Assembly (NCBI RefSeq): GCF_900129905.1
Contig: NZ_FQXG01000003.1
Span: 425,771 to 489,770 of the forward strand
Length of the DNA: 64,000 nucleotides
Source of the DNA: Ferrimonas marina
GTDB taxonomy: Bacteria; Pseudomonadota; Gammaproteobacteria; Enterobacterales; Shewanellaceae
Direction: 5' to 3'
Below are positions 1 to 64,000 of the stretch, in pieces. Numbering within the stretch: position 1 is the first letter of the stretch; each line of letters begins with the position of its first letter. The position numbers were made by a program, and so were the translations under genes. Under the pieces are notes generated by a model, which was given only the letters and a program-made list of their open reading frames with translations, was not told the origin of the DNA and searched no databases.

Positions 1-6
1 AGTCAT

Positions 7-504
7 ATGGAGTTTGAAGAGAAGGCGCGGAAGGTTGTGCGGGAGGCCAGCGGTCAGCCCCAGGGCGAAGTCTCTTACCGGCGTCTTACAGAGGTGGCAG
101 ATGAAGCCCAAGATGGGCTGAGGGACTTATTGGAAGCCGCTGAGGTCGCGGTGTATTCCATCAATCGTGACCTGGCAAAACGAGAAGTGGGCGTGCAGAG
201 GGCTGCAAAGCAAGTCCTCGGTGATTTGACCGAGTGGATTGGCAAACTGCATGAGCAGGGTGATGTCGGCGCTGCTCTAGATCGCAACAAAGAAAGTCTC
301 GGCGACTGGTATGTCGTTGTAAGCAAGTTGTGCGAAGCAGCCGACCTAGACAGCCGCGAAATTGATAGGGCGATTGATAAAGTAACGTATGCAAATATTG
401 GTTCAGATTTTGATCCTGCTTTGGGGAATTTGCACCACCATGCGCAAGAGCTCTTCAGCGAGGTGAGCCAGGCTTTGAGCCAGAATGAAGAACTGGCCCG
501 TTGA
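7..504 (+). CDS. Unrecognised helical protein, first of three tandem relatives
   Basis: Unrecognised 165-aa soluble protein, predicted mostly alpha-helical, without signal peptide or membrane segment. Residues about 100-126 show a WY pair, an LC pair and a DRA-I-D pattern that recur near residues 177-204 of the next gene product, so the two look like tandem paralogues; the third protein (1411-2235) is a weaker relative. The frame is open back to base 1, so the ATG at 7 is provisional and the true start may lie outside the window. Function unknown; the three genes run on the same strand with short gaps. Confidence 0.75.
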   Translation: MEFEEKARKVVREASGQPQGEVSYRRLTEVADEAQDGLRDLLEAAEVAVYSINRDLAKREVGVQRAAKQVLGDLTEWIGKLHEQGDVGAALDRNKESLGDWYVVVSKLCEAADLDSREIDRAIDKVTYANIGSDFDPALGNLHHHAQELFSEVSQALSQNEELAR

Positions 505-568
505 TCGGCCGTTCTGGTTCTTTGCAAACGGTTATTAACACAACAGCATAATAATAAAGGGGTCGGCC

Positions 569-1297
569 GTGGCTGAGCTAAAGCTGGACAAGCGAATTGA
601 AGATGATTTGGAGCGATTCAATCGGTATACCAGATTGCGCGAAGATCTGGACCTGGGGTTAAAGGCACTGCGCAAAGCCGCCAAGCTGACGTCGTACACG
701 GAGTTGCTGGCCGCTAAGCCTGTGTTTGCAGATGCCTTGAGGTTGCTGGATGTCCTGACCCAGATGGGTAAGCCTGATGGGGGGTACGACAAGGCCCTGC
801 CTAGGATGGTTGAGGACTTTAATGCGGTGCGTGATAGCGACCGCGTTAGCTACCGCCTGCTGGCTCAGTACGCTGATCACATCCAGGGTAGCCTGAGTGG
901 GCTGGTGGAGGAGTCAGATCTTGATGGCCATTTCAGTAAGTTAGGGTGTGAGATAGGCCGGGAGCTGGAGCGCAATCGCATTAAGGTGATGCGGGGCCTT
1001 GAAAAAACCCTGGGCGACGCCGACCAGTGGGTTGAAGGCTATCGAAGTGAAGGTCTGGACAGCGAAGACGTCTTGGCTATCAAAGAGCAGTTGGAAAGCT
1101 GGTACCCCAAGTTCCAGAATCTGTGCAAGGCGGTGGGTGCTAGCCCTATATATACAGACCGTGCGGTGGATCAGATCCTACGGTCGGATTCAGCAGGAGA
1201 TATGTACAGGGAACTGGGAAGTTTCCGTAAACAGTTTCGCGATATTCGCAAAGACTTGAAAGACGCCCGGACGCCGCAGGCAGAGATGGCGCCCTAA
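569..1297 (+). CDS. Unrecognised helical protein, second tandem relative
   Basis: Unrecognised 242-aa helical, charged, soluble protein. I chose the GTG at 569 because a good ribosome site (AAAGGGG, 556-562) precedes it. The C-terminal third (W178-Y179, LC, then TDRAVDQIL) matches the corresponding part of the product at 7-504, indicating a duplication. It is separated from the next gene by a hairpin (1321-1345), so it may be transcribed separately from the third relative. No enzymatic motif is visible; a structural or scaffold role is possible but is only a guess. Confidence 0.8.
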   Translation: MAELKLDKRIEDDLERFNRYTRLREDLDLGLKALRKAAKLTSYTELLAAKPVFADALRLLDVLTQMGKPDGGYDKALPRMVEDFNAVRDSDRVSYRLLAQYADHIQGSLSGLVEESDLDGHFSKLGCEIGRELERNRIKVMRGLEKTLGDADQWVEGYRSEGLDSEDVLAIKEQLESWYPKFQNLCKAVGASPIYTDRAVDQILRSDSAGDMYRELGSFRKQFRDIRKDLKDARTPQAEMAP

Positions 1298-1320
1298 TGG
1301 CGTTGGCATTGAGAGTGAAT

Positions 1321-1345
1321 AACAAGGGCCCACTGGGCCCTTGTT
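1321..1345 (+). terminator. Hairpin between genes, probable terminator
   Basis: A perfect 12-bp inverted repeat (AACAAGGGCCCA, one-base centre, then its complement) ends in TTGTTG. It lies just after the stop codon at 1297. The U-tract is imperfect, so termination may be partial. Confidence 0.55.
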
Positions 1346-1410
1346 GATGGGTCGGTGTCGCGCATCGTCCAGGCGGGACGGGGTAAAATAAAAAGAAAAG
1401 GGTTGGATAG

Positions 1411-2235
1411 ATGTCGGAGATTTCTATTGCTGGTGGTGTTCGTCAAAGCGCCCGGCTTGCTCAGAGTGTCCAGGAATTGAGTGGGCACCTACGGGACTGG
1501 CGTAATGCTATGGAAGGGGTTGAAAGGACTAAGAACTATACAGTTATGGGGCAGACCTTTGCAGAAATGGCGCGTCTGTTGGCCCCGCTCAAGCCGGATG
1601 AGGGTACCAACAGCTTTGGCCCAACCAAGCCCCTAATGCGCGCCTATCGGAACGTGCTTGACGAAAGTGTTGACCATCCCGCACAGCGGGCGGTCAATGA
1701 AATGAGTGCTTGCCGCTTTGCTGACCTGCTTCATTCGGCTCAAGCCTTGTTGGGTGACATTGAGAAGCATCAGCGGAATTTCCGGATTGGATCAGCGCCG
1801 CTTAAGCCGGTAGCAGAGGTGCGTGCAGATAGCGTAAAGCTATACAAACGTTGGGCCCAGGTTGGGGACTTAGCGAAGGACGCCCAGACCGCTCTGAGTA
1901 ACTTTGAGCGAGATTTCCGACCATTCTTTACCAAGGTTCAGGGCCAGATGATCAATGTGCTGGGTGACTGGTTAGATGGCCAGGATGACTCGTTGTCATC
2001 ATTGGAGCGGGTGCAACTTCGGTTGGCGCCATTCGCCAGTCTCTTGCAAGGGTTGGGAGCGTTGGCAAGGACTGACCTTGAGGACCTGCTTGGAACGATT
2101 GATGCGGTGATGAGAAACAAGGGCGAAATTAGCCACGACGGCCAGTTGCGTGACATCAAGCAAGAGGTCGATATGGTCCAGGTCCGTTACGGTTGGACTC
2201 CAGAGCCTGCGCTGGACCTGGGGCTGGATCGGTGA
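1411..2235 (+). CDS. Unrecognised helical protein, third tandem relative
   Basis: Unrecognised 274-aa helical protein starting at an ATG behind a purine-rich stretch (AAAAGGGTTGG). No signal peptide or membrane helix. Around residues 188-235 a W-D-G-Q pattern followed by an L-x-A-x-GAL helix and a D-x-V/I-M-R segment parallels the C-terminal portions of the two preceding proteins, suggesting a diverged third copy. A terminator follows at 2278. Function unknown. Confidence 0.8.
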   Translation: MSEISIAGGVRQSARLAQSVQELSGHLRDWRNAMEGVERTKNYTVMGQTFAEMARLLAPLKPDEGTNSFGPTKPLMRAYRNVLDESVDHPAQRAVNEMSACRFADLLHSAQALLGDIEKHQRNFRIGSAPLKPVAEVRADSVKLYKRWAQVGDLAKDAQTALSNFERDFRPFFTKVQGQMINVLGDWLDGQDDSLSSLERVQLRLAPFASLLQGLGALARTDLEDLLGTIDAVMRNKGEISHDGQLRDIKQEVDMVQVRYGWTPEPALDLGLDR

Positions 2236-2277
2236 TGTAACTGAGTGCTGATTTTGGAAGCGAACTACCTTGATGGG

Positions 2278-2302
2278 CCATCGTACAAGCGATGGTCTTT
2301 TT
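2278..2302 (+). terminator. Rho-independent terminator
   Basis: Stem CCATCG/CGATGG around loop TACAAG, followed by TCTTTTT. It ends the gene at 1411-2235. Confidence 0.8.
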
Positions 2303-2543
2303 AGTGCTGGCGGTTGAGGTGGAGTTTGTAGTGCTCCAGCTGGTTGGCGGTGATCGGCGGGGTACCGGGTTCGGCTTCAGGTTCTTCGGGGCGTGCTTTG
2401 GCGGCCAGGCGGCGCTGGCGGCGGCTTTCCTGCTGGGCCTGATAACCGCGGTAGGCGAAGCCGGCCAGCAGCAGCCAGGGCAGGGCTTTCATGGGCACCA
2501 CCATCAGTAGCACCACGGTGAGGAACTCAATGTTGTCGCTCAT
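2301..2543 (-). CDS. Small single-pass membrane protein
   Basis: 80-aa unrecognised protein. Residues about 6-31 form a hydrophobic helix, then comes a basic stretch (ESRRQRRLAAKAR) and a polar C-terminus, so it is likely an inner-membrane protein with a cytoplasmic tail. I chose the ATG at 2543 over the longer frame start at 2573 because the hydrophobic segment begins right after it; no strong ribosome site is visible. A competing plus-strand frame over the same bases is probably a shadow. Moderately uncertain. Confidence 0.55.
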   Translation of the reverse strand: MSDNIEFLTVVLLMVVPMKALPWLLLAGFAYRGYQAQQESRRQRRLAAKARPEEPEAEPGTPPITANQLEHYKLHLNRQH

Positions 2544-2782
2544 ATCCGGTCTCAATGATTGTCCTAATACCATTGTCCCATCGGGGGCGGGGATACGCCG
2601 GGACCTGGGGTGGTGTATCGGGGCAAATGATGACCGGGATCAAAAGCGCCATTGAGGGCGATGCCGCGGATCCAGTTTCTTAGTGGGCTTATGGTCAGGA
2701 CAGTGCCACTAGCGGCACTGGAGCGGCTAGGATGTCAGGCCAACGTGTGGGGCCATCACCTTGGGTGGATTGCCGGCGGGGC

Positions 2783-3259
2783 CTACATCGGCCCGTAGAG
2801 GCTGCAGTCGACGACTCTGAACTGTCCCTGGTGGACGGTGGGGTTTTGCTGCTGGACTAGGTCAGCCAGCATGCTGGGCGCATAACGGTAGCTCTGGGGC
2901 GGGGTGATCCCCAACGAGCGCAGCTGAGCCAGCGGGATGGGGTGCATCAGCGGTGTGACTTGTTCCAGGTGAATGAGGAACAGCTTGCCCAGGCCGGCCG
3001 CGTAGTGGAAGACATCAGCGCTAGAAACGCAGCACTTGGCCAGGGTCGCTTTGTCGATATCGGCCGGTGCGCCATGTTCGATGAGCCGGACGCGGGCGGT
3101 GGCGGTGATCGCCTTGACCGGGGATGAGGTGTAGATGATCAGCTGGGCCCCAGGGGCGATGTGCTTGCCAATCCGACGACGAAGCTCGATGGTCTTGTCG
3201 CCGGAGAGGATGTTGATGACGTGCTCCGCTTTGATCGAGATCAGCGTGGCTGGGTTCAC
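2783..3259 (-). CDS. ASCH-domain protein
   Basis: 158-aa protein with an N-terminal ASCH (PUA-like) fold: S-I-K-x-E-x-V-x-x-I-L-S-G-D-K-T-x-E-L-R-R-R near residues 7-29, then a beta-rich stretch containing IIYTSSP. ASCH proteins bind RNA or modified nucleosides, and some (E. coli YqfB) hydrolyse N4-acetylcytidine; which applies here is not evident. Translation begins at a GTG overlapping the TGA of the upstream gene by four bases (GTGA, 3256-3259), so the pair is translationally coupled. The last ~60 residues show no recognised domain. Confidence 0.8.
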   Translation of the reverse strand: MNPATLISIKAEHVINILSGDKTIELRRRIGKHIAPGAQLIIYTSSPVKAITATARVRLIEHGAPADIDKATLAKCCVSSADVFHYAAGLGKLFLIHLEQVTPLMHPIPLAQLRSLGITPPQSYRYAPSMLADLVQQQNPTVHQGQFRVVDCSLYGPM

Positions 3260-3702
3260 TGCAGTGCCCCTTGTTGGTTGTTAGCGCCAGAGGAGGCGCA
3301 GCGGTAGTCTGCCAGGGCCTGCTCCATGTGCGCTTGGTCGGGAAAGCCGCGGGGAAACGCTTGTGCGAAGCGCAGCAAGTCCCAGTTGGGGTTGCCGTCG
3401 GCCCGGGTGATGATCCGCAGGGTTTCCAAATAGAGATCAACCCCGGTTGGCCCCATGGCGTTTTCGTCGTCAGTGCACAGCGCAATGAGAAAGAACTTGG
3501 TGGGGGCGCTGACGTCGATGCCTGGCGGATTGGTGAGCATCTCCCGGTAGGGCTGCCCCTTCTCGCTATCGAGAAACGCAGTCATCCTCTCCGGGGTGAT
3601 GTTCAGGCCATCCTCGGTGTCCGGCATGCTCAGTCGGAGCAGAACATCGGTAATAGCGTCCGACATGGCCGCCTGGGGGTACAGGTGCAATCCTTTGAAC
3701 AT
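3256..3702 (-). CDS. Unrecognised protein coupled to the ASCH gene
   Basis: 148-aa soluble protein of unknown function. The ATG has an excellent ribosome site (AGGAGG, 3709-3714). Its stop overlaps the GTG of the ASCH-domain gene by four bases, so the two are made together and may act together. No catalytic motif is recognisable. A 386-aa plus-strand open frame covers this stretch, but it has no ribosome site and is explained as the antisense of this gene and of the yfbR-like gene. Confidence 0.8.
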   Translation of the reverse strand: MFKGLHLYPQAAMSDAITDVLLRLSMPDTEDGLNITPERMTAFLDSEKGQPYREMLTNPPGIDVSAPTKFFLIALCTDDENAMGPTGVDLYLETLRIITRADGNPNWDLLRFAQAFPRGFPDQAHMEQALADYRCASSGANNQQGALQ

Positions 3703-3759
3703 AGTGGGCCTCCTTGTGCCCCTCTAGCCTACACCCAGGCGCAACGCATGGGTAGAGGC

Positions 3760-4392
3760 CTAAGCGGCCTCACCGTCAGTTCGCAAAACCAGGGAGTCAT
3801 ACGGCAGTGTGCAGTGCTCCAGGAACTCCTCGAGGAAGGCACGGACCTCTTCGTGCTCATCGCCGTGAGCGTCGACCTTGGCTCGTTGTTTGCGTTTCGC
3901 TTCCACGAAGTCCTTGCGGGACGCGTCAACCTGCTCGCAAGCGGTCAGGTACGCAGAGATGTCGTCAGCGGCCTTCACAATGGCTTTAATTTGGGGATCG
4001 ACTTGTTGCTGGATCACCAGGCTGGCCAGGCTGCCGCGGATGTCCTCCGGCAGGCTTTTGATCATGGCCTCTTCGGTGTTGTGTTCCAGCTTTTTGTAGA
4101 TCTTGGTGAACTCCGGCATGGCGTACTTCACCGGGCTGGTCATGTCACCAAGCAGCGCTTCAGAGGCCTCGTGGAAGACTGCCGCCATGCCAATCTCTTT
4201 GGGGTCATAGTCCCGGCCGAAACGAACAACGCCGTACTGGGCAATCATGTAGGCAATAACGGCCACGCCATAGCTGTGCTCGGCGACGTTCTCATGCCGG
4301 GCGCCGCTCATGGTATTCCAGCGGCTGATGTGACTAAGGCGGAGCATCCAGGCCACGAACGAGCCGGGGCGGAACATAGACAGGTCATCCAT
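3760..4392 (-). CDS. yfbR: YfbR-like HD-domain 5'-deoxynucleotidase
   Basis: 210-aa homologue of E. coli YfbR, which dephosphorylates deoxynucleoside 5'-monophosphates in the cytoplasm. Visible family features: SRW (R24-W25), the NVAEHS histidine (H39), the metal-site motif at 74-78 followed by GDMTSPVKY, and KAADDISAYL with its conserved aspartate. The diagnostic HD pair is H74-E75 here (FHEASE, where E. coli has YHDASE). Start at 4392 is supported by AGAGGGA upstream; an extended start at 4434 would run through the operator. A palindromic operator lies at 4413-4428. A role in tuning dNTP pools for the element is inferred. Confidence 0.88.
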   Translation of the reverse strand: MDDLSMFRPGSFVAWMLRLSHISRWNTMSGARHENVAEHSYGVAVIAYMIAQYGVVRFGRDYDPKEIGMAAVFHEASEALLGDMTSPVKYAMPEFTKIYKKLEHNTEEAMIKSLPEDIRGSLASLVIQQQVDPQIKAIVKAADDISAYLTACEQVDASRKDFVEAKRKQRAKVDAHGDEHEEVRAFLEEFLEHCTLPYDSLVLRTDGEAA

Positions 4393-4412
4393 AACTTCAA
4401 TCCCTCTAACAA

Positions 4413-4428
4413 ATATACAAAAGTATAT
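4413..4428. promoter_or_regulatory. Palindromic operator, ATATAC-AAAA-GTATAT
   Basis: Perfect palindrome 21 bases upstream of the yfbR-like start codon. Identical copies occur at 5716, 20800 and 32281 and variants elsewhere; it likely binds a shared repressor over the -10 region. Confidence 0.65.
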
Positions 4429-4481
4429 TAACACTTAAACATGGTTATTGTCACCTTTTTTCCCGGAAAAGGGAAGGGGAA

Positions 4482-4512
4482 AGGCCCGGTCCGGGGGTAC
4501 CGGTCCGGGCCT
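4482..4512 (-). terminator. Probable terminator hairpin
   Basis: Long GC-rich inverted repeat (AGGCCCGG...CCGGGCCT) immediately downstream of the minus-strand gene ending at 4518. It is followed on that strand by a pyrimidine-rich run rather than a pure U-tract. Confidence 0.55.
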
Positions 4513-4517
4513 GCTCC

Positions 4518-5660
4518 TTAGGCGGCTTGGCTGGTCATTTCCGGGACGCTGAAGTCATAGAGGCGGCTCGGTGGGCAGTGTAAGGTGTCACTGCCGGTCC
4601 AGCACGGCGCTGACAGCGGCGGGATGACCAGTTCCGCGTCTTTGTTGATGCTCTCGACGTGGCCGGCGCCGACGCACGGAGTGTGGATCCCGACACTGAC
4701 TTTGGCCAGTTTCATCGGTTGGGTCACGTCGCGGTGGTAGAGAGAGCGGATGTCCATGTAGGTAGCTGCCACGGGTACCCCATGGTAGTTGGCATTCTCC
4801 AGGATGTGAAAGAGCAGCTCATTGTCGATAACCTCCCCGGGGGAGGTGTGCTGATCGGCCGGTTGGCCAAGGGCCCGAAACTTCTCAATGGCCTCCGGGG
4901 CGATCTCCAGTCCGCCGGGCAGCGGTTCGCTCGCCAGGTAGTCGGCGAAGTCGCCCGGGGCAATGCCCACCAGGTTAAACAGGCGCAGCAGGTTGCCGTG
5001 CTCATCCGCGCGGATGGCTTCGAGCAGGTTGCTGCCCTGGTCAAACTCGGTGTAGTAGTCGGTCCAGGCGCCTTCCCAGTCTACATCGGGGCTGTACACC
5101 AACTCTGCCCGGGTACAGTCGCTGATGAAGTGGAACGGCACGGAGCGGTCGTTCTGCAGTAGGCGGTCGGTGACCGCGGTGAAGAAAGCGGTTTCGAGCT
5201 CGTCGAGGCCAAAGTCCAGATCGGCATCAATGGACTCCAGGTGTTCCTGTACCTCGGTCAGTACGCTGCCGTACTCGCCCCGGACAAAGCTGTGTACGTA
5301 TTCGAAATGGGCCTGTTCGCAGTCCCCAATGGCCATCTCGTTGAGCGCCTCGAGCAGGTACTCGTTGGCGTAGTCGCGGTAATAGGCGTTGATGTCCGCG
5401 TCGGACGCCTTAAGGTCATCCATTTCGGCAATAATGCGGCGTTCAGCCTTGTTGCAGGCCACCAGAGCGGCCTTGGCCACGTCGCCATTGGTGTCGTGGG
5501 GCCCATTGGGGGCCTCCCATTGTGCCGGGCAGTAATCGTTCTCCAGCTGCATTTGGGAAGCGAGGTGGTTGGCAAGGGCCTGGGCGGTGTTGTGCTCAGG
5601 TCCAAAGGCCAGGGCGGTGCCGTTGGGCAGGCGGACGTTTTCGATAGTGCGCATAGACAT
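4518..5660 (-). CDS. Unrecognised acidic protein
   Basis: 380-aa acidic soluble protein with no family I recognise. The N-terminal ~120 residues contain KAERRIIAEMDDLKAS and a tyrosine-rich YYRDYANEYLLEAL helix; the C-terminal part has several short proline and cysteine stretches. I chose the ATG at 5660 (MSMRTI) because GGAAGAG lies just upstream; the frame also opens at 5690. A perfect operator palindrome sits at 5716-5731, so the gene probably belongs to the same regulon as the yfbR-like gene downstream. Confidence 0.8.
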   Translation of the reverse strand: MSMRTIENVRLPNGTALAFGPEHNTAQALANHLASQMQLENDYCPAQWEAPNGPHDTNGDVAKAALVACNKAERRIIAEMDDLKASDADINAYYRDYANEYLLEALNEMAIGDCEQAHFEYVHSFVRGEYGSVLTEVQEHLESIDADLDFGLDELETAFFTAVTDRLLQNDRSVPFHFISDCTRAELVYSPDVDWEGAWTDYYTEFDQGSNLLEAIRADEHGNLLRLFNLVGIAPGDFADYLASEPLPGGLEIAPEAIEKFRALGQPADQHTSPGEVIDNELLFHILENANYHGVPVAATYMDIRSLYHRDVTQPMKLAKVSVGIHTPCVGAGHVESINKDAELVIPPLSAPCWTGSDTLHCPPSRLYDFSVPEMTSQAA

Positions 5661-5715
5661 GGTCTCTTCCTTGTTGACTTCAGTGAACAAGAACAGTGTA
5701 ACTCATGCTGGTTAA

Positions 5716-5731
5716 ATATACAAAAGTATAT
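5716..5731. promoter_or_regulatory. Palindromic operator, ATATAC-AAAA-GTATAT
   Basis: Perfect copy of the recurring palindrome, 56 bases upstream of the start codon at 5660 and just beyond the end of the upstream minus-strand gene. Confidence 0.65.
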
Positions 5732-5734
5732 TTA

Positions 5735-6169
5735 TTATTTTGGTTTGTCGGTGGCCCGGATAGCGGCCGTCCAGGGATCTTTGTCGGGGGATACATCGGA
5801 GTATGTCTCGGCCCAAGTCTTGGGTACGCCGGTAAGCGCAAGATACGTCTGATCGGTGGTTTGCCTTGCCAGTTCCTGGTGATAGGCAGCGACGATATCC
5901 CCGGGTACCTTGAGGTACTTTCCGGCTCGAAGCTTTAACGTTCTCGCGCTGTCTTTGGTTATACCCAGGCGGGCATGGGCCTGGTGGGGTAGACGGCCCG
6001 TGGCCAGTAACTGTAACAGTGCTGCTTTTCGGGGGCCCAGTTTACCTAACAGAGCCACGTCGCCGCACACCAGGTTGAGTCGGTCGTTAAGGTTGTTTAC
6101 TTCGTTGGAGAGGATCTCAATGGCGCCTTCCAGTGAAAGCAGTCGCTGTTGGTCCTGTGGGTTGTGCAT
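5735..6169 (-). CDS. Small putative helix-turn-helix protein
   Basis: 144-aa protein. After an N-terminal helical, possibly coiled-coil segment (LSNEVNNLNDRL) comes a segment LLATGRLPHQAHARLGITKDSARTL that has the spacing of a helix-turn-helix, so DNA binding is likely. The start at 6169 (MHNPQDQQ) is chosen because a GGAG lies nine bases ahead; the open frame extends up to 6361 but the extra residues look non-coding. It could be a regulator of nearby genes; target unknown. Confidence 0.6.
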   Translation of the reverse strand: MHNPQDQQRLLSLEGAIEILSNEVNNLNDRLNLVCGDVALLGKLGPRKAALLQLLATGRLPHQAHARLGITKDSARTLKLRAGKYLKVPGDIVAAYHQELARQTTDQTYLALTGVPKTWAETYSDVSPDKDPWTAAIRATDKPK

Positions 6170-6289
6170 TGCTGGGTGCTCCATGTTGTTCACGGCGATT
6201 GAAGCGTCCCTGGTGTGGGCCGTCAACTGGGCAATAGGGGCACATATCTGTCGCAAAGTGTTTCGCGTGGGACTGCAGAGAATGCAGGC

Positions 6290-6334
6290 CGCGAAAAACC
6301 GAAAACACGTGGTGTTCACGTAGGATTTTTCGCG
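6290..6334. repeat. Nested inverted repeat in a promoter region
   Basis: CGCGAAAAA (6290-6298) pairs with TTTTTCGCG (6326-6334), and ACGTG/CACGT pairs inside it. It lies in the ~260-base gap between divergent genes (6169 minus, 6432 plus). It could be an operator or a terminator-like structure. Nothing else was seen in this gap except the operator at 6399. Confidence 0.5.
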
Positions 6335-6398
6335 ACATTTCAGTAATGTGATTGCCGTCACAATGGGTTGAGGTGGACGGGGTCCGATTGCCTCTTTA

Positions 6399-6414
6399 AT
6401 ATACCAATGAATAT
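6399..6414. promoter_or_regulatory. Imperfect operator, ATATAC-CAAT-GAATAT
   Basis: One-mismatch variant of the recurring palindrome, 17 bases before the GTG of the NTPase gene at 6432. Confidence 0.5.
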
Positions 6415-6431
6415 GAACGTCGCAGGATGCG

Positions 6432-9400
6432 GTGGCCGGTGGAAAAGTGGTGGGGAAAATGAAGAATGTGTTGGTGGCTACGGCCTGGAAGGTAGCGCCC
6501 GGGTGGTGTCAGAAGTTTGATGACTGGCTTGATGGGCGCAGAACCCAGAAGCTGTTAGCCAGGGCCGAGAAAGCCGGCGGTGTTGATCGTGCTGTGGCTT
6601 TGTTGGTGGACTCTAAGGCAGAAGGTTCTGGCGAAAGTCGCCTCCCTGACTTAGCGCCTGCCCCGAATCCCGAGTCATTCTCCAGGGCGCGACGCCTTTT
6701 ATCGGAGTATCTCGGACGGTCTGACCGGGTACGCCTGATTGCTGTAACCGGTGGTCATAGTGCCGGAAAGAGCAGCTTCCTGTACTCGTTCTTCTCTCTT
6801 GTGAAGGGTTTCAACCACATTGTTATTTCGCTGGGGCAGTCCAAAGACGGTCAGCTAGTGCACTCGGGGAAGGGTGATACTCGAGTGCCGGTCTCGAGCA
6901 AGGAAGTGGTGTGCTCGATCGAAGCCGGAATTCTTCGCCAGATCCTGTACCGGGACCCGGCGCATGGGAAAAGGGCATCAAACCTGCGTGAAGCAGTGGT
7001 TAAAGAGCACTGGGTGCGTAATCTCTTCATGGCAGTGGCGGTTGCGGCAATTTTGTCGGTGGCATCGGCAGTGGCCATCGCGGGCAAAAAAGAGGTGTGG
7101 GGTTGGATCGAGATCGCTCACCATAATTTGGGTAACAGTTGGGCGTTCGCCGTCCTGGCCGGCATCGGTGCATACGCGGTATGGTTTTCGCACCAGCTGG
7201 TGCGTATGGCGAGTCGGATTAGGCTCTCAAAGGTGAATGCGGTCAGTGGCGAGTTTCAGCTGGACCACGGTAACGGCAATGCGCCATCGCCGATGAACGA
7301 ATACCTTGAAGAGATCTTGGCGTACTTTGAGTCCAGCGGGGTGGACGTCGTTGTTTTCGAGGACATGGACCGGTTCAAGCAGCCGGGCATCTTTGAGCGC
7401 CTCAAGGAGATCAACAAAATCATCAACGACAGTGTGAAGGTGAAGCAGACTGTACGGTTTGTTTATGCCTTGCGTGATGATGTGTTTGAGGACGCCACCG
7501 ACCGGACCAAGTTCTTCGATGGGATGGTGCCAGTGGTGCCTGTTGTAGCTGCCGCCAACGTTTATCCTCGCCTGCTGAAAGAGATGGAGCTGGCCGGGTT
7601 CTACGATGGCTCAGCGAAGGCGAAGGAGCACTGGGGTGCGCTGCTGATGGACATCTCCCTTTACGTCCAGGACATGCGGATGTTGAAGGCGATGGTGGTG
7701 GACTTCCACCAGTACAAGGATGCCCTTAATGTGGCTAACGGAGATAGATCTGAGCTTAAGCTGATGGCCTTGATGGCCTGTAAAGTGAAGTACCCCTCGG
7801 AGTTTGCGCGCTGGCAGATTGGGGAGGGTCTCCTGCCTGATGCGGCGATGATGCGTGAAGCCTGGCTTGATGAGCGACAGGTTAAAATCCGGGAAGAGAT
7901 CGATATGATCGAAGATCTGCTTGTCGAGGCAAAGAAAGAGGGTCAGTTGCGAGTAGAACACTACAGCGAGCTGTTGACGGGGCGTTTTGTGGATACGTAT
8001 GGTCCGCTTCATCTACTACGTTTGAACGGGGTCTCATTGTCCGATAGGGCTGGGGCCCTTGAAAAGCTTGCTTCAGAAGGATGGGAGGTTACCGCAAATC
8101 TGAAGTTAAATAACAACGCCAAAAATACATCAGGGATGTCCCTTAAAGAGTTGTTTGAATCGCTCGACCCGGGATTTGAAAAGCGTTATGGGTCATTGCA
8201 TGCCGCATCGTCATCGGGGCGACGTTTTCACGAAAGCCGTCGGGCACAGCTAGAGGCTGAGTTGGAGCGTTTGAGCATCAAGCCTTTGTCATCCTGTCTA
8301 GACTCCGTTTTGCAAAATTGCACTGAGCAAAAGGCCTGGCTTAAGGAGTTGGAGGCTTTCCCGCTGGTGGAGGTATTGCTCAGGCTGGGCTTCATTGACG
8401 AAGATTTCCGTGAGTCACTCTGCGAGTTTGTAGAGGGGGATCTTACGGCGAAGGACTTCGAGTTTATGCGCGACTTGTCAGAGCAGCGTCCACCTAAGAG
8501 TGAGCATGACTCTAAAAACTACGACCGGATTGCGTTGTGGATGCGTGAGCCGCATACCGCCTCACCGGCGGCGTACAATCTCGGGCTAATAAGGCATCTT
8601 GCGGGCGGTGGTGTCCGTGAACAGCAGTTGCTGGACCAGATCGTAGAGAAGCAGATAGAGATGCATGCCGACGGTGTCGCCAGATTGGTTGAATTGCATC
8701 AAGAGCTGGGCATCAACTTCTGCATGCTGGCGGAAAACACCTCTGGCCTTCTGATGAGGGTACTGGATGATGGCAGTGCCGATAGCGAAGGTCGTTTGGC
8801 AGTGGGGCTAACCTTGATTGCGTACTACTCGCGCAACAACAAGCAGTACATGCTAGATGGCCAGGTAATTGAAGCCCTGCAGAGCTTGTTAGATGGCTTT
8901 AAAGGAGCGATGGAAGTCCTTAAGGGCCATTCTGACCGGAGGGCGTTGATCAAGGTACTCGAGGGCATGGGGGTGCGCTTTACCGCTATTGGACGTGCCG
9001 TGGATGATCAGGAGCTGGTTTTGACAGCGATGACCCATCGCTTCCTCCGTCTTAATGAAACGACGCTGTTTGAGGTGATCAAAGCCCTTGAGCCTGAGGG
9101 CGAGAAAGTAGGTACAGTGACCTACAGTGCACTTCCCAACAACACGGCCGCGTTCAGGGAGTGGCTGCACGATGAGGCTAACGCGAATGACCTGGCGCCG
9201 TTGGTGGCGCTGGAAAAAATTACTTCCGTCCCGGAATCGGTCATCCAGGGATTGCTCTGCGCTGAGGGCGATGGCCAGTTGAGCAACACGAACATGAAGG
9301 TGTTGGTCCATGGCGCCAAGTTCAAGATGGCTAAGCTTCCAGAGTCTGGTTTGATGGAAGGGGCCCTTAAGGCACTGCTGAAAGAGAAAAGGGTAGAGGC

Positions 9401-10400
9401 GACCTGGCGTAACGTGTTTGTTCTTCGGCAGGAAGAAGATGCCAACGATACCCTGGAGCAGCCAGATAGATATCTCAAGGCAGAGATCGAAGCGTGGCTC
9501 AATTCAGACTCCACTATCTCGTGCCTGCAAGAACAGGGAGTCCCGGGTGATTCGATGACGAATTGGCTGGTGCCGGAGATTGAAGAGCAGCGGTTACCGC
9601 TAAAGTACGCGCAGGACATTCTGCCGTTGTTGCGTGCCGCTTATGAGGCTGATGAGCTGGAATCTCTGGAGCCGAAGGTGATTAGCAAGGTCCTGGGAAC
9701 TTCTCTGGTAACGCCATCGTGCGACATCGTGGACGTGTTATTGAAGAAGGGAATGTTTAGCGCCTGCGAACGGCTTGTTGCCGACAACCTGGATGTCTTC
9801 TGCCCTGGTGAAGAGTGGGATAGTGAACTGCTGTCGAAAACTGACCTGGTGAAGCGCCTGATCCGCGGTCAGGTAGTTGGTGGTGATCGGTACCGGTCAC
9901 TACTAGCGTCTGTTGAGTTCACGCTTGACGACCTGGGGGGTGATGATCTGGATGAGAGCCTGTACGTGCCCAGCATTGAGAAGGTTGAGATCTCTGAAGG
10001 GCCGCCCATTAAAGCAGGCGATTTCGCTGCTGAGGAAGGCTTCGCGGTCGTGTCTCGGCCACCAGTAGTTCAGCTGGGGGCAGACGCACTAAAGCAGTTG
10101 CTGGGTGACCTAGCTCGACCTGTTGAGGAGCGCTTGGCAATCCTGGTGGGCCAAGTGCAATACCTGGGCGAGGACGTTTGGCCCTTGATTGAAGGCTTTG
10201 GTGGAGCCGAGGAGATGCTCACCATGAGCGATGCAACAGGCAAGTTGAGCGGGGCGGTGATCACCAGCGAGACCACGGCGCTGGCAGCGGCCCTTGTCGA
10301 AGTGGGTTTGATGTCATCGTTCGCAAACAGGGGTGGCAGCATTGTCCTTCATGCCAAAAGGGCTCGTTCAACTGCCTCCGAGGGGTTAACTGAAGGATGA
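6432..10400 (+). CDS. YobI-like membrane P-loop NTPase (1322 aa)
   Basis: Very large protein resembling the YobI-type P-loop NTPases. Walker A is GGHSAGKSS (107-115); two transmembrane helices follow (about 198-218 and 236-254) inserted inside the NTPase; Walker B is VVVFEDMDRF (306-315); then come a sensor-like YALRDDVF and RTKFFD segment typical of this family. Residues ~450-1322 are a long, mostly helical region without recognised domains. It probably sits at the inner membrane with the NTPase in the cytoplasm. The GTG at 6432 has AGGA upstream; an ATG at 6459 is an alternative. Such large NTPases often occur in defence loci, and here it precedes an ART-like gene by 63 bases. Its target is unknown. 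Confidence 0.82.
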   Translation: MAGGKVVGKMKNVLVATAWKVAPGWCQKFDDWLDGRRTQKLLARAEKAGGVDRAVALLVDSKAEGSGESRLPDLAPAPNPESFSRARRLLSEYLGRSDRVRLIAVTGGHSAGKSSFLYSFFSLVKGFNHIVISLGQSKDGQLVHSGKGDTRVPVSSKEVVCSIEAGILRQILYRDPAHGKRASNLREAVVKEHWVRNLFMAVAVAAILSVASAVAIAGKKEVWGWIEIAHHNLGNSWAFAVLAGIGAYAVWFSHQLVRMASRIRLSKVNAVSGEFQLDHGNGNAPSPMNEYLEEILAYFESSGVDVVVFEDMDRFKQPGIFERLKEINKIINDSVKVKQTVRFVYALRDDVFEDATDRTKFFDGMVPVVPVVAAANVYPRLLKEMELAGFYDGSAKAKEHWGALLMDISLYVQDMRMLKAMVVDFHQYKDALNVANGDRSELKLMALMACKVKYPSEFARWQIGEGLLPDAAMMREAWLDERQVKIREEIDMIEDLLVEAKKEGQLRVEHYSELLTGRFVDTYGPLHLLRLNGVSLSDRAGALEKLASEGWEVTANLKLNNNAKNTSGMSLKELFESLDPGFEKRYGSLHAASSSGRRFHESRRAQLEAELERLSIKPLSSCLDSVLQNCTEQKAWLKELEAFPLVEVLLRLGFIDEDFRESLCEFVEGDLTAKDFEFMRDLSEQRPPKSEHDSKNYDRIALWMREPHTASPAAYNLGLIRHLAGGGVREQQLLDQIVEKQIEMHADGVARLVELHQELGINFCMLAENTSGLLMRVLDDGSADSEGRLAVGLTLIAYYSRNNKQYMLDGQVIEALQSLLDGFKGAMEVLKGHSDRRALIKVLEGMGVRFTAIGRAVDDQELVLTAMTHRFLRLNETTLFEVIKALEPEGEKVGTVTYSALPNNTAAFREWLHDEANANDLAPLVALEKITSVPESVIQGLLCAEGDGQLSNTNMKVLVHGAKFKMAKLPESGLMEGALKALLKEKRVEATWRNVFVLRQEEDANDTLEQPDRYLKAEIEAWLNSDSTISCLQEQGVPGDSMTNWLVPEIEEQRLPLKYAQDILPLLRAAYEADELESLEPKVISKVLGTSLVTPSCDIVDVLLKKGMFSACERLVADNLDVFCPGEEWDSELLSKTDLVKRLIRGQVVGGDRYRSLLASVEFTLDDLGGDDLDESLYVPSIEKVEISEGPPIKAGDFAAEEGFAVVSRPPVVQLGADALKQLLGDLARPVEERLAILVGQVQYLGEDVWPLIEGFGGAEEMLTMSDATGKLSGAVITSETTALAAALVEVGLMSSFANRGGSIVLHAKRARSTASEGLTEG

Positions 10401-10463
10401 TTTCGGCGTTTGCATGGCAGACCTCAGATAGACTGTAAGTGTGAGGCCACTGGAGTTTTAGCC

Positions 10464-11105
10464 GTGCTGAAGAATGTTCTCAACAACATCTTATCGAGCC
10501 CTACCTTGGCCCAATCCGTCGAAGACTGGGTCGAGGGAGAGGGTATCTACGATGATGCGTCAGGCTGGCGTCGGGATCCGGACTTTGCTTCCGATGAGCT
10601 GCCTACATACCTAAGTGAGATAGCCGGCATCGAGGCGGAAGAGGGCGGCTTTGAGTTATCGGAGCCACTTTCTGAGCATGCAAGGCTGTTACTCGCTGGG
10701 TGCAGTGTGGTGCTCTATCACTACACGTCCAGTGCACAGCTGGCGGACATTGCTCGAAGTGGGCTGGTTGCTGGCATTAGCGACACCAACCGCAACGGAG
10801 AGGAGTGCCAAGGAGTATACCTGACGACTGAGACGGTTGGTCCCACTGTAGAGCTCTATGGCCGAAGGGCGGCACGGGTGCATGGGGGCGAGCCGGTTGC
10901 TCTGGCCGTCGCGGTGCCTGTCGATGCCCTAGGTACCTGGTACCGAGAGGATCCGGATGACAGTGATATTGCGTCGGGTAGCTATCAGTATGTTGTGCCG
11001 TCGGTGGACGCAAAGCACTTGGTCAACCTGGATGAGTTGCTGGCGGAGTTTTGCCCCGGGAGTGGCCGACTGCGTGTTGAGCCGGAGTCGGGGCTACAGC
11101 GCTAG
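10464..11105 (+). CDS. Putative ADP-ribosyltransferase-fold protein
   Basis: 213-aa protein. From about residue 80 it shows LYHYTSSAQLADIARSGL, then GVYLTTE, a short helix with GRRAARVHGGE, an AVAVPVDAL strand and REDPDD. This order (H-Y-T strand, helix, Y-L-T strand, V-x-V-P strand, D-rich turn) is typical of ART-like folds such as RNA 2'-phosphotransferase and DarT-type enzymes. Family and activity are not certain. I prefer the GTG at 10464 (GGAG upstream) to the TTG at 10410. It follows the YobI-like NTPase on the same strand, so the two may form an effector and NTPase pair. A strong terminator follows. Confidence 0.6.
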   Translation: MLKNVLNNILSSPTLAQSVEDWVEGEGIYDDASGWRRDPDFASDELPTYLSEIAGIEAEEGGFELSEPLSEHARLLLAGCSVVLYHYTSSAQLADIARSGLVAGISDTNRNGEECQGVYLTTETVGPTVELYGRRAARVHGGEPVALAVAVPVDALGTWYREDPDDSDIASGSYQYVVPSVDAKHLVNLDELLAEFCPGSGRLRVEPESGLQR

Positions 11106-11136
11106 TCACAGAATCGCGAAGTGGAGAAATAGAAGG

Positions 11137-11168
11137 GCCCGTGAACAAAACGTCACGGGCTCTTTTTT
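11137..11168 (+). terminator. Rho-independent terminator
   Basis: GCCCGTGA/TCACGGGC stem with an 8-base loop followed by TCTTTTTT, ending the NTPase/ART-like unit. Confidence 0.9.
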
Positions 11169-11430
11169 AGGTCCAGGCCCGGGTAAGGAGTTGGTTGATG
11201 TCAGACTTTACGCGACGCTTGATACCGTCGGCCGAGACCAGGCGGTAGAGCGCACGCCGTCGTGTGTCTGTGGTCTTCTCGATCTGGTACCGATCGGAGT
11301 CCATCATCGTTTGGATCAACGTGGTGGCCTGAGAGGTTGTCCCGCCGATCAGGTGAGCCAGTTCCCGGACTGTAATGGGGCGATCTTCAGTGAGCCAGGC
11401 TTCGGCCGCCTTTTCCTCGGTTATCTTCAT
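11167..11430 (-). CDS. Small winged-helix protein
   Basis: 87-aa protein. RPITVRELAHLIGGTTSQATTLIQTM looks like a helix-turn-helix, followed by a basic beta-hairpin (TTDTRRRALYRL), together a winged-helix DNA-binding domain. The ATG at 11430 has GGAG eight bases upstream; the open frame reaches 11574 but overlaps the upstream gene. It overlaps the preceding gene by 44 bases, so expression is probably coupled. Likely a small regulator; target unknown. Confidence 0.72.
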   Translation of the reverse strand: MKITEEKAAEAWLTEDRPITVRELAHLIGGTTSQATTLIQTMMDSDRYQIEKTTDTRRRALYRLVSADGIKRRVKSDINQLLTRAWT

Positions 11431-11773
11431 CGTTCGCACTCCTTGCTGGATGAGGGATCGAACATTCGTCGCACAGGGCAACGAACAGCGTCTGGAGATA
11501 GCTGGCCGGATGATCCATGTTGCCGAAACGCAAGGTACAGTCCCGGTCGACCAGGTGCTCAAGTCGTTTAGCAAAAACCGCAGCGACCTGATCGTTGGTC
11601 GATACCGCTGGGGTTAGGCCGGCCAAAAGGAACACCGAGATCGGCAGAGAGTGCACGGTGGCAATCTGATCTGCTTGTTGTTCTAAAGCTAGGGCTAAAC
11701 CCTGTGCCTGGCAGTCCGGTGCCAGTGTGGCGCGACGTTGAGCGACACGCGCGCCGAGTGATTGAACATCCAT
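11387..11773 (-). CDS. Unrecognised protein upstream of winged-helix gene
   Basis: 128-aa protein of unknown function with an alanine- and leucine-rich helical N-terminus. I prefer the ATG at 11773 (MDVQSL, GGTGA upstream) to 11797. Its 3' end overlaps the start of the winged-helix gene. A half-site resembling the recurrent palindrome (GAGTATACGGG) lies upstream at about 11806. Confidence 0.7.
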   Translation of the reverse strand: MDVQSLGARVAQRRATLAPDCQAQGLALALEQQADQIATVHSLPISVFLLAGLTPAVSTNDQVAAVFAKRLEHLVDRDCTLRFGNMDHPASYLQTLFVALCDECSIPHPARSANDEDNRGKGGRSLAH

Positions 11774-11833
11774 ATTTTCACCACAAATCAACATCATGTA
11801 ACCACTACGAGTATACGGGCAAAGCCTCTGGCG

Positions 11834-12193
11834 TCAACCCTGGTCACAAGGCCATGGGTACTGGGGTAGCCCGCAGGGGGTGTACGCGTTATCCAGCTTG
11901 ATGAAACTGCACCCTTGCTCGTAGGCGTACGTCAGCAGGCTGGGGAGGTGTCTGTACTTGACCACGCTGATATCGAGCAACTCGGCGACCTCGTGCGCGC
12001 TGTGGGTTTCGATGATCAGGCCCGATTGGTAGTCCATCTGGTACACGGCCAGCCCCGGTTTATCGCAGGCTGCCTGTGTCATCAGAGCCTGGTAGTCCTC
12101 AGGACAGACGTGCGCGGTGCTCAACAGCAGGATCTGGCCTGTCCTGGGTAGGTCAATTCTTGGTGCTGGCTTTGTTGAATTCCCAATGCTCAT
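11834..12193 (-). CDS. Unrecognised small protein
   Basis: 119-aa soluble protein without recognised motifs, containing four cysteines. GAGAGAA precedes the ATG at 12193. A palindromic operator (12227-12242) lies 34 bases upstream, between this gene and the divergent cold-shock-domain gene, so either or both could be controlled by it. Confidence 0.75.
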   Translation of the reverse strand: MSIGNSTKPAPRIDLPRTGQILLLSTAHVCPEDYQALMTQAACDKPGLAVYQMDYQSGLIIETHSAHEVAELLDISVVKYRHLPSLLTYAYEQGCSFIKLDNAYTPCGLPQYPWPCDQG

Positions 12194-12226
12194 AAATAAA
12201 GATTCTCTCAGCTGTTGACGCCTAAA

Positions 12227-12242
12227 GTATACCTATGTATAT
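12227..12242. promoter_or_regulatory. Operator variant, GTATAC-CTAT-GTATAT
   Basis: Near-palindromic member of the recurring family in the divergent intergenic region between 12193 (minus) and 12329 (plus). Confidence 0.6.
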
Positions 12243-12328
12243 TTTGGGGTGTAAGGAATGCTGTACCACAAGATGTGGACAGCCTGGCTCCAATCAGGGC
12301 CATAGTCAATTGAATAAGGAAGTTAAAT

Positions 12329-13024
12329 ATGACCACCATTACTGGGAAGCACGGCGTTGTGCTGCAATACGGCCGGCATAACGACTACGGGTTCATCCTG
12401 CTGGAGGGCTCCTTCGGGAAGGTGAAGTTCTCTGAAGCAGATCTTAGCGGGATTACTATCGATGAGCTGAGCTATGGCCAGTGTGTAAAGGTCGATTTTG
12501 CCCTGAACGAGCGAAACGGCAAGCTTTTGGCGAGCAATGTGGTGGTCTGTGGTGATCTCAAGCCGGGCGGTATCGGATGCAAGCCGAGTCCTATGGCTGG
12601 AAAAGCCCTGGCCGGGGGCATTGGTAAGCCGGTACTGGAAGAGTGCCGGGTTAAGTTTTTCAAGGACGCTGGGTATGGTTTTGCGAGCCGACCCTGTGGT
12701 GAGGATGTCATGATTCATTATCAGTCCATTGATATGCCCGGGCATCGTACCCTGCTGTCCGGTCAGACTGTCTTGGTTGAAGTCTACAAGGCCGAGGATG
12801 GGCGCTACCGGGCCAGCTATGCTAAACCAGTGTTCGCGAGCGGCGAGGACGTCATCGATGCAATCAGCATTCAGCAGGCTAATGCCATGCCTGCGGTTGA
12901 GCCTATTCCGGAACGTCGTTTGCCGCAGATCGCCAAGCGCCTGGCCTCCTGGTCTGGGTCTGCAGAGCCCCGTCGGCGCGGTGAGAAGAGCCGGTTCGTG
13001 GGGCGCCATCCGGCCTTCGCTTAA
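12329..13024 (+). CDS. Tandem cold-shock-domain protein
   Basis: 231-aa protein with two cold-shock (OB-fold) domains. The N-terminal one (about 6-75) is diverged, with DYGFILL in place of RNP1; the C-terminal one (about 105-165) keeps GYGFAS (RNP1-like) and VMIHY (RNP2-like). Cold-shock domains bind single-stranded RNA or DNA and act as chaperones. The tail is proline- and arginine-rich. AAGGAAG precedes the ATG. Bacterial Csp proteins normally have one ~70-aa domain, so the duplication is unusual. A terminator follows. Confidence 0.85.
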   Translation: MTTITGKHGVVLQYGRHNDYGFILLEGSFGKVKFSEADLSGITIDELSYGQCVKVDFALNERNGKLLASNVVVCGDLKPGGIGCKPSPMAGKALAGGIGKPVLEECRVKFFKDAGYGFASRPCGEDVMIHYQSIDMPGHRTLLSGQTVLVEVYKAEDGRYRASYAKPVFASGEDVIDAISIQQANAMPAVEPIPERRLPQIAKRLASWSGSAEPRRRGEKSRFVGRHPAFA

Positions 13025-13239
13025 AGAAAACGTCTGAACAACGCTGCCTTGGGGGTCGGTTTATCCGCCCCCCTTTTTTGGTTTGGGCCCGGCGTAGGCA
13101 ATCCGAGGAAAACCAGCAGAGAGGCGACTGGGAGGAACAACAGGAAGCCTGCGAGGGTGATCACCCCGGTAAGATAAGAGGCTATCGCGGCCATGCCGAT
13201 CATGACGCCAACAAGCAGCATTTGAGGCTTAAAGCACAT
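13021..13239 (-). CDS. Small two-helix membrane protein (tentative)
   Basis: 72-aa frame with two hydrophobic helices (about 7-28 and 30-47) followed by a basic tail. It converges on, and overlaps by four bases, the cold-shock gene. The ribosome site is weak, and its coding end contains the plus-strand terminator, so it is tentative. Confidence 0.45.
   Translation of the reverse strand: MCFKPQMLLVGVMIGMAAIASYLTGVITLAGFLLFLPVASLLVFLGLPTPGPNQKRGADKPTPKAALFRRFL
13051..13079 (+). terminator. Rho-independent terminator
   Basis: GGGGG...CCCCC hairpin with an inner GG/CC pair, followed by six Ts, downstream of the cold-shock-domain gene. Confidence 0.85.
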
Positions 13240-13437
13240 AATTATCGGAGTCCGCAGGCTGTTGGTTAGGTTGTAAAATTATCGGCGGCGATGATGAGGG
13301 TCAACTCGAGTGCACTAAGGTCTGACGGCGATCACAAATGCGATCTCAAAAAACGTTTGACGCGATCCTCTGTGCTGTCGTAGATTGATCGACATTGTTG
13401 AGGCGGGTGACTTTTACGTAGCTCGCTCTGAAGTTTG

Positions 13438-13490
13438 CCTGGCACTGCTTGTGAGGCAGTAGCCAGGTAGCCGGCACGGAAGTGCTGGCT
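13438..13490 (+). ncRNA. Two strong RNA-type hairpins upstream of the tRNA
   Basis: The first (13438-13467) pairs CCTGGC and ACTGC with GCAGT and GCCAGG around a 7-base loop TTGTGAG, with one bulged A. The second (13469-13490) pairs AGCCGGCAC with GTGCTGGCT around a GGAA tetraloop and includes a G-U pair. The GNRA loop and wobble pair favour plus-strand RNA. The first loop resembles a GTG anticodon loop, but no complete tRNA can be drawn around it. The gap 13240-13437 shows nothing I can name. Confidence 0.5.
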
Positions 13491-13501
13491 GACGGTTCGA
13501 A

Positions 13502-13575
13502 CGCGGCGTAGCTCAATTGGATAGAGCGTCCCCCTCCTAAGGGGAAGGTTGTGGGATCGTGCCCCACCGCTGCGG
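13502..13575 (+). tRNA. tRNA-Arg (anticodon CCT), unusual T-loop
   Basis: A cloverleaf folds with a 7-bp acceptor stem (CGCGGCG/CGCTGCG, one G-U), T8-A9, D-arm GCTC/GAGC with loop AATTGGATA, anticodon arm TCCCC/GGGGA with loop CTCCTAA (anticodon CCT, reads AGG), variable loop AGGTT, T-stem GTGGG/CCCAC and discriminator G. CCA is not encoded. The T-loop is ATCGTGC instead of the usual TTCRANY, so U54 and A58 are missing. It may be decaying or have an altered role. It was assigned by hand folding only. Confidence 0.7.
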
Positions 13576-13739
13576 TGATTTAGGAGTGAAACGGCCTTGG
13601 TCTGGGCCCGCTGAGTAGCGGATGTGTGCCTGCTACTTGGGTTTTGGGAGAGCGGTTTGCCCCGCACTGCGCCTAGTCGCGACCTAGTTCCGGTCCCCTT
13701 TTTTATTGAGTAGTTTCCCTTCGCGGGTGTTTAAGCGAA

Positions 13740-13777
13740 ACCGGCCTCACCCCCCGTTGAGAGGCCGGTATTTTTTT
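13740..13777 (+). terminator. Strong rho-independent terminator
   Basis: ACCGGCCTC/GAGGCCGGT stem with a 12-base loop, then A and seven Ts. It probably ends the tRNA and structured-RNA transcript. Between the tRNA and here lie further short hairpins (for example 13608-13621, CCGCT/AGCGG) and a T-run at 13699-13704, but no gene. Confidence 0.85.
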
Positions 13778-13863
13778 GCCTGTTGGGATGTTGCGCTGCA
13801 GCTGGGCTGTAGCATTTTGTTGGTGCGCCAGAGTCTATGGTGCCGTGAAGTGTGAGGGTGAGA

Positions 13864-14217
13864 ATGGAGCAGGCTAACCGGGATCCAGCGTTAGATAAGA
13901 GGTTCATCGTACTTGGGTATGTGTTGATGGCCAGTGGTGTCTTCACCATGTGGCTTGGTAGCCTGGCCGGTGCTGTAGTCGGATATCTGTTGATTACCCC
14001 GGACCGTGGTTGGGCCGATAGCCATTACCGGGTGATGATCCGGACGTTTTGGATAGGGGCGCTGTACTTATTCCTGGGCAGTTTGTTCTGGCCATTAGGG
14101 GTTGGCGCGGTGGTTCTGTTCCTGATCCCTGTTTGGGTTATCGCGCGTGCGATTCGCGGTTACCTGCGGTCCAAGGATGGCGACCCTTACCCGGAACAAA
14201 AGACCTGGCTGGTCTGA
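13864..14217 (+). CDS. COG3671/DUF4870-like small membrane protein
   Basis: 117-aa inner-membrane protein with three hydrophobic segments (roughly 13-40, 60-80 and 82-100). The spacing of SHYRVMIRTFWIG in the middle and GDPYPEQKTWLV at the C-terminus match a widespread family of short predicted membrane proteins (COG3671). Function is not established for the family. The ATG at 13864 has GAGGG five bases ahead; the frame also opens at 13852. No obvious partner nearby. Confidence 0.75.
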   Translation: MEQANRDPALDKRFIVLGYVLMASGVFTMWLGSLAGAVVGYLLITPDRGWADSHYRVMIRTFWIGALYLFLGSLFWPLGVGAVVLFLIPVWVIARAIRGYLRSKDGDPYPEQKTWLV

Positions 14218-14293
14218 TCCAGAGCAATTTGTTGAGTAGGCCAAGGCCTCTGATGTAACTGGTGCTGACAGCACCACCAAGACAGGATGTCGC

Positions 14294-14337
14294 ATGGGCT
14301 GTCCCATACAAGACCTGCAGGCATTATTGCCTGCAGG
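14294..14337 (+). promoter_or_regulatory. Start codon in a hairpin plus a 10-bp inverted repeat
   Basis: ATGGG-CTGT-CCCAT (14294-14307) places the start codon in a stem, and CCTGCAGGCA-TTAT-TGCCTGCAGG (14314-14337) is a perfect 10-bp stem within codons 7-15. Upstream, TGGTGCT/AGCACCA is another 7-bp hairpin. These could restrain translation initiation. Confidence 0.45.
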
Positions 14338-15235
14338 CCTCTTCGCTGAGCTCGGCGAGATGATCACCCCGGACCAGTTTCTCTCCGACCTTCGAAATGG
14401 GACTGTGCCCCGGGCATACACCCCGTACCATCTGAGCCCGGATCTGCTTAGCATCATCAGGCATACTGGCTTCCGGCTGCGCTTTTACGACTACATGGAC
14501 CAAATCCGTGTCTGGCAGAAGTTCCGAGATGCTGTCCTGGCTTTGGGGCACAGCACGGTGTTGCCTCACCCGGTTCTCGACCAGCTGGCCGACCGGCTGC
14601 GTGGCAAGCGTGTCCTCGAGGTAATGGCGGGGCGTGGTGTGTTGGCCAAGGGTCTTCAGGACCGCGGTGTAGAAGTTATTGCGACTGACCTTTACCGTTC
14701 TGGCGGGCATCGCAAATTCGGTTCCCGGGTTGAGCAGATGGATTCTGTAGAGGCGGTGGGGCAATACGCTGCTGACTGCGACCTACTGTTGCTCTCCTGG
14801 CCGAAACGGGGTGCATCTGCGACAAACACCTTAGCGCAGTGGGGCAATCTGAAGGCGGACCGGGCAGAGGTCCTTTACCTGGGTGAGAGCTTGGGCAAAT
14901 CCAGTCTGGGCTGGTACGGGTTCAAGCAATTGGCCCGCGGTGAGGATTACTCGGACCTGGGTTACCGGCCAATAGCAACAAACCAGGATGTGCCTATGGG
15001 CTTTGTGGCGTTGCCAGGAGAGCTGTGGGTACCAGAGACCCAGGAAGAACCAAAAGAGCTGTCTACCCAAGGGGTCGCGCCTGGCGTGGGCCTCGATGCA
15101 GTCGCGTCGTCAGATTTGGAAAGGCCATATGACCCGATCGACTGGGATCTTGAGTCGCAGATGGCGGAGCAGGGTTGCCAGGTTGGTGCCCTGCAGCAGG
15201 ACATGGATGCCTGGCAACAAATGAGTGGGTTTTAG
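14294..15235 (+). CDS. Class I methyltransferase-like protein, paralogue A
   Basis: 313-aa protein. RVLEVMAGRGVLAKGL (about 109-124) is a motif I of class I SAM-dependent methyltransferases, with VEVIATD as the following acidic strand; DLLLLSWP occupies the motif IV region and could mark the substrate, but no DNA-type NPPY is present. A paralogue with the same V-L-E-V-x-A-G-R-G and VEVIATD blocks lies at 59676-60380. AGGA precedes the ATG. The last ~80 residues are low in recognisable structure. The modified substrate is unknown. Confidence 0.72.
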   Translation: MGCPIQDLQALLPAGLFAELGEMITPDQFLSDLRNGTVPRAYTPYHLSPDLLSIIRHTGFRLRFYDYMDQIRVWQKFRDAVLALGHSTVLPHPVLDQLADRLRGKRVLEVMAGRGVLAKGLQDRGVEVIATDLYRSGGHRKFGSRVEQMDSVEAVGQYAADCDLLLLSWPKRGASATNTLAQWGNLKADRAEVLYLGESLGKSSLGWYGFKQLARGEDYSDLGYRPIATNQDVPMGFVALPGELWVPETQEEPKELSTQGVAPGVGLDAVASSDLERPYDPIDWDLESQMAEQGCQVGALQQDMDAWQQMSGF

Positions 15236-16590
15236 CGCCCGGAACTCAGCGCTGGAACATCGTTGTGTTCAAGGTGCGTTTGTGCAGCTTTTTCTACATC
15301 TGGGGCAATCCAGCGTAGCTGGTCCGGGTTAGTTTTAGATGTGACTGCTCCATTGTTTCTGAATAGCGTGTGGAACTGGGGATCAACAGACTCCAGAATA
15401 GTTAAGGATCCGTCCATCGAGATCGAAGCAAGTGCTTCCGCTATTAAGGTAATATGCCCTGAGCTTCGACCTAGATCGCTAAGTTCTAAGTGTGACAGAG
15501 AAAGGGTTGAAGTTTTCTCAAAAGTATCAAGCCTGGGCTGATTACTTCGAATAACTACGTCGCCAAGGTAATTGCGAGCTTTGATTTGTTCATAAGAGTG
15601 CTCTTTAAGCTTGTTCGCTTTGCGCTCTTCGATAATGCCCTCTTGGTAATAAACTGAATACTTCCGTTCAGGTAATCCGGTTTCTGACTCTACCCGTTTA
15701 CCACCGTGCAGGCTCACAATATAGTTGGTGAAAAAAGTGTGATTGCCGTTTGACCTTGGTCTCAGTTTAGGATTCCTTGGGGGTTTGCCATAAGTCGCTT
15801 CGTGCTCGAATTTGAGATCCTCAATTACGTCAGGAAGATTTTCGGGCGTGCTTGACATGATCTCCTGTGTAGTTTCTTGTCGATTCGGATTTTCGAGTCG
15901 TTCGATTCGATAGAGCTTCATAGCCATCTCTGTTAGGGCTTCTGAAGCCTTTACCTGGTTTTCCGGCTGTTCTGTGAGGGTGGAAATCAGGTTGGTAACG
16001 TCAGGAATGGCTTCATTTACTTCAGCTAGATAGACGCGGCTGGTTGCGTCGAATCTGTGGTTATCACTGATGGAGAGCAGAGAGCGGACATTATCTGGGA
16101 GCCGATTGAGCAGGCTCTGAATCCGTCTCTGGCTTCGAGGATCGTCAAAGCTTTCAAGCTTCTCTCGCATAGTCATACAGTCGCACATCAGCCCATACAC
16201 GGCCTTGCGGGCATTGAACAGACTCTTCCGTAGCCGGTATTCAGTCGCTAAGTCAGTGGCATCTTTAAGGATTTTGAAAACGGCATTACGGCCCTCTTCA
16301 GTGAATTCCATCCCTACCAATGAGCCATCATTTCGTGCTGCCATGAGGCCTACAATGATCGCATCCAGAGAGCGCTGATTTAGACTCCTGAGTGTACAGG
16401 TTTGCCCCATTTCATCGGTCCATTGGCGTCGCTGTGCATTTGCTTGCAACATCCCTTGCACTTCAGTAGTATCGGGCTGCCCATCCGTAAAGCTGTACAC
16501 GTACTTGGGGAATTCGAACCAGTCTTCCTCAATTCGGATGCTTTGGCTGCTACCGTTTAGCGGATTACCGTAATTGTTGGGGTGAGACAT
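15232..16590 (-). CDS. Unrecognised 452-aa protein
   Basis: Large soluble protein with no family I can name. Several helical, acidic and arginine-rich segments; residues ~250-330 include a PPRNPKLRPRSNGNHTFF stretch and a KYSVYYQEGIIEERKAN segment. The start at 16590 (MSHPNN) is preferred; the frame opens at 16644 but those residues look untranslated. It converges with the methyltransferase-like gene, overlapping by four bases, and is divergent from the gene at 16668. It is somewhat more AT-rich than its neighbours, suggesting separate acquisition. Confidence 0.78.
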   Translation of the reverse strand: MSHPNNYGNPLNGSSQSIRIEEDWFEFPKYVYSFTDGQPDTTEVQGMLQANAQRRQWTDEMGQTCTLRSLNQRSLDAIIVGLMAARNDGSLVGMEFTEEGRNAVFKILKDATDLATEYRLRKSLFNARKAVYGLMCDCMTMREKLESFDDPRSQRRIQSLLNRLPDNVRSLLSISDNHRFDATSRVYLAEVNEAIPDVTNLISTLTEQPENQVKASEALTEMAMKLYRIERLENPNRQETTQEIMSSTPENLPDVIEDLKFEHEATYGKPPRNPKLRPRSNGNHTFFTNYIVSLHGGKRVESETGLPERKYSVYYQEGIIEERKANKLKEHSYEQIKARNYLGDVVIRSNQPRLDTFEKTSTLSLSHLELSDLGRSSGHITLIAEALASISMDGSLTILESVDPQFHTLFRNNGAVTSKTNPDQLRWIAPDVEKAAQTHLEHNDVPALSSGR

Positions 16591-16667
16591 CTTGTGCGAC
16601 TCTTTTTCGGCTACTACCTTTAATAGTACCGGAACCGAAAGCATGGGTGTGGCCCGCTGGAGTTGAA

Positions 16668-17090
16668 ATGGCTGTAAAAAAGGGAATGAGCTTTACTGCA
16701 GAAAGTCTCACTGTGAATCAGATGGGATGGTTGAATCAGTTTCGCAAAGCGAAGTCGATAGATACCTTGGACATGATGGCAGACGCCAGAGAGCGTGAAC
16801 TGCACCGGAAAGAGAAAGAAACTGGCAATTCCACCTATCAAGACCGCACAGACCTCGATATTGCATACGAAGTTCGTACACAAGAGATTCAGTCTGGCAA
16901 GTTCGTTGCTAAAAATTCCGACGTGAGTGTAGCGGCAGAAAAAGAGCCGGTAGTAAAAGTCGCTGCAAATATCCAAGCCACCAAGCCAAAAGCTCCGCCG
17001 GTCTTTGCCAAGGCCAGCAAAACTCCCTCTACGCCTAATTCGGCCATGACGCCGGAAGAGCGCATGAGCCAGATGCTCAACGCCATGTAA
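16668..17090 (+). CDS. Unrecognised basic helical protein
   Basis: 140-aa protein with GGAG six bases before the ATG. The N-terminal half is helical and charged (KAKSIDTLDMMADARERELHRK is only part of the helix); the second half is alanine-, proline- and lysine-rich and probably disordered, ending in a short PEERMSQMLNAM helix. No known domain. It shares a 77-base divergent promoter region with the 452-aa gene and is followed by a terminator. Confidence 0.75.
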   Translation: MAVKKGMSFTAESLTVNQMGWLNQFRKAKSIDTLDMMADARERELHRKEKETGNSTYQDRTDLDIAYEVRTQEIQSGKFVAKNSDVSVAAEKEPVVKVAANIQATKPKAPPVFAKASKTPSTPNSAMTPEERMSQMLNAM

Positions 17091-17109
17091 CTCTGAGTGG
17101 AAATACAAG

Positions 17110-17143
17110 CGCTCGGAAAGCTTCTGCGTTCCGAGCGTTCTTT
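17110..17143 (+). terminator. Rho-independent terminator
   Basis: CGCTCGGAA/TTCCGAGCG stem, 10-base loop, followed by TTCTTT. Confidence 0.85.
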
Positions 17144-17253
17144 GTGTGTGAAGGTTTTCGAAGTCGTCGGGTACACTGGTTCATAGAGGCTATATCCGGG
17201 TCTGAACTGGCCCAGGATGTGCACTTTTGTTCTAGGCCATATGAGGTGTGCCG

Positions 17254-17937
17254 ATGGTGAAAATGATTGTAGTGGTGCTCCTGTTGGTAGGATGCGCCGG
17301 TTTTGGTGCGACCCAGACAGTGCGTTTGAGTGACCTGCAGGGACGATACGACCACGAGGTTGCAAAGGGTCTTCAGGCGACCTCAGCCCATGATGCTGCC
17401 ATGAATAAGTCGGCAGCTGACAGGGATGCTTACTTTAAAGCCCTGGGTGAGCGTTATGGCGCTTTGGGGGTAGTGATGGCCCCAGAGGACGTGCCGGAGA
17501 CCTACAAGGATGGTCATGCGCAGGCGATGGGCCCGCTGTTTGCCTTTAAGAAGGCCAATGCCGTGAGTATTGCGGCGAATGAGGATTTCTACGCCAGTGC
17601 CGCATGCACGCTGTTATTGTCACGGACGGGCCGTGTGAACGGTGCGGTGGCCACTGCACATACGCTGTCAGAACTCTCTGGTGCGCTGCCTGGCAGTATG
17701 GCTGACAAGTTCTTTGCCTATGGTCACGTGGATGGCTTGATCGGCGGCGCCAGGGCGGCCCTGATTGCGCGAGGGGAATCTGCAGAGATTGCTGATGAAA
17801 TGCTGATCCGAAATCTGGATTGCGAAACCGGCATGGATAGCCCGGAGGCGGAGAAGCCGCTGGCTTACGAGATAGAGCCGGAGGAGGACGAAAAACCAGG
17901 CTTTAGCCGGCCAGTTCCACCGTCTCGTCAGCGATGA
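17254..17937 (+). CDS. Putative lipoprotein
   Basis: 227-aa protein with a short lipoprotein signal, IVVVLLLVGCAGFG, in which the lipobox L-V-G-C should be acylated. The mature part is helical and alanine-rich with a conserved-looking DGHAQAM segment and ends in an acidic/proline tail. It is probably anchored in the envelope. GAGG lies ahead of the ATG at 17254; GTG at 17248 is the alternative start. No recognised domain. A terminator follows. Confidence 0.75.
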   Translation: MVKMIVVVLLLVGCAGFGATQTVRLSDLQGRYDHEVAKGLQATSAHDAAMNKSAADRDAYFKALGERYGALGVVMAPEDVPETYKDGHAQAMGPLFAFKKANAVSIAANEDFYASAACTLLLSRTGRVNGAVATAHTLSELSGALPGSMADKFFAYGHVDGLIGGARAALIARGESAEIADEMLIRNLDCETGMDSPEAEKPLAYEIEPEEDEKPGFSRPVPPSRQR

Positions 17938-17941
17938 CCAC

Positions 17942-17962
17942 GGGGCCTTAGGGCCCTTTTTT
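17942..17962 (+). terminator. Rho-independent terminator
   Basis: Compact GGGCC-TTAG-GGCCC hairpin followed by six Ts, just after the lipoprotein gene. Confidence 0.85.
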
Positions 17963-17976
17963 AATACCTATAATTA

Positions 17977-18123
17977 ATGTGGTGGTTGTCAACGCAAAAA
18001 CTTAGGGTATATAGCGGCCGGTGTGGGATTGCCAGATCTGGACCATTTGTTATTGTCCTGTTGTTGATTGCAGTTCTTGCAGCCATTTCTGGGCCCATCG
18101 CAGTGCTTGACGGGTGGGTGTAG
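17977..18123 (+). CDS. Possible 48-aa membrane peptide
   Basis: Short frame starting MWWLSTQKL, with a strong hydrophobic helix FVIVLLLIAVLAAI near residues 24-37. There is no Shine-Dalgarno; TATAAT lies directly before the ATG, so it would have to be leaderless. It fills the gap between a terminator and the gene at 18158. Tentative. Confidence 0.3.
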   Translation: MWWLSTQKLRVYSGRCGIARSGPFVIVLLLIAVLAAISGPIAVLDGWV

Positions 18124-18157
18124 GGCCCAGTGCCAATGGCTGAGATGGGAGGGATCC

Positions 18158-18643
18158 GTGTCTGAGCTCTACTACATTCCGGGGCGCCGTAGGGTGCATG
18201 CTTACCTGAGGAAGGGTTTCGAATTTGCGCTGGAGAAGGCGCGTCATCTTGAAACGTCTATCACCATTGTTCTACCTACGGTGGATCACGCTGAACTGCC
18301 GGTCTGGGGAGAGCTGATAGGACTTGAGGCTGCATCAGAGCTTCGATTCAAGCGTAGCGTTGTCTACCGGGGCGTTAGGCTCGAGCTGATATCGCCGTCT
18401 AAGGTGAATTTTAAACGCTCTCCGGGTCTGGCCACCTCGTTCCTTTTTGTTGTTTGGTGTGGGGACCACAGCCTGAACCGGATTGAAGACCTTCGCAATG
18501 AGCATGTCCAGGACACAAAGGGCACCAGACCTGCCAGAGGGCCTCGACTCAGTCCAATGCTGGTAATCCCGCCTCCGGAGGAGGGGTTGCAGCAGGAGCG
18601 GGGCTGGGTAGAGCGGGTCAGCCCACAGCGTCTTTACTGTTGA
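18158..18643 (+). CDS. Unrecognised gene upstream of cas6e
   Basis: 161-aa protein with alternating strands and helices (SITIVLPTVDH, then LELISPSKVNF, SFLFVVWCGDHSLNRIEDL), suggesting a Rossmann-like alpha/beta fold. The GTG at 18158 has GGGAGGG just ahead; the frame is open to 18068, but those residues look non-coding. It does not resemble Cas5, Cas7, Cse1, Cse2, Cas3, Cas1 or Cas2. It lies 103 bases upstream of cas6e on the same strand with no terminator between, so it may be part of the same unit. The proline-rich C-terminus ends QRLYC. Confidence 0.7.
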   Translation: MSELYYIPGRRRVHAYLRKGFEFALEKARHLETSITIVLPTVDHAELPVWGELIGLEAASELRFKRSVVYRGVRLELISPSKVNFKRSPGLATSFLFVVWCGDHSLNRIEDLRNEHVQDTKGTRPARGPRLSPMLVIPPPEEGLQQERGWVERVSPQRLYC

Positions 18644-18707
18644 TTCACATCACAAAAAATACTGTTGATCAGGGGGATACCCTCGGATATAGTGATTTCG
18701 TTGATTG

Positions 18708-18724
18708 GTGCCAGGGACTGGCAC
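18708..18724 (+). promoter_or_regulatory. Hairpin in the cas6e leader
   Basis: GTGCCAG-GGA-CTGGCAC forms a 7-bp stem with a triloop, 22 bases ahead of the cas6e start codon. It could be an autoregulatory binding site or a processing site; that is inference. Confidence 0.4.
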
Positions 18725-18746
18725 GCAGTGAAATTGGAGTAGATGG

Positions 18747-19331
18747 ATGTACGAGTCGCACGTTATAACGGACATTGATTCCCAGGACCTCTACGCTCTC
18801 CACCAGGAGACATGGCGTAAATTCACCGGCAAAGATCGGCCTCGAAGAGACGCGCCTAAGACCCCATTTTTATACTGGCCAATGACCTCTGAGGGGCAAA
18901 AGGGCACTTGCCTGATGATCCGCTCAGAGCAGCCTTCCTTCGTAAAGGATTTCAGCAAAAAGGGTGTCGAATTTGACCCTGCAGTGGGTGATGAGGTGAG
19001 CTTTGTCATCCGGCTGTGTCTAACATCCCGGGCGCCGGTGACGAACGGTAAAGGCCAGGTCGTTAAGAAGAATCGAGAGACCGATCTTGAGCCTGAGGAA
19101 ATCTCGGACTGGGTGGGTGAGCGGATGCGCGCTCGCGGCATGGAAGTGTTGTCTTTGAAGGTCCGGAGCCTGAACAAGTACAACGTGAAGCGCCATGGCT
19201 ACTCGTTCCAGGGCGGCGAGCTGATGTTGAAGGTAAAAGTCACAGATCCTGTGCTAGCAAAGCAGGCCTATGTAAATGGCATCGGCCGGCAAAAGGCATT
19301 CGGGTTTGGGATGATGGTAATCGTAGGCTAA
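18747..19331 (+). CDS. cas6e: Stand-alone Cas6e (CasE) endoribonuclease
   Basis: 194-aa RAMP protein. The start MYESHVI and the block DLYALHQETW (14-23) match E. coli Cas6e DLYQLHQGLW, so H19 aligns with the catalytic His20. The mid-protein KGVEF...GDEVSFVIRL corresponds to the second strand region, and the C-terminus carries the glycine-rich loop GIGRQKAFGFG (178-188). Length is normal for the family (~200 aa). Cas6e cuts CRISPR hairpins at the 3' base of the stem and stays bound to the product. GGAG lies seven bases before the ATG. No other cas gene is in the window. The hairpin array begins 50 bases downstream with no terminator or clear promoter between, so co-transcription is likely. Confidence 0.85.
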   Translation: MYESHVITDIDSQDLYALHQETWRKFTGKDRPRRDAPKTPFLYWPMTSEGQKGTCLMIRSEQPSFVKDFSKKGVEFDPAVGDEVSFVIRLCLTSRAPVTNGKGQVVKKNRETDLEPEEISDWVGERMRARGMEVLSLKVRSLNKYNVKRHGYSFQGGELMLKVKVTDPVLAKQAYVNGIGRQKAFGFGMMVIVG

Positions 19332-19895
19332 GTCGGGATCCTGGTGCTTCGGGTGATCGTTTGATTTGGTTGCTTGCCTACCCTCGGTTGCGAGGTGACT
19401 AAGATAGTCTTTTTCACCACGGTAACGTGGAAATCAGGTACCCGTTTCCTTACCTGATGTGTCCGTTGGACCGTGTCTACCCCGGTTACGGGGATACCGT
19501 TTTATGGTATTCAGTGGCAAAATCCTCAGTAATGAGGCGCGATAAGTTGTACGTTCCTTTTGGTGATGACCTCGGTATCGAGGGCGGTACATCAACAGAC
19601 TCTGTCGAGATCTGGTGATGCGTAGGAAGACCTCGGATGCGAGGGAACGAGTTGTCTTAGATGCTCGTCTCGAAGGTTTAGCACCACGGCAACGTGGGAA
19701 AAGGTTGTAACATAGTTCCACGGCAACGTGGTGTGGGATCCAATGGCCCACAGTAAAGTAACGGACCACGGTAACGTGGGTAGTTGGTGAAGCTACAGTC
19801 TTGTCCTCGGCAACGAGGCGGCATCTCTGGTGCCTGCTGTTCCTTGAAGTTGTGACTCTTGTGACTCTTGTGACAGTGACCTTACTAGATTGACT

Positions 19896-19922
19896 CCTCG
19901 GTAACGAGGTCCGCTTCGGCGG
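19896..19922 (+). repeat. Double hairpin unit (GNRA + UUCG), copy 1
   Basis: CCTCG-GTAA-CGAGG, one base, then CCGC-TTCG-GCGG. Both tetraloop classes are exceptionally stable only on plus-strand RNA. Repeated at 20082 and 20234. Confidence 0.75.
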
Positions 19923-20081
19923 AACAAAGCTGTGCGTCGCACTGCTCTAAGCTTTGTGAACACTATCGGCCTTTGGCAACGGGGGCCGAACCGGTAAAGG
20001 TTAGGCCTCATTGAAGCCTAATGCTGTATTAGCCTCGGTAACGAGGGCGCTATCGGAAGACCGCTTCTGCTGGTCTCTATT

Positions 20082-20108
20082 CCTCGGCAACGAGGTCCGC
20101 TTCGGCGG
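20082..20108 (+). repeat. Double hairpin unit (GNRA + UUCG), copy 2
   Basis: CCTCG-GCAA-CGAGG, T, then CCGC-TTCG-GCGG. Differs from copy 1 in the loop base only; flanks differ. Confidence 0.75.
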
Positions 20109-20233
20109 CTGCTTGGGTGGTACCTCCATGACCGCCTCGAGTGTTTTGACTTCAATGTGAAAATCCCCCACGGTAACGTGGCTGTGAACGTAAGTTCTTA
20201 TTCGAGCTCACGTGCGCAAAGCGTCTTTATGTA

Positions 20234-20260
20234 CCTCGGTAACGAGGACCGCTTCGGCGG
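20234..20260 (+). repeat. Double hairpin unit (GNRA + UUCG), copy 3
   Basis: CCTCG-GTAA-CGAGG, A, then CCGC-TTCG-GCGG. The linker base differs from the other two copies. Confidence 0.75.
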
Positions 20261-20319
20261 AGATGTGTCCAGGTAACTGGTTCCCATCGATGATTTGCCA
20301 TATTGCCTCGGTAACGAGG

Positions 20320-20351
20320 AAGGGCCAGCAGACATGTGTCTGCTGGCCCTT
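20320..20351. terminator. 15-bp perfect hairpin ending the array
   Basis: AAGGGCCAGCAGACA pairs with its exact complement around a tiny TG centre, directly after the last array hairpin and 24 bases from the end of the converging gene at 20376. No T-run follows on either strand, so it may act as a transcript-end stabiliser rather than a classical terminator. Confidence 0.6.
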
Positions 20352-20375
20352 GGTGTCTCGAATGGCTGAGATGGA

Positions 20376-20762
20376 TTAGTGCACTAAACCGGACATCACA
20401 GATCCATCGTTGATAAAGGCAGCCAGGCGCTGAGTGATCTCTGCAGTCGCAAAAGCCAGGAAGTCACTCGGGGCTTCACCCGCAGATGCTGTGAGCATGC
20501 GTTCGTACTCAGCCAGAACCTGGCGAGCGTATTGCTCGCCGGCATCCAGGTGTTCTGCTGCCGGGATGCCGTTGGTGTAGTGCATCACAGTCTGGATCAC
20601 CGCCGGACGCAGTTGGTCGAGCAAGGTGTTAGTGAGATCTTGCTTGTTACCGCCGTAAGCTAGGCAGGTGGCAAGGCCGTTTACTTTGTTGTGCTCAACG
20701 CGGCTCGCTTTACCATAAAACGCCAAATAGTCTTGCGGGTGTTCCAAAGGATTTAAGAACAT
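20376..20762 (-). CDS. Unrecognised small protein with operator
   Basis: 128-aa helical soluble protein of unknown function. The ATG at 20762 (MFLNPL) has AGGGAG six bases upstream; an in-frame ATG at 20768 is too close to that site, and the longer frame to 21062 runs through the operator. A perfect ATATAC-AAAA-GTATAT palindrome lies 38 bases upstream, placing it in the dispersed regulon. It converges with the hairpin array. Confidence 0.75.
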   Translation of the reverse strand: MFLNPLEHPQDYLAFYGKASRVEHNKVNGLATCLAYGGNKQDLTNTLLDQLRPAVIQTVMHYTNGIPAAEHLDAGEQYARQVLAEYERMLTASAGEAPSDFLAFATAEITQRLAAFINDGSVMSGLVH

Positions 20763-20799
20763 GTCCATCTCCCTGGACGTGAAATCATTAACTCCGACT

Positions 20800-20815
20800 A
20801 TATACAAAAGTATAT
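20800..20815. promoter_or_regulatory. Palindromic operator, ATATAC-AAAA-GTATAT
   Basis: Perfect copy, upstream of the gene starting at 20762 and in the divergent region shared with the NYN-like gene at 20943. Confidence 0.65.
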
Positions 20816-20942
20816 GCATGCGCAAGGGTTTTCGTTGGCCTTGGCGAGTTGCCCACAGGGCTATTGAGTTTGCTGTGGAAAAGCGTGTGGACAGGCTGTC
20901 GCAGATCAGTGGTGGTGGGGGTACATAGGTGGTGGTTAAAAT

Positions 20943-21698
20943 ATGAGCGGTAACGGGATTCGCTATGTTTTGCTCGATGCGGATAACCTGTCGGTTAAGG
21001 CTATTAGGTACCGGGACCCGACGATACGCTTTCTGAGCTTCAGCAACAATCCTATGCTTCACCCGGCGGTGAACGGCATGATCTGTGGAGTGACGTCACC
21101 GCCGGTACCTGGTGGCGCTGACATGATGATGCTCTATGAACTCGGCCGGCGGTTGGCTAGCGAAGAGATCTCAGCAGTGCACTTGCTGACTCGTGACCGT
21201 TCCCTGGCCCAGTGTGTTCAGGGTGCGTGTGAATCCGCGGGGGTAGAGTTTAGCCTCTACCAGTGCCTGGCCGCTGCTGCAGAGGGGATAGGGCTCGAGG
21301 TGCCTGGGGTGGACGTCAGGCAGGCAATTTTGTCCAAAGTGCCGTCGGTTGGTTACGGTGCGCCGGAGTTGTTGCTGATGAAAAGCCTGGGCCTTTCTGA
21401 CCATGGGCGCCTTGAAGAGCAGCTCAAAGCGCTACGCCGGTCCGGCAAAGTGCGATTAGCGCCCAGTGGGAACTGGCTGCGCGCACCCGATCATTTAGAG
21501 CAGCCCTACCAGGGGGTATATGACCGTGTGGTTAGGGCAGGGAAGTCGGGGATCACTGCATCTGCAATGAATGATCTCTTCTCAGGGTGTAACGTGGATT
21601 CAGGTCAGTGTATGGCAATGATGGCGGTAGCTGGGTTGATCCGCCGGCATGCCAAGTTCAAAAGGCGTTGGATCCAAGATCGAGCATGTGCGATCTAA
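20943..21698 (+). CDS. NYN/PIN-like nuclease with winged-helix tail
   Basis: 251-aa protein. YVLLDADNLS near the N-terminus, GADMMMLYELGRRL (about 59-72) and VHLLTRDRSLA (about 80-90) are spaced like the acidic residues of NYN-type PIN ribonuclease domains. From ~125 on, two helical blocks (APELLLMKSLGL...GKVRLAPSGNW and KSGITASAMNDLFSG...AGLIRRH) look like winged helices of the LOTUS/OST-HTH type, a frequent partner of NYN domains and an RNA binder. Expected activity is RNA cleavage. It lies 0.6 kb past the hairpin array, so a link with that RNA is possible but unproven. Confidence 0.68.
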   Translation: MSGNGIRYVLLDADNLSVKAIRYRDPTIRFLSFSNNPMLHPAVNGMICGVTSPPVPGGADMMMLYELGRRLASEEISAVHLLTRDRSLAQCVQGACESAGVEFSLYQCLAAAAEGIGLEVPGVDVRQAILSKVPSVGYGAPELLLMKSLGLSDHGRLEEQLKALRRSGKVRLAPSGNWLRAPDHLEQPYQGVYDRVVRAGKSGITASAMNDLFSGCNVDSGQCMAMMAVAGLIRRHAKFKRRWIQDRACAI

Positions 21699-21764
21699 TA
21701 TTTGACCCGCGGTATAAGAAAATATAAACTTCAAATCAAGATTTGTATATTCAGGAGAAATAGG

Positions 21765-22451
21765 ATGCTCCTATTCCAAACCGGCACACTGCCCGTAGAG
21801 CACTCCTTTGAGAAGGTGTTCACTTACTGTGTCTACTGCTTCGTCGAGGGCAACCTTTCACCGGTGAAGAAGGGCAACATGCCGATCTTTGAAGAGCTGG
21901 ATTTCTTCGAGCTTGTGAACCTGGAGATGAAGCTGCGTTCCATCGCGCTGTGTGACACCCAGGCTCAGGCAGCAGATTTTCTCTACAAGTCCGACACCGG
22001 TGAGGTTCTGATCAAGAACCCGGGCAGCCGGCTTCAGAACTTCTGCACTAAGCGGGGTCTGACTTTCCAGAGGATCAAGAACGTGCTGAGCCGAGGGATC
22101 CATGATGGCAACCTCAAGCTGCCCAAGGTTCCCAAGCGCATGAAGTTCGCCAAGGAATTCACGCTGTCTTACATATTGATAGACTCGCTGGAACAGGCTG
22201 GTGCACTCCCGGATACCCTCAAGGATCAGAGCTACGATGATCTGCATAAGCTCGAGGTGTATCTGATGGCCATAGACCATTTCGATTCTCAGAAAGAGGC
22301 TGCGGTCTATCTGTTCTCGTTGGCTGATGGGGAGCCGCAGATCAAGAACCCAGGTGGTCGGTTGAGCAACTTCTTCCGTCCGCGGAACCTGGAGTTCACT
22401 GGCATCAAGCGGATTTTCCGCCGCGCCCGGCAGGACGGTATCCTGGATTAA
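21765..22451 (+). CDS. Protein with an internal tandem duplication
   Basis: 228-aa protein; the ATG at 21765 has AGGAG seven bases ahead. Two copies of a ~65-residue unit are clear: LEMKLRSIALCDTQAQAADFL...IKNPGSRLQNF...IKNVLSRGIHDGNL and LEVYLMAIDHFDSQKEAAVYL...IKNPGGRLSNF...IKRIFRRARQDGIL. Each has a Q-A/K-A-A helix and a KNPG-RL turn, and looks like a small helical, possibly nucleic-acid-binding domain. No family recognised. It follows the NYN-like gene by 66 bases on the same strand. Confidence 0.8.
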   Translation: MLLFQTGTLPVEHSFEKVFTYCVYCFVEGNLSPVKKGNMPIFEELDFFELVNLEMKLRSIALCDTQAQAADFLYKSDTGEVLIKNPGSRLQNFCTKRGLTFQRIKNVLSRGIHDGNLKLPKVPKRMKFAKEFTLSYILIDSLEQAGALPDTLKDQSYDDLHKLEVYLMAIDHFDSQKEAAVYLFSLADGEPQIKNPGGRLSNFFRPRNLEFTGIKRIFRRARQDGILD

Positions 22452-23059
22452 TCGCGGATGTTGTGAGGCAAGATGTCGGCCGGGCAGTTTCGGTTCACAT
22501 GCTTTGCTATGACGTCCAGATGGCAATCCAGCGGCCTGCAACTGCAGGCTACTGTTTTGCCCGCAAGCTCCGACAAAGCCCTGGCCTTAAGGTCAGGGCT
22601 TTGTAATAGATCCCTGTCCCAGTCATAACGGAAGCGCCGAATTGCTTCCTCTCGCGATCCCGCGCTCACCAGATCGTGGGGGTTGCCCCAGGGGGTGCCT
22701 CGGCCCCCATAGCGATCGTATTTACCCTGGTTACGGTGGGCCACTCGCATCAGGCGGGTATCGATCTGCACCGTGGGAAGATCCATTGTCAGTGCGTGTC
22801 TAAGCGCCTGATCTCCACGGCCATGGTTGTCAGTCACGATGATGGCTGAGCGGCAGGCGCCTAGGGCCTCCCTTGCGTTACTTGAGTAGAAAGCGATAGA
22901 AACCAGGTTGGTTGGGAGGTGCTCAGAGAAGGCTTTTGGCCCGCATATGGTACAGCTTTCGCCGAGCTGACCTGCGTCGGCCAGGACACGCAGCGCCTGG
23001 TGCAGGGCCTCAACGTTGTAGAACTCGCGCGGATACCAAAGCAATGTCGTGCTGCCCAC
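22448..23059 (-). CDS. DUF4326-domain protein
   Basis: 203-aa protein. The C-terminal half has the DUF4326 pattern: KYDRYGGRGTPWGNP (about 125-139), an R-F-R-Y-D-W-D helix, and ACSCRPLDCHLDVI (about 174-187), where cysteines and histidine could bind metal. The N-terminal ~100 residues are Rossmann-like (STTLLWYPREF, ACRSAIIVTDNHGRG). DUF4326 is common in phages and plasmids; no function is established. The GTG at 23059 has GAGGAGG eight bases ahead. The stop overlaps the converging gene by four bases. Confidence 0.8.
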   Translation of the reverse strand: MGSTTLLWYPREFYNVEALHQALRVLADAGQLGESCTICGPKAFSEHLPTNLVSIAFYSSNAREALGACRSAIIVTDNHGRGDQALRHALTMDLPTVQIDTRLMRVAHRNQGKYDRYGGRGTPWGNPHDLVSAGSREEAIRRFRYDWDRDLLQSPDLKARALSELAGKTVACSCRPLDCHLDVIAKHVNRNCPADILPHNIRD

Positions 23060-23192
23060 GTCTGACGCCTCCTCTCAGGGGGTTAAAATCGCCATTGAAA
23101 TCAATTACAATCAATCCGTTAAATGCGCTCCCACACGTGGAGCCTGGTCGGGGTTACTGACCTTTGTAGTTGTACAGGACAGGGAGTTGTTG

Positions 23193-23813
23193 ATGTACGA
23201 GTTGAGCTTACCAGAGTTAGATCTGCTGCGTCGTAATGCCATCAAGGCAATCGGCTGCCGGCCGCCTTCTGAAGTGTCTCAGGAGTTGTGTGGTCAGTTT
23301 GGTTGCAGCGCTGAAGAGGTGATGGCTCGTTTAGACAGCCTGGGTGTGACCGAAGGTGACAGCTGGGCGGAAAGCTTCGAAGCCAAGCGCTGGTGTGAAA
23401 TCGGTACCGCCCCCTCGCGTTTGGAAGTGCTTCGGCGACGGGCCCAGGCGAAACGTGCGGGATCAGCGCCTGGATCTAGCCTATCAAGGGGTGCGATCTC
23501 GAGACGGCGCACCGGCATGCCTTGGCAAAAAGAGGATTGCCGTTACCTGGTGGACCAGTGTGGGTTGGCTCTTCGTCGAGGGGAGCGGCCGTATGATGTT
23601 ATTTCCAGGGCCTCCATCTATCTGGCGCGGGGTGAGTCTGGGGTGTTGCGGCAGTTGATGGGAATGGGACTGGTGACCAGCAAGGTCTTGTTGACGGTAG
23701 ATGCTCTGTCAGCATGCAGGGCGAGTGATTGGTCCGAGCAGGCCAGTGCTAAGCTCCAGCAATACTACCAGCAACCAGCAGTGTTGCCGGTTGCTGGTGC
23801 AGGGGCGCCTTAG
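23193..23813 (+). CDS. Unrecognised helical protein
   Basis: 206-aa soluble helical protein. The ATG at 23193 (MYELSL) has AGGGAG six bases upstream; the frame is open to 23049 but overlaps the divergent DUF4326 gene. Residues 1-60 resemble a helix-turn-helix layout (RPPSEVSQELCGQFGCSAEEV), followed by a basic linker (RRRAQAKRAGS) and a helical C-terminal half. Possible DNA-binding protein; no family recognised. Converges with the next gene with a four-base overlap. Confidence 0.7.
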   Translation: MYELSLPELDLLRRNAIKAIGCRPPSEVSQELCGQFGCSAEEVMARLDSLGVTEGDSWAESFEAKRWCEIGTAPSRLEVLRRRAQAKRAGSAPGSSLSRGAISRRRTGMPWQKEDCRYLVDQCGLALRRGERPYDVISRASIYLARGESGVLRQLMGMGLVTSKVLLTVDALSACRASDWSEQASAKLQQYYQQPAVLPVAGAGAP

Positions 23814-24088
23814 TGCGGACCGTGGGCGGATTTGTCTAGGCTGGCCAACAGAGGTGGTAGCGCCGCCTGTTCTTCTGCGGTGAACTCCGCCAGCTGATTC
23901 TCTTGCAGGGCCTGGCGCAGAGTGAGTGCATCGACGTCAGACAGCACTAATTCGGTGCTCTGTGAGTCATCAGCAAGTCGGTTGATAAGGTCAGTCATGC
24001 GGCCTTTATCAAGCAAGCTGTATGAGTGGGCATTCATGGCCTGTGTCGCAGCTGCGGCCAAAATGCCGCGTTCCGTCGCGTTGAACAT
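23810..24088 (-). CDS. Unrecognised small helical protein
   Basis: 92-aa helical soluble protein with GGAG ahead of the ATG at 24088. No recognised domain. It follows the membrane-protein gene at 24168-24404 on the same strand, but a terminator stands between them, so it may have its own promoter. Confidence 0.75.
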   Translation of the reverse strand: MFNATERGILAAAATQAMNAHSYSLLDKGRMTDLINRLADDSQSTELVLSDVDALTLRQALQENQLAEFTAEEQAALPPLLASLDKSAHGPH

Positions 24089-24110
24089 CGTGTAACTCCT
24101 ACTTCAAGAC

Positions 24111-24143
24111 AACAAAAGCTCACCGGCGGAATGTCCGGTGAGC
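24111..24143 (-). terminator. Rho-independent terminator (minus strand)
   Basis: GCTCACCGG/CCGGTGAGC stem with an 8-base loop; on the minus strand it is followed by TTTTGTTG. Ends the gene at 24168. Confidence 0.8.
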
Positions 24144-24167
24144 GTGGGTGGATCAGAATGCCAGGGT

Positions 24168-24404
24168 CTAGGCGAACCCGAATGCCCTGGCAACAATGCC
24201 GGCACCAAAGTATCCAGTAACGGCGATGATGCCCAGGATCACTTGGTTGGTGCAGCCGTGTAATTTGAGGTAGCGAGACGCTGCAGCGCGATCTTCCTGA
24301 GTCGCGCTGGGGGTGGCTACTAGCCCACGGCTACTAGGGCCGTTGGGGCGCACGAGGATCCGTTGATCGTTGACTGCCTCGTGTACTTGTTCGATGAATC
24401 GCAT
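24168..24404 (-). CDS. Small tail-anchored-like membrane protein
   Basis: 78-aa protein with a polar N-terminus and a C-terminal hydrophobic helix (about 53-75, QVILGIIAVTGYFGAGIVARAF). AGGAG lies about 11 bases upstream of the ATG. Likely inserted in the inner membrane by its C-terminus. Imperfect operator at 24448-24463. Function unknown. Confidence 0.7.
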   Translation of the reverse strand: MRFIEQVHEAVNDQRILVRPNGPSSRGLVATPSATQEDRAAASRYLKLHGCTNQVILGIIAVTGYFGAGIVARAFGFA

Positions 24405-24447
24405 ATTGATGATCGCTCCTGATCATTTAACACTCAACATCCTCACG

Positions 24448-24463
24448 ATATACGAAAATCTAT
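24448..24463. promoter_or_regulatory. Degenerate operator, ATATAC-GAAA-ATCTAT
   Basis: The left half is perfect and the right half has two changes. It lies 44 bases upstream of the start codon at 24404. Confidence 0.4.
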
Positions 24464-24522
24464 TTGCAATCAACTGCGATCATAAATTCTTAATGCTTGG
24501 ATCCTGACTCCGGCCGGGCCCC

Positions 24523-25383
24523 CTAGCCTTGCGCTAGATGCATCATTGCCTGCATGGCTGTGTTTCGCTGTTCTTCCATCGACTGCATAGTGCTGGGGTG
24601 TTTGTTTCGAGCCAAAAAGTAGGTCGGATCGGTGTGGATGCACGCCTTGTCAAAGGCCAGGGTGCCCTGACTGGGCTTTAAGATGTGGGGCATCAGCGCC
24701 TCAATGAGTGGGGCGTCGGGTATGTCTTCCGGCAGGGTGCCGGATGCCAGTAGGTGCCTGGCTTCCTGGACCTTTCGAAAAATGACTGGTGGCAGGGAGG
24801 AGTTGTTGCCGTACATCATCTGCTCTTCATTGACCCAGGCGGGTAGGGTAAGTGCTGCAGGCAGATCTTTGCCGTGAACGTCCGCCAGCATGCCGTTGCT
24901 GTCCCGGAACGCTTTGTGCCGCATGTTGAAGCTTGTGACCTGGTTGCTGTCGTCGTGGGCGTCGCTGGAGCTCCAGTAAAGATGGTGAGAGCAACCGTCC
25001 ATGGGGAGCATCCCCGCCGCATCCTTTAGGTAGAAGGCCAGTAGATAGCGCTGCCGGCCCTCTCCGCTAAAACTCTGCCCCTCCCGGATAGCTACGAGTC
25101 CGCTGCGCCCAGTTGGGGTCGGGTCCTGCGGTGCTGGCCACTCTAGGGCATGCATGAGCACCCGGAGGTCCAGCAGTTCCAGCTCTGGGACTTCATCGAG
25201 CTTCTCTGGTTTGGGCACTGCGTTGGTATCGATCTGGATAAGGAGCCTGCCCTCACCGTCCGGTACCGCCCGAATGGGGTGGAACACCACGGTATCACTT
25301 CCAGGGAACCGGTGGTTGGTCATCAGGGTGCCGGTGCCTGCCAAATGGTCACCGTCGGCGCAGAGTAGAGTTTGGAGCAGCAT
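24523..25383 (-). CDS. Unrecognised 286-aa protein
   Basis: Soluble protein of unknown function with a beta-rich N-terminal half (TVVFHPIRAVPDGEGRLLIQIDT) and a helical C-terminus. HHLYWSSSDAHDDSNQ near the middle is histidine- and aspartate-rich but matches no motif I know. GAGG lies eight bases ahead of the ATG. Only a half-site (AGTATATTCC, about 25412) of the regulon palindrome is present upstream. Confidence 0.78.
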   Translation of the reverse strand: MLLQTLLCADGDHLAGTGTLMTNHRFPGSDTVVFHPIRAVPDGEGRLLIQIDTNAVPKPEKLDEVPELELLDLRVLMHALEWPAPQDPTPTGRSGLVAIREGQSFSGEGRQRYLLAFYLKDAAGMLPMDGCSHHLYWSSSDAHDDSNQVTSFNMRHKAFRDSNGMLADVHGKDLPAALTLPAWVNEEQMMYGNNSSLPPVIFRKVQEARHLLASGTLPEDIPDAPLIEALMPHILKPSQGTLAFDKACIHTDPTYFLARNKHPSTMQSMEEQRNTAMQAMMHLAQG

Positions 25384-25498
25384 GTCTGAGGCCTCTAAAA
25401 GGTTTTCAGTCAGTATATTCCTGACACTCCGAACTCAAAAGGCCATTATTAATGCGCAATGGTTGGTGGAGTGGTGGTGGTAAAATGGAGGAAAGCCG

Positions 25499-26659
25499 AT
25501 GAACTTTGGAAGAGTGATGTACAAACTCATTGTGGATTCCCCGTATGAGCCGGACGGGCTGACTGAGCAAACCTTTGCCTCTGTCCAGGAAATGGCAGAC
25601 GCTTGGAGGGGCTCGTTAATAACAGGCTACTGTGATGGAACACAACTGCGCCCTGCGGACGATGAGTCAAGGAAGGCCATGCGCGCTGCTGCGGATTTGA
25701 TTGAGTACAGTTGCTACTACGATGAGGAGCGTTGCGGGGCCGTTGGTTTATCGAAGGAACAGTTCGTATCGCTTTATGGTGATAGGGCCAGAGACCACCG
25801 ACCGGACAGTGAAAGCGATCCTCGGTTTGTGGACTTGGGTGATAGTGTGGGTCTATTGGTGAAGACCCATATTCCCAGAGAGCTGTATGAGGGTTCCATT
25901 GAGTGGCAGACGTACCATGTTGCTGGTGGTAATGTTGATTGGACGCCAATTGCCGTGAACAAAGGCCTGTATCCCTTGCTGTACCCTGGCTACAAAGAGA
26001 ATGACCCGTCCTGCAAGCGAGAGATGGCCCGTACTGGCGTGACTATGGTGGGCAGCATTTGCCATGGTGCCCAAAATCATGAATACGCTTTGGTGTGGGT
26101 TCGTAAGGACGTGGCTCAGGCTGTGGATCTCCAGAACCTATCTGACCTTGAGCGTCTGACTCCTCGCCCGGCTATCCGTACATCAGTAGATGAAAAGGAT
26201 TATGGTTTAGAGCCCGAGCGATCTGTCATTTACTGGGTAACGCCAGTGGGTGAGTTCGCAGGCCCGGGGGAATTCAATACAGAGGCTTTCGCAGATGATC
26301 TGGAAGTCGGGGTGACGGGGTTCTGTAACTCTAAGGAAATGCCGCATAGTGGCTCGGTGTCGCGTCAGAGTCTGCCTTCAGCTCTGCATATGAAGGATGG
26401 TGCCGGTAATGAGGTTGGCTTCTATCGTGTTGACCGTGAGGTGCTGAATGCATTGGGTGCACTTGGTAACAGGGCCTACATCAGTGGTGAGGATGGAGGT
26501 GTGAAAGAGGTTAACCGCGGAGACTGGTTCCAAGTAGAAAAGGCACGCTATGGCGGCTATTTTCACGCTTCTATCGTTCCTTGTGATGCGCCAGACCCAG
26601 CACTCTACAGAAAGCTAACCAAAGAAGAGGAACTCGGTGCCGACGGGATCCCCTTCTAA
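25499..26659 (+). CDS. Unrecognised 386-aa protein
   Basis: Soluble protein with a strong ribosome site (GGAGG eight bases before the ATG). Mixed alpha/beta composition, no signal peptide, no recognised motif. The segment DRARDHRPDSESDPRFVDL and the C-terminal WFQVEKARYGGYFHASIV are the most distinctive. It stands alone, divergent from the gene at 25383, and has its own terminator. Confidence 0.78.
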   Translation: MNFGRVMYKLIVDSPYEPDGLTEQTFASVQEMADAWRGSLITGYCDGTQLRPADDESRKAMRAAADLIEYSCYYDEERCGAVGLSKEQFVSLYGDRARDHRPDSESDPRFVDLGDSVGLLVKTHIPRELYEGSIEWQTYHVAGGNVDWTPIAVNKGLYPLLYPGYKENDPSCKREMARTGVTMVGSICHGAQNHEYALVWVRKDVAQAVDLQNLSDLERLTPRPAIRTSVDEKDYGLEPERSVIYWVTPVGEFAGPGEFNTEAFADDLEVGVTGFCNSKEMPHSGSVSRQSLPSALHMKDGAGNEVGFYRVDREVLNALGALGNRAYISGEDGGVKEVNRGDWFQVEKARYGGYFHASIVPCDAPDPALYRKLTKEEELGADGIPF

Positions 26660-26674
26660 AAGAGAGTTCCTGGT

Positions 26675-26709
26675 CTACAGCGTTTGTCTCAGGCGCTGTA
26701 GGCCTTTTT
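26675..26709 (+). terminator. Rho-independent terminator
   Basis: CTACAGCG/CGCTGTAG stem followed by GCCTTTTTC. It ends the gene at 26659 and overlaps the last codons of the converging gene. Confidence 0.8.
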
Positions 26710-27199
26710 CTTTGTGCAGTCGTATGGCTTGGTCATCGAACAGGTAGTGAAGCCTGGTGCACATCACCTGGCATTCCACCAGGGCGTTAATCACCATGGA
26801 AAGAGTCCCGCTTTGCTGGTTCTGGTACCGGTTCAACGCGTAGATCAGCCCGCCAGCATCGCCCATGGTCTTGATGATCTGTCTTTCTGCGCCCCAAAGG
26901 TGGATAGCTGCCAGGTGAACCCCTTCGACCTCTGCCATCTGGCCTAGTTTGCTATTGAGCGCTGCCATGCGTCGCTCAAGTTGCTTCTGCACTGCCTCCG
27001 GGCCTGCTAGTGCTTTGAGCTGTTCCATAGCGAGTTCGGCCTCAGCGATGGCGGCTGATGGGTCAGCAGCGGGTTTAGCGTGGTCGAGGTGTTGGTAAAG
27101 AATGGGAATGAGTGCTCCCAAGGTGCCCATAGCGGAGTGGATAACCTGGTTGCTGCCCAGTTTAGACACCAGGGCCTGGTGCAGTTCACTTAAATCCAT
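26675..27199 (-). CDS. Unrecognised helical protein
   Basis: 174-aa protein, almost entirely helical with a likely coiled coil (AEAELAMEQLKAL, then QLERRMAALNSKL). YALNRYQNQQ near residue 125 resembles LYALNRYRDEM in the DUF6884-type protein encoded just upstream, hinting at a shared C-terminal module. No membrane segment. It lies 23 bases downstream of that gene, so they probably form one operon. Confidence 0.75.
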   Translation of the reverse strand: MDLSELHQALVSKLGSNQVIHSAMGTLGALIPILYQHLDHAKPAADPSAAIAEAELAMEQLKALAGPEAVQKQLERRMAALNSKLGQMAEVEGVHLAAIHLWGAERQIIKTMGDAGGLIYALNRYQNQQSGTLSMVINALVECQVMCTRLHYLFDDQAIRLHKEKGLQRLRQTL

Positions 27200-27222
27200 G
27201 GTTCAGCCGGTACTGTTTCTGT

Positions 27223-28080
27223 CTACGATAACACTGCGGCTGCTTGGTTGGCTGAAGAGAACGGTGCGTCATCACATGCCGCCACCATCTCATCGCGATA
27301 CCGGTTCAGGGCATAAAGGACTCTAAGGTTGGAAATAACCACGTTCTTCTTCCCGCGCAGGAGGTAGAACAGCTTTTGCAGGTTCGGGTCCACAGCATTT
27401 ACGCGATGCCATTCGTAGTCGGTGATGGCCTGGGCCAGGGACTTTTCGAAACGGACAATGCCGTCGGTAGCCTCTTTGGCGGCCTCGGCGGGGTGGCGCC
27501 GGACTCTGCCCTGGGTTACCAGTGGCGGGGCGGGTAGGCGGCAACTGCGAAAGGTCGGGGACTGGTACATGGTCTCCGTGACGTCGTGCTGCAGAGTGGC
27601 GGCAGGTTGAAAGCTCTTCCGCACCATCTCGATACTGGTATGGACGGCAGCCTGGAATTCGAGGCTTTGGCAATGCCAGTCGGTCATTTGCATCATTTCG
27701 CCGAGCTGCAAGCCCGCCAGCGGGGTTTTCACGTCATAGCCGTGGTTGCGAAGCAGGGGCGCCAGGTGTTGGTAGTAGCGGCGCCCAGTATAGAAATGGA
27801 CCTCAGTTCGACGTGGGTGGTGATCCACGAACTGTTTCAGGCACAGATGTGCCCAGGCCTCTTGTTCTGCCGGAGTGAGATCTGCCATGGTGGTGTCATA
27901 AGGGGCAGTTTCCTGGTCAGGCAACAGGATCCCGTGTTTGGCGCTGGCGATACGCAAAGCCCATAACTTGGTTCTGGCCAGGCGCCGGGTCTTCTTAAAC
28001 AATGCCCCTTGGTAGAGCTCGCATGCCGGAGACGGCATGTCGAGCTTGGACTTTGAGCACCCAGCGATAATAATCGTCAT
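27223..28080 (-). CDS. DUF6884-type protein
   Basis: 285-aa protein. The N-terminus IIIAGCSKSKLD, then YQGALFKKTRRLA, SAKHGILLPDQETAPYDTTM and a following helix match the DUF6884 pattern found in phage and plasmid proteins (possibly nucleotide- or base-related; not established). The C-terminal ~100 residues are helical and include a YALNRYRDEM segment. The start ATG (28078-28080) overlaps the stop of the upstream gene (TGATG), so the two are translationally coupled. The earlier start at 28113 is not needed. Confidence 0.78.
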   Translation of the reverse strand: MTIIIAGCSKSKLDMPSPACELYQGALFKKTRRLARTKLWALRIASAKHGILLPDQETAPYDTTMADLTPAEQEAWAHLCLKQFVDHHPRRTEVHFYTGRRYYQHLAPLLRNHGYDVKTPLAGLQLGEMMQMTDWHCQSLEFQAAVHTSIEMVRKSFQPAATLQHDVTETMYQSPTFRSCRLPAPPLVTQGRVRRHPAEAAKEATDGIVRFEKSLAQAITDYEWHRVNAVDPNLQKLFYLLRGKKNVVISNLRVLYALNRYRDEMVAACDDAPFSSANQAAAVLS

Positions 28081-28430
28081 CAGGAGCTTTGAACCTTCAG
28101 TGCTTGCGACCAATATTCAGTAGTGAGCAGTCCCTCGATGAGTGGCAATTGGATGTCGTACTTTTGGGCGACATCCCGAAGGAAGCCCGGGACAAACTCA
28201 ACGTGCGAAACGCGTACCTCTGAGTCAGGGCACTCTTTAAGCCGATAATTCACCAGGTTTCGGGTTGCACGGAGATCTGCAGTCTGGCCACGGTAGGTTT
28301 CCAGCCATTGGCGCTGGGTTTCATGACAGCGCCATCGGTCCTGCAGAAACAGGTTTAGGGACGCGTAAAGTTCCGCACCATCTTGCTTGTTGCGGTACAT
28401 GGTAGTGATGAACTGCAGATAACTGGTCAT
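28080..28430 (-). CDS. Unrecognised protein, first gene of an operon
   Basis: 116-aa helical protein with AAGGA seven bases before the ATG. No known domain. First gene of a three-gene minus-strand set (28430, 28080, 27199). A regulon palindrome (28465-28480) lies 35 bases upstream and probably controls all three. Confidence 0.78.
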   Translation of the reverse strand: MTSYLQFITTMYRNKQDGAELYASLNLFLQDRWRCHETQRQWLETYRGQTADLRATRNLVNYRLKECPDSEVRVSHVEFVPGFLRDVAQKYDIQLPLIEGLLTTEYWSQALKVQSS

Positions 28431-28464
28431 GGGATGTCCTTATCGAGTGACTAAGTTCATTTTA

Positions 28465-28480
28465 CTATACAAAAGTATAT
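28465..28480. promoter_or_regulatory. Palindromic operator, CTATAC-AAAA-GTATAT
   Basis: Differs from the perfect copies only in the first base. Located between the operon starting at 28430 and the divergent gene at 28502. Confidence 0.65.
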
Positions 28481-28501
28481 TTTCAAGTCTTTGTTGGGGC
28501 A

Positions 28502-29356
28502 ATGTGGTTTATGGGTATACATGGGCTGGTAGCCCGGGCTCGCCGGGCAGTTAAGCGGTTAAGAAAAGGCCGTACCTTGGATGTGGCGCCGACGCTAAAA
28601 GGGGCTTCGGGTCCTATGCTGGTGCACTCCAAAATCGACAGGGACTCTCAGGACGTGCTGTTGAGCGTGTTCGGACCGGTGCTCGCAAACAGCCCTGGGG
28701 TGTGGTTTGCCGATGAGGAGACCATCGAGCCGCTGAAAAAACGCCTTGGTGAATACTGTGGCGACCCATCTCGGCTTCGGTTGGTGAAGCTCAAGGGGAT
28801 GGGTGATTACAAGGGCGTGGTGAATTCCATGGGCATGGCTGGTGGCCTGCTGTCACACCTAAGGCTGGGTGATGTGGTCTTGATTGAGGTGTCTCAAACC
28901 GCCGTGGAGCGGGGGTTGGTGGATAAGTTGCTGCACCTCATGGCCACCTGCTTCTTGGATGATCGTGAGCTGTTTGTTGCGCAGGGGCCAAGCCCAGTGG
29001 TGAAAGCGCCGGTGATCCTTGGCTACACCGGCAGTGCGCTCGCAAAGGAAATCCACACCAAGGCCAAGCTCATAGCCGCAGCCGGCGGGATTTTGGTTGC
29101 GGCTAGTGATGCCTCGGCTAAGGTCCCCCGCCTGTTTCAGCGCTCAGGCATCGCCAGAGAGCATTGCCGGCAGTTCAGCCTTAACCTGGTACTGACCAGC
29201 GAGTATTGCGGGATGAAGCCGGGGGGCGGTATCGATCCGGATCGCCACTCACCGAAGCTGGTTGGGGCGATGCTACTGCAGGGCCAGGAACGGCCAGAGC
29301 GTTATGCCGTTGTATTCGGTGCCAAGGGCGAAGATTTCATTTCAAAGGCGGGGTAG
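28502..29356 (+). CDS. Unrecognised 284-aa protein
   Basis: Alpha/beta protein with a basic N-terminal stretch (ARARRAVKRLRKGR). Strands such as GDVVLIEVS and ELFVAQGP alternate with helices, and CGMKPGGGIDPDRHSPK near the C-terminus is glycine-rich. I see no assigned family. The start is uncertain: ATG at 28502 or 28511 (MGIHGL). It heads a plus-strand cluster running to 30718. Confidence 0.72.
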   Translation: MWFMGIHGLVARARRAVKRLRKGRTLDVAPTLKGASGPMLVHSKIDRDSQDVLLSVFGPVLANSPGVWFADEETIEPLKKRLGEYCGDPSRLRLVKLKGMGDYKGVVNSMGMAGGLLSHLRLGDVVLIEVSQTAVERGLVDKLLHLMATCFLDDRELFVAQGPSPVVKAPVILGYTGSALAKEIHTKAKLIAAAGGILVAASDASAKVPRLFQRSGIAREHCRQFSLNLVLTSEYCGMKPGGGIDPDRHSPKLVGAMLLQGQERPERYAVVFGAKGEDFISKAG

Positions 29357-29362
29357 GTTGCA

Positions 29363-29611
29363 ATGCGGATTGATGATCAGGATGTTCTGGAGCTGGCTCA
29401 GGCCTGCCATTTGGTGGCCCCGGAGAGTGACGGTGGCTCCGGCGCCGGCTTTTCAAGGGTTAATGCGTTCGGCCAGGCCTGTGGCGGAGTAGCGGTCCAG
29501 CTTTTTGCGGCCGGTTTGTTGGATGCTCTCGACCAAGATGGCAATCCGCTGCTCGACACTGAGCAGAAGCGGTTGGTCGCTGACGTAGCGGAGCAGTGGG
29601 GGCAACGTTGA
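29363..29611 (+). CDS. Unrecognised small acidic protein
   Basis: 82-aa soluble protein starting six bases after the preceding gene, with TAGG upstream. Helical, no motif. Its TGA lies six bases before the preferred start of the lipoprotein gene; a TTG at 29608 would overlap it. Confidence 0.72.
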   Translation: MRIDDQDVLELAQACHLVAPESDGGSGAGFSRVNAFGQACGGVAVQLFAAGLLDALDQDGNPLLDTEQKRLVADVAEQWGQR

Positions 29612-29616
29612 AAGGC

Positions 29617-29919
29617 ATGAGTTCTCGCTGTATTGCTGGACTGTGGACGGTCGTATTGGTGACCGGGTTGGCTGGCTGTGTGCTGGCCAACCGGATCTAC
29701 TATCCAGACGTTGATAAGCCACACCCTGACCGCTGCGAAGTGATCGTGGCGGAGTGCTGTGGCGCAGCACAGTATGAGGCACTGCACAGTGGTGCGGGTT
29801 TCACGGAAGCACAGCACCAATGCATGGTGGAGAGTTGGCGCAGGCTTGGCCTGGGCCAGTTTGAGGACTCTGGTTGCCACCTGCGCATGATGGAAAAGGC
29901 CGGAGGTGCAGATGAGTAA
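29617..29919 (+). CDS. Small cysteine-rich lipoprotein
   Basis: 100-aa protein with a lipoprotein signal: LWTVVLVTGLAGC, lipobox L-A-G-C at about residues 18-21. Five further cysteines (including ECC) occur in the mature part. Start is ATG 29617 or TTG 29608. Its end overlaps the next gene start, so the two are coupled. Probably an envelope protein; the pattern of lipoprotein next to a single-pass membrane protein recalls holin/spanin-like pairs, but nothing proves that. Confidence 0.68.
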   Translation: MSSRCIAGLWTVVLVTGLAGCVLANRIYYPDVDKPHPDRCEVIVAECCGAAQYEALHSGAGFTEAQHQCMVESWRRLGLGQFEDSGCHLRMMEKAGGADE

Positions 29920-30409
29920 CGAACCGGGTGTCGTCGGCAAATTGTGGGCTAAGACCTGGGTTCAAGTGGTAATCGTCTATGGTCTGTTGTTCGCTGTTGG
30001 GTATGCCTACAGTGAGTTGCGCGATGAGCGGCTTAACAGCCGATTTAACGAGTACAAGGTCGCCGTGCAGGGCTTAGCCGAGTATGAAGTGAGCCTGGCC
30101 CTTGAAGGCATTGAGGGGGCTTTTGAGTGGGAGGCGCTGCATGCGCAGGCATGGCTTGAAGAGTGTCTCTGGGGAAGCTTCCGTCGTCAGATCGAGTCAG
30201 AGCCTGACGCGTTAATGTCCATCATCCGCGACCGGGAGCAGACGGAGCATGATTTGCTTGCTCCTCATGTCGCAGGGTTTCTTGGCCGGTGTGTGGATGA
30301 TTACGTGCAAGAACCGACGGTCTCGTTGCCAGAATCTGAACGGCGCTACCGGTTGATGAGCAGCCACACCTTCCCGGACGGGGTAGTGCTGAAATTCCTT
30401 ACCAAATGA
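29912..30409 (+). CDS. Single-pass membrane protein
   Basis: 165-aa protein with one N-terminal transmembrane helix (about 16-35, VQVVIVYGLLFAVGYAY) and a helical, acidic domain outside or inside the membrane. The ATG at 29912 has GGAGG ahead and overlaps the stop of the lipoprotein gene by eight bases. No recognised domain. Two cysteines in the C-terminal half. Confidence 0.75.
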   Translation: MSNEPGVVGKLWAKTWVQVVIVYGLLFAVGYAYSELRDERLNSRFNEYKVAVQGLAEYEVSLALEGIEGAFEWEALHAQAWLEECLWGSFRRQIESEPDALMSIIRDREQTEHDLLAPHVAGFLGRCVDDYVQEPTVSLPESERRYRLMSSHTFPDGVVLKFLTK

Positions 30410-30457
30410 CATTGGCCTCTGATAGCCTGTCTTGAGTTGAGCCTGGAGTAAAACACA

Positions 30458-30718
30458 ATGCGCTTACTGTGCTTGGACCGAGAGACTGGGGTACATGGGG
30501 GAGCTTTCGCCTCAGAGATGGAAGCAGGGGCCATGGCCGAGTTTCTCGTTGGCCTATGGCCTGGCTCTGCCTTTGAGGTGGTTGAGATCAGCACCAGTGA
30601 TCATAGCTACCTCCTGTACACCGATGACATTGCACAAGACCGGCTTAAGGCGGCGTACGGGGTGTCAGATCCCGCAGCCGCGGCCGAGGGCATCCCTGTA
30701 TCAGAGCAGGGGGAATAG
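30458..30718 (+). CDS. Unrecognised small protein
   Basis: 86-aa soluble protein with GGAG nine bases before the ATG. Short strands (FEVVEISTSDHSYLLYT) suggest a small alpha/beta fold. No family recognised. Last gene of the cluster beginning at 28502; it converges with the gene at 30721. Confidence 0.72.
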   Translation: MRLLCLDRETGVHGGAFASEMEAGAMAEFLVGLWPGSAFEVVEISTSDHSYLLYTDDIAQDRLKAAYGVSDPAAAAEGIPVSEQGE

Positions 30719-30720
30719 CC

Positions 30721-31335
30721 CTAGGCGGTTTGCTTCATAAGCTCGGGTGCAATGTTGGTGGTTCGCCAGGTTCGACCATCATATTCTGCCAGGTAGGCAA
30801 ACAAGTGAGACCCATAGTTGCCTGGCTGGCGCCACTCGATGCTGCACGGCCCCGCCGCCAGCAACACCGGAAATCTTAGACAGCCATTCCCATTGATTAC
30901 CCCCGCTGGGACCCTGGGTCTTAGATCCTTCTCCGGGCCAAAGCGTCGATAGCGAGTGCGTGGCCGGCAGACCGCCGGTGGCTTGCGCCAGTATCCCTCG
31001 TCTATCAGGCGGATGTCGCCGTTGAGGGTCATCTGGCCTGGTATGTCCGACAATGACTGCACAATCAGTAATACCCGGCCATCCTCATGACCCCCTGGAT
31101 CCAGTCTGTATGTCGACCGAAGGCCATAGTCAGGCTGCCGGTAGAGCAGGCATTCCTGATCACCAACCGGTTCGGTGAGGTTGATATGCAGGGTGACATG
31201 GCGGCAATTATGCCGATCGAGTTTCTGACCGATCGGGGGCACGGGCCCTATTCGTATCGGTTCAAACCCGCCAGTGCGTCCGGGGATCACCAAAACGTCA
31301 GTGGGTCCGGTAGGGCCAAGACACTTTACCTTCAT
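30721..31335 (-). CDS. Unrecognised beta-rich protein
   Basis: 204-aa protein rich in proline, glycine and arginine with a beta-strand character (VTLHINLTEPVG, GRVLLIVQSLS). No signal peptide and no recognised family. Operator-like palindrome 36 bases upstream (31371-31386), so it is a candidate regulon member. The region 31387-31582, between this and the outer-membrane gene, contains no other feature I can name. Confidence 0.75.
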   Translation of the reverse strand: MKVKCLGPTGPTDVLVIPGRTGGFEPIRIGPVPPIGQKLDRHNCRHVTLHINLTEPVGDQECLLYRQPDYGLRSTYRLDPGGHEDGRVLLIVQSLSDIPGQMTLNGDIRLIDEGYWRKPPAVCRPRTRYRRFGPEKDLRPRVPAGVINGNGCLRFPVLLAAGPCSIEWRQPGNYGSHLFAYLAEYDGRTWRTTNIAPELMKQTA

Positions 31336-31370
31336 CGTTCAGATCCTCAGTGAGCAAACTCGCGATCATG

Positions 31371-31386
31371 ATATACCTGAATATAT
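31371..31386. promoter_or_regulatory. Operator variant, ATATAC-CTGA-ATATAT
   Basis: One mismatch from the palindrome, 36 bases upstream of the start codon at 31335. Confidence 0.5.
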
Positions 31387-31582
31387 TTACAGGTCAATCG
31401 ATGGGATCCTCTCGGCGGTGGGTGTCGGAGTGGATCAGGCTTTGTACCGTAATTGCTCGTGGCGATCTTAAGGTTTCGCTGAATGCGCTTTATAGTGAAC
31501 GTAATTAATCGCGGCCCAGTGGGAGATAGGGTCTGCGTTAGGTTTGCGAACGGTTGTCCGTGTTTTGGGAGAAGTGGGTGTT

Positions 31583-32230
31583 ATGAAGTATTGGATTGCG
31601 ATCCTGATCGTTTCTGTTCTAAGCATTGAGTCTGCTCGAGCAGACTTTGTGGGTGTAAAGGCGGGGGTAGACGTGTTTTTCCTGGATGCCTCGGGTGATA
31701 TGGGTTTTGAAAGTGAGGAATGGTCCGACAAGAGCCGCTTTGGCCTGTATGTCGCGGCAGAGCATCCGGTGCCGCTGTTGCCGAACCCGATGATCCGCTT
31801 CAACCAACTGAGCCTGGAGGAAGCCGGCGAGACCTACACCATGGACAATCTGGACCTCATCTTGTACTACGAGATCTTGGATAACGGTCTGGTAAGTCTC
31901 GACCTGGGTGTCAACTACAGGATCTATGATGGTGCGTTAACCAGGGACGCGGATCTGAGTGAGGGCCTGGCTATGGTGTACGGGGCCGGCCAAGTAGATC
32001 TGTGGGGGACGGGCCTGTTCGCTTTCGCGGATGTCAGTGTTGGTCTGGACAGCGACCAGTCCATTGGCGATCTGAACGTTGGTCTGGGTAAGGCCTGGTC
32101 CCTGGCCATAGGTAAGGTGGTTGGCCGGGTAGGCTACCGCCAGCACGATTTTGATGTGAGCGACTTTGGCCAGGTTACGGCTGATCTTCAGCAATCGGGC
32201 TTTTTCCTCGGGGCTGCGGTACACTTCTGA
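31583..32230 (+). CDS. Outer-membrane beta-barrel protein, TIGR04219-like
   Basis: 215-aa protein with an N-terminal signal peptide (about 1-19, cleavage near ARA-D) followed by alternating amphipathic strands and a C-terminal FFLGAAVHF ending in phenylalanine, the typical barrel-sorting end. The order KAGVDVFFLDASGD...EHPVPLLPNPMIRF is characteristic of the TIGR04219 family of small barrels seen in marine gammaproteobacteria. The ATG at 31583 follows GGAG; the frame is open from 31544. Function unknown; it indicates a Gram-negative host. Confidence 0.82.
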   Translation: MKYWIAILIVSVLSIESARADFVGVKAGVDVFFLDASGDMGFESEEWSDKSRFGLYVAAEHPVPLLPNPMIRFNQLSLEEAGETYTMDNLDLILYYEILDNGLVSLDLGVNYRIYDGALTRDADLSEGLAMVYGAGQVDLWGTGLFAFADVSVGLDSDQSIGDLNVGLGKAWSLAIGKVVGRVGYRQHDFDVSDFGQVTADLQQSGFFLGAAVHF

Positions 32231-32280
32231 TGCAGTAGCCATCCCCTTATTATGATGAGGGGATAAGTGTTTGACTCTCG

Positions 32281-32296
32281 ATATACAAAAGTATAT
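32281..32296. promoter_or_regulatory. Palindromic operator, ATATAC-AAAA-GTATAT
   Basis: Perfect copy 36 bases upstream of the ssb start codon. It suggests that ssb belongs to the regulon. Confidence 0.65.
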
Positions 32297-32332
32297 ATTG
32301 GGGGTGTTGAATTTGGATAAGGAGAGCCCCCT

Positions 32333-32908
32333 ATGGCTGGTGGAATCAACAAGGTTATCTTGGTTGGTAACCTGGGTCAGGACCCGGAAGTACGTTACAT
32401 GCCCAATGGCAACGCCGTTGCCAATATCACCATCGCTACCTCAGAGTCCTGGAAGGACCAGCAGGGTCAGCGCCAGGAACGCACTGAGTGGCACCGCGTT
32501 GTGTTGTTCCGTCGACTGGGTGAGATCGCCGGTGAGTACCTGAAGAAGGGCTCTAAGGTCTACATCGAGGGCAAACTGCAGACCCGTAAGTGGCAGGATC
32601 AGAACGGTCAGGACAAGTACACCACCGAGATCGTTGCCAACGAGATGCAGATGCTGGACTCCCGCGGTAGCGGCCAACAGCAAGGCGGTGGCCAACAGCA
32701 GGGTGGCGGTCAGCAGCAAAGCGGCGGTCAGAACCAGTCCGGTGGTAACTTCGGCGGTGGTCAGCAGCAGGGTGGTCAGCAGAACCGCGGTCAGCAGGGT
32801 GGCAATCAGCAGGGTGGCCAGCAAGCTGGGAATGCGACTCAGGGTCAGCAAAATCAGAACTTCACCCCCGATCTGGATGAGGGTTGGGACGATGATATCC
32901 CGTTCTGA
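32333..32908 (+). CDS. ssb: Single-stranded DNA-binding protein
   Basis: 191-aa SSB. Residues 1-110 form the OB fold ([48 protein letters not shown]); residues ~115-178 are a glycine- and glutamine-rich linker with repeated QQGG units; the acidic tip is DDDIPF, the docking peptide for DNA-metabolism partners. It binds single-stranded DNA as a tetramer during replication, repair and plasmid transfer. AAGGAG precedes the ATG. The adjacent operator and flanking terminator suggest its own regulated transcript. Likely an element-borne copy besides the chromosomal one. Confidence 0.97.
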
Positions 32909-32958
32909 CGGTCTAAGTTGTTGATTTTTATAGGGTTTTTATAGAGTGACGTTGCAAT

Positions 32959-32992
32959 AAAAAGGTGGCCAAATCAACTTGGCCACCTTTTT
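32959..32992. terminator. Bidirectional terminator
   Basis: AAAAAGGTGGCCAA pairs perfectly with TTGGCCACCTTTTT, 50 bases after ssb and just before the end of the converging gene, so it can serve both strands. Confidence 0.9.
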
Positions 32993-33004
32993 GATGTTAT
33001 TGCT

Positions 33005-33652
33005 TTATGGGCAGGCTTGTTTCTCGCCGACACAGAGCGGCGAGGTAACAGTTACCCACGGGCCCCATACACCGTCTGAGGTTTCAGTCCGTTTATCAGA
33101 CCCGAATTCGCAGGTCCTCTGTGGGTAGGAGCAGTTGGTGGTGACAGTTTGTACCTCGGGTACCCAGTCAACCTGAGTAGCACTTAGGGTGATCGCCCGG
33201 CTGGTGGTGCCGCGGTTACCCGCGCTGTCCGTTGCTGTCACTGTGACGGTACCGGAAATGCTGGCAGAGCCGTTGTAGCTGGTCAGCGACCAGGTACGTT
33301 TGTTATTCGACGGGGCAGAGGGAGATCCAAGTGAACCGCTATAACTCCAGCTATAGGAACAGCTGCCGGAGCAGTTAGAGGTCGACACCGTCAGGGTTGT
33401 TGAAACTGACGCACTGCCACCGGTGGTAGTTGTCGACGGGCCGCAGCTGGGGGAACAGCTGATCGACGGCGACAGCGTCACCGGCGGAGTCACGGTCCCG
33501 TCCTCCCCGTCTAGTGTGGTGGAGTTCAGTGGGGTTGTGGTGATCTGATTGGCATTAGTCACAATGCCGCTGTGATGTTGTTTGGCGTACGCCAGGCCGG
33601 CAACTAAAGCCAGACCCAGGGTCACTGCCGCGAGTGTGATCTTGCTATTCAT
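33005..33652 (-). CDS. Secreted PKD/Ig-like cysteine-rich protein, paralogue 1
   Basis: 215-aa protein with a signal peptide (SKITLAAVTLGLALVAGLAYA, 22 residues with the initiator Met). The mature N-terminus KQHHSGIVTNANQITTTPL is shared in form with two paralogues (33803-34447 and 60649-61356). A serine/threonine-rich Ig/PKD-like domain follows (SCSPSC, CSGSCSYSWSYSGSLG, then VTVTATDSAGN), then a C-terminal C...YPQRTC...KRTE..GVWGPWV...C module. Paired cysteines imply an oxidising compartment. The ATG at 33652 has AGGAAGG upstream. Role unknown; perhaps surface adhesion. Confidence 0.82.
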   Translation of the reverse strand: MNSKITLAAVTLGLALVAGLAYAKQHHSGIVTNANQITTTPLNSTTLDGEDGTVTPPVTLSPSISCSPSCGPSTTTTGGSASVSTTLTVSTSNCSGSCSYSWSYSGSLGSPSAPSNNKRTWSLTSYNGSASISGTVTVTATDSAGNRGTTSRAITLSATQVDWVPEVQTVTTNCSYPQRTCEFGSDKRTETSDGVWGPWVTVTSPLCVGEKQACP

Positions 33653-33802
33653 AACGGCCTTCCTGGTTGCTAGTGGTAAACATGTATATTTATATTCTAT
33701 CGTCGTTTTGTAGCGCATGAGTGAATCTGGTGTTGCTGGGGACTCATTGAAGCACCAAAAAAGCGGCCCAATTACTACTGGCCGCCCATTGAGTTAATTG
33801 CT

Positions 33803-34447
33803 CTAGAAGCACATTCTATTCTCAGCAACGCAACTGGGTGAGCGGGTAGTAACCCAGGAGCCCCATTTTCCAGGCGAAATTTCAGTGCGCTTTTCTATCC
33901 CTGTGATGCAGGTATTCTGCGGATAGGGGCAGTTGAAATAGTTGGTCTGTGTATCTGGAGTCCATGCCTGGTAGATGGCCGTAGCGGACACGCTCTTGCT
34001 CGCAGAGGCGGTCTTGCCGGACGTGTTGTCCTTGACAGTCACGCGTACGGTGCCGCTTTTTTTGGCAGTACCGTTTGAGCTGCTGACCGTCCAAGCCTTC
34101 TGAGTAGAGCTGCCTGAGCCGGTGCCCATGGAGCCGTAGCTCCAAGTGTAGGTACAGGAACCATACGGGCAACTGCCGGAAGCCCGCAAGTCCAAAGAGG
34201 TCCGCGCGGTGCTACCAATCGAAGAGGACGATGGGTTACAGCTGGGCGAGCAACTCAGACTGACCGTTGGGCTGTTCGGATAGCTCGGAGCCGGCGGCGT
34301 GGTGTCCACCTCTTCGCTAACGAGCGGGGTTGTGCTGATGCTGCTCGCGTTCTTTACGACGCCCGGGTGCCACTGTTTACCAACGGCTACCCCGGCCAAC
34401 AGGGCCAGGATGGCGCCTAGGATGATGAAATTGGCCTTGATCTTCAT
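33803..34447 (-). CDS. Secreted PKD/Ig-like cysteine-rich protein, paralogue 2
   Basis: 214-aa paralogue of the neighbouring gene: signal-anchor-like N-terminus (FIILGAILALLAGVAVG), then GKQWHPGVVKNASSISTTPL, an SCSPSC-containing Ig/PKD-like domain with CPYGSCTYTWSYGSMG, a V-R-V-T-V-K-D strand, and the C-terminal CPYPQNTC...KRTEISPGKWGSWV...C module. It lies upstream of paralogue 1 on the same strand with a 150-base gap. Operator variant at 34483-34498. The tandem pair probably arose by duplication. Confidence 0.82.
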   Translation of the reverse strand: MKIKANFIILGAILALLAGVAVGKQWHPGVVKNASSISTTPLVSEEVDTTPPAPSYPNSPTVSLSCSPSCNPSSSSIGSTARTSLDLRASGSCPYGSCTYTWSYGSMGTGSGSSTQKAWTVSSSNGTAKKSGTVRVTVKDNTSGKTASASKSVSATAIYQAWTPDTQTNYFNCPYPQNTCITGIEKRTEISPGKWGSWVTTRSPSCVAENRMCF

Positions 34448-34482
34448 GCCGTTTTACCTCGCACTTGGTTCTTGGGATTTAC

Positions 34483-34498
34483 GTATACCTAAGTACAT
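34483..34498. promoter_or_regulatory. Operator variant, GTATAC-CTAA-GTACAT
   Basis: Imperfect palindrome 36 bases upstream of the secreted-protein gene at 34447. Confidence 0.5.
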
Positions 34499-34563
34499 AA
34501 TACCTTGTGGCGTTACCTGGGTGGCAAACTCCAGATTTGACTAGCAATTGACCCAGATGCCAA

Positions 34564-34579
34564 ATATACGTTAATATAT
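34564..34579. promoter_or_regulatory. Operator variant, ATATAC-GTTA-ATATAT
   Basis: One mismatch, 30 bases upstream of the DUF3820-type gene at 34610. Confidence 0.55.
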
Positions 34580-34609
34580 CAATAGGTGTTTGCGGGAGGG
34601 GGGTAAATC

Positions 34610-35497
34610 ATGGCCCAGGTGCAGTTCGTTGAGTCCGATAAGGGGTGTCCTCGGGAGGGCTACTACGTCAGCGTAGGCGAGGGTGCCAAGCGCTACACGC
34701 TTCGCCGTGCGTTTATCGAGCGTATTTGGGTTAAGGACCCGCTGGGCCGTGGCGCCGATCCTCGGATGGTTCATCGTGATCAGTTTGTTCGTACCCTGGC
34801 TAAGGACTATGAGCAGGCAAAAGCTAACCTGATTCGTTATTTCCGGGGTAAGGGAAGTCCCGAGGACGTGGTTCCGGTCCATATCCGTCCCTTTGAACTC
34901 TACGAGGATGAGCGCACTGAGCATGTTCAGGTGGGTGATGAGGTGCTGCCCTTCGGTAAGCACAAGGGTACCCGGGTACGCGACATCACGGATAAGGACT
35001 ACCTGTTGTGGCTGGGGCTGGAATCCTTCATCGCCAAGGGCCACAAGCATCGGGAGGTGCTGGACGCAGTGGCTTCGCAGGTTCTTGCACTGACCGGTAA
35101 ATCGTTGGTGGATTGGCGCAGCGAGAAGATCGACCGGGCGCCCCTGAGCCTGGCCAAGGCGATCGCCGCGAACGAGTGGTTGCGTAACGTACTCACCCAG
35201 GACCTGGAGCTTGAAGTTTTTGAGGGAGAGTCCCGCAACGGCTACCAAGACGTGCTGTTTCGGTACCAGCACCAGGGAAGGTCGGATTTTGTCTCTGACA
35301 TGGCCAACCATCTGCTCATTAAGGGGGAGCCGGTTCAGAGCCTAACAGAGCGTCAGGTTTCTGCTCTAAAGCGGGTCTATTGTCGCGATGTGGCTGAGAC
35401 GCGGGATGCCAAGGCGGAGGCGTACCGGGCTGCCGGCCAGCGATTTGACTCCTTATTTAAGGGTGACTCTGCTTCTCGTGATAACTGTCAAGGGTAA
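34610..35497 (+). CDS. DUF3820-domain protein
   Basis: 295-aa protein. The middle (about 106-160) has LPFGKHKGTRVRDITDKDYLLWL, the signature of DUF3820 (also found at the C-terminus of exodeoxyribonuclease X), thought to bind nucleic acid. The exonuclease domain itself is absent; the N-terminal ~100 residues and the helical C-terminus are unassigned. A strong GGGAGGGGGG ribosome site precedes the ATG. Operator-like palindrome at 34564-34579. A terminator-like hairpin lies at 35540. Confidence 0.78.
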   Translation: MAQVQFVESDKGCPREGYYVSVGEGAKRYTLRRAFIERIWVKDPLGRGADPRMVHRDQFVRTLAKDYEQAKANLIRYFRGKGSPEDVVPVHIRPFELYEDERTEHVQVGDEVLPFGKHKGTRVRDITDKDYLLWLGLESFIAKGHKHREVLDAVASQVLALTGKSLVDWRSEKIDRAPLSLAKAIAANEWLRNVLTQDLELEVFEGESRNGYQDVLFRYQHQGRSDFVSDMANHLLIKGEPVQSLTERQVSALKRVYCRDVAETRDAKAEAYRAAGQRFDSLFKGDSASRDNCQG

Positions 35498-35539
35498 ATC
35501 AGTCGTTAACCATTCTTCTGGCAGGCCTAACTCGTAACA

Positions 35540-35564
35540 AAGCCCGCATCTAACGTGCGGGCTT
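35540..35564 (+). terminator. Terminator-like hairpin
   Basis: AAGCCCGCA/TGCGGGCTT stem with a 7-base loop downstream of the DUF3820 gene. No long T-run follows. Confidence 0.55.
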
Positions 35565-35886
35565 CGCCAAGAGATCGCCCCCTTGGTATTCAGAACGTCT
35601 TCACCGGGCTTGGCCACGACCACATGGGTAACGGGATATCTGGTTGCGCCAGTCTGCTCCATCCTAATTGGAGCATGCCATGGAACCCATGACTGGTGGT
35701 TGTGGGAGGTTGTCTCGGGCCGGAGTGTGTGCGGTAAGCAAGCAGGCTAACTCTCTTTCCAGTGACTGAATATCAGAACAATGGTGGTCGGACCTGCTGG
35801 TAAATGCCCGTCAAGTCAATGGGATTCGACAGAACGGTTCAGGGGCGGTACATTGTGACCGTTGCTCTGGAAAGGAAGCCCTTGTT
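35565..35886. other. Non-coding stretch, nothing convincing
   Basis: About 320 bases without a supported gene. A 69-aa minus-strand frame (35453-35662) crosses the hairpin and overlaps the upstream gene. A small CTCCA/TGGAG inverted repeat surrounds about 35660-35675. No promoter or RNA feature was recognised. Confidence 0.4.
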
Positions 35887-36396
35887 TTGACTCGTTTCGA
35901 TCGCCTGCTCATATTCTCAACGGCCCACGGTGGCACAATTTCGGTCACGCTCGACACTGAGCACCAGCAACAGTTGCAATACTGCCAGCGCGTGCTTAAG
36001 TCCTGTGACAGCACCTTCATCGCTGATGGCCAGTTAGAATACCTGGAGCAGAAGGTGCTCTATGGGCACCTCTACACCCGCAACAATGAGATACTGGAAA
36101 TGGCTGAGGTGCGCACTGCCGTGCTTGAAGGTCTTGGTCAGTACGTTCAGTTTTGCCAGTTCCTGGAACTGGCCCAGCGGGACATCGGCAGCCAGGATGT
36201 TCAGCGGTGGGCCTCCCAGCATGGGAGTGCCATTGCCAGAATGGTGCGCGATGTCATTAGAAAACGAATGAAGCAGGTCAGAAACGAGCCAATGCGGTTT
36301 ATGAACCTGGGCGTTGCAGCCAATGCCGAGATTGCCTTTTTTAAGGCGGCGTTCGCGCCTTCCGAGGGGTTTGCCCGGGTTCTGACGGCGGCTTAA
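35887..36396 (+). CDS. Unrecognised helical protein
   Basis: 169-aa helical soluble protein. The frame begins at a TTG (35887) behind AAGGAAG; no ATG is available nearby, so the start is tentative. Motif-free; the C-terminal half is basic (RDVIRKRMKQVRN). First of four closely packed plus-strand genes leading to the HD hydrolase and the RMF-like gene. Confidence 0.68.
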   Translation: MTRFDRLLIFSTAHGGTISVTLDTEHQQQLQYCQRVLKSCDSTFIADGQLEYLEQKVLYGHLYTRNNEILEMAEVRTAVLEGLGQYVQFCQFLELAQRDIGSQDVQRWASQHGSAIARMVRDVIRKRMKQVRNEPMRFMNLGVAANAEIAFFKAAFAPSEGFARVLTAA

Positions 36397-36419
36397 ACCT
36401 GCGTGAGGAGAGTGGCGGG

Positions 36420-36818
36420 ATGCGTTACAGTCGCGAAGAGTATATTGAAAAGGCAAATCTGATTTATCAGCACCTGGGCGGAAAGCCTTTTGCCATCAGG
36501 TATGGATGTCTAGGCAATATCACTGGTGGCGCTCTAACGGAGGCGAACGGGGCGATCAATGGCGGACTTCAGTTTGACCTGGGGACTGGCTTGGTTGGCA
36601 AGGATGGTGCTACCCGGTTCAGAGTGGAGGTTTCGCCTCGAGATGAGTACGTGCTGAAGGGTTACGCTGCTAACGAAGCAGAACAATGCTACGAGCAGGT
36701 GTTGGAGATCGATGGGTTGTATGTAGACGTGTTAGCTGAGGTGTTCAGTTCAGTAGTATGCGACGAAAAGGGCCGGCAAGCGGACTTGCATAGCGAGACC
36801 GGTGGCCTTGAGCGCTGA
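36420..36818 (+). CDS. Unrecognised protein upstream of HD hydrolase
   Basis: 132-aa alpha/beta protein with GAGGAG 11 bases ahead of the ATG. Contains a glycine-rich GGALTEANGAINGGLQ segment. No family recognised. Its 3' end overlaps the start of the HD-hydrolase gene by 17 bases, so the products are probably made in a fixed ratio. Confidence 0.75.
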   Translation: MRYSREEYIEKANLIYQHLGGKPFAIRYGCLGNITGGALTEANGAINGGLQFDLGTGLVGKDGATRFRVEVSPRDEYVLKGYAANEAEQCYEQVLEIDGLYVDVLAEVFSSVVCDEKGRQADLHSETGGLER

Positions 36819-37458
36819 GGCGTTATATCTGGACCCGGTCTGGCTCAGGGTCAGCTTAAAGCTACAGTCCGTTGGTCTGACGACGGCTGAGTTGTGTCAA
36901 ATCCACGCGGCACGTGAGTTTGCAGCCTCACTGCACCGTCAGGTTGGTCAGCGTTATGGCACATACCCGTACAGTGTTCATCTCGCCATGGTAGTTGAGG
37001 TGCTGTTGGATGCCGGGTTTGTCGACGCGGCGACCTTGCAGGCGGCCCTGCTGCACGATGTGCTCGAAGATACCCAGGCATCGGAACACTTGCTGGCAGA
37101 AATGTTTTACCGGCCCGCGGTGGATGCTGTTGTTGTGGTAACCGATCCACCCAAGGGGCCGGATTGCCCGAACCGAAAGGCCAAGGTGGCTATCATGAAC
37201 CGGCGCTTTGCCGGGCTGCCGGAGGATGAGAAGGCTCTGCGCGCCCTGGCAGTGAAGTTGGCTGACCGTATCGTCAACCAGGAGTTTGCTCTTGCTAATG
37301 GTGAGAAGCGAAAAGCGCTGATGTACCTTAATGAGCACCCGGCCTTTGTTGCATCTGTACGACGCCCATCCCTGCAGGTGCTGGTCAGTAGGTTGGAGCG
37401 TGGCTATCAAGAGGCTTTGGACACATACCGCCAAGTTGAGGTTGGGCTGTATGGGTGA
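36802..37458 (+). CDS. RelA/SpoT-type HD hydrolase (small alarmone hydrolase-like)
   Basis: 218-aa protein with the HD fold of the SpoT/MESH1 hydrolase domain: YPYSVHLAMVVEVLLDAG (H60), AALLHDVLEDT (H85-D86, E89-D90) and VKLADRIVNQ (D155). These ligate the catalytic Mn ion that removes the 3'-pyrophosphate of (p)ppGpp. No synthetase, TGS or ACT domain follows, so it would only degrade the alarmone. The start is GTG 36802, inside the preceding gene. The downstream RMF-like gene overlaps its stop, linking alarmone turnover with ribosome control. Substrate is inferred from the fold. Confidence 0.82.
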   Translation: MALSAEALYLDPVWLRVSLKLQSVGLTTAELCQIHAAREFAASLHRQVGQRYGTYPYSVHLAMVVEVLLDAGFVDAATLQAALLHDVLEDTQASEHLLAEMFYRPAVDAVVVVTDPPKGPDCPNRKAKVAIMNRRFAGLPEDEKALRALAVKLADRIVNQEFALANGEKRKALMYLNEHPAFVASVRRPSLQVLVSRLERGYQEALDTYRQVEVGLYG

Positions 37459-37654
37459 GCGGCCCGGGGAGTACCTCCCCTTTGATATGGGCGTAGATGC
37501 CTACCGAAGCAGGTTGCTGCTAGAGGACAATCCGTTTGCAGAGGAGTGTTGGCAGCACAGGGAATGGATGCTCGGTTGGATGGATGCAGAGGAAACTGAC
37601 AGCGATTCCCAGTATGACTGGGGCACCGGGCAGTTTAAGCAGAGCGAGAAGTAA
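37451..37654 (+). CDS. Ribosome modulation factor-like small protein
   Basis: 67-aa protein. DAYRSRLLLEDNPF...HREWMLGWMDAEE parallels RMF (G-Y-x-A-G...C-P-Y...Q-W-L-x-G-W-x-E-A), including the NPF/CPY turn and the tryptophan helix. RMF dimerises and silences 70S ribosomes in stationary phase and is induced by ppGpp. The ATG at 37451 overlaps the stop of the HD-hydrolase gene by eight bases; the longer frame to 37331 is a shadow. The acidic tail (EETDSDSQYD) is unusual, as E. coli RMF is basic. Related CrpP-like proteins are an alternative. Confidence 0.65.
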   Translation: MGERPGEYLPFDMGVDAYRSRLLLEDNPFAEECWQHREWMLGWMDAEETDSDSQYDWGTGQFKQSEK

Positions 37655-37658
37655 TCAG

Positions 37659-37686
37659 CGCCACGTAAGACGTGGCGTTGTTCTTT
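37659..37686 (+). terminator. Rho-independent terminator
   Basis: CGCCACGT/ACGTGGCG stem with a 3-base loop, then TTGTTCTTT. Ends the 35887-37654 cluster. Confidence 0.8.
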
Positions 37687-37955
37687 CAGGCGGTTTTTTT
37701 TCTAAGGGCGCTGACGATCTTCTGGGAGTAGAGGATGTAGCCGTTGAGCGTCTCCTGATACGCCTGGCTCGGGGCCCCCAGATACCCGGCCTCTATCTTG
37801 GTGATCATGATTTCGGTCCCGCTGAGTAACGATTCACCGCGCTCCAGTGTCGAGCGTTCTTTGTAGGTTGGTCGAGAAGACTTCTCAATCAACTCCCGCA
37901 GTGCAGTGACAATGATCCTCAGTTGGCCACATTGGCTCTTAAGGTTTTCAATCAT
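37686..37955 (-). CDS. Unrecognised small helical protein
   Basis: 89-aa helical soluble protein, basic at the C-terminus (ALRKKTA). The ribosome site is weak. It converges with the RMF-like cluster across the terminator. No motif. The following gap 37956-38184 (230 bases) is AT-rich with no recognised feature except a possible promoter for the gene at 38185. Confidence 0.65.
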   Translation of the reverse strand: MIENLKSQCGQLRIIVTALRELIEKSSRPTYKERSTLERGESLLSGTEIMITKIEAGYLGAPSQAYQETLNGYILYSQKIVSALRKKTA

Positions 37956-38184
37956 TATGTATTTTCGGCAAGGATGCCGGTGCCTTTATAGTTATGGTTG
38001 GTGGCACTCGATAGCCTCGAGTTCATTCGATACTACCATAATTAATTGTCTTGAATTGCAAGCGCCGAATTGCTAAATTAATAGGTGTTTTCTGCAGGGC
38101 TTTGCTCTGTGGCTGGAAAATTCGAACAACTAGTTTGAAGCCAGGTGAGAACCGTTTCCCGTGTCTGTGTACATGGAGCTATAT

Positions 38185-38634
38185 ATGGAATCTTCAAGGA
38201 TTGAGGGTGCTAAGGCGTGGCTGGCCAAAGGGCAGGATCGCGCCTCGGTAGAGGAGTTGGTCGGCAAGTTTGAAAAGCGTGTTGAGCGCTCAGACCCGGT
38301 AGACCCTGACTACGATGAGAACCGCGTTGTGCTGGGGTTACTCCAGGGGGCGCTGTCCACCGGAGAGGTGACTGAGTCCAGTGCCGAGCCCACTTCGGCC
38401 GGTGACCTGGCTCGACAGGGCCCTGGCCGGCAGATGAATGCGCAGTGTCGGCAAACCGCTTGGCCAAGCGGTTCTTCCCAGGGTGACACTGGGGGTGGTC
38501 AGACTTACAGTTTGGCTGAGGGCGCGGTGCTTCACGGGGAGCCTGATGCGTCTGTCCAGCGGATTGCTGATCCGGATATTAAAAAAGCGCGTGTAGCCGA
38601 ATTAAGACAAATGATGATTAACCCTTTGAGATAA
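38185..38634 (+). CDS. Unrecognised protein with disordered middle
   Basis: 149-aa protein. The ATG at 38185 has GGAG six bases ahead; GTG 38161 and ATG 38173 are alternatives. The first ~60 residues are helical and charged; the middle is rich in glycine, serine, glutamine and proline and likely disordered; a short helix (PDIKKARVAELRQMM) closes it. Function unknown. Confidence 0.68.
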   Translation: MESSRIEGAKAWLAKGQDRASVEELVGKFEKRVERSDPVDPDYDENRVVLGLLQGALSTGEVTESSAEPTSAGDLARQGPGRQMNAQCRQTAWPSGSSQGDTGGGQTYSLAEGAVLHGEPDASVQRIADPDIKKARVAELRQMMINPLR

Positions 38635-38702
38635 AGGGATAAGCAAAGTGGTGTGTTAATTGGCGGTAGAATGGTCGAGTATGTCCATTCTAGGTTCAGC
38701 TA

Positions 38703-38945
38703 ATGCAACTATTGGAACAATTGCAGGAATCACTCACCAAGGGCCTGCATTATTTAGAATTTAAAGGTTACAGCCACGATCCGGCGCTAAAGCATTTATA
38801 CCGGGTTGGCCGTGGCCATGATACCTGCCTGAAGGAGGTTGTTCCGTCTATGTCGGAAACCAGTAAAGATCGGCAGGAGTATCTCAAGGTCGTGCAGGAT
38901 TACCTGGTGATCTTGGATGCCGCGATGAACGAACTTGAGGAGTAG
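38703..38945 (+). CDS. Unrecognised small helical protein
   Basis: 80-aa helical acidic protein. The ribosome site is weak. The next gene starts six bases after its stop and uses a GGAG inside its last codons, so the pair is probably coupled. No motif. Confidence 0.65.
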   Translation: MQLLEQLQESLTKGLHYLEFKGYSHDPALKHLYRVGRGHDTCLKEVVPSMSETSKDRQEYLKVVQDYLVILDAAMNELEE

Positions 38946-38950
38946 AGCCG

Positions 38951-39142
38951 ATGTCGCAGTGGCGTGATCAACTGAAAAGCCACACGCAGGCGCTGGTCTC
39001 TGATTTCCTGGCAGGGAAAGGGGACCGTGGTCGGATAGGAGCCTGTATGGCGAACGCAATCGGCAAAGAGATGGCGCGGGAGCGGCACCGGCATCATGGT
39101 GATCGCTCTGCGTCGGCAATCGGATCGCAACCGGAGCGGTAA
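38951..39142 (+). CDS. Unrecognised small basic protein
   Basis: 63-aa protein with a basic, histidine-rich C-terminus (ERHRHHGDRS). GGAG is 10 bases ahead of the ATG. It sits between two similarly short genes with gaps of 6 and 10 bases, forming a small operon ended by the terminator at 39437. Confidence 0.65.
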   Translation: MSQWRDQLKSHTQALVSDFLAGKGDRGRIGACMANAIGKEMARERHRHHGDRSASAIGSQPER

Positions 39143-39152
39143 GGAAGGCAAC

Positions 39153-39404
39153 ATGGCGCATGAAATCAGTCGCTACGAACTGGTAACAGATCTTCAGTCG
39201 GTAGAAGAGGGCAGGCCAGCAGAGGAGCTCGCGGTTTCACTGGCAGACCAGGTTCTTGGGTCGGCTGAGCCGTTGCTGATCAGCCGTGGCTGTTTGATTG
39301 GGCGTCTTGTGGCCACCATTGAGTTCGGCTTGCGCTGCCAGATGGCTGACGATGTGGCAGATGATTTGGTGGAAGAGTTGCGGGTCGCTGGTGTGGTCTG
39401 TTAA
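39153..39404 (+). CDS. Unrecognised small acidic protein
   Basis: 83-aa helical acidic protein; AAGGAAGG precedes the ATG at 39153. A longer frame start at 39096 overlaps the preceding gene and is not supported. No motif. Last gene of a small operon. Confidence 0.7.
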   Translation: MAHEISRYELVTDLQSVEEGRPAEELAVSLADQVLGSAEPLLISRGCLIGRLVATIEFGLRCQMADDVADDLVEELRVAGVVC

Positions 39405-39436
39405 TGCCATGATTTATCTGCACCAGTCACTATGAG

Positions 39437-39461
39437 ACGCCGCACTTTGCGGCGTTTTTTT
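39437..39461 (+). terminator. Rho-independent terminator
   Basis: ACGCCGC/GCGGCGT stem with a 5-base loop and a run of seven Ts. Confidence 0.9.
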
Positions 39462-39535
39462 GTGCCTATTGGATATCCATCGCCCGATTTGGCTAGGGGG
39501 TAAAATAGGGGTATCGGCCCAACGATTGAGTCACC

Positions 39536-41194
39536 ATGCATCCATACCAAGAAACAGCGGCCGGTGAAGCTCTGGCAGCCTCAGTCCAGCGGGCTGATCT
39601 GTCGGGCAACACCCAGGGCGTCCAAAACATCCTTGATCTGCTTTTTGCCCACGTCGAGTACATAGCTCCGGTGCTCGGCCGTGAGCCCATGGCGATGCTC
39701 GAGCAGATACGTGTCGACCTGGTCGAGGACATTGCAGCAGTGCCTGTTGGCGCCAACCGCTATTTCCAGTTGGTCGGGGCGAGGTCGCACCTTGGCTCAG
39801 CTGATGGTGGTGTCGTGAACATGTCTGCTGGGGCGTTTGACGCAGCTGCACGTTTGCACGACGGCGGGGCGTCGGCGCAGCAGGTATTTGACGCCACGGG
39901 CCTGGTGTTCGATAAGCATGAGGGGGTGTTCAAGGGGTTACTGTTAGACCCGCTGAAGCCCGACTTCGATAGGGTCCAGGGGCAACTGCAAGAGAGCCCA
40001 AATAAGCCATGCCACATCAGGGCTGGTTCTTTGCTGCCGATGGGGCAGGCGTTACTCCGGGCCTATCCATTGCTCAGTGAGATCACCGTTGTGTTTGACC
40101 CCGAGCGAAGAGGTGGGTGCTATTCAGAAGCTGAGATGCGGATTGAAGTTGGCTGTAAGGCCCTGGATCTCTCTGCTCCATCCGCAAGGCAACAGATAAT
40201 CTCTGTTCTCAATCATGAGTTTCAGCACGCCATTGCCGGCATTGAGAGGTGGTGTGCAGGGTTCAGCCCGCGGGCCAACACTCGGCAGGTGATAAGTTTG
40301 CTGGACCGCACCATGGCCATCCTCAAAGGCACGGATTCCGAAGCGGTAGAAGCCTTTGAGGAGCACGGGGTCTGTAGAGCGGAATTAGCCCAGAAGTACG
40401 GATGTGGCCTGGACGACATCTGGGATCATGTGACCCCTGTAGAAGCGGATGCGTTAGACAAACTATCGGATCGGTATTGGGACCTATACTCCCGGCTGGA
40501 GGTGCTTGAGGAGACTCGGGAGCGTGTTGAAAACAGCGATTCGTCGACGTTCCGGGCAGACAGTATCTACTGGCGGGAGTACGGGGAACTGTCCGCACAA
40601 TTGGTCGAAGAGATGGCAAGGGTTGCAGAGGGGCCTGGTAGCGAACGAGAGAAGCTCGGACGGCTGGTGGAAATGGTTTCCACGGGTCCGCAAGGTGAGG
40701 TGTATATGAATCGGTCGGCGCGCATCAAGCCGGCCAAACCTTTTGCCGTATCAGGCCTGGGCTTTATTGATTTTTATGAGTCTGGCGCTGCAGCTGTCAG
40801 CCTGGTTCAGGGAGCGGCTAACCTGAAGACGGTCGCCCACGAGTTGCTGGGTCATTACGTGTTGGAGAATCTGTGCGCAGCGGCTCAGGTAGCGGATGCG
40901 CCTACGGAGCTGCTCGAGGCGGTTGCAGGATTTACTGCTGCTACCAATTACCACTATGGTGTGGATCTCAAACTTCGTCACGAGGACTTCGCCAGGGCAA
41001 TTGAGGACATCGTCGACCTGGGTGAGGTGCCTGACAATGACCGGTTGGTTAAGGGCACGGCGGCAGCGATGATCTATGGCCTTAAAGAGGGCCGGTACCT
41101 CAACAGTACCGTGATGGCCAGCAAACTGCTGCGGGTCGCTACGGGGGCTGGTAGCCTCGATGTACGGAGCCCCCTCGAGCGAACGTCACGCTGA
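39536..41194 (+). CDS. Polyvalent-protein-type protein with two zincin motifs
   Basis: 552-aa protein. Residues ~165-235 resemble the LPD23 domain of phage/plasmid polyvalent proteins: LLRAYPLLSEITVVF followed by VLNHEFQHAIAGIE, with the HEFQH metalloprotease motif at 227-231. A second motif, HELLGH (435-440), lies in a separate C-terminal helical region. The middle is a charged coiled-coil-like linker (LEVLEETRERVEN). Polyvalent proteins are injected or transferred with mobile DNA to protect it, so this gene supports a phage- or plasmid-like element. Protease activity and targets are unproven. The start ATG lacks a strong ribosome site. Confidence 0.75.
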   Translation: MHPYQETAAGEALAASVQRADLSGNTQGVQNILDLLFAHVEYIAPVLGREPMAMLEQIRVDLVEDIAAVPVGANRYFQLVGARSHLGSADGGVVNMSAGAFDAAARLHDGGASAQQVFDATGLVFDKHEGVFKGLLLDPLKPDFDRVQGQLQESPNKPCHIRAGSLLPMGQALLRAYPLLSEITVVFDPERRGGCYSEAEMRIEVGCKALDLSAPSARQQIISVLNHEFQHAIAGIERWCAGFSPRANTRQVISLLDRTMAILKGTDSEAVEAFEEHGVCRAELAQKYGCGLDDIWDHVTPVEADALDKLSDRYWDLYSRLEVLEETRERVENSDSSTFRADSIYWREYGELSAQLVEEMARVAEGPGSEREKLGRLVEMVSTGPQGEVYMNRSARIKPAKPFAVSGLGFIDFYESGAAAVSLVQGAANLKTVAHELLGHYVLENLCAAAQVADAPTELLEAVAGFTAATNYHYGVDLKLRHEDFARAIEDIVDLGEVPDNDRLVKGTAAAMIYGLKEGRYLNSTVMASKLLRVATGAGSLDVRSPLERTSR

Positions 41195-41872
41195 ACGGGG
41201 CAATTGTTCGGGGGCGGCAATGAGGCATGCGCCTAGCCCGAGTTTCGCATTGGTCCTTAGGAACTGGTGCCAGTTTTCCTTCGAGCTGAGTCCCCCACTG
41301 ATCTGGAGGTCCGCCAGCGCCTCTTTCACTGTAGCGGTGGTGTCTGGCCCGTACCGGCCATCGATATCGATCTGGTAGCCATGCAAGTGGAGTAAGCAGG
41401 CCTGCACGTATTCCGTTCGTGACTTGGAGTACCGGTTAAAGCCAACGGCTGTGCCTAGGTCAATGTGGAAGTGATCTTCATGCCGCCGGTCGTAGTTGAA
41501 TCCCAGAACCGTGCCGAAATGTTGGCGCAAGACCGACTCGATCCCCAGGTAAAACGACGGCGATTGCGGGTAGGAAGTGGCGATCCATTGATTACCTTCC
41601 CAGTGCAGCCCATCGAGGTCGAAGCCAATACCCTTCCCGTGCGACCCGCCTTTGCTAACCCAGGCACCCGCGGTGGTGATGACCTGGGGCCTGCCCATGG
41701 GACACTCGCTGCTTAGCTGTTCGAAGCAGGCTTCCAGTGCCCCTAGCATTCTCGGAGCGGCTTTGAAGAACAGTTGTTTGCCTCGTGTGCCGTAGACATG
41801 GGGTGATGGGGGTAGATAGCGGTCGTAATGGAGGGGAATGCCGGCGAGGGCATTGAATCGTACCAGGGACAT
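41186..41872 (-). CDS. M15/extensin-type peptidoglycan peptidase with binding domain
   Basis: 228-aa protein. GSHGKGIGFDLDG (H78, D85) and HEDHFHID (H134, H136) are the Zn-binding motifs of LAS-type peptidases (M15/extensin-like family), which cut peptidoglycan stem peptides. A C-terminal module (about 158-190, LHLHGYQIDIDGRYGPDT) resembles the peptidoglycan-binding domain 1. No signal peptide is visible, as in phage endolysins. The ATG at 41872 (GGAG eight bases upstream) is preferred to 42004. It converges with the zincin gene, overlapping by nine bases. It could aid entry, lysis or wall turnover. Confidence 0.78.
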   Translation of the reverse strand: MSLVRFNALAGIPLHYDRYLPPSPHVYGTRGKQLFFKAAPRMLGALEACFEQLSSECPMGRPQVITTAGAWVSKGGSHGKGIGFDLDGLHWEGNQWIATSYPQSPSFYLGIESVLRQHFGTVLGFNYDRRHEDHFHIDLGTAVGFNRYSKSRTEYVQACLLHLHGYQIDIDGRYGPDTTATVKEALADLQISGGLSSKENWHQFLRTNAKLGLGACLIAAPEQLPRSA

Positions 41873-41955
41873 GGGATGGCTCCGTAGCGTGGGCGGCATA
41901 CGGAGCCTTGCACGCCAGCGGCGCTGGCGAGGGTTATCTGAGTGGGATGGTGCCT

Positions 41956-42288
41956 TTACGCAGCCATTCGGGTAAACAGGCGGCACTCGTAGTCGGCTTT
42001 GCACAGCGGCTTGAGCCGCGGCCCCTGAGTGGCGGGATCCCAGGTAGCTTCGAAATAGCCAGATCGTAGGGCCTGGCCGTGCCAGAAGGTGGCCTGGCCG
42101 TTCCAGTGAGACAGGTAGGCCTGGCCTGTTGCCTCAATGTGGATCAGCGCAGATTGGCGCGTCTGCTGTGTCACCATCAGGGCGGCGTTTGCCTCCGACA
42201 GATCCGGCAGCATGGTGTCTTTGATCATGGCCAGCAATTTGGAACCTTCCTGGTTCAGCTTACTGATTTTTGGGGCGCAAACATCCAT
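41956..42288 (-). CDS. Unrecognised protein
   Basis: 110-aa soluble protein. GGAG lies eight bases ahead of the ATG at 42288; an ATG two codons earlier is possible. No motif recognised. It lies upstream of the M15 peptidase gene on the same strand with an 83-base gap, so the two may be co-transcribed. Confidence 0.7.
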   Translation of the reverse strand: MDVCAPKISKLNQEGSKLLAMIKDTMLPDLSEANAALMVTQQTRQSALIHIEATGQAYLSHWNGQATFWHGQALRSGYFEATWDPATQGPRLKPLCKADYECRLFTRMAA

Positions 42289-42492
42289 TGTCACAACTCC
42301 AACATCTTTAATCTTTGGTGATTACTACACCGCAACAAGGCCACTTTAGCCCAGAAAAAGACCAAAGGAAACAGAAAGATCCGAAAGGCCGGTCATCACC
42401 ACTCGCTAGCGTATATAGCGTGTAGGCCAGACTCTTCCAGCGGGGTCACTTGGGGTTTGGTAGGATGGCTTAACAAATCAAAATATCGCGCT

Positions 42493-43317
42493 ATGCAAAA
42501 CAACAATAATAAAGCACAGGCGACTGCAGCTGCCGTCATGGTGGCCCTGGTTGGGTTCCCTGCGGTAGCTGAGCCTTCGGCCGTTCGAGCTGCAGAAGCT
42601 GCGTACATCATGCCCTACTCACAGATGAGTAAGCCGCGGCAGATGCCCTACTTCTCCGATGGTAAGGCGGAGCCGCGCATTGATGATGTGGAGGTGGAGT
42701 TTCAGGTTGGTCTGCTGATCCCAGTCGCAGAGCCTGGCTGGCTGAGTGATGATCAGTGGGAGGTGGGTTACACCTTCCGGGCCTATTGGCAGTGGTACAA
42801 CAAGCCGGAGTCGCGGCCCATGCGTGAACAACTGCATGCCGCCGACCTCCGGTATCGTTGGAGCCTTGCGTTAACAGATGATCTCCACCTTGAGCCCTAC
42901 GTCGCCGTTGAGCACGTCTCAAATGGGCGAGCAAAGCTGCTGTCACATTCGTGGGACAGGGCGGCGCTTGGGGCGGCTGTGCGGTGGGAGCGGTTAAGGG
43001 CGTCGGCAAAGATCTGGCAAACCCTGAACCAGAGCAATGCCGGTCGGGGTAAGGCCTTCGAGCTGGAGGATTACTATGGACCGGGTGAGCTGGAGCTTGG
43101 CTACCGAGGAACCGGTTACGATCTGCGGAGCCTGTTCCGGTTGGCGCCCGGGCAGGGGACCGGTCGGGGGTATGCTGAGGTGGGTGCGGTGGTTCCGGTG
43201 ACCGGCAGCGTCAGCATATACGCTAAATACTCCCGGGGGTATGGCGAAAGCCTGGTGGATGCAAATCGCGATATGGAGCGTTTGGGAGTCGGTTTGATGC
43301 TTGGGCGATGGTACTGA
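42493..43317 (+). CDS. pldA: Outer-membrane phospholipase A-like protein
   Basis: 274-aa protein with a signal peptide (KAQATAAAVMVALVGFPAVA) and a PldA barrel. The catalytic region EHVSNGR (H141, S143) and SHSWDR match E. coli NHQSNGR and SRSWNR, with the triad Asn replaced by Asp (D155). GYGESLVDANRDMERLGVGL near the C-terminus is the other conserved block. PldA is a calcium-dependent dimeric phospholipase A1/A2, normally silent until the outer membrane is perturbed. No clear ribosome site was seen. Finding it on an accessory element is unusual. Confidence 0.85.
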   Translation: MQNNNNKAQATAAAVMVALVGFPAVAEPSAVRAAEAAYIMPYSQMSKPRQMPYFSDGKAEPRIDDVEVEFQVGLLIPVAEPGWLSDDQWEVGYTFRAYWQWYNKPESRPMREQLHAADLRYRWSLALTDDLHLEPYVAVEHVSNGRAKLLSHSWDRAALGAAVRWERLRASAKIWQTLNQSNAGRGKAFELEDYYGPGELELGYRGTGYDLRSLFRLAPGQGTGRGYAEVGAVVPVTGSVSIYAKYSRGYGESLVDANRDMERLGVGLMLGRWY

Positions 43318-43335
43318 AAGGCAGGAGAGAACAGA

Positions 43336-43566
43336 ATGAGCGTGATTAGGACTTTGGGTGTTGCGGCAGCGGTACTGGCTTCGTTACCGGCGGTAGCCGG
43401 CGAGGCAGACCTAGTTTGGCCGGCAAAGGCCCAGGTTGAAGTAAAAGGAGAGTTCGTACGTCCTGCGCATCGTCAGGGTGATCTCCAATGGCCAAAGCGA
43501 GCATTGGCAGACAAGGCGCAAAATCTGGCGCTGAGCAAGCAGCAGGGCCCGAAGGTCAAACCCTGA
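43336..43566 (+). CDS. Small periplasmic protein downstream of pldA
   Basis: 76-aa protein with a signal peptide (MSVIRTLGVAAAVLASLPAVAG) and a short mature part with two LxWP motifs (DLVWPAKAQV and DLQWPKRAL). GGAG lies nine bases ahead of the ATG, 19 bases after pldA, so it is probably co-transcribed. Function unknown. Confidence 0.72.
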   Translation: MSVIRTLGVAAAVLASLPAVAGEADLVWPAKAQVEVKGEFVRPAHRQGDLQWPKRALADKAQNLALSKQQGPKVKP

Positions 43567-43577
43567 GCGGGCTGAAG

Positions 43578-43910
43578 TTAAGGCCTGGGGCCGCAGTTAT
43601 GCTGGTACCAGGCCTCGACGTTGGCTTTGATGGTGCGCTGCTGCAAGCGGCGGTCGAGATCGTGGTATTCGGTTCTGTAGGCTGCTGCGGCAGTGTAGAT
43701 GTCGCCTTTGATCTCGATGCATTGTTCGGCAGTCGTGGGGGTTGTTGCGATGTGGCCGGCGTGCCAAAGGGCGTCGTCCTGCAGGCTGATTTCACGCTTT
43801 GCCACCACAAGTACCGTTACAGCCGTGATGATCGACATCACCACCAACCAGCTTGGCCTTGCCGTCTGGTTGGTGGGGCGGTAAAGCCGTCGGTCCGCCT
43901 TGTCGATCAC
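43578..43910 (-). CDS. Single-pass membrane protein
   Basis: 110-aa protein with one transmembrane helix (about 20-40, WLVVMSIITAVTVLVVA) and a polar domain with two cysteines. Its GTG start overlaps the TGA of the upstream gene by four bases (GTGA), so the two are coupled. No family recognised. A plus-strand frame over this region is considered a shadow. Confidence 0.7.
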   Translation of the reverse strand: MIDKADRRLYRPTNQTARPSWLVVMSIITAVTVLVVAKREISLQDDALWHAGHIATTPTTAEQCIEIKGDIYTAAAAYRTEYHDLDRRLQQRTIKANVEAWYQHNCGPRP

Positions 43911-44317
43911 GGCGCTGGGTAAGCGGGGTCCAGATGGCCCAGCAGTGGCTCTATGCCAATGTTTTGCAGGTAGCTAGGGGCAGCCAGGGACAGCTTGGCC
44001 AGCAGCTCTCGTTTGACGGTCTGGTTAGACTTGAGCTTTTCACCCTCAAGGTAGTCCTGGGGGTGGTCCAGACAATACGCATCCCGGATCTGATCCGAGT
44101 CGAACAGGGCGACGCTCAGCCCAACTTCACCTTCGAACCAGAAGTGCGAGCCATGGAATGTGGCGTATGCCAGGGCCTCGGGGGAGAAGTGCTTCGTGGC
44201 AGTTCCTTTGCCAATCATCAAGCCTTTAACATCGCCGGTGGAGAATGAGTTGACGCCACGGAAGTGGCGCTGAGTAGACCGTACGGTCCCCCAGGGGGAT
44301 GAGCGTCGAGTAGCCAT
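43907..44317 (-). CDS. Unrecognised protein coupled to a membrane gene
   Basis: 136-aa soluble protein. AAAGGA precedes the ATG at 44317. No motif recognised; the sequence has histidine and aromatic residues in HGSHFWFEGE. It is the first gene of a two-gene operon with the membrane protein at 43910. The next 130 bases upstream (44318-44449) hold no recognised feature. Confidence 0.7.
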   Translation of the reverse strand: MATRRSSPWGTVRSTQRHFRGVNSFSTGDVKGLMIGKGTATKHFSPEALAYATFHGSHFWFEGEVGLSVALFDSDQIRDAYCLDHPQDYLEGEKLKSNQTVKRELLAKLSLAAPSYLQNIGIEPLLGHLDPAYPAP

Positions 44318-44449
44318 TCAAAAAATCCTTTTCTGCACAACACGGGCACAAGTGCCTCAACTCAGTCGATATTATCCGTATGTTTCATATAGGTCAATAT
44401 AGTATTTCGGCACCTTTGCGTGGTGTCGAACCGCTCCGAACTTATTGCT

Positions 44450-45010
44450 TTAATTATGCAAGCTAGGAAGCACGTCGCCATCCCACAACCCGATGCTGCC
44501 CTCCTTGGTGGTAAGGCGAGAAGTATCCGTATTGCCCCAAAGCTCTTCGAGTAGCGCGTCGAGGGTGTCAGCTGCCCGTTCGGGGCTGATGTCTGCCAGA
44601 TCGGCCTTTGGCAGTGACACTCGGCAGGGGCGCTTCAAGCAGTCCACGATGAACCCTGAGCTATAGAGTGTCCCTTGTTCCAGATACGCACAGGATTTAT
44701 CGCCAATCTCGCCATCCAGGCACCAGCGAACGTAGTGACCGCGTTCGGTGAATGCAGACTGGTATTGGTCGAAGATGCCTCGTCTTGAGTTAAGGGGTGG
44801 GGCGTGGCGTAGGTAAGCGTTTTCGGCAACATCAGAAAGGGAGCGGGAGACCACGTTAGGGTCCGCTAATTTGTCAGCGCGTTCAAAAAGGCAGATTGGC
44901 CAAACAGCGAAAGCAGCGAGTAAGGACATTATGCCGCAAAGCATGAGCTTCAAATGCAGAGGCAGTTTGGCACTGTTCATGAACTGTCGGTCTGTATGAT
45001 GGCTTTGCAT
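44450..45010 (-). CDS. Tandem single-pass protein D (four-gene family)
   Basis: 186-aa protein: one transmembrane helix (about 20-40), then a periplasmic-type domain with the family pattern RWCLDGEIGDKSC...IVDCLKRPCRVSLP (four cysteines), a helix LDALLEELW and a WDGD tail. It is a paralogue of the genes at 45111, 45677 and 46153. The start at 45010 is preferred: upstream, the frame to 45127 carries IAQEWAEDLT, a remnant of the C-terminus of a 45677-type gene (see repeat). Function unknown. Confidence 0.72.
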   Translation of the reverse strand: MQSHHTDRQFMNSAKLPLHLKLMLCGIMSLLAAFAVWPICLFERADKLADPNVVSRSLSDVAENAYLRHAPPLNSRRGIFDQYQSAFTERGHYVRWCLDGEIGDKSCAYLEQGTLYSSGFIVDCLKRPCRVSLPKADLADISPERAADTLDALLEELWGNTDTSRLTTKEGSIGLWDGDVLPSLHN

Positions 45011-45026
45011 AGGCTCCCTAATAAAA

Positions 45027-45066
45027 TCAGTTAGATCTTCTGCCCACTCCTGGGCAATGCGGTTGG
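45027..45066. repeat. Remnant direct repeat, copy 1
   Basis: Nearly identical to 45687-45726, exactly 660 bases away. In copy 2 it encodes the C-terminal IAQEWAEDLTE of a gene; here it lies outside a sensible gene, marking an old tandem duplication with loss of most of one copy. Confidence 0.75.
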
Positions 45067-45110
45067 TTGGATTGGCATTGTGGTGCTCTGACCCCCTTGC
45101 GTAATTTGCC

Positions 45111-45668
45111 CTACCTTGGCGTGACATCGCCCTCCCACAACAGGGTGTTACCCTCGGTCGATGTCACGTCAGGGACATCATCATTGAGCCACATATCCGT
45201 GAGAAGAGCGTTGAGGATGGTAGTGGCGTCCTCGGGAGTGATGTGGGCAAGATCGTCGTTGGGTAGAGAGACTTGGCAGGCCCCGTTCATGCATTCCACT
45301 GAAATCACTGAAATGGTTGGTTGGGCTTGTATTAAGTGGGTGCAGGAGTTTTCGCCGGATTCGAGCTTCGTGCACCAGGTGGCAGTGAATCGCTCGACTC
45401 CATACCCAAATTTTGGTGCTGTGAAGGCGCTTGTGGTTGTGTGTTCTGATGTGGCGTAGCGTTCATATGCCTTATCAGCAACATCAGAAAGTCGGCCTGA
45501 AACCATCATTTCGGACTGAGTGGGATTTCTTAAGCTATCTGTATTCGCGCCGTGGTAAAGGACCAACACGAGTGCAATAAGCATTAGTACGATCACTTGT
45601 ATCTGAAAACTTTTGTAGACCCTGTCGGACTCGCTGGTTCGTGTTTGCTCTTCAGTCATAGTTGTCAT
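45111..45668 (-). CDS. Tandem single-pass protein C (four-gene family)
   Basis: 185-aa paralogue: N-terminal transmembrane helix (about 25-43, IQVIVLMLIALVLVLYH), LSDVADKAYERYA, then TWCTKLESGENSC and VECMNGACQVSLPNDDLAHI, ending ILNALLTDMW and LWEGD. The four-cysteine layout equals that of protein D. TAGGTG lies six bases before the ATG at 45668. The product is likely inner-membrane anchored with a disulfide-bonded periplasmic domain. Confidence 0.78.
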   Translation of the reverse strand: MTTMTEEQTRTSESDRVYKSFQIQVIVLMLIALVLVLYHGANTDSLRNPTQSEMMVSGRLSDVADKAYERYATSEHTTTSAFTAPKFGYGVERFTATWCTKLESGENSCTHLIQAQPTISVISVECMNGACQVSLPNDDLAHITPEDATTILNALLTDMWLNDDVPDVTSTEGNTLLWEGDVTPR

Positions 45669-45676
45669 AAGCACAC

Positions 45677-46156
45677 CTATTTAATTTCAGTTAGGTCTTC
45701 TGCCCACTCCTGGGCAATGAGGCTGGCACGGTTTAAAGACCCGCTGCCTTTGCCGGTCCACAACTGGGTTAGGAGATGGCTCAGCTCTTTCTTGCGGCCG
45801 GCGAGGGTCCCTGCATGTGGGTCGTCGTCGCGGATAGCGACGACACAAGAGGGCCCCAGGCAATCAACCTTGTAGGGGGACCAACCCCCAAACATTGCAC
45901 TTAAGCCAATGCAGTTGCTACGGTCGGTTTCTCCTGGGAGACACCAATACGGGAATCCCTTAATGGTTCGTATCTCGCCGTGGAGCAAGTCTGGGTCTGG
46001 CTGGTGGAGGCCGAGAAGTTCAGTCGCCGTTTCCGAGAGCCCTTTTGACAGGGCCCAGGATGGACGTGGTTTTGATTGGTTCGCGCCGTACAACAAGATT
46101 GAGACAATCGCGGTCACAAAGCAGAGCGAGACGATAGAATCGAACAGTTTGGTCAT
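45677..46156 (-). CDS. Tandem single-pass protein B (four-gene family)
   Basis: 159-aa paralogue: N-terminal transmembrane helix (about 5-24), LSETATELLGLH, then YWCLPGETDRSNC and VDCLGPSCVVAI, and LLTQLW. The C-terminus IAQEWAEDLTEIK is the segment duplicated upstream of protein D. The ATG overlaps the TGA of protein A by four bases (ATGA); GGAG is nearby. Translationally coupled. Confidence 0.78.
   Translation of the reverse strand: MTKLFDSIVSLCFVTAIVSILLYGANQSKPRPSWALSKGLSETATELLGLHQPDPDLLHGEIRTIKGFPYWCLPGETDRSNCIGLSAMFGGWSPYKVDCLGPSCVVAIRDDDPHAGTLAGRKKELSHLLTQLWTGKGSGSLNRASLIAQEWAEDLTEIK
45687..45726. repeat. Direct repeat, copy 2
   Basis: Partner of 45027-45066; here it encodes the C-terminus of protein B. 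Confidence 0.75.
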
Positions 46157-46659
46157 CTGGCCCTCTCCGCCCCTGTTTGCCTGAGGACGTCAATCCGCTC
46201 AGCAACGATGTTTGACTCGGTCCGCAGTGATGTGGATGAAGCATTGCTCCACGCGTCGGTTAGATCTGACAGGAAGGATGCTTTGACCTCTTTCAGGCGA
46301 ATGACATCGGTACTGGTCATGAGGATGGATGCTCGGCACTTGGGCTCAGTACAGTCAATCCGGTACACATGCGGGTTGTGGTTGTTCAGTGGGCTAAAGG
46401 GCTGGCAAGCGTTAGGGTCCCGTACGCCCCGGATGCACCAGAGTGAGGTGGCCTCGGTTTTGACGATATCGCCGCTCAGTAGCGACTGATCGGGTTGCAT
46501 CTTGTCCCTAAGGCGCGTGGCAACGTCAGAAAGGACCGAGGATTGAATAAACTCGCTCTTCGGTGGTGGGGTTGATGTTAGGTGCTGAATGATCGTGGTG
46601 AGTAGGGCATAGCCCAGCATCGCCAGGATGGCGGCCAGTAAGTATGAGCGACCGGACAT
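46153..46659 (-). CDS. Tandem single-pass protein A (four-gene family)
   Basis: 168-aa paralogue: transmembrane helix at the N-terminus (about 6-25, YLLAAILAMLGYALLTTII), LSDVATRLRDKM, then LWCIRGVRDPNAC and IDCTEPKCRASIL, and a helical C-terminus. First gene of the four. The start at 46659 is preferred (AGAGGGA upstream) over 46779. The family pattern is transmembrane helix, LSDVA helix, W-C-x(8-11)-C, [VI][DE]C-x(4-5)-C, terminal helix. Confidence 0.75.
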   Translation of the reverse strand: MSGRSYLLAAILAMLGYALLTTIIQHLTSTPPPKSEFIQSSVLSDVATRLRDKMQPDQSLLSGDIVKTEATSLWCIRGVRDPNACQPFSPLNNHNPHVYRIDCTEPKCRASILMTSTDVIRLKEVKASFLSDLTDAWSNASSTSLRTESNIVAERIDVLRQTGAERAR

Positions 46660-47045
46660 GGTGGCAGTATCCCTCTGTCTTTGTTTTAAAAAAGGGTACC
46701 AAGCAATTCTGAAAACCCCAATGGTTGATGTGGGCCGCGAGGTGCCGGGATTTCGGGGGTTTAGCAGGAGGTTGGTCATTTAGCCAGCGTTTCGTAATGG
46801 ACCCGTACTGAACAAGGTATGCTGGAGCTAACTGCAATAAATAATGCGGAGTGGCATGCCAGGGTTCTTGGTTCAGTTCAGTTTCCACAGTCATGGCATT
46901 GAGTCATGTGGCGTATCGGTAATGGCGTCTGCATGCTCGGCTAGCCTTAGTCCCTTGGATGTGTCCGCCAGCATCGGGGCCCGCAGCGATGCCCTGCATA
47001 TCCCCGAATTCCTCGATTCCCTCACCGATAAAGGTCTCCTTCTGT

Positions 47046-48413
47046 ATGGATAAACCGACAGCCCCTCGTGTGCTGGATACCTCGGCACTGGTTCACGATC
47101 CTGGTTCCCTCGTTGCTTACCAGGGTGACGTTTATGTCTGCTTGACGGTACTGGAAGAGCTGGACAACCTCAAAGAGCGACGTGACCGCAGTGTTAGCGC
47201 CGACGCCCGGGCAGTGATTAGGCTTCTCGATCAGATCATCAACGGCCACAGTGCCGAAGAGATTGAGGCGGGTTTGCCGCTACCGACATCGGCCGACGGG
47301 GAGGGTGGCCGCCTCTTCGTCGGGGTGGATACAGAGCTCGCAATTGATGACCGGCTAGCCTGCGGCATTGGCAGTGAGGCCGACAATCGGATCATCAATT
47401 ACGCCCTGCACCTGAAGCGTAAGCTGAAGGAGGATGTGGTCATCGTTAGCCGGGATATCAACATGCGGCTGAAGGCCAAGACCATTGGTGTCGGGGCTGA
47501 GGACGTTGCGTTAGAGACCCATGTCTCTGATCTGGACCTTCTCTACAGTGGTGTTCAACGGTTCAAAGGTGATCTGTTTGATGAGTTAAGCACCGATCAG
47601 GAATACAGCCTTTCCGGTAAAACGTATCGCCTGCCCAGGAGGCTGTTTAATGACGAAGCTCAGCCGCGTATGTACTGGTACGACGAGGCGGGTCATATAG
47701 GTCGGATCCTTCATGTCGATGATCGCCACGTCGAGACAGAGTTGTTGCCGGAGCGCCCGAGCAGGGTGTGGGGGATCGCACCAAAGAACCCGCGCCAGGC
47801 TATTGCCCTGCACCAGCTGACCTGCCCTGACTTTGATCTGAACGTGATGCTTGGGCCGGCAGGTTCCGGTAAGACCTTCTTGGCCATGGCGGCGGCTGTG
47901 CACATGGTGGTTGAGGAAAAGCAGTACCGGCGCATTGTTGTCGTGCGTTCCAGGGATTTCATGGACGACGACCCTGGCTTCCTCCCCGGTGATTTGAAGG
48001 AAAAAAGCTTACCGCTGATGGCCGGTGTGACAGATGCCTTGCAATCTATGCATGACGATGACCATGACTCGGCGTCCTCGATGGAGATGATCATTGAGAA
48101 GGCCAACATCGAATTCACTTCGATGGCCTATTTCCGCGGACGGTCGATCGATCACGGAGTGATTGTCATAGACGAAAGCCAGAACATGACGCATGCGCAG
48201 ATGAAGGGGATGCTGAGCCGTGCTGGAAAGAACTGCCGCATTATGCTGCTGGGGAACCTCTCACAGATTGATCAGCGGTTCGTGAGTGCACAAAGCTCAG
48301 GCCTCACGGCGGCGGTCGGCGTCTACCGCCATTACCAAAACGGGTCGGTGATGATCTTCGATGAAGTGGAGCGTGGCCCCCTGGCTGAGTTCACCGAGAA
48401 GCACTTCGTCTAG
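47046..48413 (+). CDS. phoH: PIN-PhoH (PhoH2-type) RNase/NTPase
   Basis: 455-aa fusion. Residues 1-145 are a PIN domain: VLDTSAL (D11), EELDNLKERRD (E37, E38), ADNRIINYAL (D113) and VIVSRDINM (D137) supply acidic residues for RNA cleavage. Residues ~240-455 are a PhoH NTPase: Walker A GPAGSGKT (270-277), GFLPGDLKEKSLPLM, Walker B VIVIDESQN and LLGNLSQID. PhoH2 proteins couple ATP-driven RNA unwinding with cleavage. The ATG at 47046 is chosen at the start of the PIN fold (AAAGG upstream). In some bacteria it pairs with a small antitoxin; a doubtful 69-aa frame overlaps its start. Confidence 0.92.
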   Translation: MDKPTAPRVLDTSALVHDPGSLVAYQGDVYVCLTVLEELDNLKERRDRSVSADARAVIRLLDQIINGHSAEEIEAGLPLPTSADGEGGRLFVGVDTELAIDDRLACGIGSEADNRIINYALHLKRKLKEDVVIVSRDINMRLKAKTIGVGAEDVALETHVSDLDLLYSGVQRFKGDLFDELSTDQEYSLSGKTYRLPRRLFNDEAQPRMYWYDEAGHIGRILHVDDRHVETELLPERPSRVWGIAPKNPRQAIALHQLTCPDFDLNVMLGPAGSGKTFLAMAAAVHMVVEEKQYRRIVVVRSRDFMDDDPGFLPGDLKEKSLPLMAGVTDALQSMHDDDHDSASSMEMIIEKANIEFTSMAYFRGRSIDHGVIVIDESQNMTHAQMKGMLSRAGKNCRIMLLGNLSQIDQRFVSAQSSGLTAAVGVYRHYQNGSVMIFDEVERGPLAEFTEKHFV

Positions 48414-48431
48414 TCACTGTGTGTTTGATTG

Positions 48432-48457
48432 AGGCGGCTTAGGCCGCCTTTGCTTTC
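48432..48457 (+). terminator. Rho-independent terminator
   Basis: AGGCGGC-TTAG-GCCGCCT hairpin followed by TTGCTTTC after the phoH gene. Confidence 0.75.
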
Positions 48458-48513
48458 TCTGCTGCAGGATGTAAGGTTTATCCAGTTGTTGGGATAGGGA
48501 ATGGGGAGCGGTG

Positions 48514-49005
48514 ATGGATTTTTATGAGGCTTGGCACTTTCTGGTCGAGCACCGAATTTTTAACGTGAACAACCGCCATATTTTGAGTGGCGAGGGTGCG
48601 GTCGCCGAACTGGGCGCTATGGCCGGCTTAGAGCCCGGTGATGAGTTGGAGTCGCGCAGATCCTGGTTTGATTATTCGTTGCAGATCGAAGTCGTCCGGG
48701 TAGATCCTGCGACAGGGGGGGTCTCCGAGAACCCCGAGATAAACACTGCTACCCGGGTTTCGCTGGAGTGTGGTCAGCCCGTCATTCAGCGCGGCCATGA
48801 AGTAAGGGAAGAGCACGATTTCCCGGGTGGGTATTACCTGCGACTGGGGGACGAAGAGACCACTGGCCATGACATTGAATTGGATGTCAGCGGGGAGACC
48901 TTTGAGCAGGCGATCATTGCTCTGGCTGGTAAGGTCCGCGCGCTCTATGGTGAGGACGTAGAGGGCGCGCTATTCACACTGGATTACAGCCGGTTTAACG
49001 ACTAG
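48514..49005 (+). CDS. Unrecognised acidic protein
   Basis: 163-aa acidic soluble protein. GGGGAG lies six bases ahead of the ATG at 48514 (GTG 48511 directly precedes it). Beta-rich middle, helical C-terminus (FEQAIIALAGKVRALYG). No recognised family. It stands alone between two terminators. Confidence 0.75.
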   Translation: MDFYEAWHFLVEHRIFNVNNRHILSGEGAVAELGAMAGLEPGDELESRRSWFDYSLQIEVVRVDPATGGVSENPEINTATRVSLECGQPVIQRGHEVREEHDFPGGYYLRLGDEETTGHDIELDVSGETFEQAIIALAGKVRALYGEDVEGALFTLDYSRFND

Positions 49006-49086
49006 GGATGCGCTTCGTTGCAGGGCGAGACTAGCGGGGGCGTCGTGGTATGGCCACGGCCTAAACCTCACGGATTGCAGAGAAAA

Positions 49087-49115
49087 AAAGCGGTGGCCAC
49101 GAAGGCCACCGCTTT
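49087..49115. terminator. Bidirectional terminator
   Basis: AAAGCGGTGGCC/GGCCACCGCTTT stem with an ACGAA loop. T/A runs on both sides serve the gene ending at 49005 and the minus-strand gene ending at 49119. Confidence 0.85.
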
Positions 49116-49118
49116 GGT

Positions 49119-50114
49119 TTAACTGGTAGGTTCCGGTACTGGGTCGGGCTCTTTTGCCTTGTCTGATCGGGTCAGCACATTTAGTGCGCGGCGGGGGAGT
49201 TCTTCAAATTGCTGCAAGGGGCCGTGTCTCAGGTCGCGCCTTCTGGCGTCGAGAACATCCGTGGCCGCAGCACAGTTTGTCCGGGTGGCAAAAGGTACCT
49301 GCAGTTCTGGGTTGGCAGCCTGTGCCAGGCAATCGCGGAACTTGCCGGGTATCCATGTAAGCCTGCTGCCAGTGGCAACAGATTTAAACAGTGCTTCGCC
49401 TTGTGATTCACCAGGTCCAAAGACGGCTTTCTGGCCAAGCACCTCGCCATTACGTTCCAGCGAGACGGTCAGCTTGCGGTAGGGGGCGGCATTGTTGGGC
49501 TCATCCTGGGCAGGGTGCTGGCTCGCGGGCTCATACTCCACGTCCATGATAAAGTTTACTCGCCCGGCGTGCCCGAAGAACGCAGAGAAGCTAAAGCGTT
49601 GGTGAGGAGTTCCATTCTCACATGCTGCCTCAGGTTTTACATCTGGGGCTTCAGGTGCCACGCCGACCTGCGGTACTTCTGCGCGAAACTGGCCCTCGCC
49701 GTCGTAGGCAGCAGCAAGGTATCCTTCGCGCCAAACAGCCACTGTATCCCTGATCTGAGTTTCAACTGTTTGAGCGAATGGGATTAGTCCCTTGATGGAC
49801 TTCATGCTCTCGAAGGTGTCCAGGCAGAAGGGTTGGCTCTCTTTTGCGGATTCCCGCAGTGCAGCAGAAATGGTTTGCAGCTGGACACACAACTCGGTGT
49901 GTGACCCGGGGGCGCGGATGTCCGCCATGTGCTTGATGGGCACCCGGATGTATTTACGGAAGCCAGGTGCCTCCTTCAGGCCATTAACTAACTTCTGGCG
50001 AAACTCCTCTGAGCTTGGCTGTGTTTTTAAGCCAATGTCCCAGGAAAGGTCAATGAGGTATTGGGCCAAAATTTCACGGGCCTCTTGGTTCCTGTTTAGC
50101 AGTTGGTGGGTCAT
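49119..50114 (-). CDS. Unrecognised protein, third gene of coupled operon
   Basis: 331-aa soluble protein. The ATG at 50114 overlaps the TGA of the preceding gene (ATGA). The N-terminal half is helical; the middle is proline- and alanine-rich; a beta-rich segment (RVNFIMDVEYEP, YRKLTVSLERNGEVLG) follows. No family recognised. The frame to 50243 is read from within the upstream gene and is not used. Confidence 0.75.
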   Translation of the reverse strand: MTHQLLNRNQEAREILAQYLIDLSWDIGLKTQPSSEEFRQKLVNGLKEAPGFRKYIRVPIKHMADIRAPGSHTELCVQLQTISAALRESAKESQPFCLDTFESMKSIKGLIPFAQTVETQIRDTVAVWREGYLAAAYDGEGQFRAEVPQVGVAPEAPDVKPEAACENGTPHQRFSFSAFFGHAGRVNFIMDVEYEPASQHPAQDEPNNAAPYRKLTVSLERNGEVLGQKAVFGPGESQGEALFKSVATGSRLTWIPGKFRDCLAQAANPELQVPFATRTNCAAATDVLDARRRDLRHGPLQQFEELPRRALNVLTRSDKAKEPDPVPEPTS

Positions 50115-51097
50115 CGTGTTGCCTCGCGTCCGAGTTCGAAGTGAAGCCCGTCTTTCTTGTTGAGGTGGTCTTGTGCCCTTTTTGATAGGGCGGAAAAGGA
50201 TCTGGAGGCGGCCTGGGTGCCTTCGTACTGCGGCCCGCCGCAATACAGCATGTGGGTGTCTGGGTCATGGTTGCCGAGCGTGCCCGGGGCGTGGTCATGC
50301 GAGAGCGGTGCCATTGTCTCCAGGAGTTCGCGGGTCACAGCCCTTGGGATGAGTCCACAATGCTGTTGTGCTTGCGCCTCGATGTAGCCGGCGACAATGA
50401 CGACTGGGAGATGGGTTAACCGCACGCTGCCTGCGTTGTTAGCGAACTGTTTTAGTGCTACTAGGCACCCACTTCGCTCCTGTGGTGGCAGGGTTTCAGT
50501 GTCAAAAAAGTAGTCGCTGAAACGGATCGAGCTATCAGCTTCGCTGGGCAGGGAGAGTGACAACTGCACTCGGGGGCTGGCGATCCGGTTGTCTATGACC
50601 TTTTTCTGAGGGGTCTCTGGCTGATCGAATTCGATGTGAAGCGATTTGCCGGCGAGGTTGATGTTCTGGGTCATGCCAGTGGTTCCGTAGACGTGCTCGT
50701 GGTCGAGGCTACACCCAAGTAGGTGAGTGCAGTGCTGGTCGATGAGTGTCTTTGCTGCGGTGCGCCATTGGGTGAGGTTCTTGCGGCAAACCGATTCCAG
50801 AAACCTTTGTAGTTGTGAGTCGCAATGAGGATCATCTCCCAGTATTATGGCTTTTGCCCTGGGCCCATGATCTTTGGTGAATGCTAAGGTATCGTCATTA
50901 CCTTTCAATGCGTTGTACGTGGATTCGACGACGACGGTTGGTATGGTGACGGAGCCAAATCCGTAGCAAGACTTTAGGCTGACATGTAAGGCTTTGTCGA
51001 ACTGAGGTAATGTGACCGGGCCGCGATGAGAGAGGAGTACGATTTGGGCCACACCCGCTAGGTCTTTGAGTATTTCTCTGGTGCAGGTGGTGCTCAT
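50111..51097 (-). CDS. Unrecognised protein, second gene of coupled operon
   Basis: 328-aa alpha/beta protein of unknown function with the block LPVVIVAGYIEAQAQQHCG and an N-terminal AGVAQIVLLSHRG. AAGGA lies ahead of the ATG, inside the upstream gene, and the ATG overlaps that gene's TGA by four bases. ATGA couplings on both sides imply that the three proteins are made in similar amounts, perhaps as a complex. Confidence 0.78.
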   Translation of the reverse strand: MSTTCTREILKDLAGVAQIVLLSHRGPVTLPQFDKALHVSLKSCYGFGSVTIPTVVVESTYNALKGNDDTLAFTKDHGPRAKAIILGDDPHCDSQLQRFLESVCRKNLTQWRTAAKTLIDQHCTHLLGCSLDHEHVYGTTGMTQNINLAGKSLHIEFDQPETPQKKVIDNRIASPRVQLSLSLPSEADSSIRFSDYFFDTETLPPQERSGCLVALKQFANNAGSVRLTHLPVVIVAGYIEAQAQQHCGLIPRAVTRELLETMAPLSHDHAPGTLGNHDPDTHMLYCGGPQYEGTQAASRSFSALSKRAQDHLNKKDGLHFELGREATR

Positions 51098-52113
51098 GCG
51101 TAGATTCCTTTGATGGTGGGCTGAGGTTCGCGGGCATTAGAGCTGATCTGTTCTGCAGTGAACCTGGAGACCGCATCAGGGGTTAGTGCTGCCATATTTG
51201 TTCGGCGCATGGCGACCTCGGCCAGCAGATCAGCCGGGACTGATTGGGCCCGACCTTTTTGAATCTGCCTGGCAAATTCAACCAAAGCCAAGTCATCTAC
51301 TTGGGCGTTCTCAACCGGGATCTCATGGTTGATCAGTTCTGTCTCAACTCCGTTAGCGGAAACGTATACTGCTTTCGCGCTCATCGGGCGCACGACTAGG
51401 CCTGGCCAACTCGCTTCGTCATAGGGGAACGGTGACGTCGATGGCGCTGGGTTGTCGGGGTTGTAGCCGTTACGGCGTGCTCGAAGTCCACCTTCAGGGT
51501 ACTCCCAGTGAGAGGTGGTAATTTTCAGCTTAGAGCCAGATTCGAACTGATCCTCCTTCAGGGGGATGCAGAACGTATCGTGATGTTTGTGGACCGGGCT
51601 GTATGGACTGTTTGCAGTGCTGTTACTGTGTTCGACCTTGTGTTGGCAGTTCAAAATTGTGTGGTTGGTCTCTGCCAGAGCGCGTTTGGCATATCTGATC
51701 TGTACTGGCAGGACGGTTTCCATGTCGTGGATCACATCGGTCAGCAAACTGATGACGTTTGGGGACCACTCCCCGCAAAATTGTTTCAGCAGGGCTGGTA
51801 AGTCTGCCCGGCTATTGGACCTTGCAATATAGTCAGCGGCTTCTGCCAGATCGTGCTCCAGTCTTAAGAGGGCCATCTCTCTAAGCCCATGCTCTTTTTG
51901 TACTCGGCAAGCGTCGTTGATGAGGTCGACCCAGCGCGGGTCACTGGAGGTTTTTTCAGGTAGGTGTTCAACAACCTCGTTGGCCACCCGGTTCAAGAGT
52001 GAACTGGTATAGGCCGCTGTGACGCAATCAGGGAAGTGTTCTTTGCGAGACTGCTGCCGCAGCATGAAAATACAATTCTGGACCATGCGAAGTAGCGGCT
52101 CATATTTCTTCAT
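51094..52113 (-). CDS. Unrecognised protein, first gene of coupled operon
   Basis: 339-aa protein. The N-terminal ~170 residues are helical and cysteine-containing (ALLRLEHDLAEAADYIARS); the C-terminal half is beta-rich with KLKITTSHWEYPEGGLRARRNG and VVRPMSAKAVYVS. No family recognised. First gene of a three-gene operon (52113 to 49119). Confidence 0.78.
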   Translation of the reverse strand: MKKYEPLLRMVQNCIFMLRQQSRKEHFPDCVTAAYTSSLLNRVANEVVEHLPEKTSSDPRWVDLINDACRVQKEHGLREMALLRLEHDLAEAADYIARSNSRADLPALLKQFCGEWSPNVISLLTDVIHDMETVLPVQIRYAKRALAETNHTILNCQHKVEHSNSTANSPYSPVHKHHDTFCIPLKEDQFESGSKLKITTSHWEYPEGGLRARRNGYNPDNPAPSTSPFPYDEASWPGLVVRPMSAKAVYVSANGVETELINHEIPVENAQVDDLALVEFARQIQKGRAQSVPADLLAEVAMRRTNMAALTPDAVSRFTAEQISSNAREPQPTIKGIYA

Positions 52114-52143
52114 CTTTATCCCCAGTGCGTCATTGGCGAAAAG

Positions 52144-52572
52144 CTAACTCCTATATTTATTATTGTACTCGACCTGTCGGCGGCACTTGGATAAGTGGGT
52201 GAGCAGGCCATACTGAAACCGGTACAGCACCCCTTGCGAGGCCACCAGATCATCTAGGCGGTCCTTTTCCAGGTGGGTCAGTCGTAGTCGGTTGATCAGT
52301 TCGGGGGGCTGTTCAAGGCTAGAGGGCTTTTGGCTGTAGCTGAACAGCCCGGCATAAGCCCCGCTGAGTACCACTAAGAACAGGAACAGCGACACCTGCC
52401 ATCCGGCAAAAGGGACCATCCAGTGGAGTATGGGTAGGCCGATGGCCGCCAGTAGGATGAGGATAATGCCGCGCAACCGCTGTATCTGGATGAGCCTGGC
52501 GGTACTTGGTTGTGTGGGCTCAAGCCAGGGGTGTTGTTCAAGCCGATGGATGGTGGCGAGCGGATCAGTCAT
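52144..52572 (-). CDS. Two-helix membrane protein
   Basis: 142-aa protein with two transmembrane helices (about 34-54 and 58-78) and cytoplasmic N- and C-terminal parts; the C-terminal half is basic. GAGG lies ahead of the ATG. It precedes the three-gene operon by 31 bases on the same strand and may be its first member. No family recognised. Confidence 0.75.
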   Translation of the reverse strand: MTDPLATIHRLEQHPWLEPTQPSTARLIQIQRLRGIILILLAAIGLPILHWMVPFAGWQVSLFLFLVVLSGAYAGLFSYSQKPSSLEQPPELINRLRLTHLEKDRLDDLVASQGVLYRFQYGLLTHLSKCRRQVEYNNKYRS

Positions 52573-52768
52573 GAGTGCCTCGGGAAAGGGGGTCTCGATT
52601 CAGTGTAATTGGGCGCGTGGTAAATCCTAAGTGACCCCAGAACCCCGGGGTTTGGAGCCTATGTGGCAACATAACAATCCACTATTTGTACGAAAGTGTT
52701 GCCAAGCTATTGAGAAGTATACTTAGGGTTGGCAAAATAGCGTTGTTACTCAGAGGGATGATGATGCC

Positions 52769-54577
52769 GTGTCTAGGACTGGACTGAAGTTTAAGAAAGC
52801 GATAGCGCTGTTGGGTTGTTGTTTTGCGCTGATGCCATTCGGTCATGCTGCGGAAGAGGTAAAGGCCCCGTCACTGGATCGCCTGGCCAACCGGATTGCG
52901 ATGTATGACACCGGTGCCATGCCTCAGTTGGAGGCGTTGTACGTTAAGCACTACATGCAGGCCGACATGGCCTGGAAGTTGCGCTGGAACCTGTTGGCCT
53001 GTGAAGCTTCAACGTTGGTTTCCGACGGGGAGGGGGTTGCACGGTACCTGGCAGTGGGTCGGGCTTTGATGGAACACCGCCCGGCGTACCATTACTACAA
53101 AGGGTATTTTGCCGCCTGCGAGGCCGGCTTTACTCAGACCACCACACAATACGAGGCGGCGGACAAGCTCTATGATGCCGCGTTGCAAAGCGAGCATGTG
53201 CAGGGTAACCCTGAGGTCCTTGCGATCCTGCTCTCTCGTCAGGCAAACGGTTTGTCGGATCAGGGCAAATCCGCCATGGCCATGCAGGCCCACCTGGAGG
53301 CCATGCGCCATATGGTGCTGCGCCCGAAGCAACACATCTTTGCATACCCTGAAGGGTTGCTGCATTTCAGTATCGGTAGGTCATACCACTACCTGGGTAA
53401 ACAACTAGACGCCCGGGCGTCATTTGAGCAGGCCATTGCCGTCACAGACCCCAAAAGCTCGCTGGCCTGGTTCATTCGGTTCAACTACGCTACTGTCTTG
53501 TCGCGCTGGGGCGACCTTAATGCAGCTGGCATTCAGTTGGATAACCTCAATAACAATCCGCCTGAATTTGGCCCTATCCACAGTGGCTATTTCTCAAAGA
53601 TGATGGCCGAAATCATGTTTCGTTTAGAGCGCTACGATGACAGCCTGATGCGAGCAAACATCGCCATGCTGGAATTCGAAAGGGTGGACATGATAGAGCC
53701 GCTGTCCTCTTCGATGATCTATGCCGGTATGTCTGAGGTCATGCTCACTGATGGTGAGCGGGGGTGGGATAACATCACCAGGGGTCAGGAGTTGATGGGC
53801 GAACACCTCACCATCACTGGGGGAGACTGGGGGGCCCTGGTTGAGAGCTGGAGCTGGATGGCTGAGTATCATGCTGAGCGGGGTAACTTTGAGGCTGCTT
53901 TGCATGCCAAGGAGCAGGAACGGTTAGAGGCCGTCAGGCTAGAGGCGCGCCGCGGAGAAGATCGCAAAGAAGAGCAGGCAGAGATGCTTTCCAGTCAGGC
54001 CGAGTCAAGGCGAGAGGCACTTGAGGGGTTGCTCAAAGAAGAGCATGCTTTTCAGCGCGAGAGGGCCCTTTGGCGTGCTGGTGGTGGATTACTCGTCATG
54101 TATTTCCTGACACGCGCAAGCTACGTCCTCTATCGTCGGCGCAAGGATGCCCGGGTTGGTGAAGTGGTCGCCGTACAAGATCATGGCGCCAAGCTGGACA
54201 GCTTTATTGGGGACGTTCGCACTGAGAAGGCAACTGGCTCGATCATTTTTATCTCGGCTCCGAACAGCGAGCGATTCGAAGGCTTTAATGAAATCGTTAG
54301 CGGATTGCGGGAAGGTGATGATGTGATCGAGATCTTCCGCGGTAGCCGTTTGCTGATGCTGCGGGACATCAAACCAAAAGAGCTTGAGTGGCGTGAGTCC
54401 GAGGTGCGGGAGCACTTCCGCGGTCAAAAGGATGTAGTAATCTTCTGCCGCGAGATCCCCAGGATCGAAAACCGGGAGAGCCTGCTAAGATCGATCCGTT
54501 TTGAAATTGAAAGCGCCGAGCTGGCACGGGAAGAGAAGAACTCGCCAGGGCTGGCCCTGGTGGCAAACAACGTCTAA
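52769..54577 (+). CDS. TPR membrane sensor with degenerate GGDEF-like domain
   Basis: 602-aa protein: signal peptide (ALLGCCFALMPFGHA), then TPR-like helical repeats (about 60-390) in the periplasm, a coiled coil (QERLEAVRLEARRGEDRKEE), a transmembrane helix (about 430-450) and a cytoplasmic domain. That domain (about 490-590) has LREGDDVIEIFRGSRLLML, which fits the end of a GGDEF domain with the active-site GG[DE]EF lost, so cyclase activity is unlikely. This layout matches TPR diguanylate-cyclase receptors. The start is GTG 52769 behind AGAGGGA. The GGDEF reading is inference from the layout. An isolated half-site GTATAC lies at 52717. Confidence 0.68.
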   Translation: MSRTGLKFKKAIALLGCCFALMPFGHAAEEVKAPSLDRLANRIAMYDTGAMPQLEALYVKHYMQADMAWKLRWNLLACEASTLVSDGEGVARYLAVGRALMEHRPAYHYYKGYFAACEAGFTQTTTQYEAADKLYDAALQSEHVQGNPEVLAILLSRQANGLSDQGKSAMAMQAHLEAMRHMVLRPKQHIFAYPEGLLHFSIGRSYHYLGKQLDARASFEQAIAVTDPKSSLAWFIRFNYATVLSRWGDLNAAGIQLDNLNNNPPEFGPIHSGYFSKMMAEIMFRLERYDDSLMRANIAMLEFERVDMIEPLSSSMIYAGMSEVMLTDGERGWDNITRGQELMGEHLTITGGDWGALVESWSWMAEYHAERGNFEAALHAKEQERLEAVRLEARRGEDRKEEQAEMLSSQAESRREALEGLLKEEHAFQRERALWRAGGGLLVMYFLTRASYVLYRRRKDARVGEVVAVQDHGAKLDSFIGDVRTEKATGSIIFISAPNSERFEGFNEIVSGLREGDDVIEIFRGSRLLMLRDIKPKELEWRESEVREHFRGQKDVVIFCREIPRIENRESLLRSIRFEIESAELAREEKNSPGLALVANNV

Positions 54578-54581
54578 AGCG

Positions 54582-54612
54582 AAAGGCCCGGGACACTAAC
54601 CCGGGCCTTTTT
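54582..54612 (+). terminator. Rho-independent terminator
   Basis: AAAGGCCCGGG/CCCGGGCCTTT stem with a 7-base loop and trailing Ts. Confidence 0.9.
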
Positions 54613-54613
54613 G

Positions 54614-54922
54614 TCACCAGTTGAAGACTTTCACCTCAACCCTTTGCAGGATGTGGCGGCCATATCGAGGCGGTTTGAGATCGGGAGTGCTATCACTTTG
54701 TGGGCCCAGGGCGTCGAGTTCTGCGCCGGTGAGCGTGTTGGGATCGATTTGCTCGACCTTTAAGATCTCAGCATCGATGGGCAGCCGGCCGGGGGTGCAG
54801 CATTGGATTATGGCCGGCCCTGTCATCAACAGAGATTCCTGAAAGGCCATGAGCGCGGAAGTCGGATTCACACCAGTGGCCAACGCGGTGAAATGCTCGC
54901 TGGCAACATGAACAATCTGCAT
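54614..54922 (-). CDS. Unrecognised protein
   Basis: 102-aa soluble protein. AAAGGA lies eight bases ahead of the ATG at 54922; ATG 54940 is less likely. No motif recognised. It converges with the TPR-sensor gene across the terminator and is divergent from the XRE regulator. The gap 54923-55129 shows no clear operator. Confidence 0.7.
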   Translation of the reverse strand: MQIVHVASEHFTALATGVNPTSALMAFQESLLMTGPAIIQCCTPGRLPIDAEILKVEQIDPNTLTGAELDALGPQSDSTPDLKPPRYGRHILQRVEVKVFNW

Positions 54923-55129
54923 TACTGCATTCCTTTGCAAAACAACAACATCAACACAGCTATGCTAACCAGCGAAGCGCCCAACTTCAAACCAGACCGA
55001 GTTGGCCTGGTATAGCAGATCACGGTCAGGCAGAAGGCGTGATCCTCATCTCACGCTGCATCCATTACCGTTTGTAAAATAAACCAAGTTCACTATGATG
55101 TGTTTGACTAAGACCATCAGTGACAAGCA

Positions 55130-56080
55130 TTGGAATTCTCAGAGTTAATAACGCATCTACGTACTTCCCTTGGCCTCAGCCAGAAAGACTTCGCTGATCA
55201 GCTGCACACCATCTCCAGCGACCTCGGTTCGGTTGATGAGGGGACGGTGAGCCGGTGGGAGCGCAAGAAGACCAAGCCTTCTTTGGCGCGGCAGATCGCC
55301 ATTGCGCGGCACTATGGTCAGATCGGCGTCTTCAGGTCCTGGGTGCGTGAGCACTACCAGGGAGAGCGTGGGCCTAGGGCGCCTGATCCAATGGCCATGC
55401 GCTTTAGTCACCTCAATGGCTACTCAGACAATGTCTATGACCCTCGGAACATCGCGCTGACAGTCACTCGCGGCTTGCCAGCAGAATTGGGCGTTACTCA
55501 CCCGCAGTTGTTACCTGTTACCCGGTTATTGGGTGCACCGGTCGGGGCTCTGGCAGTGGGGTTCGAAGCTGGGCTATACACAGGTGAAAGCGTTCTTATT
55601 GAGTCTGGCAACAAGATTGCTGGCCACTTGAGCTATGTGATGGCCCGGCCCCAGGTGCTGCTGGACTCCTGCCTGGCTGAGAGTGGCGTTGGGAACGAAA
55701 GCGCACGATTATTGACCGCGGGGACGGGGGAGGTCATGTACCTCTACTCCAGCTTTTCCTCTCATGTAGACGTGTATCGCTACCAGGTGGCCTATTTGCT
55801 TGATCTGTTTGACCGTGACCGACATGTTGAGTGGTGTCTTTTGCACAACGCCTCAGAGGGCGGTAAGGCGCTGATCAAAGCTTTGGGCGGGACCATCATT
55901 GGCAGAGGCCCGGAAAAGGAGTTTGGTGGCGTTAAAATTGGTCATAAACACTATGCCTGGGCATTGAGTATGGTGAGGGTGGTCGATTTTCTCAGTTCTG
56001 AAATGGCGGCCATGGAACTGGACATCGGTCAAACCGGGTTGGTTGAACGGGTCGATTCCAAGCCAAGAGCGTTGTCCTAA
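55130..56080 (+). CDS. XRE-family regulator with large C-terminal domain
   Basis: 316-aa protein. The N-terminus is a helix-turn-helix of XRE type: LRTSLGLSQKDFADQL (about 10-25) then EGTVSRWERKKTKPSL (about 37-52). Residues ~100-310 form an alpha/beta domain (YLYSSFSSHVDVYRYQ, WCLLHNASEGGKALIKALGG) that could bind a ligand but matches no family I know. It starts at a TTG; no ATG is in frame nearby and no ribosome site is obvious, so the start is uncertain. It could be the repressor of the ATATAC palindromes; that is a guess. Confidence 0.78.
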   Translation: MEFSELITHLRTSLGLSQKDFADQLHTISSDLGSVDEGTVSRWERKKTKPSLARQIAIARHYGQIGVFRSWVREHYQGERGPRAPDPMAMRFSHLNGYSDNVYDPRNIALTVTRGLPAELGVTHPQLLPVTRLLGAPVGALAVGFEAGLYTGESVLIESGNKIAGHLSYVMARPQVLLDSCLAESGVGNESARLLTAGTGEVMYLYSSFSSHVDVYRYQVAYLLDLFDRDRHVEWCLLHNASEGGKALIKALGGTIIGRGPEKEFGGVKIGHKHYAWALSMVRVVDFLSSEMAAMELDIGQTGLVERVDSKPRALS

Positions 56081-56095
56081 TTACTACGCAAATTA

Positions 56096-56129
56096 GGCAT
56101 TGAGCTCTAAAGCTTTGTTGCTCAATGCC
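56096..56129 (+). terminator. Terminator-like hairpin
   Basis: GGCATTGAGC pairs with GCTCAATGCC around a 14-base loop, followed by CTTCTACC, 16 bases after the XRE gene. No strong T-run. Confidence 0.5.
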
Positions 56130-56195
56130 CTTCTACCACTAAATGCTCAACTTACAATGTGTCGGGTTCCGTTAAGCGCATGAAAAGTAAGAATA

Positions 56196-56567
56196 ATGAG
56201 TGAAAGTGAGTTTAATGCAGCAGCAGTTGCAAAGATGTGTAACTGTGATCTCAAAACGCGTTGTGCGGTGGCAGAATTTGTTGCGTCATCGGATGCGTTG
56301 GTGGTGAGCCACAACGGCAAGATCTATTTCCCTGAAAAGAAGCAGTACCTGCACGTTGCCCATGTGCGTGCGATGTGTCTGTTCGCAAGTCGGGTCGGCC
56401 AGGTCGTCCCGGTTGATGTGTTAAAGCAGTATGTCTGGGGTAATAAGGAAGTATCAGATCCAACTGTAAGGGGCCTAATTGCGACCTTGCGGCTGATTGC
56501 GAGGGGGTCGGGTCGAAACCTGTACACTGAGAGAGGAAAAGGTTACCTGCTAGTAGAAGCGGAGTGA
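56196..56567 (+). CDS. OmpR/PhoB-type winged-helix regulator without receiver
   Basis: 123-aa protein. From about residue 70, VPVDVLKQYVWGNKEVSDPTVRGLIATLR and then LYTERGKGYLL fit the Trans_reg_C winged helix (recognition helix followed by the G-K/R-G-Y-x-L wing). The N-terminal ~60 residues are not a receiver domain, so there is no phosphorylation site; a membrane anchor is also absent. The next gene (EAL domain) starts one base after its stop codon, so the two are coupled and may link c-di-GMP to transcription. Confidence 0.78.
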   Translation: MSESEFNAAAVAKMCNCDLKTRCAVAEFVASSDALVVSHNGKIYFPEKKQYLHVAHVRAMCLFASRVGQVVPVDVLKQYVWGNKEVSDPTVRGLIATLRLIARGSGRNLYTERGKGYLLVEAE

Positions 56568-56568
56568 G

Positions 56569-57333
56569 ATGCCAAGACTCGTCAGTTCCAACCCAGCCCT
56601 ATCCCTGCCGCCCGCTCTTAGCGGTATTACCCCGTTGTATCTTCGTCACCAAGAGATCCGAAGCCGTACAGGTGGCCCGCTAGCTACCGAGGTTCTGATA
56701 GATTTTGACCGCATGACCGTGGCTCATGGTGATCACTGGATCAGGCCTGATATTCTCCAGGCCTACTGTGGCGATGTGCTTTCTTCTGTCGGCTATCTCA
56801 GCTCTATGTTGGATCAGGTGCTAAGGCCCGATATCGTTCTGCCGGCGGGCAAAGTGTTCATCAATCTGGAGCGCAGCAGTGTTACCCAGCGTGCATGCTT
56901 GAAGCTGGTAATCAGTGCCGCCGAGCATCTGCGAGAACGGGGTTGTGAGCTGGTGGTAGAGCTGACTGAGCGCGAGATGCAGTGTCGCGGCCTGGAGTAT
57001 TTGAAAGGGTTGCAGGCTCTGAAACAGGCTGGGGTGGCCTTGGCAGTCGATGACTACGACTTTCTCGCTGGGGATGAGCGTCAGGTTGAGCTTTCTGCAG
57101 GCTGCTATGACATCGTAAAGGTGTTGTGCCCGGTGGACCATGCTCAGTGGGAAGAGCTACGCTGGTTCTGTCGTGATCAGGCACAGGCTGCCGCGCGGGG
57201 TGTGGTCATTGAGTGTGTTGAGCACTCCTGGGAGTACAACAACGCCAAGACGCTTCCGCACGTATTCGGGCTGCAGGGCTACCACTTCTCCCGCCCAGTT
57301 CATTGGCCGGAGGCCAGAGCGAACCTGCACTAA
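56569..57333 (+). CDS. EAL-domain protein, partly degenerate
   Basis: 254-aa single EAL domain (c-di-GMP phosphodiesterase fold). Signature positions: TEVLIDF in place of E-A-L-x-R, VFINLERS (metal-site Asn), LVVELTERE (Glu), LAVDDYDF in place of D-D-F-G-T-G, YDIVKV (Lys), VVIECVEH in place of A-E-G-V-E, and LQGYHFSRP. Key acidic residues persist but the loop 6 and A-E-G-V-E motifs are altered, so activity is uncertain; it may be a c-di-GMP or protein effector like YcgF/RflP-type EALs. GGAG lies near the ATG, which follows the winged-helix stop codon by one base. Confidence 0.85.
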   Translation: MPRLVSSNPALSLPPALSGITPLYLRHQEIRSRTGGPLATEVLIDFDRMTVAHGDHWIRPDILQAYCGDVLSSVGYLSSMLDQVLRPDIVLPAGKVFINLERSSVTQRACLKLVISAAEHLRERGCELVVELTEREMQCRGLEYLKGLQALKQAGVALAVDDYDFLAGDERQVELSAGCYDIVKVLCPVDHAQWEELRWFCRDQAQAAARGVVIECVEHSWEYNNAKTLPHVFGLQGYHFSRPVHWPEARANLH

Positions 57334-57349
57334 CTTCACCAGGGTAGGG

Positions 57350-57655
57350 TTACAGCATGTGATTGGGGCGGGTGCGATAGGTATCTGCCCCTTTGCAGTT
57401 TATGGCCGGGTCGGTGCGCTGATCATCGTGCCTTCTTTGCGCCAGCCAGGCCCTTGCGCGGAGCACGGCTTCGTCCTTGCCGTATTGCCTGATGGAGAAC
57501 GACACCGTTCTGGAGCGGTCCTGTTGGTCGGTGTAGGACACCTTGGCACAGTGCTGGTTGACCTGGATCTCTGGAGGAAGGTAACTGTCGGACTCTCCCT
57601 GGCCAAAGCGGGGCATAGAGTCTAGAAGATCAAGAGCTCGGGAGTTGGGGGACAT
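57350..57655 (-). CDS. Small AP2-like DNA-binding protein (tentative)
   Basis: 101-aa protein. KVSYTDQQDRSRTVSFSIRQYGKDEAVLRARAW (split here only to name it: a three-strand sheet and a helix with F-S-I-x-x-Y-G-x-x-E-A) resembles the AP2-type domains of phage and mobile-element proteins. Start ambiguous: 57655 (MSPNS), 57670 or 57688, none with a clear ribosome site. A longer plus-strand frame here is considered a shadow. Confidence 0.55.
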   Translation of the reverse strand: MSPNSRALDLLDSMPRFGQGESDSYLPPEIQVNQHCAKVSYTDQQDRSRTVSFSIRQYGKDEAVLRARAWLAQRRHDDQRTDPAINCKGADTYRTRPNHML

Positions 57656-57772
57656 GGTAAGCACCGGCATGAAAACGGGTGCGCACAATACCGAAACAAC
57701 CCTCCACTGGCAAGCAATCCCTGGTGGATGATTTGGAAGGCCGCAGAGGGGCGCGTTGAGGCAGACCGTGTT

Positions 57773-58132
57773 TTAGTGGGTCATGACCAGCTCGAGCAGA
57801 CTCGGTGTGTGTTGAGTCGGATTTCTTTGGTAGTACGCGGTTAGGAACGGCACCTGTGTGTCGTCGATTTCAGGGTCCTGCAGGGGATGCAGGTGCAGTG
57901 GTAAATCGATGCCGGCGAGGGAGTGACTCAGGCCTTGATCGAGAGTGTTCCTGGCTATCCGGGAAAGGATATCTACCTGCTGATCTGCCGGAGCGCAAGA
58001 CAGCACCATTTCGGGTAACCCCTGGTTAGTCAGCCCGATGGTGTAGCAGACAGGGTTTCTCGGGTCATCCGTGTGGATAACAAAAAAACCGAACCTATCT
58101 ATATGTAATTTAATCAGATCGACACATCTCAT
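57773..58132 (-). CDS. DUF4262-like protein
   Basis: 119-aa protein. DRFGFFVIHTDDPRNPVCYTIGLTNQGLPEMVLS matches DUF4262 in order (short strand, D-x-x-x-P-x-C/F-x-Y-T-I-G-L, then G-x-P-E). The function of the family is unknown; it is frequent on mobile elements. The ATG at 58132 has GGGG six bases ahead; the frame also opens at 58144. No partner evident. Confidence 0.72.
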   Translation of the reverse strand: MRCVDLIKLHIDRFGFFVIHTDDPRNPVCYTIGLTNQGLPEMVLSCAPADQQVDILSRIARNTLDQGLSHSLAGIDLPLHLHPLQDPEIDDTQVPFLTAYYQRNPTQHTPSLLELVMTH

Positions 58133-58181
58133 GCCCCATAACATAGGGGCATGATTGCAGTCTGTCCAGTGCTGTCGGGCG

Positions 58182-58679
58182 CTAAGCGATACGGATCACC
58201 AGCTGGACTTGGTCGCTATCCATCCGGACCGCGCCACCAATGGCGAGGTCAATGATCCCTTTGTCCCGATTGATCTTCCAGTCACTGTGTCGGCCTAATT
58301 CCTCTTCAGCGAACACGAAAGGTTGGATCTGGCTGCCACGCCAGGTCAGGCCGGTTTCTTTCAGAATGATGCATTCGGCATCGTGGGCGCCAATATAGGT
58401 CGTGCCGTCGGCGGAGGAGACCCCGGCAATGCGTTGGGTGAGAAAACTAAGCATCTGAAGAACGTCACCGTTGGCTTTTATCATTTCGAAGGAGCCGTCC
58501 CTTGCTACTTCGGTGCCATAGGTGGTCAGGGCTTTCTCGACCGCTGCCTTTGTAAATGTCAGGACGTCAAAGCTGCTCGGGTGAGCAATTTGACGGCCGA
58601 ACACCTGGGTGACACTTTCTGGATCTCTGTTCAGGCACCAGGCGATGGCCAGTTGCAGCACACATTGCGATCGGTTCAT
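58182..58679 (-). CDS. Unrecognised protein with operator
   Basis: 165-aa alpha/beta protein with AGGAAG before the ATG. No family recognised; it contains a THxDAE-like IGAHDAECIIL strand. A palindromic operator variant lies 20 bases upstream at 58699-58714, so it is probably in the regulon. Confidence 0.72.
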   Translation of the reverse strand: MNRSQCVLQLAIAWCLNRDPESVTQVFGRQIAHPSSFDVLTFTKAAVEKALTTYGTEVARDGSFEMIKANGDVLQMLSFLTQRIAGVSSADGTTYIGAHDAECIILKETGLTWRGSQIQPFVFAEEELGRHSDWKINRDKGIIDLAIGGAVRMDSDQVQLVIRIA

Positions 58680-58698
58680 AGTGACTTCCTAATTGTCA

Positions 58699-58714
58699 GT
58701 ATATGTAAATATAT
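58699..58714. promoter_or_regulatory. Operator variant, GTATAT-GTAA-ATATAT
   Basis: AT-rich near-palindrome 20 bases upstream of the start codon at 58679; same architecture (6-4-6) as the perfect copies. Confidence 0.45.
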
Positions 58715-58747
58715 TGACGTAAGCGATTGTGAAAAGCAACTGTCGGG

Positions 58748-59059
58748 TTACTCGAAGGTGCCAGGCTCAAACTCAGCATCAATAACAAGCCGGAGTTCCT
58801 GGTTGCATTGCGCGCTGATCAGGGCAACCTTGTGATGCAGCAGGGCGGCCTCAAATTTTAGGTAATGGTCGTTGTCCTGCTCCTTGCCCTGGAAGTGGGG
58901 ATTTCTGGTCATGCCTTGGTGGGTAGGAGTAAAGCCGAGATCGGGGCTGGACAAAACGATGTGACCGGCAGTGTCTGTGCCGGCGAAGCTCAGCTGGATG
59001 GCCATTTTAGGGTATTTGTCGAGAAGGGTCTGGAGGTCTTGCTGAAGCTGCTCGTGCAT
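58748..59059 (-). CDS. Unrecognised small protein
   Basis: 103-aa protein. AGGA lies eight bases ahead of the ATG at 59059; the longer frame to 59155 is not supported. Short N-terminal coiled helix (LQQDLQTLLDKY), then a beta-rich part. No family recognised. It follows the gene at 59152-59409 on the same strand. Confidence 0.7.
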   Translation of the reverse strand: MHEQLQQDLQTLLDKYPKMAIQLSFAGTDTAGHIVLSSPDLGFTPTHQGMTRNPHFQGKEQDNDHYLKFEAALLHHKVALISAQCNQELRLVIDAEFEPGTFE

Positions 59060-59151
59060 TGATTTCGTCCTAAGGGCTACCGAGCGTCCGAGCATACCAA
59101 AGTGCGTACAGCAGGGGTAGTTAGGCCGGGTTAACGCCCGGCCTTCACCAT

Positions 59152-59409
59152 TCAAAGCATCATGGCTTCGTTGGAGTTGTGCACTTTCTGGACTGCAAGG
59201 GTGCCGTCATAGACGATGTCACCGTTGCGGCCGAAGTTGCGTCCACGCAGCGGGATCACTTCGGCAACAGTGACTGGGCGGCGGTCTTGCCGGCTGCATA
59301 GCCAGGCTTTGAGCCGGGGCTTGGTCAGCAGGGTAGTCATTTCAACCTGGATTAGGTCAGACGTGGTCATGTTGTCGCCGTTCTGAGCGACGTGGTAGAG
59401 GTTTTCCAT
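59152..59409 (-). CDS. Unrecognised small protein
   Basis: 85-aa protein, probably a small beta-rich fold (RPVTVAEVIPLRGRNFGRNGD). AAGGATGGG lies ahead of the ATG. No family recognised. A GGCCGGG/CCCGGCC hairpin between it and the next gene (59124-59143) may attenuate read-through. In the 59410-59675 gap, CACTGGCC/GGCCAGTG (about 59469-59489) is a hairpin of unknown role. Confidence 0.7.
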   Translation of the reverse strand: MENLYHVAQNGDNMTTSDLIQVEMTTLLTKPRLKAWLCSRQDRRPVTVAEVIPLRGRNFGRNGDIVYDGTLAVQKVHNSNEAMML

Positions 59410-59675
59410 TGTGTTCCCATCCTTGGGTGATTGAAGCTAAACGATAGTCAACAAGAAACTTTTTTGCCACTGGCCTTTTGGGCCAGTGCGCTTTGATTTC
59501 TCTTCAAGAACCCGACAAATTCCGTCTTGTCGTTAACGATTTGGATGGTCACACAGTGGCAATAATAATGCAAGTTAACTCATTGTTGCGGTGATGGATC
59601 AATCTTTGTGTGGCTAGCGATTGTCAGGTTTTGCCGGGGTGCTATCGTCTATTCGTTGAATTGATGGAGTTTGGT

Positions 59676-60380
59676 ATGAATGCAACCATGGCAGAGGCTT
59701 GCGCCTCAAGGTCAACCTGGGGCTGCACAGAGCATCTGATCCAGTTACTTGGGGTTGATGTTGAAGCGGTTCACGATGATTACTTCTTTGACGTGATGGC
59801 GGGTAGGGTACCCAACCAGTTTCCCAAAGGTCCGGTGGTGGATGATTTCGGCATGAAGGACTGGGGGCATGGTCTGCTAATGCAATCTCATGGTTTCTTT
59901 GGCCTGGTAGCGGCGCCTATGGCGGACGCGCTGGCACTGCTACTGCGGGGACAGGTTGTACTGGAGGTCGGCGCCGGCCGGGGCCTTCTGGCCAGGTCCC
60001 TGCGTGACAGGCATGTGGAGGTCATTGCTACGGACCGGTCGGAGGGCAAGGTTGACCCGCTCACGGGTACGCATGTAGTAAAGGCCAACGGTAAAGAGGC
60101 GGTCCGGCGCTATGGGAAGCAATCCGACGTGTTGCTGCTTGTGTGCCCTGACAGGGCTGAAGACTATGTGGAGGTGATCCGGACCTGGGCGCAACTAAAG
60201 GGGGCGGAAGCTCGAGTGATTGTGGTCGGCGAGTCCCCAGGGGGCTGTCATCTGCCGCTGGAAGCTGATGATTACCTGAGATTATGGCCGGATTTCCCTG
60301 GGATCCCCTACCGGAGTTACCACCATAGGACGGAGCGTGTGACAGGCTACCTTGCCCAGCAAAGTGCCTGGAGTCAGTGA
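59676..60380 (+). CDS. Class I methyltransferase-like protein, paralogue B
   Basis: 234-aa paralogue of the product at 14294-15235. VVLEVGAGRGLLARSLRDRHVEVIATD (motif I and the following strand; about residues 96-119) is nearly the same in both. DVLLLVCP corresponds to the motif IV region and VVGESPGG parallels YLGESLGK. The ATG at 59676 has GGAG five bases upstream; earlier starts (59610, 59664) have no site. Shorter than paralogue A by ~80 residues at the C-terminus. SAM binding is inferred; substrate unknown. Confidence 0.72.
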   Translation: MNATMAEACASRSTWGCTEHLIQLLGVDVEAVHDDYFFDVMAGRVPNQFPKGPVVDDFGMKDWGHGLLMQSHGFFGLVAAPMADALALLLRGQVVLEVGAGRGLLARSLRDRHVEVIATDRSEGKVDPLTGTHVVKANGKEAVRRYGKQSDVLLLVCPDRAEDYVEVIRTWAQLKGAEARVIVVGESPGGCHLPLEADDYLRLWPDFPGIPYRSYHHRTERVTGYLAQQSAWSQ

Positions 60381-60609
60381 TCCGCAGTGACCGGGGTGTT
60401 TGAAGGGGCAGTGGCTACATCGTGGGTGCGGGGTAAGAACCATTAAATATTGCACGGGGGTTTGGGATTTCCCGGCAGAGCTGTTAGCGTAATTAATGTA
60501 GCGGTTTTGAGTAGTTTCGTCGTTACAGCAGTGGCCGAGGTCACTGGGGACCGGTGCTCGTGAGGTGTACTGGCCCATCCGGTTCGTCCCGGGTCCAGCA
60601 TCGCTGGGT

Positions 60610-60637
60610 AAAAAAGCCGCCTTCTGGCGGCTTTTTT
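60610..60637. terminator. Bidirectional terminator
   Basis: AAAAAAGCCGCC-TTCT-GGCGGCTTTTTT, a classic hairpin with T-runs on both strands, ending the secreted-protein gene at 60649 (minus). The gap 60381-60609 holds no other feature I can name. Confidence 0.9.
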
Positions 60638-60648
60638 GCGTCTTGTGG

Positions 60649-61356
60649 TCAGCGGTCGTCCTTATCTAGGTCGCAGTCGCCTTGCCCGACGCAGCCACCA
60701 CCGCCACCACCGAAACATTGCAAAGCGTTCGCTGCACAAACCGGTGCCTGTACTTGGGTCCAGCTGCCCCAGACACCGGGGGAAGTTTCAGACCGGATCT
60801 GGCTACCTGCGGTACAGGTGTAACTCAGAGTGCCAGAGCTGCAGTTAAGTACGGCGGTCTGGCTTTGGAGTTGGGTAAACGTGGCGACGGCATCGACGTA
60901 TACTGATCGGGTTGTGGAGAGTTTTGATGTGCTGTCGGTGACCCTGACCGTCACAGTGCCCTGGCGTTTACTTTCGCCTGAAGTAGTCCGGGAAATCCCC
61001 CAGGTACGCGAATTCCCACTGATGCTGGCAGTGCCTGGGTTGGTGCTGCCGTAGGTCCAGCTGTATGAGCAACTGCCATGAGGGCACGAGGCACTTGCTG
61101 AGACCGTAACAGAGGCATAGGCCGAGCCGGAATAGCTACTCACGTGATGCTTACAGCTGGTGCGGTTGCAGGACAGTGACAAGCTGGGGGCTGTATAGCT
61201 GGGTGTGGTTGAGCCGCTGCTGCCGGTAACCAGTGGGGTGGAGCTAATATCGCTAGCAGTTGTAACAATGCCACTATGCCATTGCTTGGCCATAGCAACA
61301 CCGGTGCTGGTTGCGGCAAGTAAGCCCAAAAGAATTAACAGCTGTCGTAACTTCAT
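60649..61356 (-). CDS. Secreted PKD/Ig-like cysteine-rich protein, paralogue 3
   Basis: 235-aa member of the family at 33005 and 33803: signal peptide (LLILLGLLAATSTGVAMA), mature start KQWHSGIVTTASDISSTPL, Ig/PKD-like domain with CNRTSC, CPHGSCSYSWTYGS and TVTVRVTDS, then TYTC...RSETSPGVWGSW...C. It ends in a polyglycine and acidic tail (FGGGGGGCVGQGDCDLDKD) with two extra cysteines absent from the others. No clear ribosome site was seen. Located 26 kb away from the other two, so it was moved or duplicated separately. Confidence 0.8.
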   Translation of the reverse strand: MKLRQLLILLGLLAATSTGVAMAKQWHSGIVTTASDISSTPLVTGSSGSTTPSYTAPSLSLSCNRTSCKHHVSSYSGSAYASVTVSASASCPHGSCSYSWTYGSTNPGTASISGNSRTWGISRTTSGESKRQGTVTVRVTDSTSKLSTTRSVYVDAVATFTQLQSQTAVLNCSSGTLSYTCTAGSQIRSETSPGVWGSWTQVQAPVCAANALQCFGGGGGGCVGQGDCDLDKDDR

Positions 61357-61601
61357 GACGGCAAATTTCCATGTTAGTCGTTAGATTAATAATATCACTC
61401 GAGCTTTGCCAGTCTGGATAATCAACCAAAAATAAGGGTGTTAACGATATATTTACACCTGCGCAACGACTGGTGTCGATAGATTTATTAGACTCTGGAT
61501 GAGTTTCTATAATCTAATAAGCGAAAGGCAATGTGTCGCGATTATTGGGTTTTTTGTTGGAGTTTATAGCGCTCAAGGAATTTGGCTAGTGCTGGCACAG
61601 T

Positions 61602-61639
61602 AAAAAGCGCAGAGGTTAGGGTAAGTTCCTACTGCGCTT
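61602..61639 (-). terminator. Rho-independent terminator (minus strand)
   Basis: AAGCGCAG/CTGCGCTT stem; on the minus strand the second arm runs into TTTTTAC. Ends the operon starting at the window edge. The AT-rich gap between here and 61356 has no recognised gene. Confidence 0.75.
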
Positions 61640-61664
61640 TGTGTCTTGAATAATGAGGTGTGAC

Positions 61665-61802
61665 TCACCAATTATTCCGATGCTTGATGCGTTCTCTGAT
61701 GGTCAATTGAGCAAGATAGCCAAGCCCTGTTAGAAAAATAATGGGTGGTGCTAAAGTTAAATTGGCAGCCCCTTGGGTGGCCATTGCAAAAATTAATATC
61801 AT
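61665..61802 (-). CDS. 45-aa hydrophobic membrane protein
   Basis: Short gene (MILIFAMATQ start, ...IKHRNNW end) that is mostly one or two hydrophobic segments (residues 1-34) with a basic tail. The ATG overlaps the TGA of the upstream gene by four bases (ATGA, 61799-61802), strong support that it is translated. Last gene of a four-gene operon, directly followed by a terminator. Could be a small anchor or toxin-like membrane peptide; unknown. Confidence 0.65.
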   Translation of the reverse strand: MILIFAMATQGAANLTLAPPIIFLTGLGYLAQLTIRERIKHRNNW

Positions 61803-62542
61803 AGTGACAAAGATTCATCATGGTTTTTATCGAGTTTATAATGTCGCCCAGCCGCTTCCCTGAAGGCTTCAATTCGATGGTTCAGATGGTCGATGCTGAC
61901 GGTATCGAGAGGGGAAAACCGGTCCATTTCGACAATGGCCTTTGCGCAGTCCAGAAGTGGCTGGTGCCAAGTTAGCTTCGGATAGATCTCACTAAGTGCA
62001 ACAAGCGTTGTTGCAGACCGGTGCAGTCCGTAATAACTCACCTTTGCCTGGTCGAGCCCGACATTTACCAGGTCAAAGGTTTTACGCATGCCGTCCCATA
62101 CTGCAGCACGCTGGAAAGAAACGGATTTTGCGGCACTTGCCTCAATGGCTTTATCCAAGAGCTCTACGCTTCTTACCAGTTGTTCTTGGGCGCGAAGCAT
62201 GTAGTAGCTATGCTTTTCAACAGCGTGTTCACGGCGGGCTTGTTGTTGATAGCTACGGTCTAATCCGCTGCCGATATTCTCGATTACTTCAAAATATTGG
62301 TCTTTTGCCATGATGTGTTCGTACATGGCCTTTACAGAGTCTTTTACTCGTTCAATATGCTCATCTGGCCGTTTTTTTCCACTGCTATGCTGCATCGCGG
62401 TTACATACGCTCTATACTCGCCCTTGTCTGCGTGGTTGATGTAAATCAAGTCCCTTTTGAGCGAATGCATTAGAGTTACATGTCGATAAATTGCTTGAAT
62501 GTCGAGCTTTGCTGGATCTTCGGGCCTGTTGTCTTCTGTCAT
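61799..62542 (-). CDS. Unrecognised helical protein
   Basis: 247-aa almost fully helical protein (MHSLKRDLIYIN, KDSVKAMYEHIM, LVRSVELLDKAIE). Similar in type to the preceding gene product at 62596-63318 but without obvious sequence identity. More AT-rich than most of the window, with codon use suggesting a different origin. Operon member; the downstream small membrane gene is translationally coupled. Function unknown. Confidence 0.75.
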   Translation of the reverse strand: MTEDNRPEDPAKLDIQAIYRHVTLMHSLKRDLIYINHADKGEYRAYVTAMQHSSGKKRPDEHIERVKDSVKAMYEHIMAKDQYFEVIENIGSGLDRSYQQQARREHAVEKHSYYMLRAQEQLVRSVELLDKAIEASAAKSVSFQRAAVWDGMRKTFDLVNVGLDQAKVSYYGLHRSATTLVALSEIYPKLTWHQPLLDCAKAIVEMDRFSPLDTVSIDHLNHRIEAFREAAGRHYKLDKNHDESLSL

Positions 62543-62595
62543 TGTTCTGTGCCTGTAGTCGAGAATCTAGTTTGACTTATCTGGTCAATAAAAAC

Positions 62596-63318
62596 CTAAA
62601 GGTTGTAGCCGTCAGCGCGATCTCTTTGACTCACAATGTGGCTTTGTGCGGCTTGTTTAAATCGAGATGTTAAGGAGTGCACTAACTTGGGATCTTTAAA
62701 TGTTCCTTCGCCCTTCCCCAAATAGCTTGAGAGGTTCTTCGCACATTTAGTAATCTCGGAGTCCGAGTTGATGTCGTCAAAGAACTTACTAAGGGAGGCA
62801 AGCGACCTGCAGGTTTTCAGTAATTCAATGCACCTTTTGTCATTGACTGGTAACTTGTTGGCCACAATGTTATGGGCGTCACAGAGACCTTGCTTTATAA
62901 AAGCAAGTTGATAGTGTTGAGCATCATTAGCAATGGAATTGCGGGCATTGACACCGCAAAGGTGGACCTCTTGCCTCACGCGATCGCCTTCCTTAATGGA
63001 TGACTGTAACCTCGACGATGCCTTTAAGCGATTGGTTCGCTGTCGCAATGAGGAGAGCCAATTGGTGGTCTTGTTATCGAGGTTAAATAGGATTTGGGTT
63101 TGGGATTCCGCTTCCGATGCATGTTCCTCAAGCCCTTCAAGGCTTTTTTCCAACAAGGAAAAGTGGGTGTTGTCAGGCCGGTGTAACTTGAAATAGCCTT
63201 TGCCAATCATGCTGACCTCAATGGCTTGCGTGGGGTCTGCCCAGACTGGAACGCGGCTCTTCTCTATCAGATTGTCCAGCATGTACAGTTGGTCGTGGAT
63301 CTTGTCGAGGTCTGTCAT
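62596..63318 (-). CDS. Unrecognised helical protein
   Basis: 240-aa helical protein. Residues ~75-115 contain a likely coiled coil (EKSLEGLEEHASEAESQ, LRQRTNRLKASS); the rest is helical with AKNLSSYLGKG. No domain recognised. It lies nine bases after the TIM-barrel gene, in the same operon. Also AT-rich compared with the rest. Confidence 0.75.
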   Translation of the reverse strand: MTDLDKIHDQLYMLDNLIEKSRVPVWADPTQAIEVSMIGKGYFKLHRPDNTHFSLLEKSLEGLEEHASEAESQTQILFNLDNKTTNWLSSLRQRTNRLKASSRLQSSIKEGDRVRQEVHLCGVNARNSIANDAQHYQLAFIKQGLCDAHNIVANKLPVNDKRCIELLKTCRSLASLSKFFDDINSDSEITKCAKNLSSYLGKGEGTFKDPKLVHSLTSRFKQAAQSHIVSQRDRADGYNL

Positions 63319-63327
63319 TCCGGTTCC

Positions 63328-64000
63328 CTATTGGGCATTTTGAGCAGATGCCAGTTGCCTGGCACGGTGTGCGTCATTACGTTGTTCGATCAAGCACGGT
63401 CGGGGTACGCTGATCCCGGTTTCTAATGACACCCGGTCATCGCCGACAACATCGAGAAACGTTGGTAGCGGGAAGTCGCCCTGGCCCAGGTGCCAGTGCA
63501 GATCGCGAGCGGTGCCCATCAGGCCGTCGCACAGATGGTACATGCGTGGCTGTAGGGCCATGAATTCGGCCAGGTGATGGTGAGGGTTCTGGTGCGTCTC
63601 CAGGCCGGCAACAACGGCGTGGCTGAAGTCAAAACAAAAGCCGATATCCAAGCACTCCAGGAAGCGGCTAATGCTGTCCGGGGTGTTTCCCAAGTGGTTG
63701 GCCGACCGTCCCGAACTTGCTGGAACATTCTCAATGGCGATGCGGGGGTCGTTCAACACGTGGAGGAACTCGATGTTGGCGTCCAGCGCATTGGGTCCGT
63801 GATTGAGCCCAGGGTGGATGATGATGGTGTCCGAGTCGCAGATATCCGCGAGGGAAAAGCTGTCGTTAAGCCTATCGAGGTTCGCTTTCCAGTTGTATCG
63901 ACGGGCCGGGTCAAAGTCATCGCCGATGTGCGGGGCGTGGACAACCCGGATGAATGGCATTAGGGCATTGAGCCGCAACTGCGGGAACCCTTGAAGGGCC
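63328..64000 (-). CDS. TIM-barrel protein, endonuclease IV/xylose isomerase-like, 5' partial
   Basis: At least 217 aa (plus ~7 more in frame to the window edge; the first in-window methionine-like start is a TTG at 63978, so the real start is probably outside). Order: RVVHAPHIGDDFD, IIIHPGLNHGP, RIAIENVPAS, GFCFDFSHAV, MYHLCDGLM and HWHLGQGDFPL. These H-P, E-N, D-x-S-H and D-G...H-G-x-G blocks are those of sugar-isomerase/AP-endonuclease-2 TIM barrels, with metal ligands E and H/D visible. Substrate not predictable. First visible gene of the operon. Confidence 0.8.
   Translation of the reverse strand, partial: ALQGFPQLRLNALMPFIRVVHAPHIGDDFDPARRYNWKANLDRLNDSFSLADICDSDTIIIHPGLNHGPNALDANIEFLHVLNDPRIAIENVPASSGRSANHLGNTPDSISRFLECLDIGFCFDFSHAVVAGLETHQNPHHHLAEFMALQPRMYHLCDGLMGTARDLHWHLGQGDFPLPTFLDVVGDDRVSLETGISVPRPCLIEQRNDAHRARQLASAQNAQ

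Follow-up and report, generated by a model that had tools for sequence, protein, structure and literature searches.

What can a CRISPR RNA-processing enzyme be doing beside a series of small hairpins that do not make up a CRISPR array? The question is raised by a locus in the draft genome of Ferrimonas marina (4.98 Mb in 18 contigs), where three parts follow each other on the plus strand, namely a cas6e gene, a gap of 50 nt and a hairpin array closed by an inverted repeat (Table 1). The window, by which we mean the whole 64-kb stretch of DNA that was analysed (G000:C10:425771-489770), belongs to a contig of 576,248 bases that we would guess to be a megaplasmid from its gene content, which includes an SSB, a PhoH-PIN protein, a type IV-A system and many unknown genes. 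A first-pass annotation had read a new system into this locus, with Cas6e either processing one long RNA into small RNAs or binding it as a scaffold or decoy, an interpretation that is partly supported, inasmuch as a separate Cas6e does lie on the same strand and 50 nt upstream of a non-CRISPR set of hairpins. Upstream of cas6e, a 160-aa protein (18161-18643) gave no match in Pfam or PADLOC, no tblastn match in plasmids and no second copy in the genome, and its NCBIfam match stayed below the cut-off (E 0.074).

A Cas6e-family gene and its relatives

Membership of the 194-aa protein in the Cas6e/Cse3 family follows from the curated cut-offs of Pfam (PF08798, 60.9 bits against 25) and NCBIfam (TIGR01907 casE_Cse3, 55.9 bits against 45.2), both of which it passes, and from the presence of an N-terminal His and a C-terminal glycine-rich loop; the PADLOC models Cas6, Cas6e and typeIV_Cas6 match it as well. 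His19, within the sequence DLYALHQ, pairs with the HQ motif of E. coli CasE (DLYQLHQ) in a phmmer match that is weak when taken alone (E 0.28), and a histidine at this position is catalytic in Cas6e. Four residues (H19, P63, G178 and G186) are invariant across an eight-sequence alignment of related Cas6 proteins, the reading frame is intact and the conserved residues are kept. The full-length Cas6e-type protein with H19 and a glycine-rich loop of the first-pass annotation is thus borne out.

The same annotation had stated that no other cas gene is present. This was examined with 27 Cas queries, 21 of them non-Cas6, in the window and in about 15 kb on each side (L017 and L018). Within the window only the Cas6 queries matched, on cas6e itself, and the 21 others found nothing; neither L017 nor L018 matched any Cas query, and effector or adaptation genes (cas3, cse1, cse2, cas7, cas5, cas1) were not detected near cas6e. 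The statement therefore holds for the window and both flanks but not for the genome, where a type IV-A system (L016) is found on the same contig about 150 kb upstream. It contains csf1 and a second cas6 (188 aa), both named by PADLOC, 15 repeats GTCAGGCCCGCCCAGGCGGGGGTGTTTC, and genes that we take to be dinG, csf3 and csf2, in part from their order. The two Cas6 proteins of the genome are 24% identical in alignment A2, with a BLAST match of only about 40 residues (45%), and the hairpin of the own IV-A repeat (CCCGC-CCAG-GCGGG) is unlike the array unit.

Relatives of the enzyme were sought in overlapping sets of genomes (relatives, phylum, order, family and class), which are samples and whose counts include the own genome. 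The single-protein query matched in 4 of 194 relatives and 3 of 329 phylum genomes, PF08798 in 42 of 394 order genomes, and alignment A3 in 10 of 152 family and 34 of 369 class genomes. Leaving out the own IV-A locus, 83 other Cas6 loci were inspected (L019, L020 and L022-L026, seven; L028-L057, 30; L060-L068, nine; L089-L094, six; L095-L125, 31), where L021 is the same place as L057 and L118-L120 were read in the wider stretches L126-L128; named contigs in this count may duplicate genomes, and G219, G828, G644, G712, G537 and the second match of G839 fall outside it. At least one other cas or csf match lay near 82 of the 83. Two of these 82 are weak: at L061 the csf2 and csf3 matches are short and further neighbours look csf-like by eye, and L063 combines a Cas6 fragment of 123 aa with a Cas1 stub of 17 residues. 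The only exception, L126, is a C-terminal Cas6 fragment beside a gene that appears HipA-like by eye, and its other side is unreadable because the contig ends about 0.3 kb away. A second intact stand-alone Cas6e was not found among the 83 loci. With cas or csf company at 82 loci, loss of its cas partners is the likely history of the gene.

No orthologue was detected in the samples searched; the nearest relatives adjoin cas genes, are at most 31% identical in full-length alignments and are not orthologues. A scan of genome contigs returned five relatives of 24-27% identity, with cas1, cas5, cas7 and cse1 at all five, and L022-L024 read as I-E operons. By tblastn the protein had no match in phages at E 0.01 and seven weak ones in plasmids, each covering 59% of its length, all annotated as type I-E Cas6 and all on plasmids predicted to be conjugative. 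In viral contigs the single-protein scan gave no pattern match; an alignment scan of viral contigs with one short pattern gave 21 stretches, with no relative among them.

Among the nine loci first compared, the best tblastn match was the Cas6 of a type IV-A (Csf) locus in genome G263 (L060; 27% over 185 aa, E 4.5e-14). In a tree of 49 Cas6 proteins the window protein joins this same Cas6 (95/43) and then that of G090 (95/82), although a IV-A origin is a lead only, since the tree program warns of long branches meeting there. The G263 enzyme shares the GIGRQKAFGFG loop, and its repeat, TTCCCCGCAAGGGGGTTAGCGG, carries a hairpin of the CCCC-GCAA-GGGG type whose GCAA-type loop varies between copies, as in the window array. 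In contrast with the window locus, which has none of these genes, G263 has csf1-cas6-dinG-csf3-csf2 and mostly keeps the 3' part of its repeat (GGTTAGCGG), which is absent at the window locus.

Table 1. Positions of the predicted gene, hairpins and accompanying elements within the window
Feature	Position	Strand	Remarks
Sigma-70-like promoter match, TTGATC-17-TATAGT	18665..18693	+	consensus scan only; closely 5' of cas6e
Predicted stand-alone Cas6e-family endoribonuclease, 194 aa, His19, GIGRQKAFGFG loop	18747..19331	+	ATG 18747, stop 19331
Gap, cas6e to first hairpin unit	19332..19381	+	50 nt
Hairpin array, 16 exact units CCNC(G/A)-GNNN-(C/T)GNGG	19382..20319	+	938 bp; without recognised gene
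Unit 1, CCTCG-GTTG-CGAGG	19382..19395	+	
Unit 2, CCACG-GTAA-CGTGG	19417..19430	+	
Unit 3, CCCCG-GTTA-CGGGG	19480..19493	+	of the units, nearest to an ordinary I-E repeat stem
Unit 4, CCTCA-GTAA-TGAGG	19524..19537	+	inner pair compensated (A-U)
Unit 5, CCTCG-GTAT-CGAGG	19570..19583	+	
Unit 6, CCTCG-GATG-CGAGG	19631..19644	+	
Unit 7, CCACG-GCAA-CGTGG	19684..19697	+	
Unit 8, CCACG-GCAA-CGTGG	19718..19731	+	
Unit 9, CCACG-GTAA-CGTGG	19766..19779	+	
Unit 10, CCTCG-GCAA-CGAGG	19805..19818	+	
Unit 11, CCTCG-GTAA-CGAGG	19896..19909	+	UUCG hairpin directly 3'
UUCG hairpin, TCCGC-TTCG-GCGGA	19910..19923	+	related copies 20097-20108, 20249-20260
Extra GCAA hairpin, CGGCCTTTG-GCAA-CGGGGGCCG	19967..19988	+	three G-U pairs; outer five pairs, pairing probability 0.94
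Unit 12, CCTCG-GTAA-CGAGG	20033..20046	+	
Unit 13, CCTCG-GCAA-CGAGG	20082..20095	+	
Unit 14, CCACG-GTAA-CGTGG	20168..20181	+	
Unit 15, CCTCG-GTAA-CGAGG	20234..20247	+	
Unit 16, CCTCG-GTAA-CGAGG	20306..20319	+	adjoins closing inverted repeat
Perfect 15-bp inverted repeat, 2-nt centre, closing the array	20320..20351	+	

A hairpin array that is not a CRISPR array

The first unit begins 50 nt past the cas6e stop. The loops conform to GNRA in 12 of the 16 units and begin with G in all 16 when read on the cas6e strand. Three CCGC-UUCG-GCGG hairpins, each 3' of a GNRA unit (the copy at 20097 pairs with a probability of just 0.05 when the full length is folded), and one GCAA hairpin rich in G-U pairs, which form in plus-strand RNA only, bring the total to 20. 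Spacers between units run to 21, 49, 30, 32, 47, 39, 20 and 34 nt for the first eight and 25, 77, 123, 35, 72, 52 and 58 nt for the last seven. The first-pass annotation had described about 0.94 kb with about 19 hairpins, mostly exact 5-bp stems with tetraloops, fifty bases 3' of cas6e, which agrees with the 938 bp, the 16 exact 5+4+5 units and the total of 20; its spacer range of 20-77 was too narrow and has to be widened to 20-123 nt.

The pattern CCNCGNNNNCGNGG is found 17 times in the 64-kb window, 15 of them in the array, against 1.57 expected and a maximum of 7 in 100 shuffles, the sixteenth unit falling outside the pattern by its A-U inner pair. Perfect 5+4+5 hairpins of any sequence number 17 in the 938 bp of the array and at most four per 938-bp tile elsewhere, two array-overlapping tiles being set aside. 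Genome-wide, CCWCGGNNACGWGG has 18 matches, 11 of them in the array, and the other seven compare with five for a backward control. Rather than being dispersed through the genome, the unit keeps to this one site, and the array has no second copy elsewhere in the own genome.

For a test of covariation, the 16 unit rows were reduced to nine distinct sequences and compared with 500 shuffles, which overstate independence here, since the rows are copies from a single array. All 16 units have perfect stems; across the nine distinct sequences, paired cells reach 100% against a shuffled mean of 89.8%, and the covariation score is 0.311 against 0.092, each observed value being reached by a single shuffle in 500. 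Both-sided changes occur at two of the five stem pairs, a number attained in 26 of the 500 shuffles, and the observed number of pair types is attained in 192 of them; these two of the five measures therefore tell little, and covariation between species is absent because there is a single locus with no detected orthologue. The columns flanking the 14 nt have an information content of at most 0.27 bits and mostly of about zero. Compensatory changes combined with this absence of flank conservation argue that the hairpin itself is selected.

Thermodynamic folding of 19332-20375 gave a z of -6.5 for the plus and -4.8 for the minus strand, compared with 0.07 for the cas6e gene (40 shuffles each). 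The joined spacers scored -2.85 with the closing hairpin and, without it, -2.15 (plus) and -2.45 (minus; 60 shuffles). When the 15 spacers and the 50-nt gap were folded singly, 13 of these 16 linkers had a negative z, the lowest being -2.63, which points to weak hairpins in the linkers too. Palindromic DNA would also produce the better-than-shuffle folding of the minus strand and of the joined spacers. When the full length is folded, just seven of the 16 units attain a pairing probability of 0.6, which counts against a simple beads picture of the array.

The stretch departs from a CRISPR array in several ways, as the first-pass annotation had judged. Instead of near-identical repeats of 21-40 nt there are 14 conserved nucleotides between flanks at background level, no regular repeat was found in the window, and spacer length is irregular. 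A constant 5' handle is likewise missing: the 3' flanks fit ATRAACCG only at background level, and no column 3' of the unit is conserved. Unit 19480 with its flanks had looked by eye like a remnant I-E repeat, but these flanks scored at background. Rfam gave no gathering-level match in the array stretch, where the sole match up to E 1 was CRISPR-DR16 (18.4 against 35 bits, E 0.64), and the unit matched none of 18 CRISPR repeats in sequence (the own IV-A repeat and 17 others). The size of the hairpins does fit Cas6e, as had been claimed: 16 of 18 repeats extracted near related Cas6 proteins have stems of 5-7 bp and 4-nt loops, the remaining two folding as 4+5 and 6+6, with a CC...GG base in most. 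Unit 19480 (CCCCG-GUUA-CGGGG) resembles such repeat stems, one or two pairs shorter.

As regards the spacers, the own genome yielded no antisense target, matches outside the array extending over at most 33 bases (best E 0.37). A second array was not seen in viral contigs with two exact double-hairpin patterns (0 matches); a looser pattern found only the own array in 152 family genomes and, in 369 class genomes, the own and one in G630 whose second stem is imperfect, these being patterns that diverged arrays would escape. By blastn the array had no match in phages at E 0.1, nor the window positions 18600-20400 any in plasmids at 1e-5. Two plasmid matches of the array at E up to 1 (39 and 31 query bases) were taken as chance.

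A possible Cas6e module with its own RNA

We would put at even chances that cas6e and its own hairpin RNA form a CRISPR-independent ribonucleoprotein module, whose transcription, binding, cleavage and function we infer, our confidence being held at this midpoint by the single locus. In the best reading, the enzyme would descend from an ordinary IV-A or I-E processing Cas6 and would now serve only its hairpin RNA, with no guide function, as suggested by a hairpin that is preserved while the guide-related parts of the repeat are absent. That Cas6e and the array belong together is made plausible by related Cas6 proteins, which meet hairpins of this size. Moreover, conservation of nothing but the hairpin is the trace that would be expected from a partner reading only the hairpin; a CRISPR array would keep the handle needed by the effector, and a decayed array would lose its perfect compensated stems. 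The adjacency of gene and array could also be a coincidence.

That cas6e and the hairpin stretch may be transcribed as one unit is suggested by a promoter-like site (18665), by their lying on one strand and by the inverted repeat at the end of the array. In the consensus scan, promoter-like sites in the region are at chance level (2 against 2.5 in shuffles) and none was reported between cas6e and the array. The closing inverted repeat is a possible RNA 3' end; it has no T-run, and the terminator scan did not report it. Cas6e would then recognise the 14-nt stem-loop CCNCG-GNRA-CGNGG in its own 3' RNA and stay bound to it, and would probably cut at the 3' base of each stem, by analogy with Cas6e in pre-crRNA; the type I-E enzyme cuts at the hairpin and remains on the 3' hairpin, according to passages of PMC5965380. 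Such cutting would yield some 15 internal RNAs, 34-137 nt long by the unit-to-unit distances, with a Cas6e-capped hairpin as 3' end and variable 5' ends, which for want of a constant 5' handle could not be ordinary guides. The likeliest output would be either a pool of small RNAs that carry a Cas6e cap or a sponge through which Cas6e limits itself. A fuller version, in which a mobile element carries a Cas6 freed from CRISPR together with a dedicated hairpin-array RNA of non-CRISPR type, and the enzyme cuts this RNA into Cas6-capped small RNAs that act without an effector complex, is put forward tentatively, at somewhat less than even chances. The enzyme family, the conserved His and the similar hairpin size are shared with type I-E processing, whereas the 28-29-nt repeat, the 61-nt period and the 5' handle of type I-E are lacking in the window.

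Other readings and the place among known systems

Other explanations overlap in part with this module, and the likelihoods attached to them need not add up to a whole. The array might be an RNA anti-CRISPR decoy, whose repeat-like hairpins, perhaps with a spare Cas6, would trap or poison the Cas6 or Cas7 of the host or of a rival. Passages of PMC10651486 report that Racrs mimic repeats, that candidates occur on viruses and plasmids and that Cas6f was found to bind and cut one Racr; at our locus, too, CRISPR-hairpin-like RNA, with stems resembling shortened I-E stems (best seen in unit 19480), lies outside CRISPR loci and probably on a mobile element. On the other hand, a match of the units to the 18 repeats compared (the own IV-A repeat and 17 others) is lacking, as is a repeat-like handle, 16 diverged copies are many, and the solitary repeat units of those passages mimic repeats and are described without association to cas genes, whereas the window has its own Cas6. 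Altogether, we regard a decoy as unlikely.

Somewhat less probable is an autoregulatory 3' UTR, where Cas6e would cut or bind its own message and the array would set the level of free Cas6e, with no trans-acting product. The short distance of 50 nt, the same strand and the lack of a reported promoter-like site in between are all as this reading would have them, but 16 sites far exceed the need, and the purpose of the enzyme is left open. More doubtful still is an array of DNA sites that happens to lie beside cas6e, its palindromes (CCWCG....CGWGG) being bound by a partition, replication or regulatory protein, as might suit a plasmid-like contig with an SSB gene and a sequence of which both strands fold better than shuffles. 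A symmetric site, however, would require neither a G-first loop in 16 of 16 units nor GNRA in 12; moreover, the opposite strand would have mismatches at the G-U hairpin (19967-19988), the units are irregularly spaced, and a Pfam search of 15 other ORFs, a minority of those in the window, showed no partition protein. Finally, survival of cas6e and decayed repeats without function, as the remnant of a lost or degenerate CRISPR-Cas locus, has a precedent in the Cas6 fragments of L063 and L126 but is very improbable for an intact frame with conserved residues and 16 perfect compensated stems between random flanks, unlike neutral decay, with no period or repeat flanks.

The proposed Cas6e module can also be set beside CRISPR exaptations, such as the Streptomyces cas5-cas6-cas7-cas8 set with a STAND NTPase mentioned in passages of PMC8730458. 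As in these, CRISPR parts would be reused with no adaptation genes or array; unlike exaptations with partial cas sets, the window keeps only cas6 and adds a special hairpin stretch. Reviews on CRISPR parts of mobile elements and on exaptation (PMC11656645, PMC8730458) deal, in their passages, with mini-arrays, single repeat units, CASTs and partial cas sets, and a lone Cas6 with a non-CRISPR hairpin array does not appear in those passages. Judged by title or abstract opening, none of the matches listed in a literature search, outside which subscription papers mostly and preprints wholly fell, concerned such a pair.

If the pairing of Cas6e and array is real, a Cas6 would be acting independently of CRISPR, and its cognate RNA would be neither a repeat nor a guide. 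A direct test is possible with one small protein and one 14-nt hairpin (CCUCGGUAACGAGG). Such a module would show mobile elements recruiting the RNA-processing parts of CRISPR and, if Cas6e makes many capped small RNAs from one RNA, a new route to bacterial small RNAs.

Cas6 genes and type IV loci of other genomes

The type IV-A repeat array of L060 (genome G263), whose Cas6 was the best tblastn match to the window Cas6e among the nine loci first compared, is irregularly spaced (38, 100, 57, 57, 113, 57 and 57), and the loops of its repeat hairpin differ within the array. The gene adjoining this locus encodes a protein with an SSGKDSS motif, PAPS-reductase-like by eye. In L061 (G212), cas6e and a CysH/PAPS-reductase-like gene, the latter also labelled by eye, lie together in a csf-like operon, an unusual mix because type IV-B systems carry cysH and are not known to have cas6. 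Around the Cas6 fragment of L126 (G553) no cas match was found in a stretch stopping near the contig end; its neighbours were named by eye.

Other genes in and beside the window

The three window paralogues have in common, close to their N-termini, the segment KQ(W/H)H(S/P)G(I/V)V. The three L018 genes have similar N-terminal stretches (AI..IA..V.SR type) and are possibly tandem paralogues. The tRNA-Tyr called by ARAGORN had no Rfam report at the gathering score; the tRNA-Arg was called by both.

Features in the window, its contig (C10 of G000) and other genomes
Stretch	Coordinates	Feature
Window	2290-2389	tRNA-Tyr, 100 nt
Window	6432-10400	YobI-like P-loop NTPase, 1322 aa (Pfam 315.8 bits)
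Window	13502-13575	tRNA-Arg
Window	33005-33718, 33803-34447, 60649-61356	secreted-looking paralogues
L018	5383-8536	three adjacent genes, left of window
L016	9231-15522	csf1-cas6-dinG-csf3-csf2, 15 CRISPR repeats
L060	13097-13597	IV-A repeat array
L060	14073-17615	1180-aa protein
L061	6908-10447	csf-like operon
L126	8798-10887	Cas6 C-terminal fragment near HipA-like and small helix-turn-helix genes

A second Cas6 in the same genome

The type IV-A-like system of L016 shares a contig with the window locus, about 150 kb upstream of it, and has its own cas6, so that, with the window cas6e, this genome encodes two separate Cas6 proteins.
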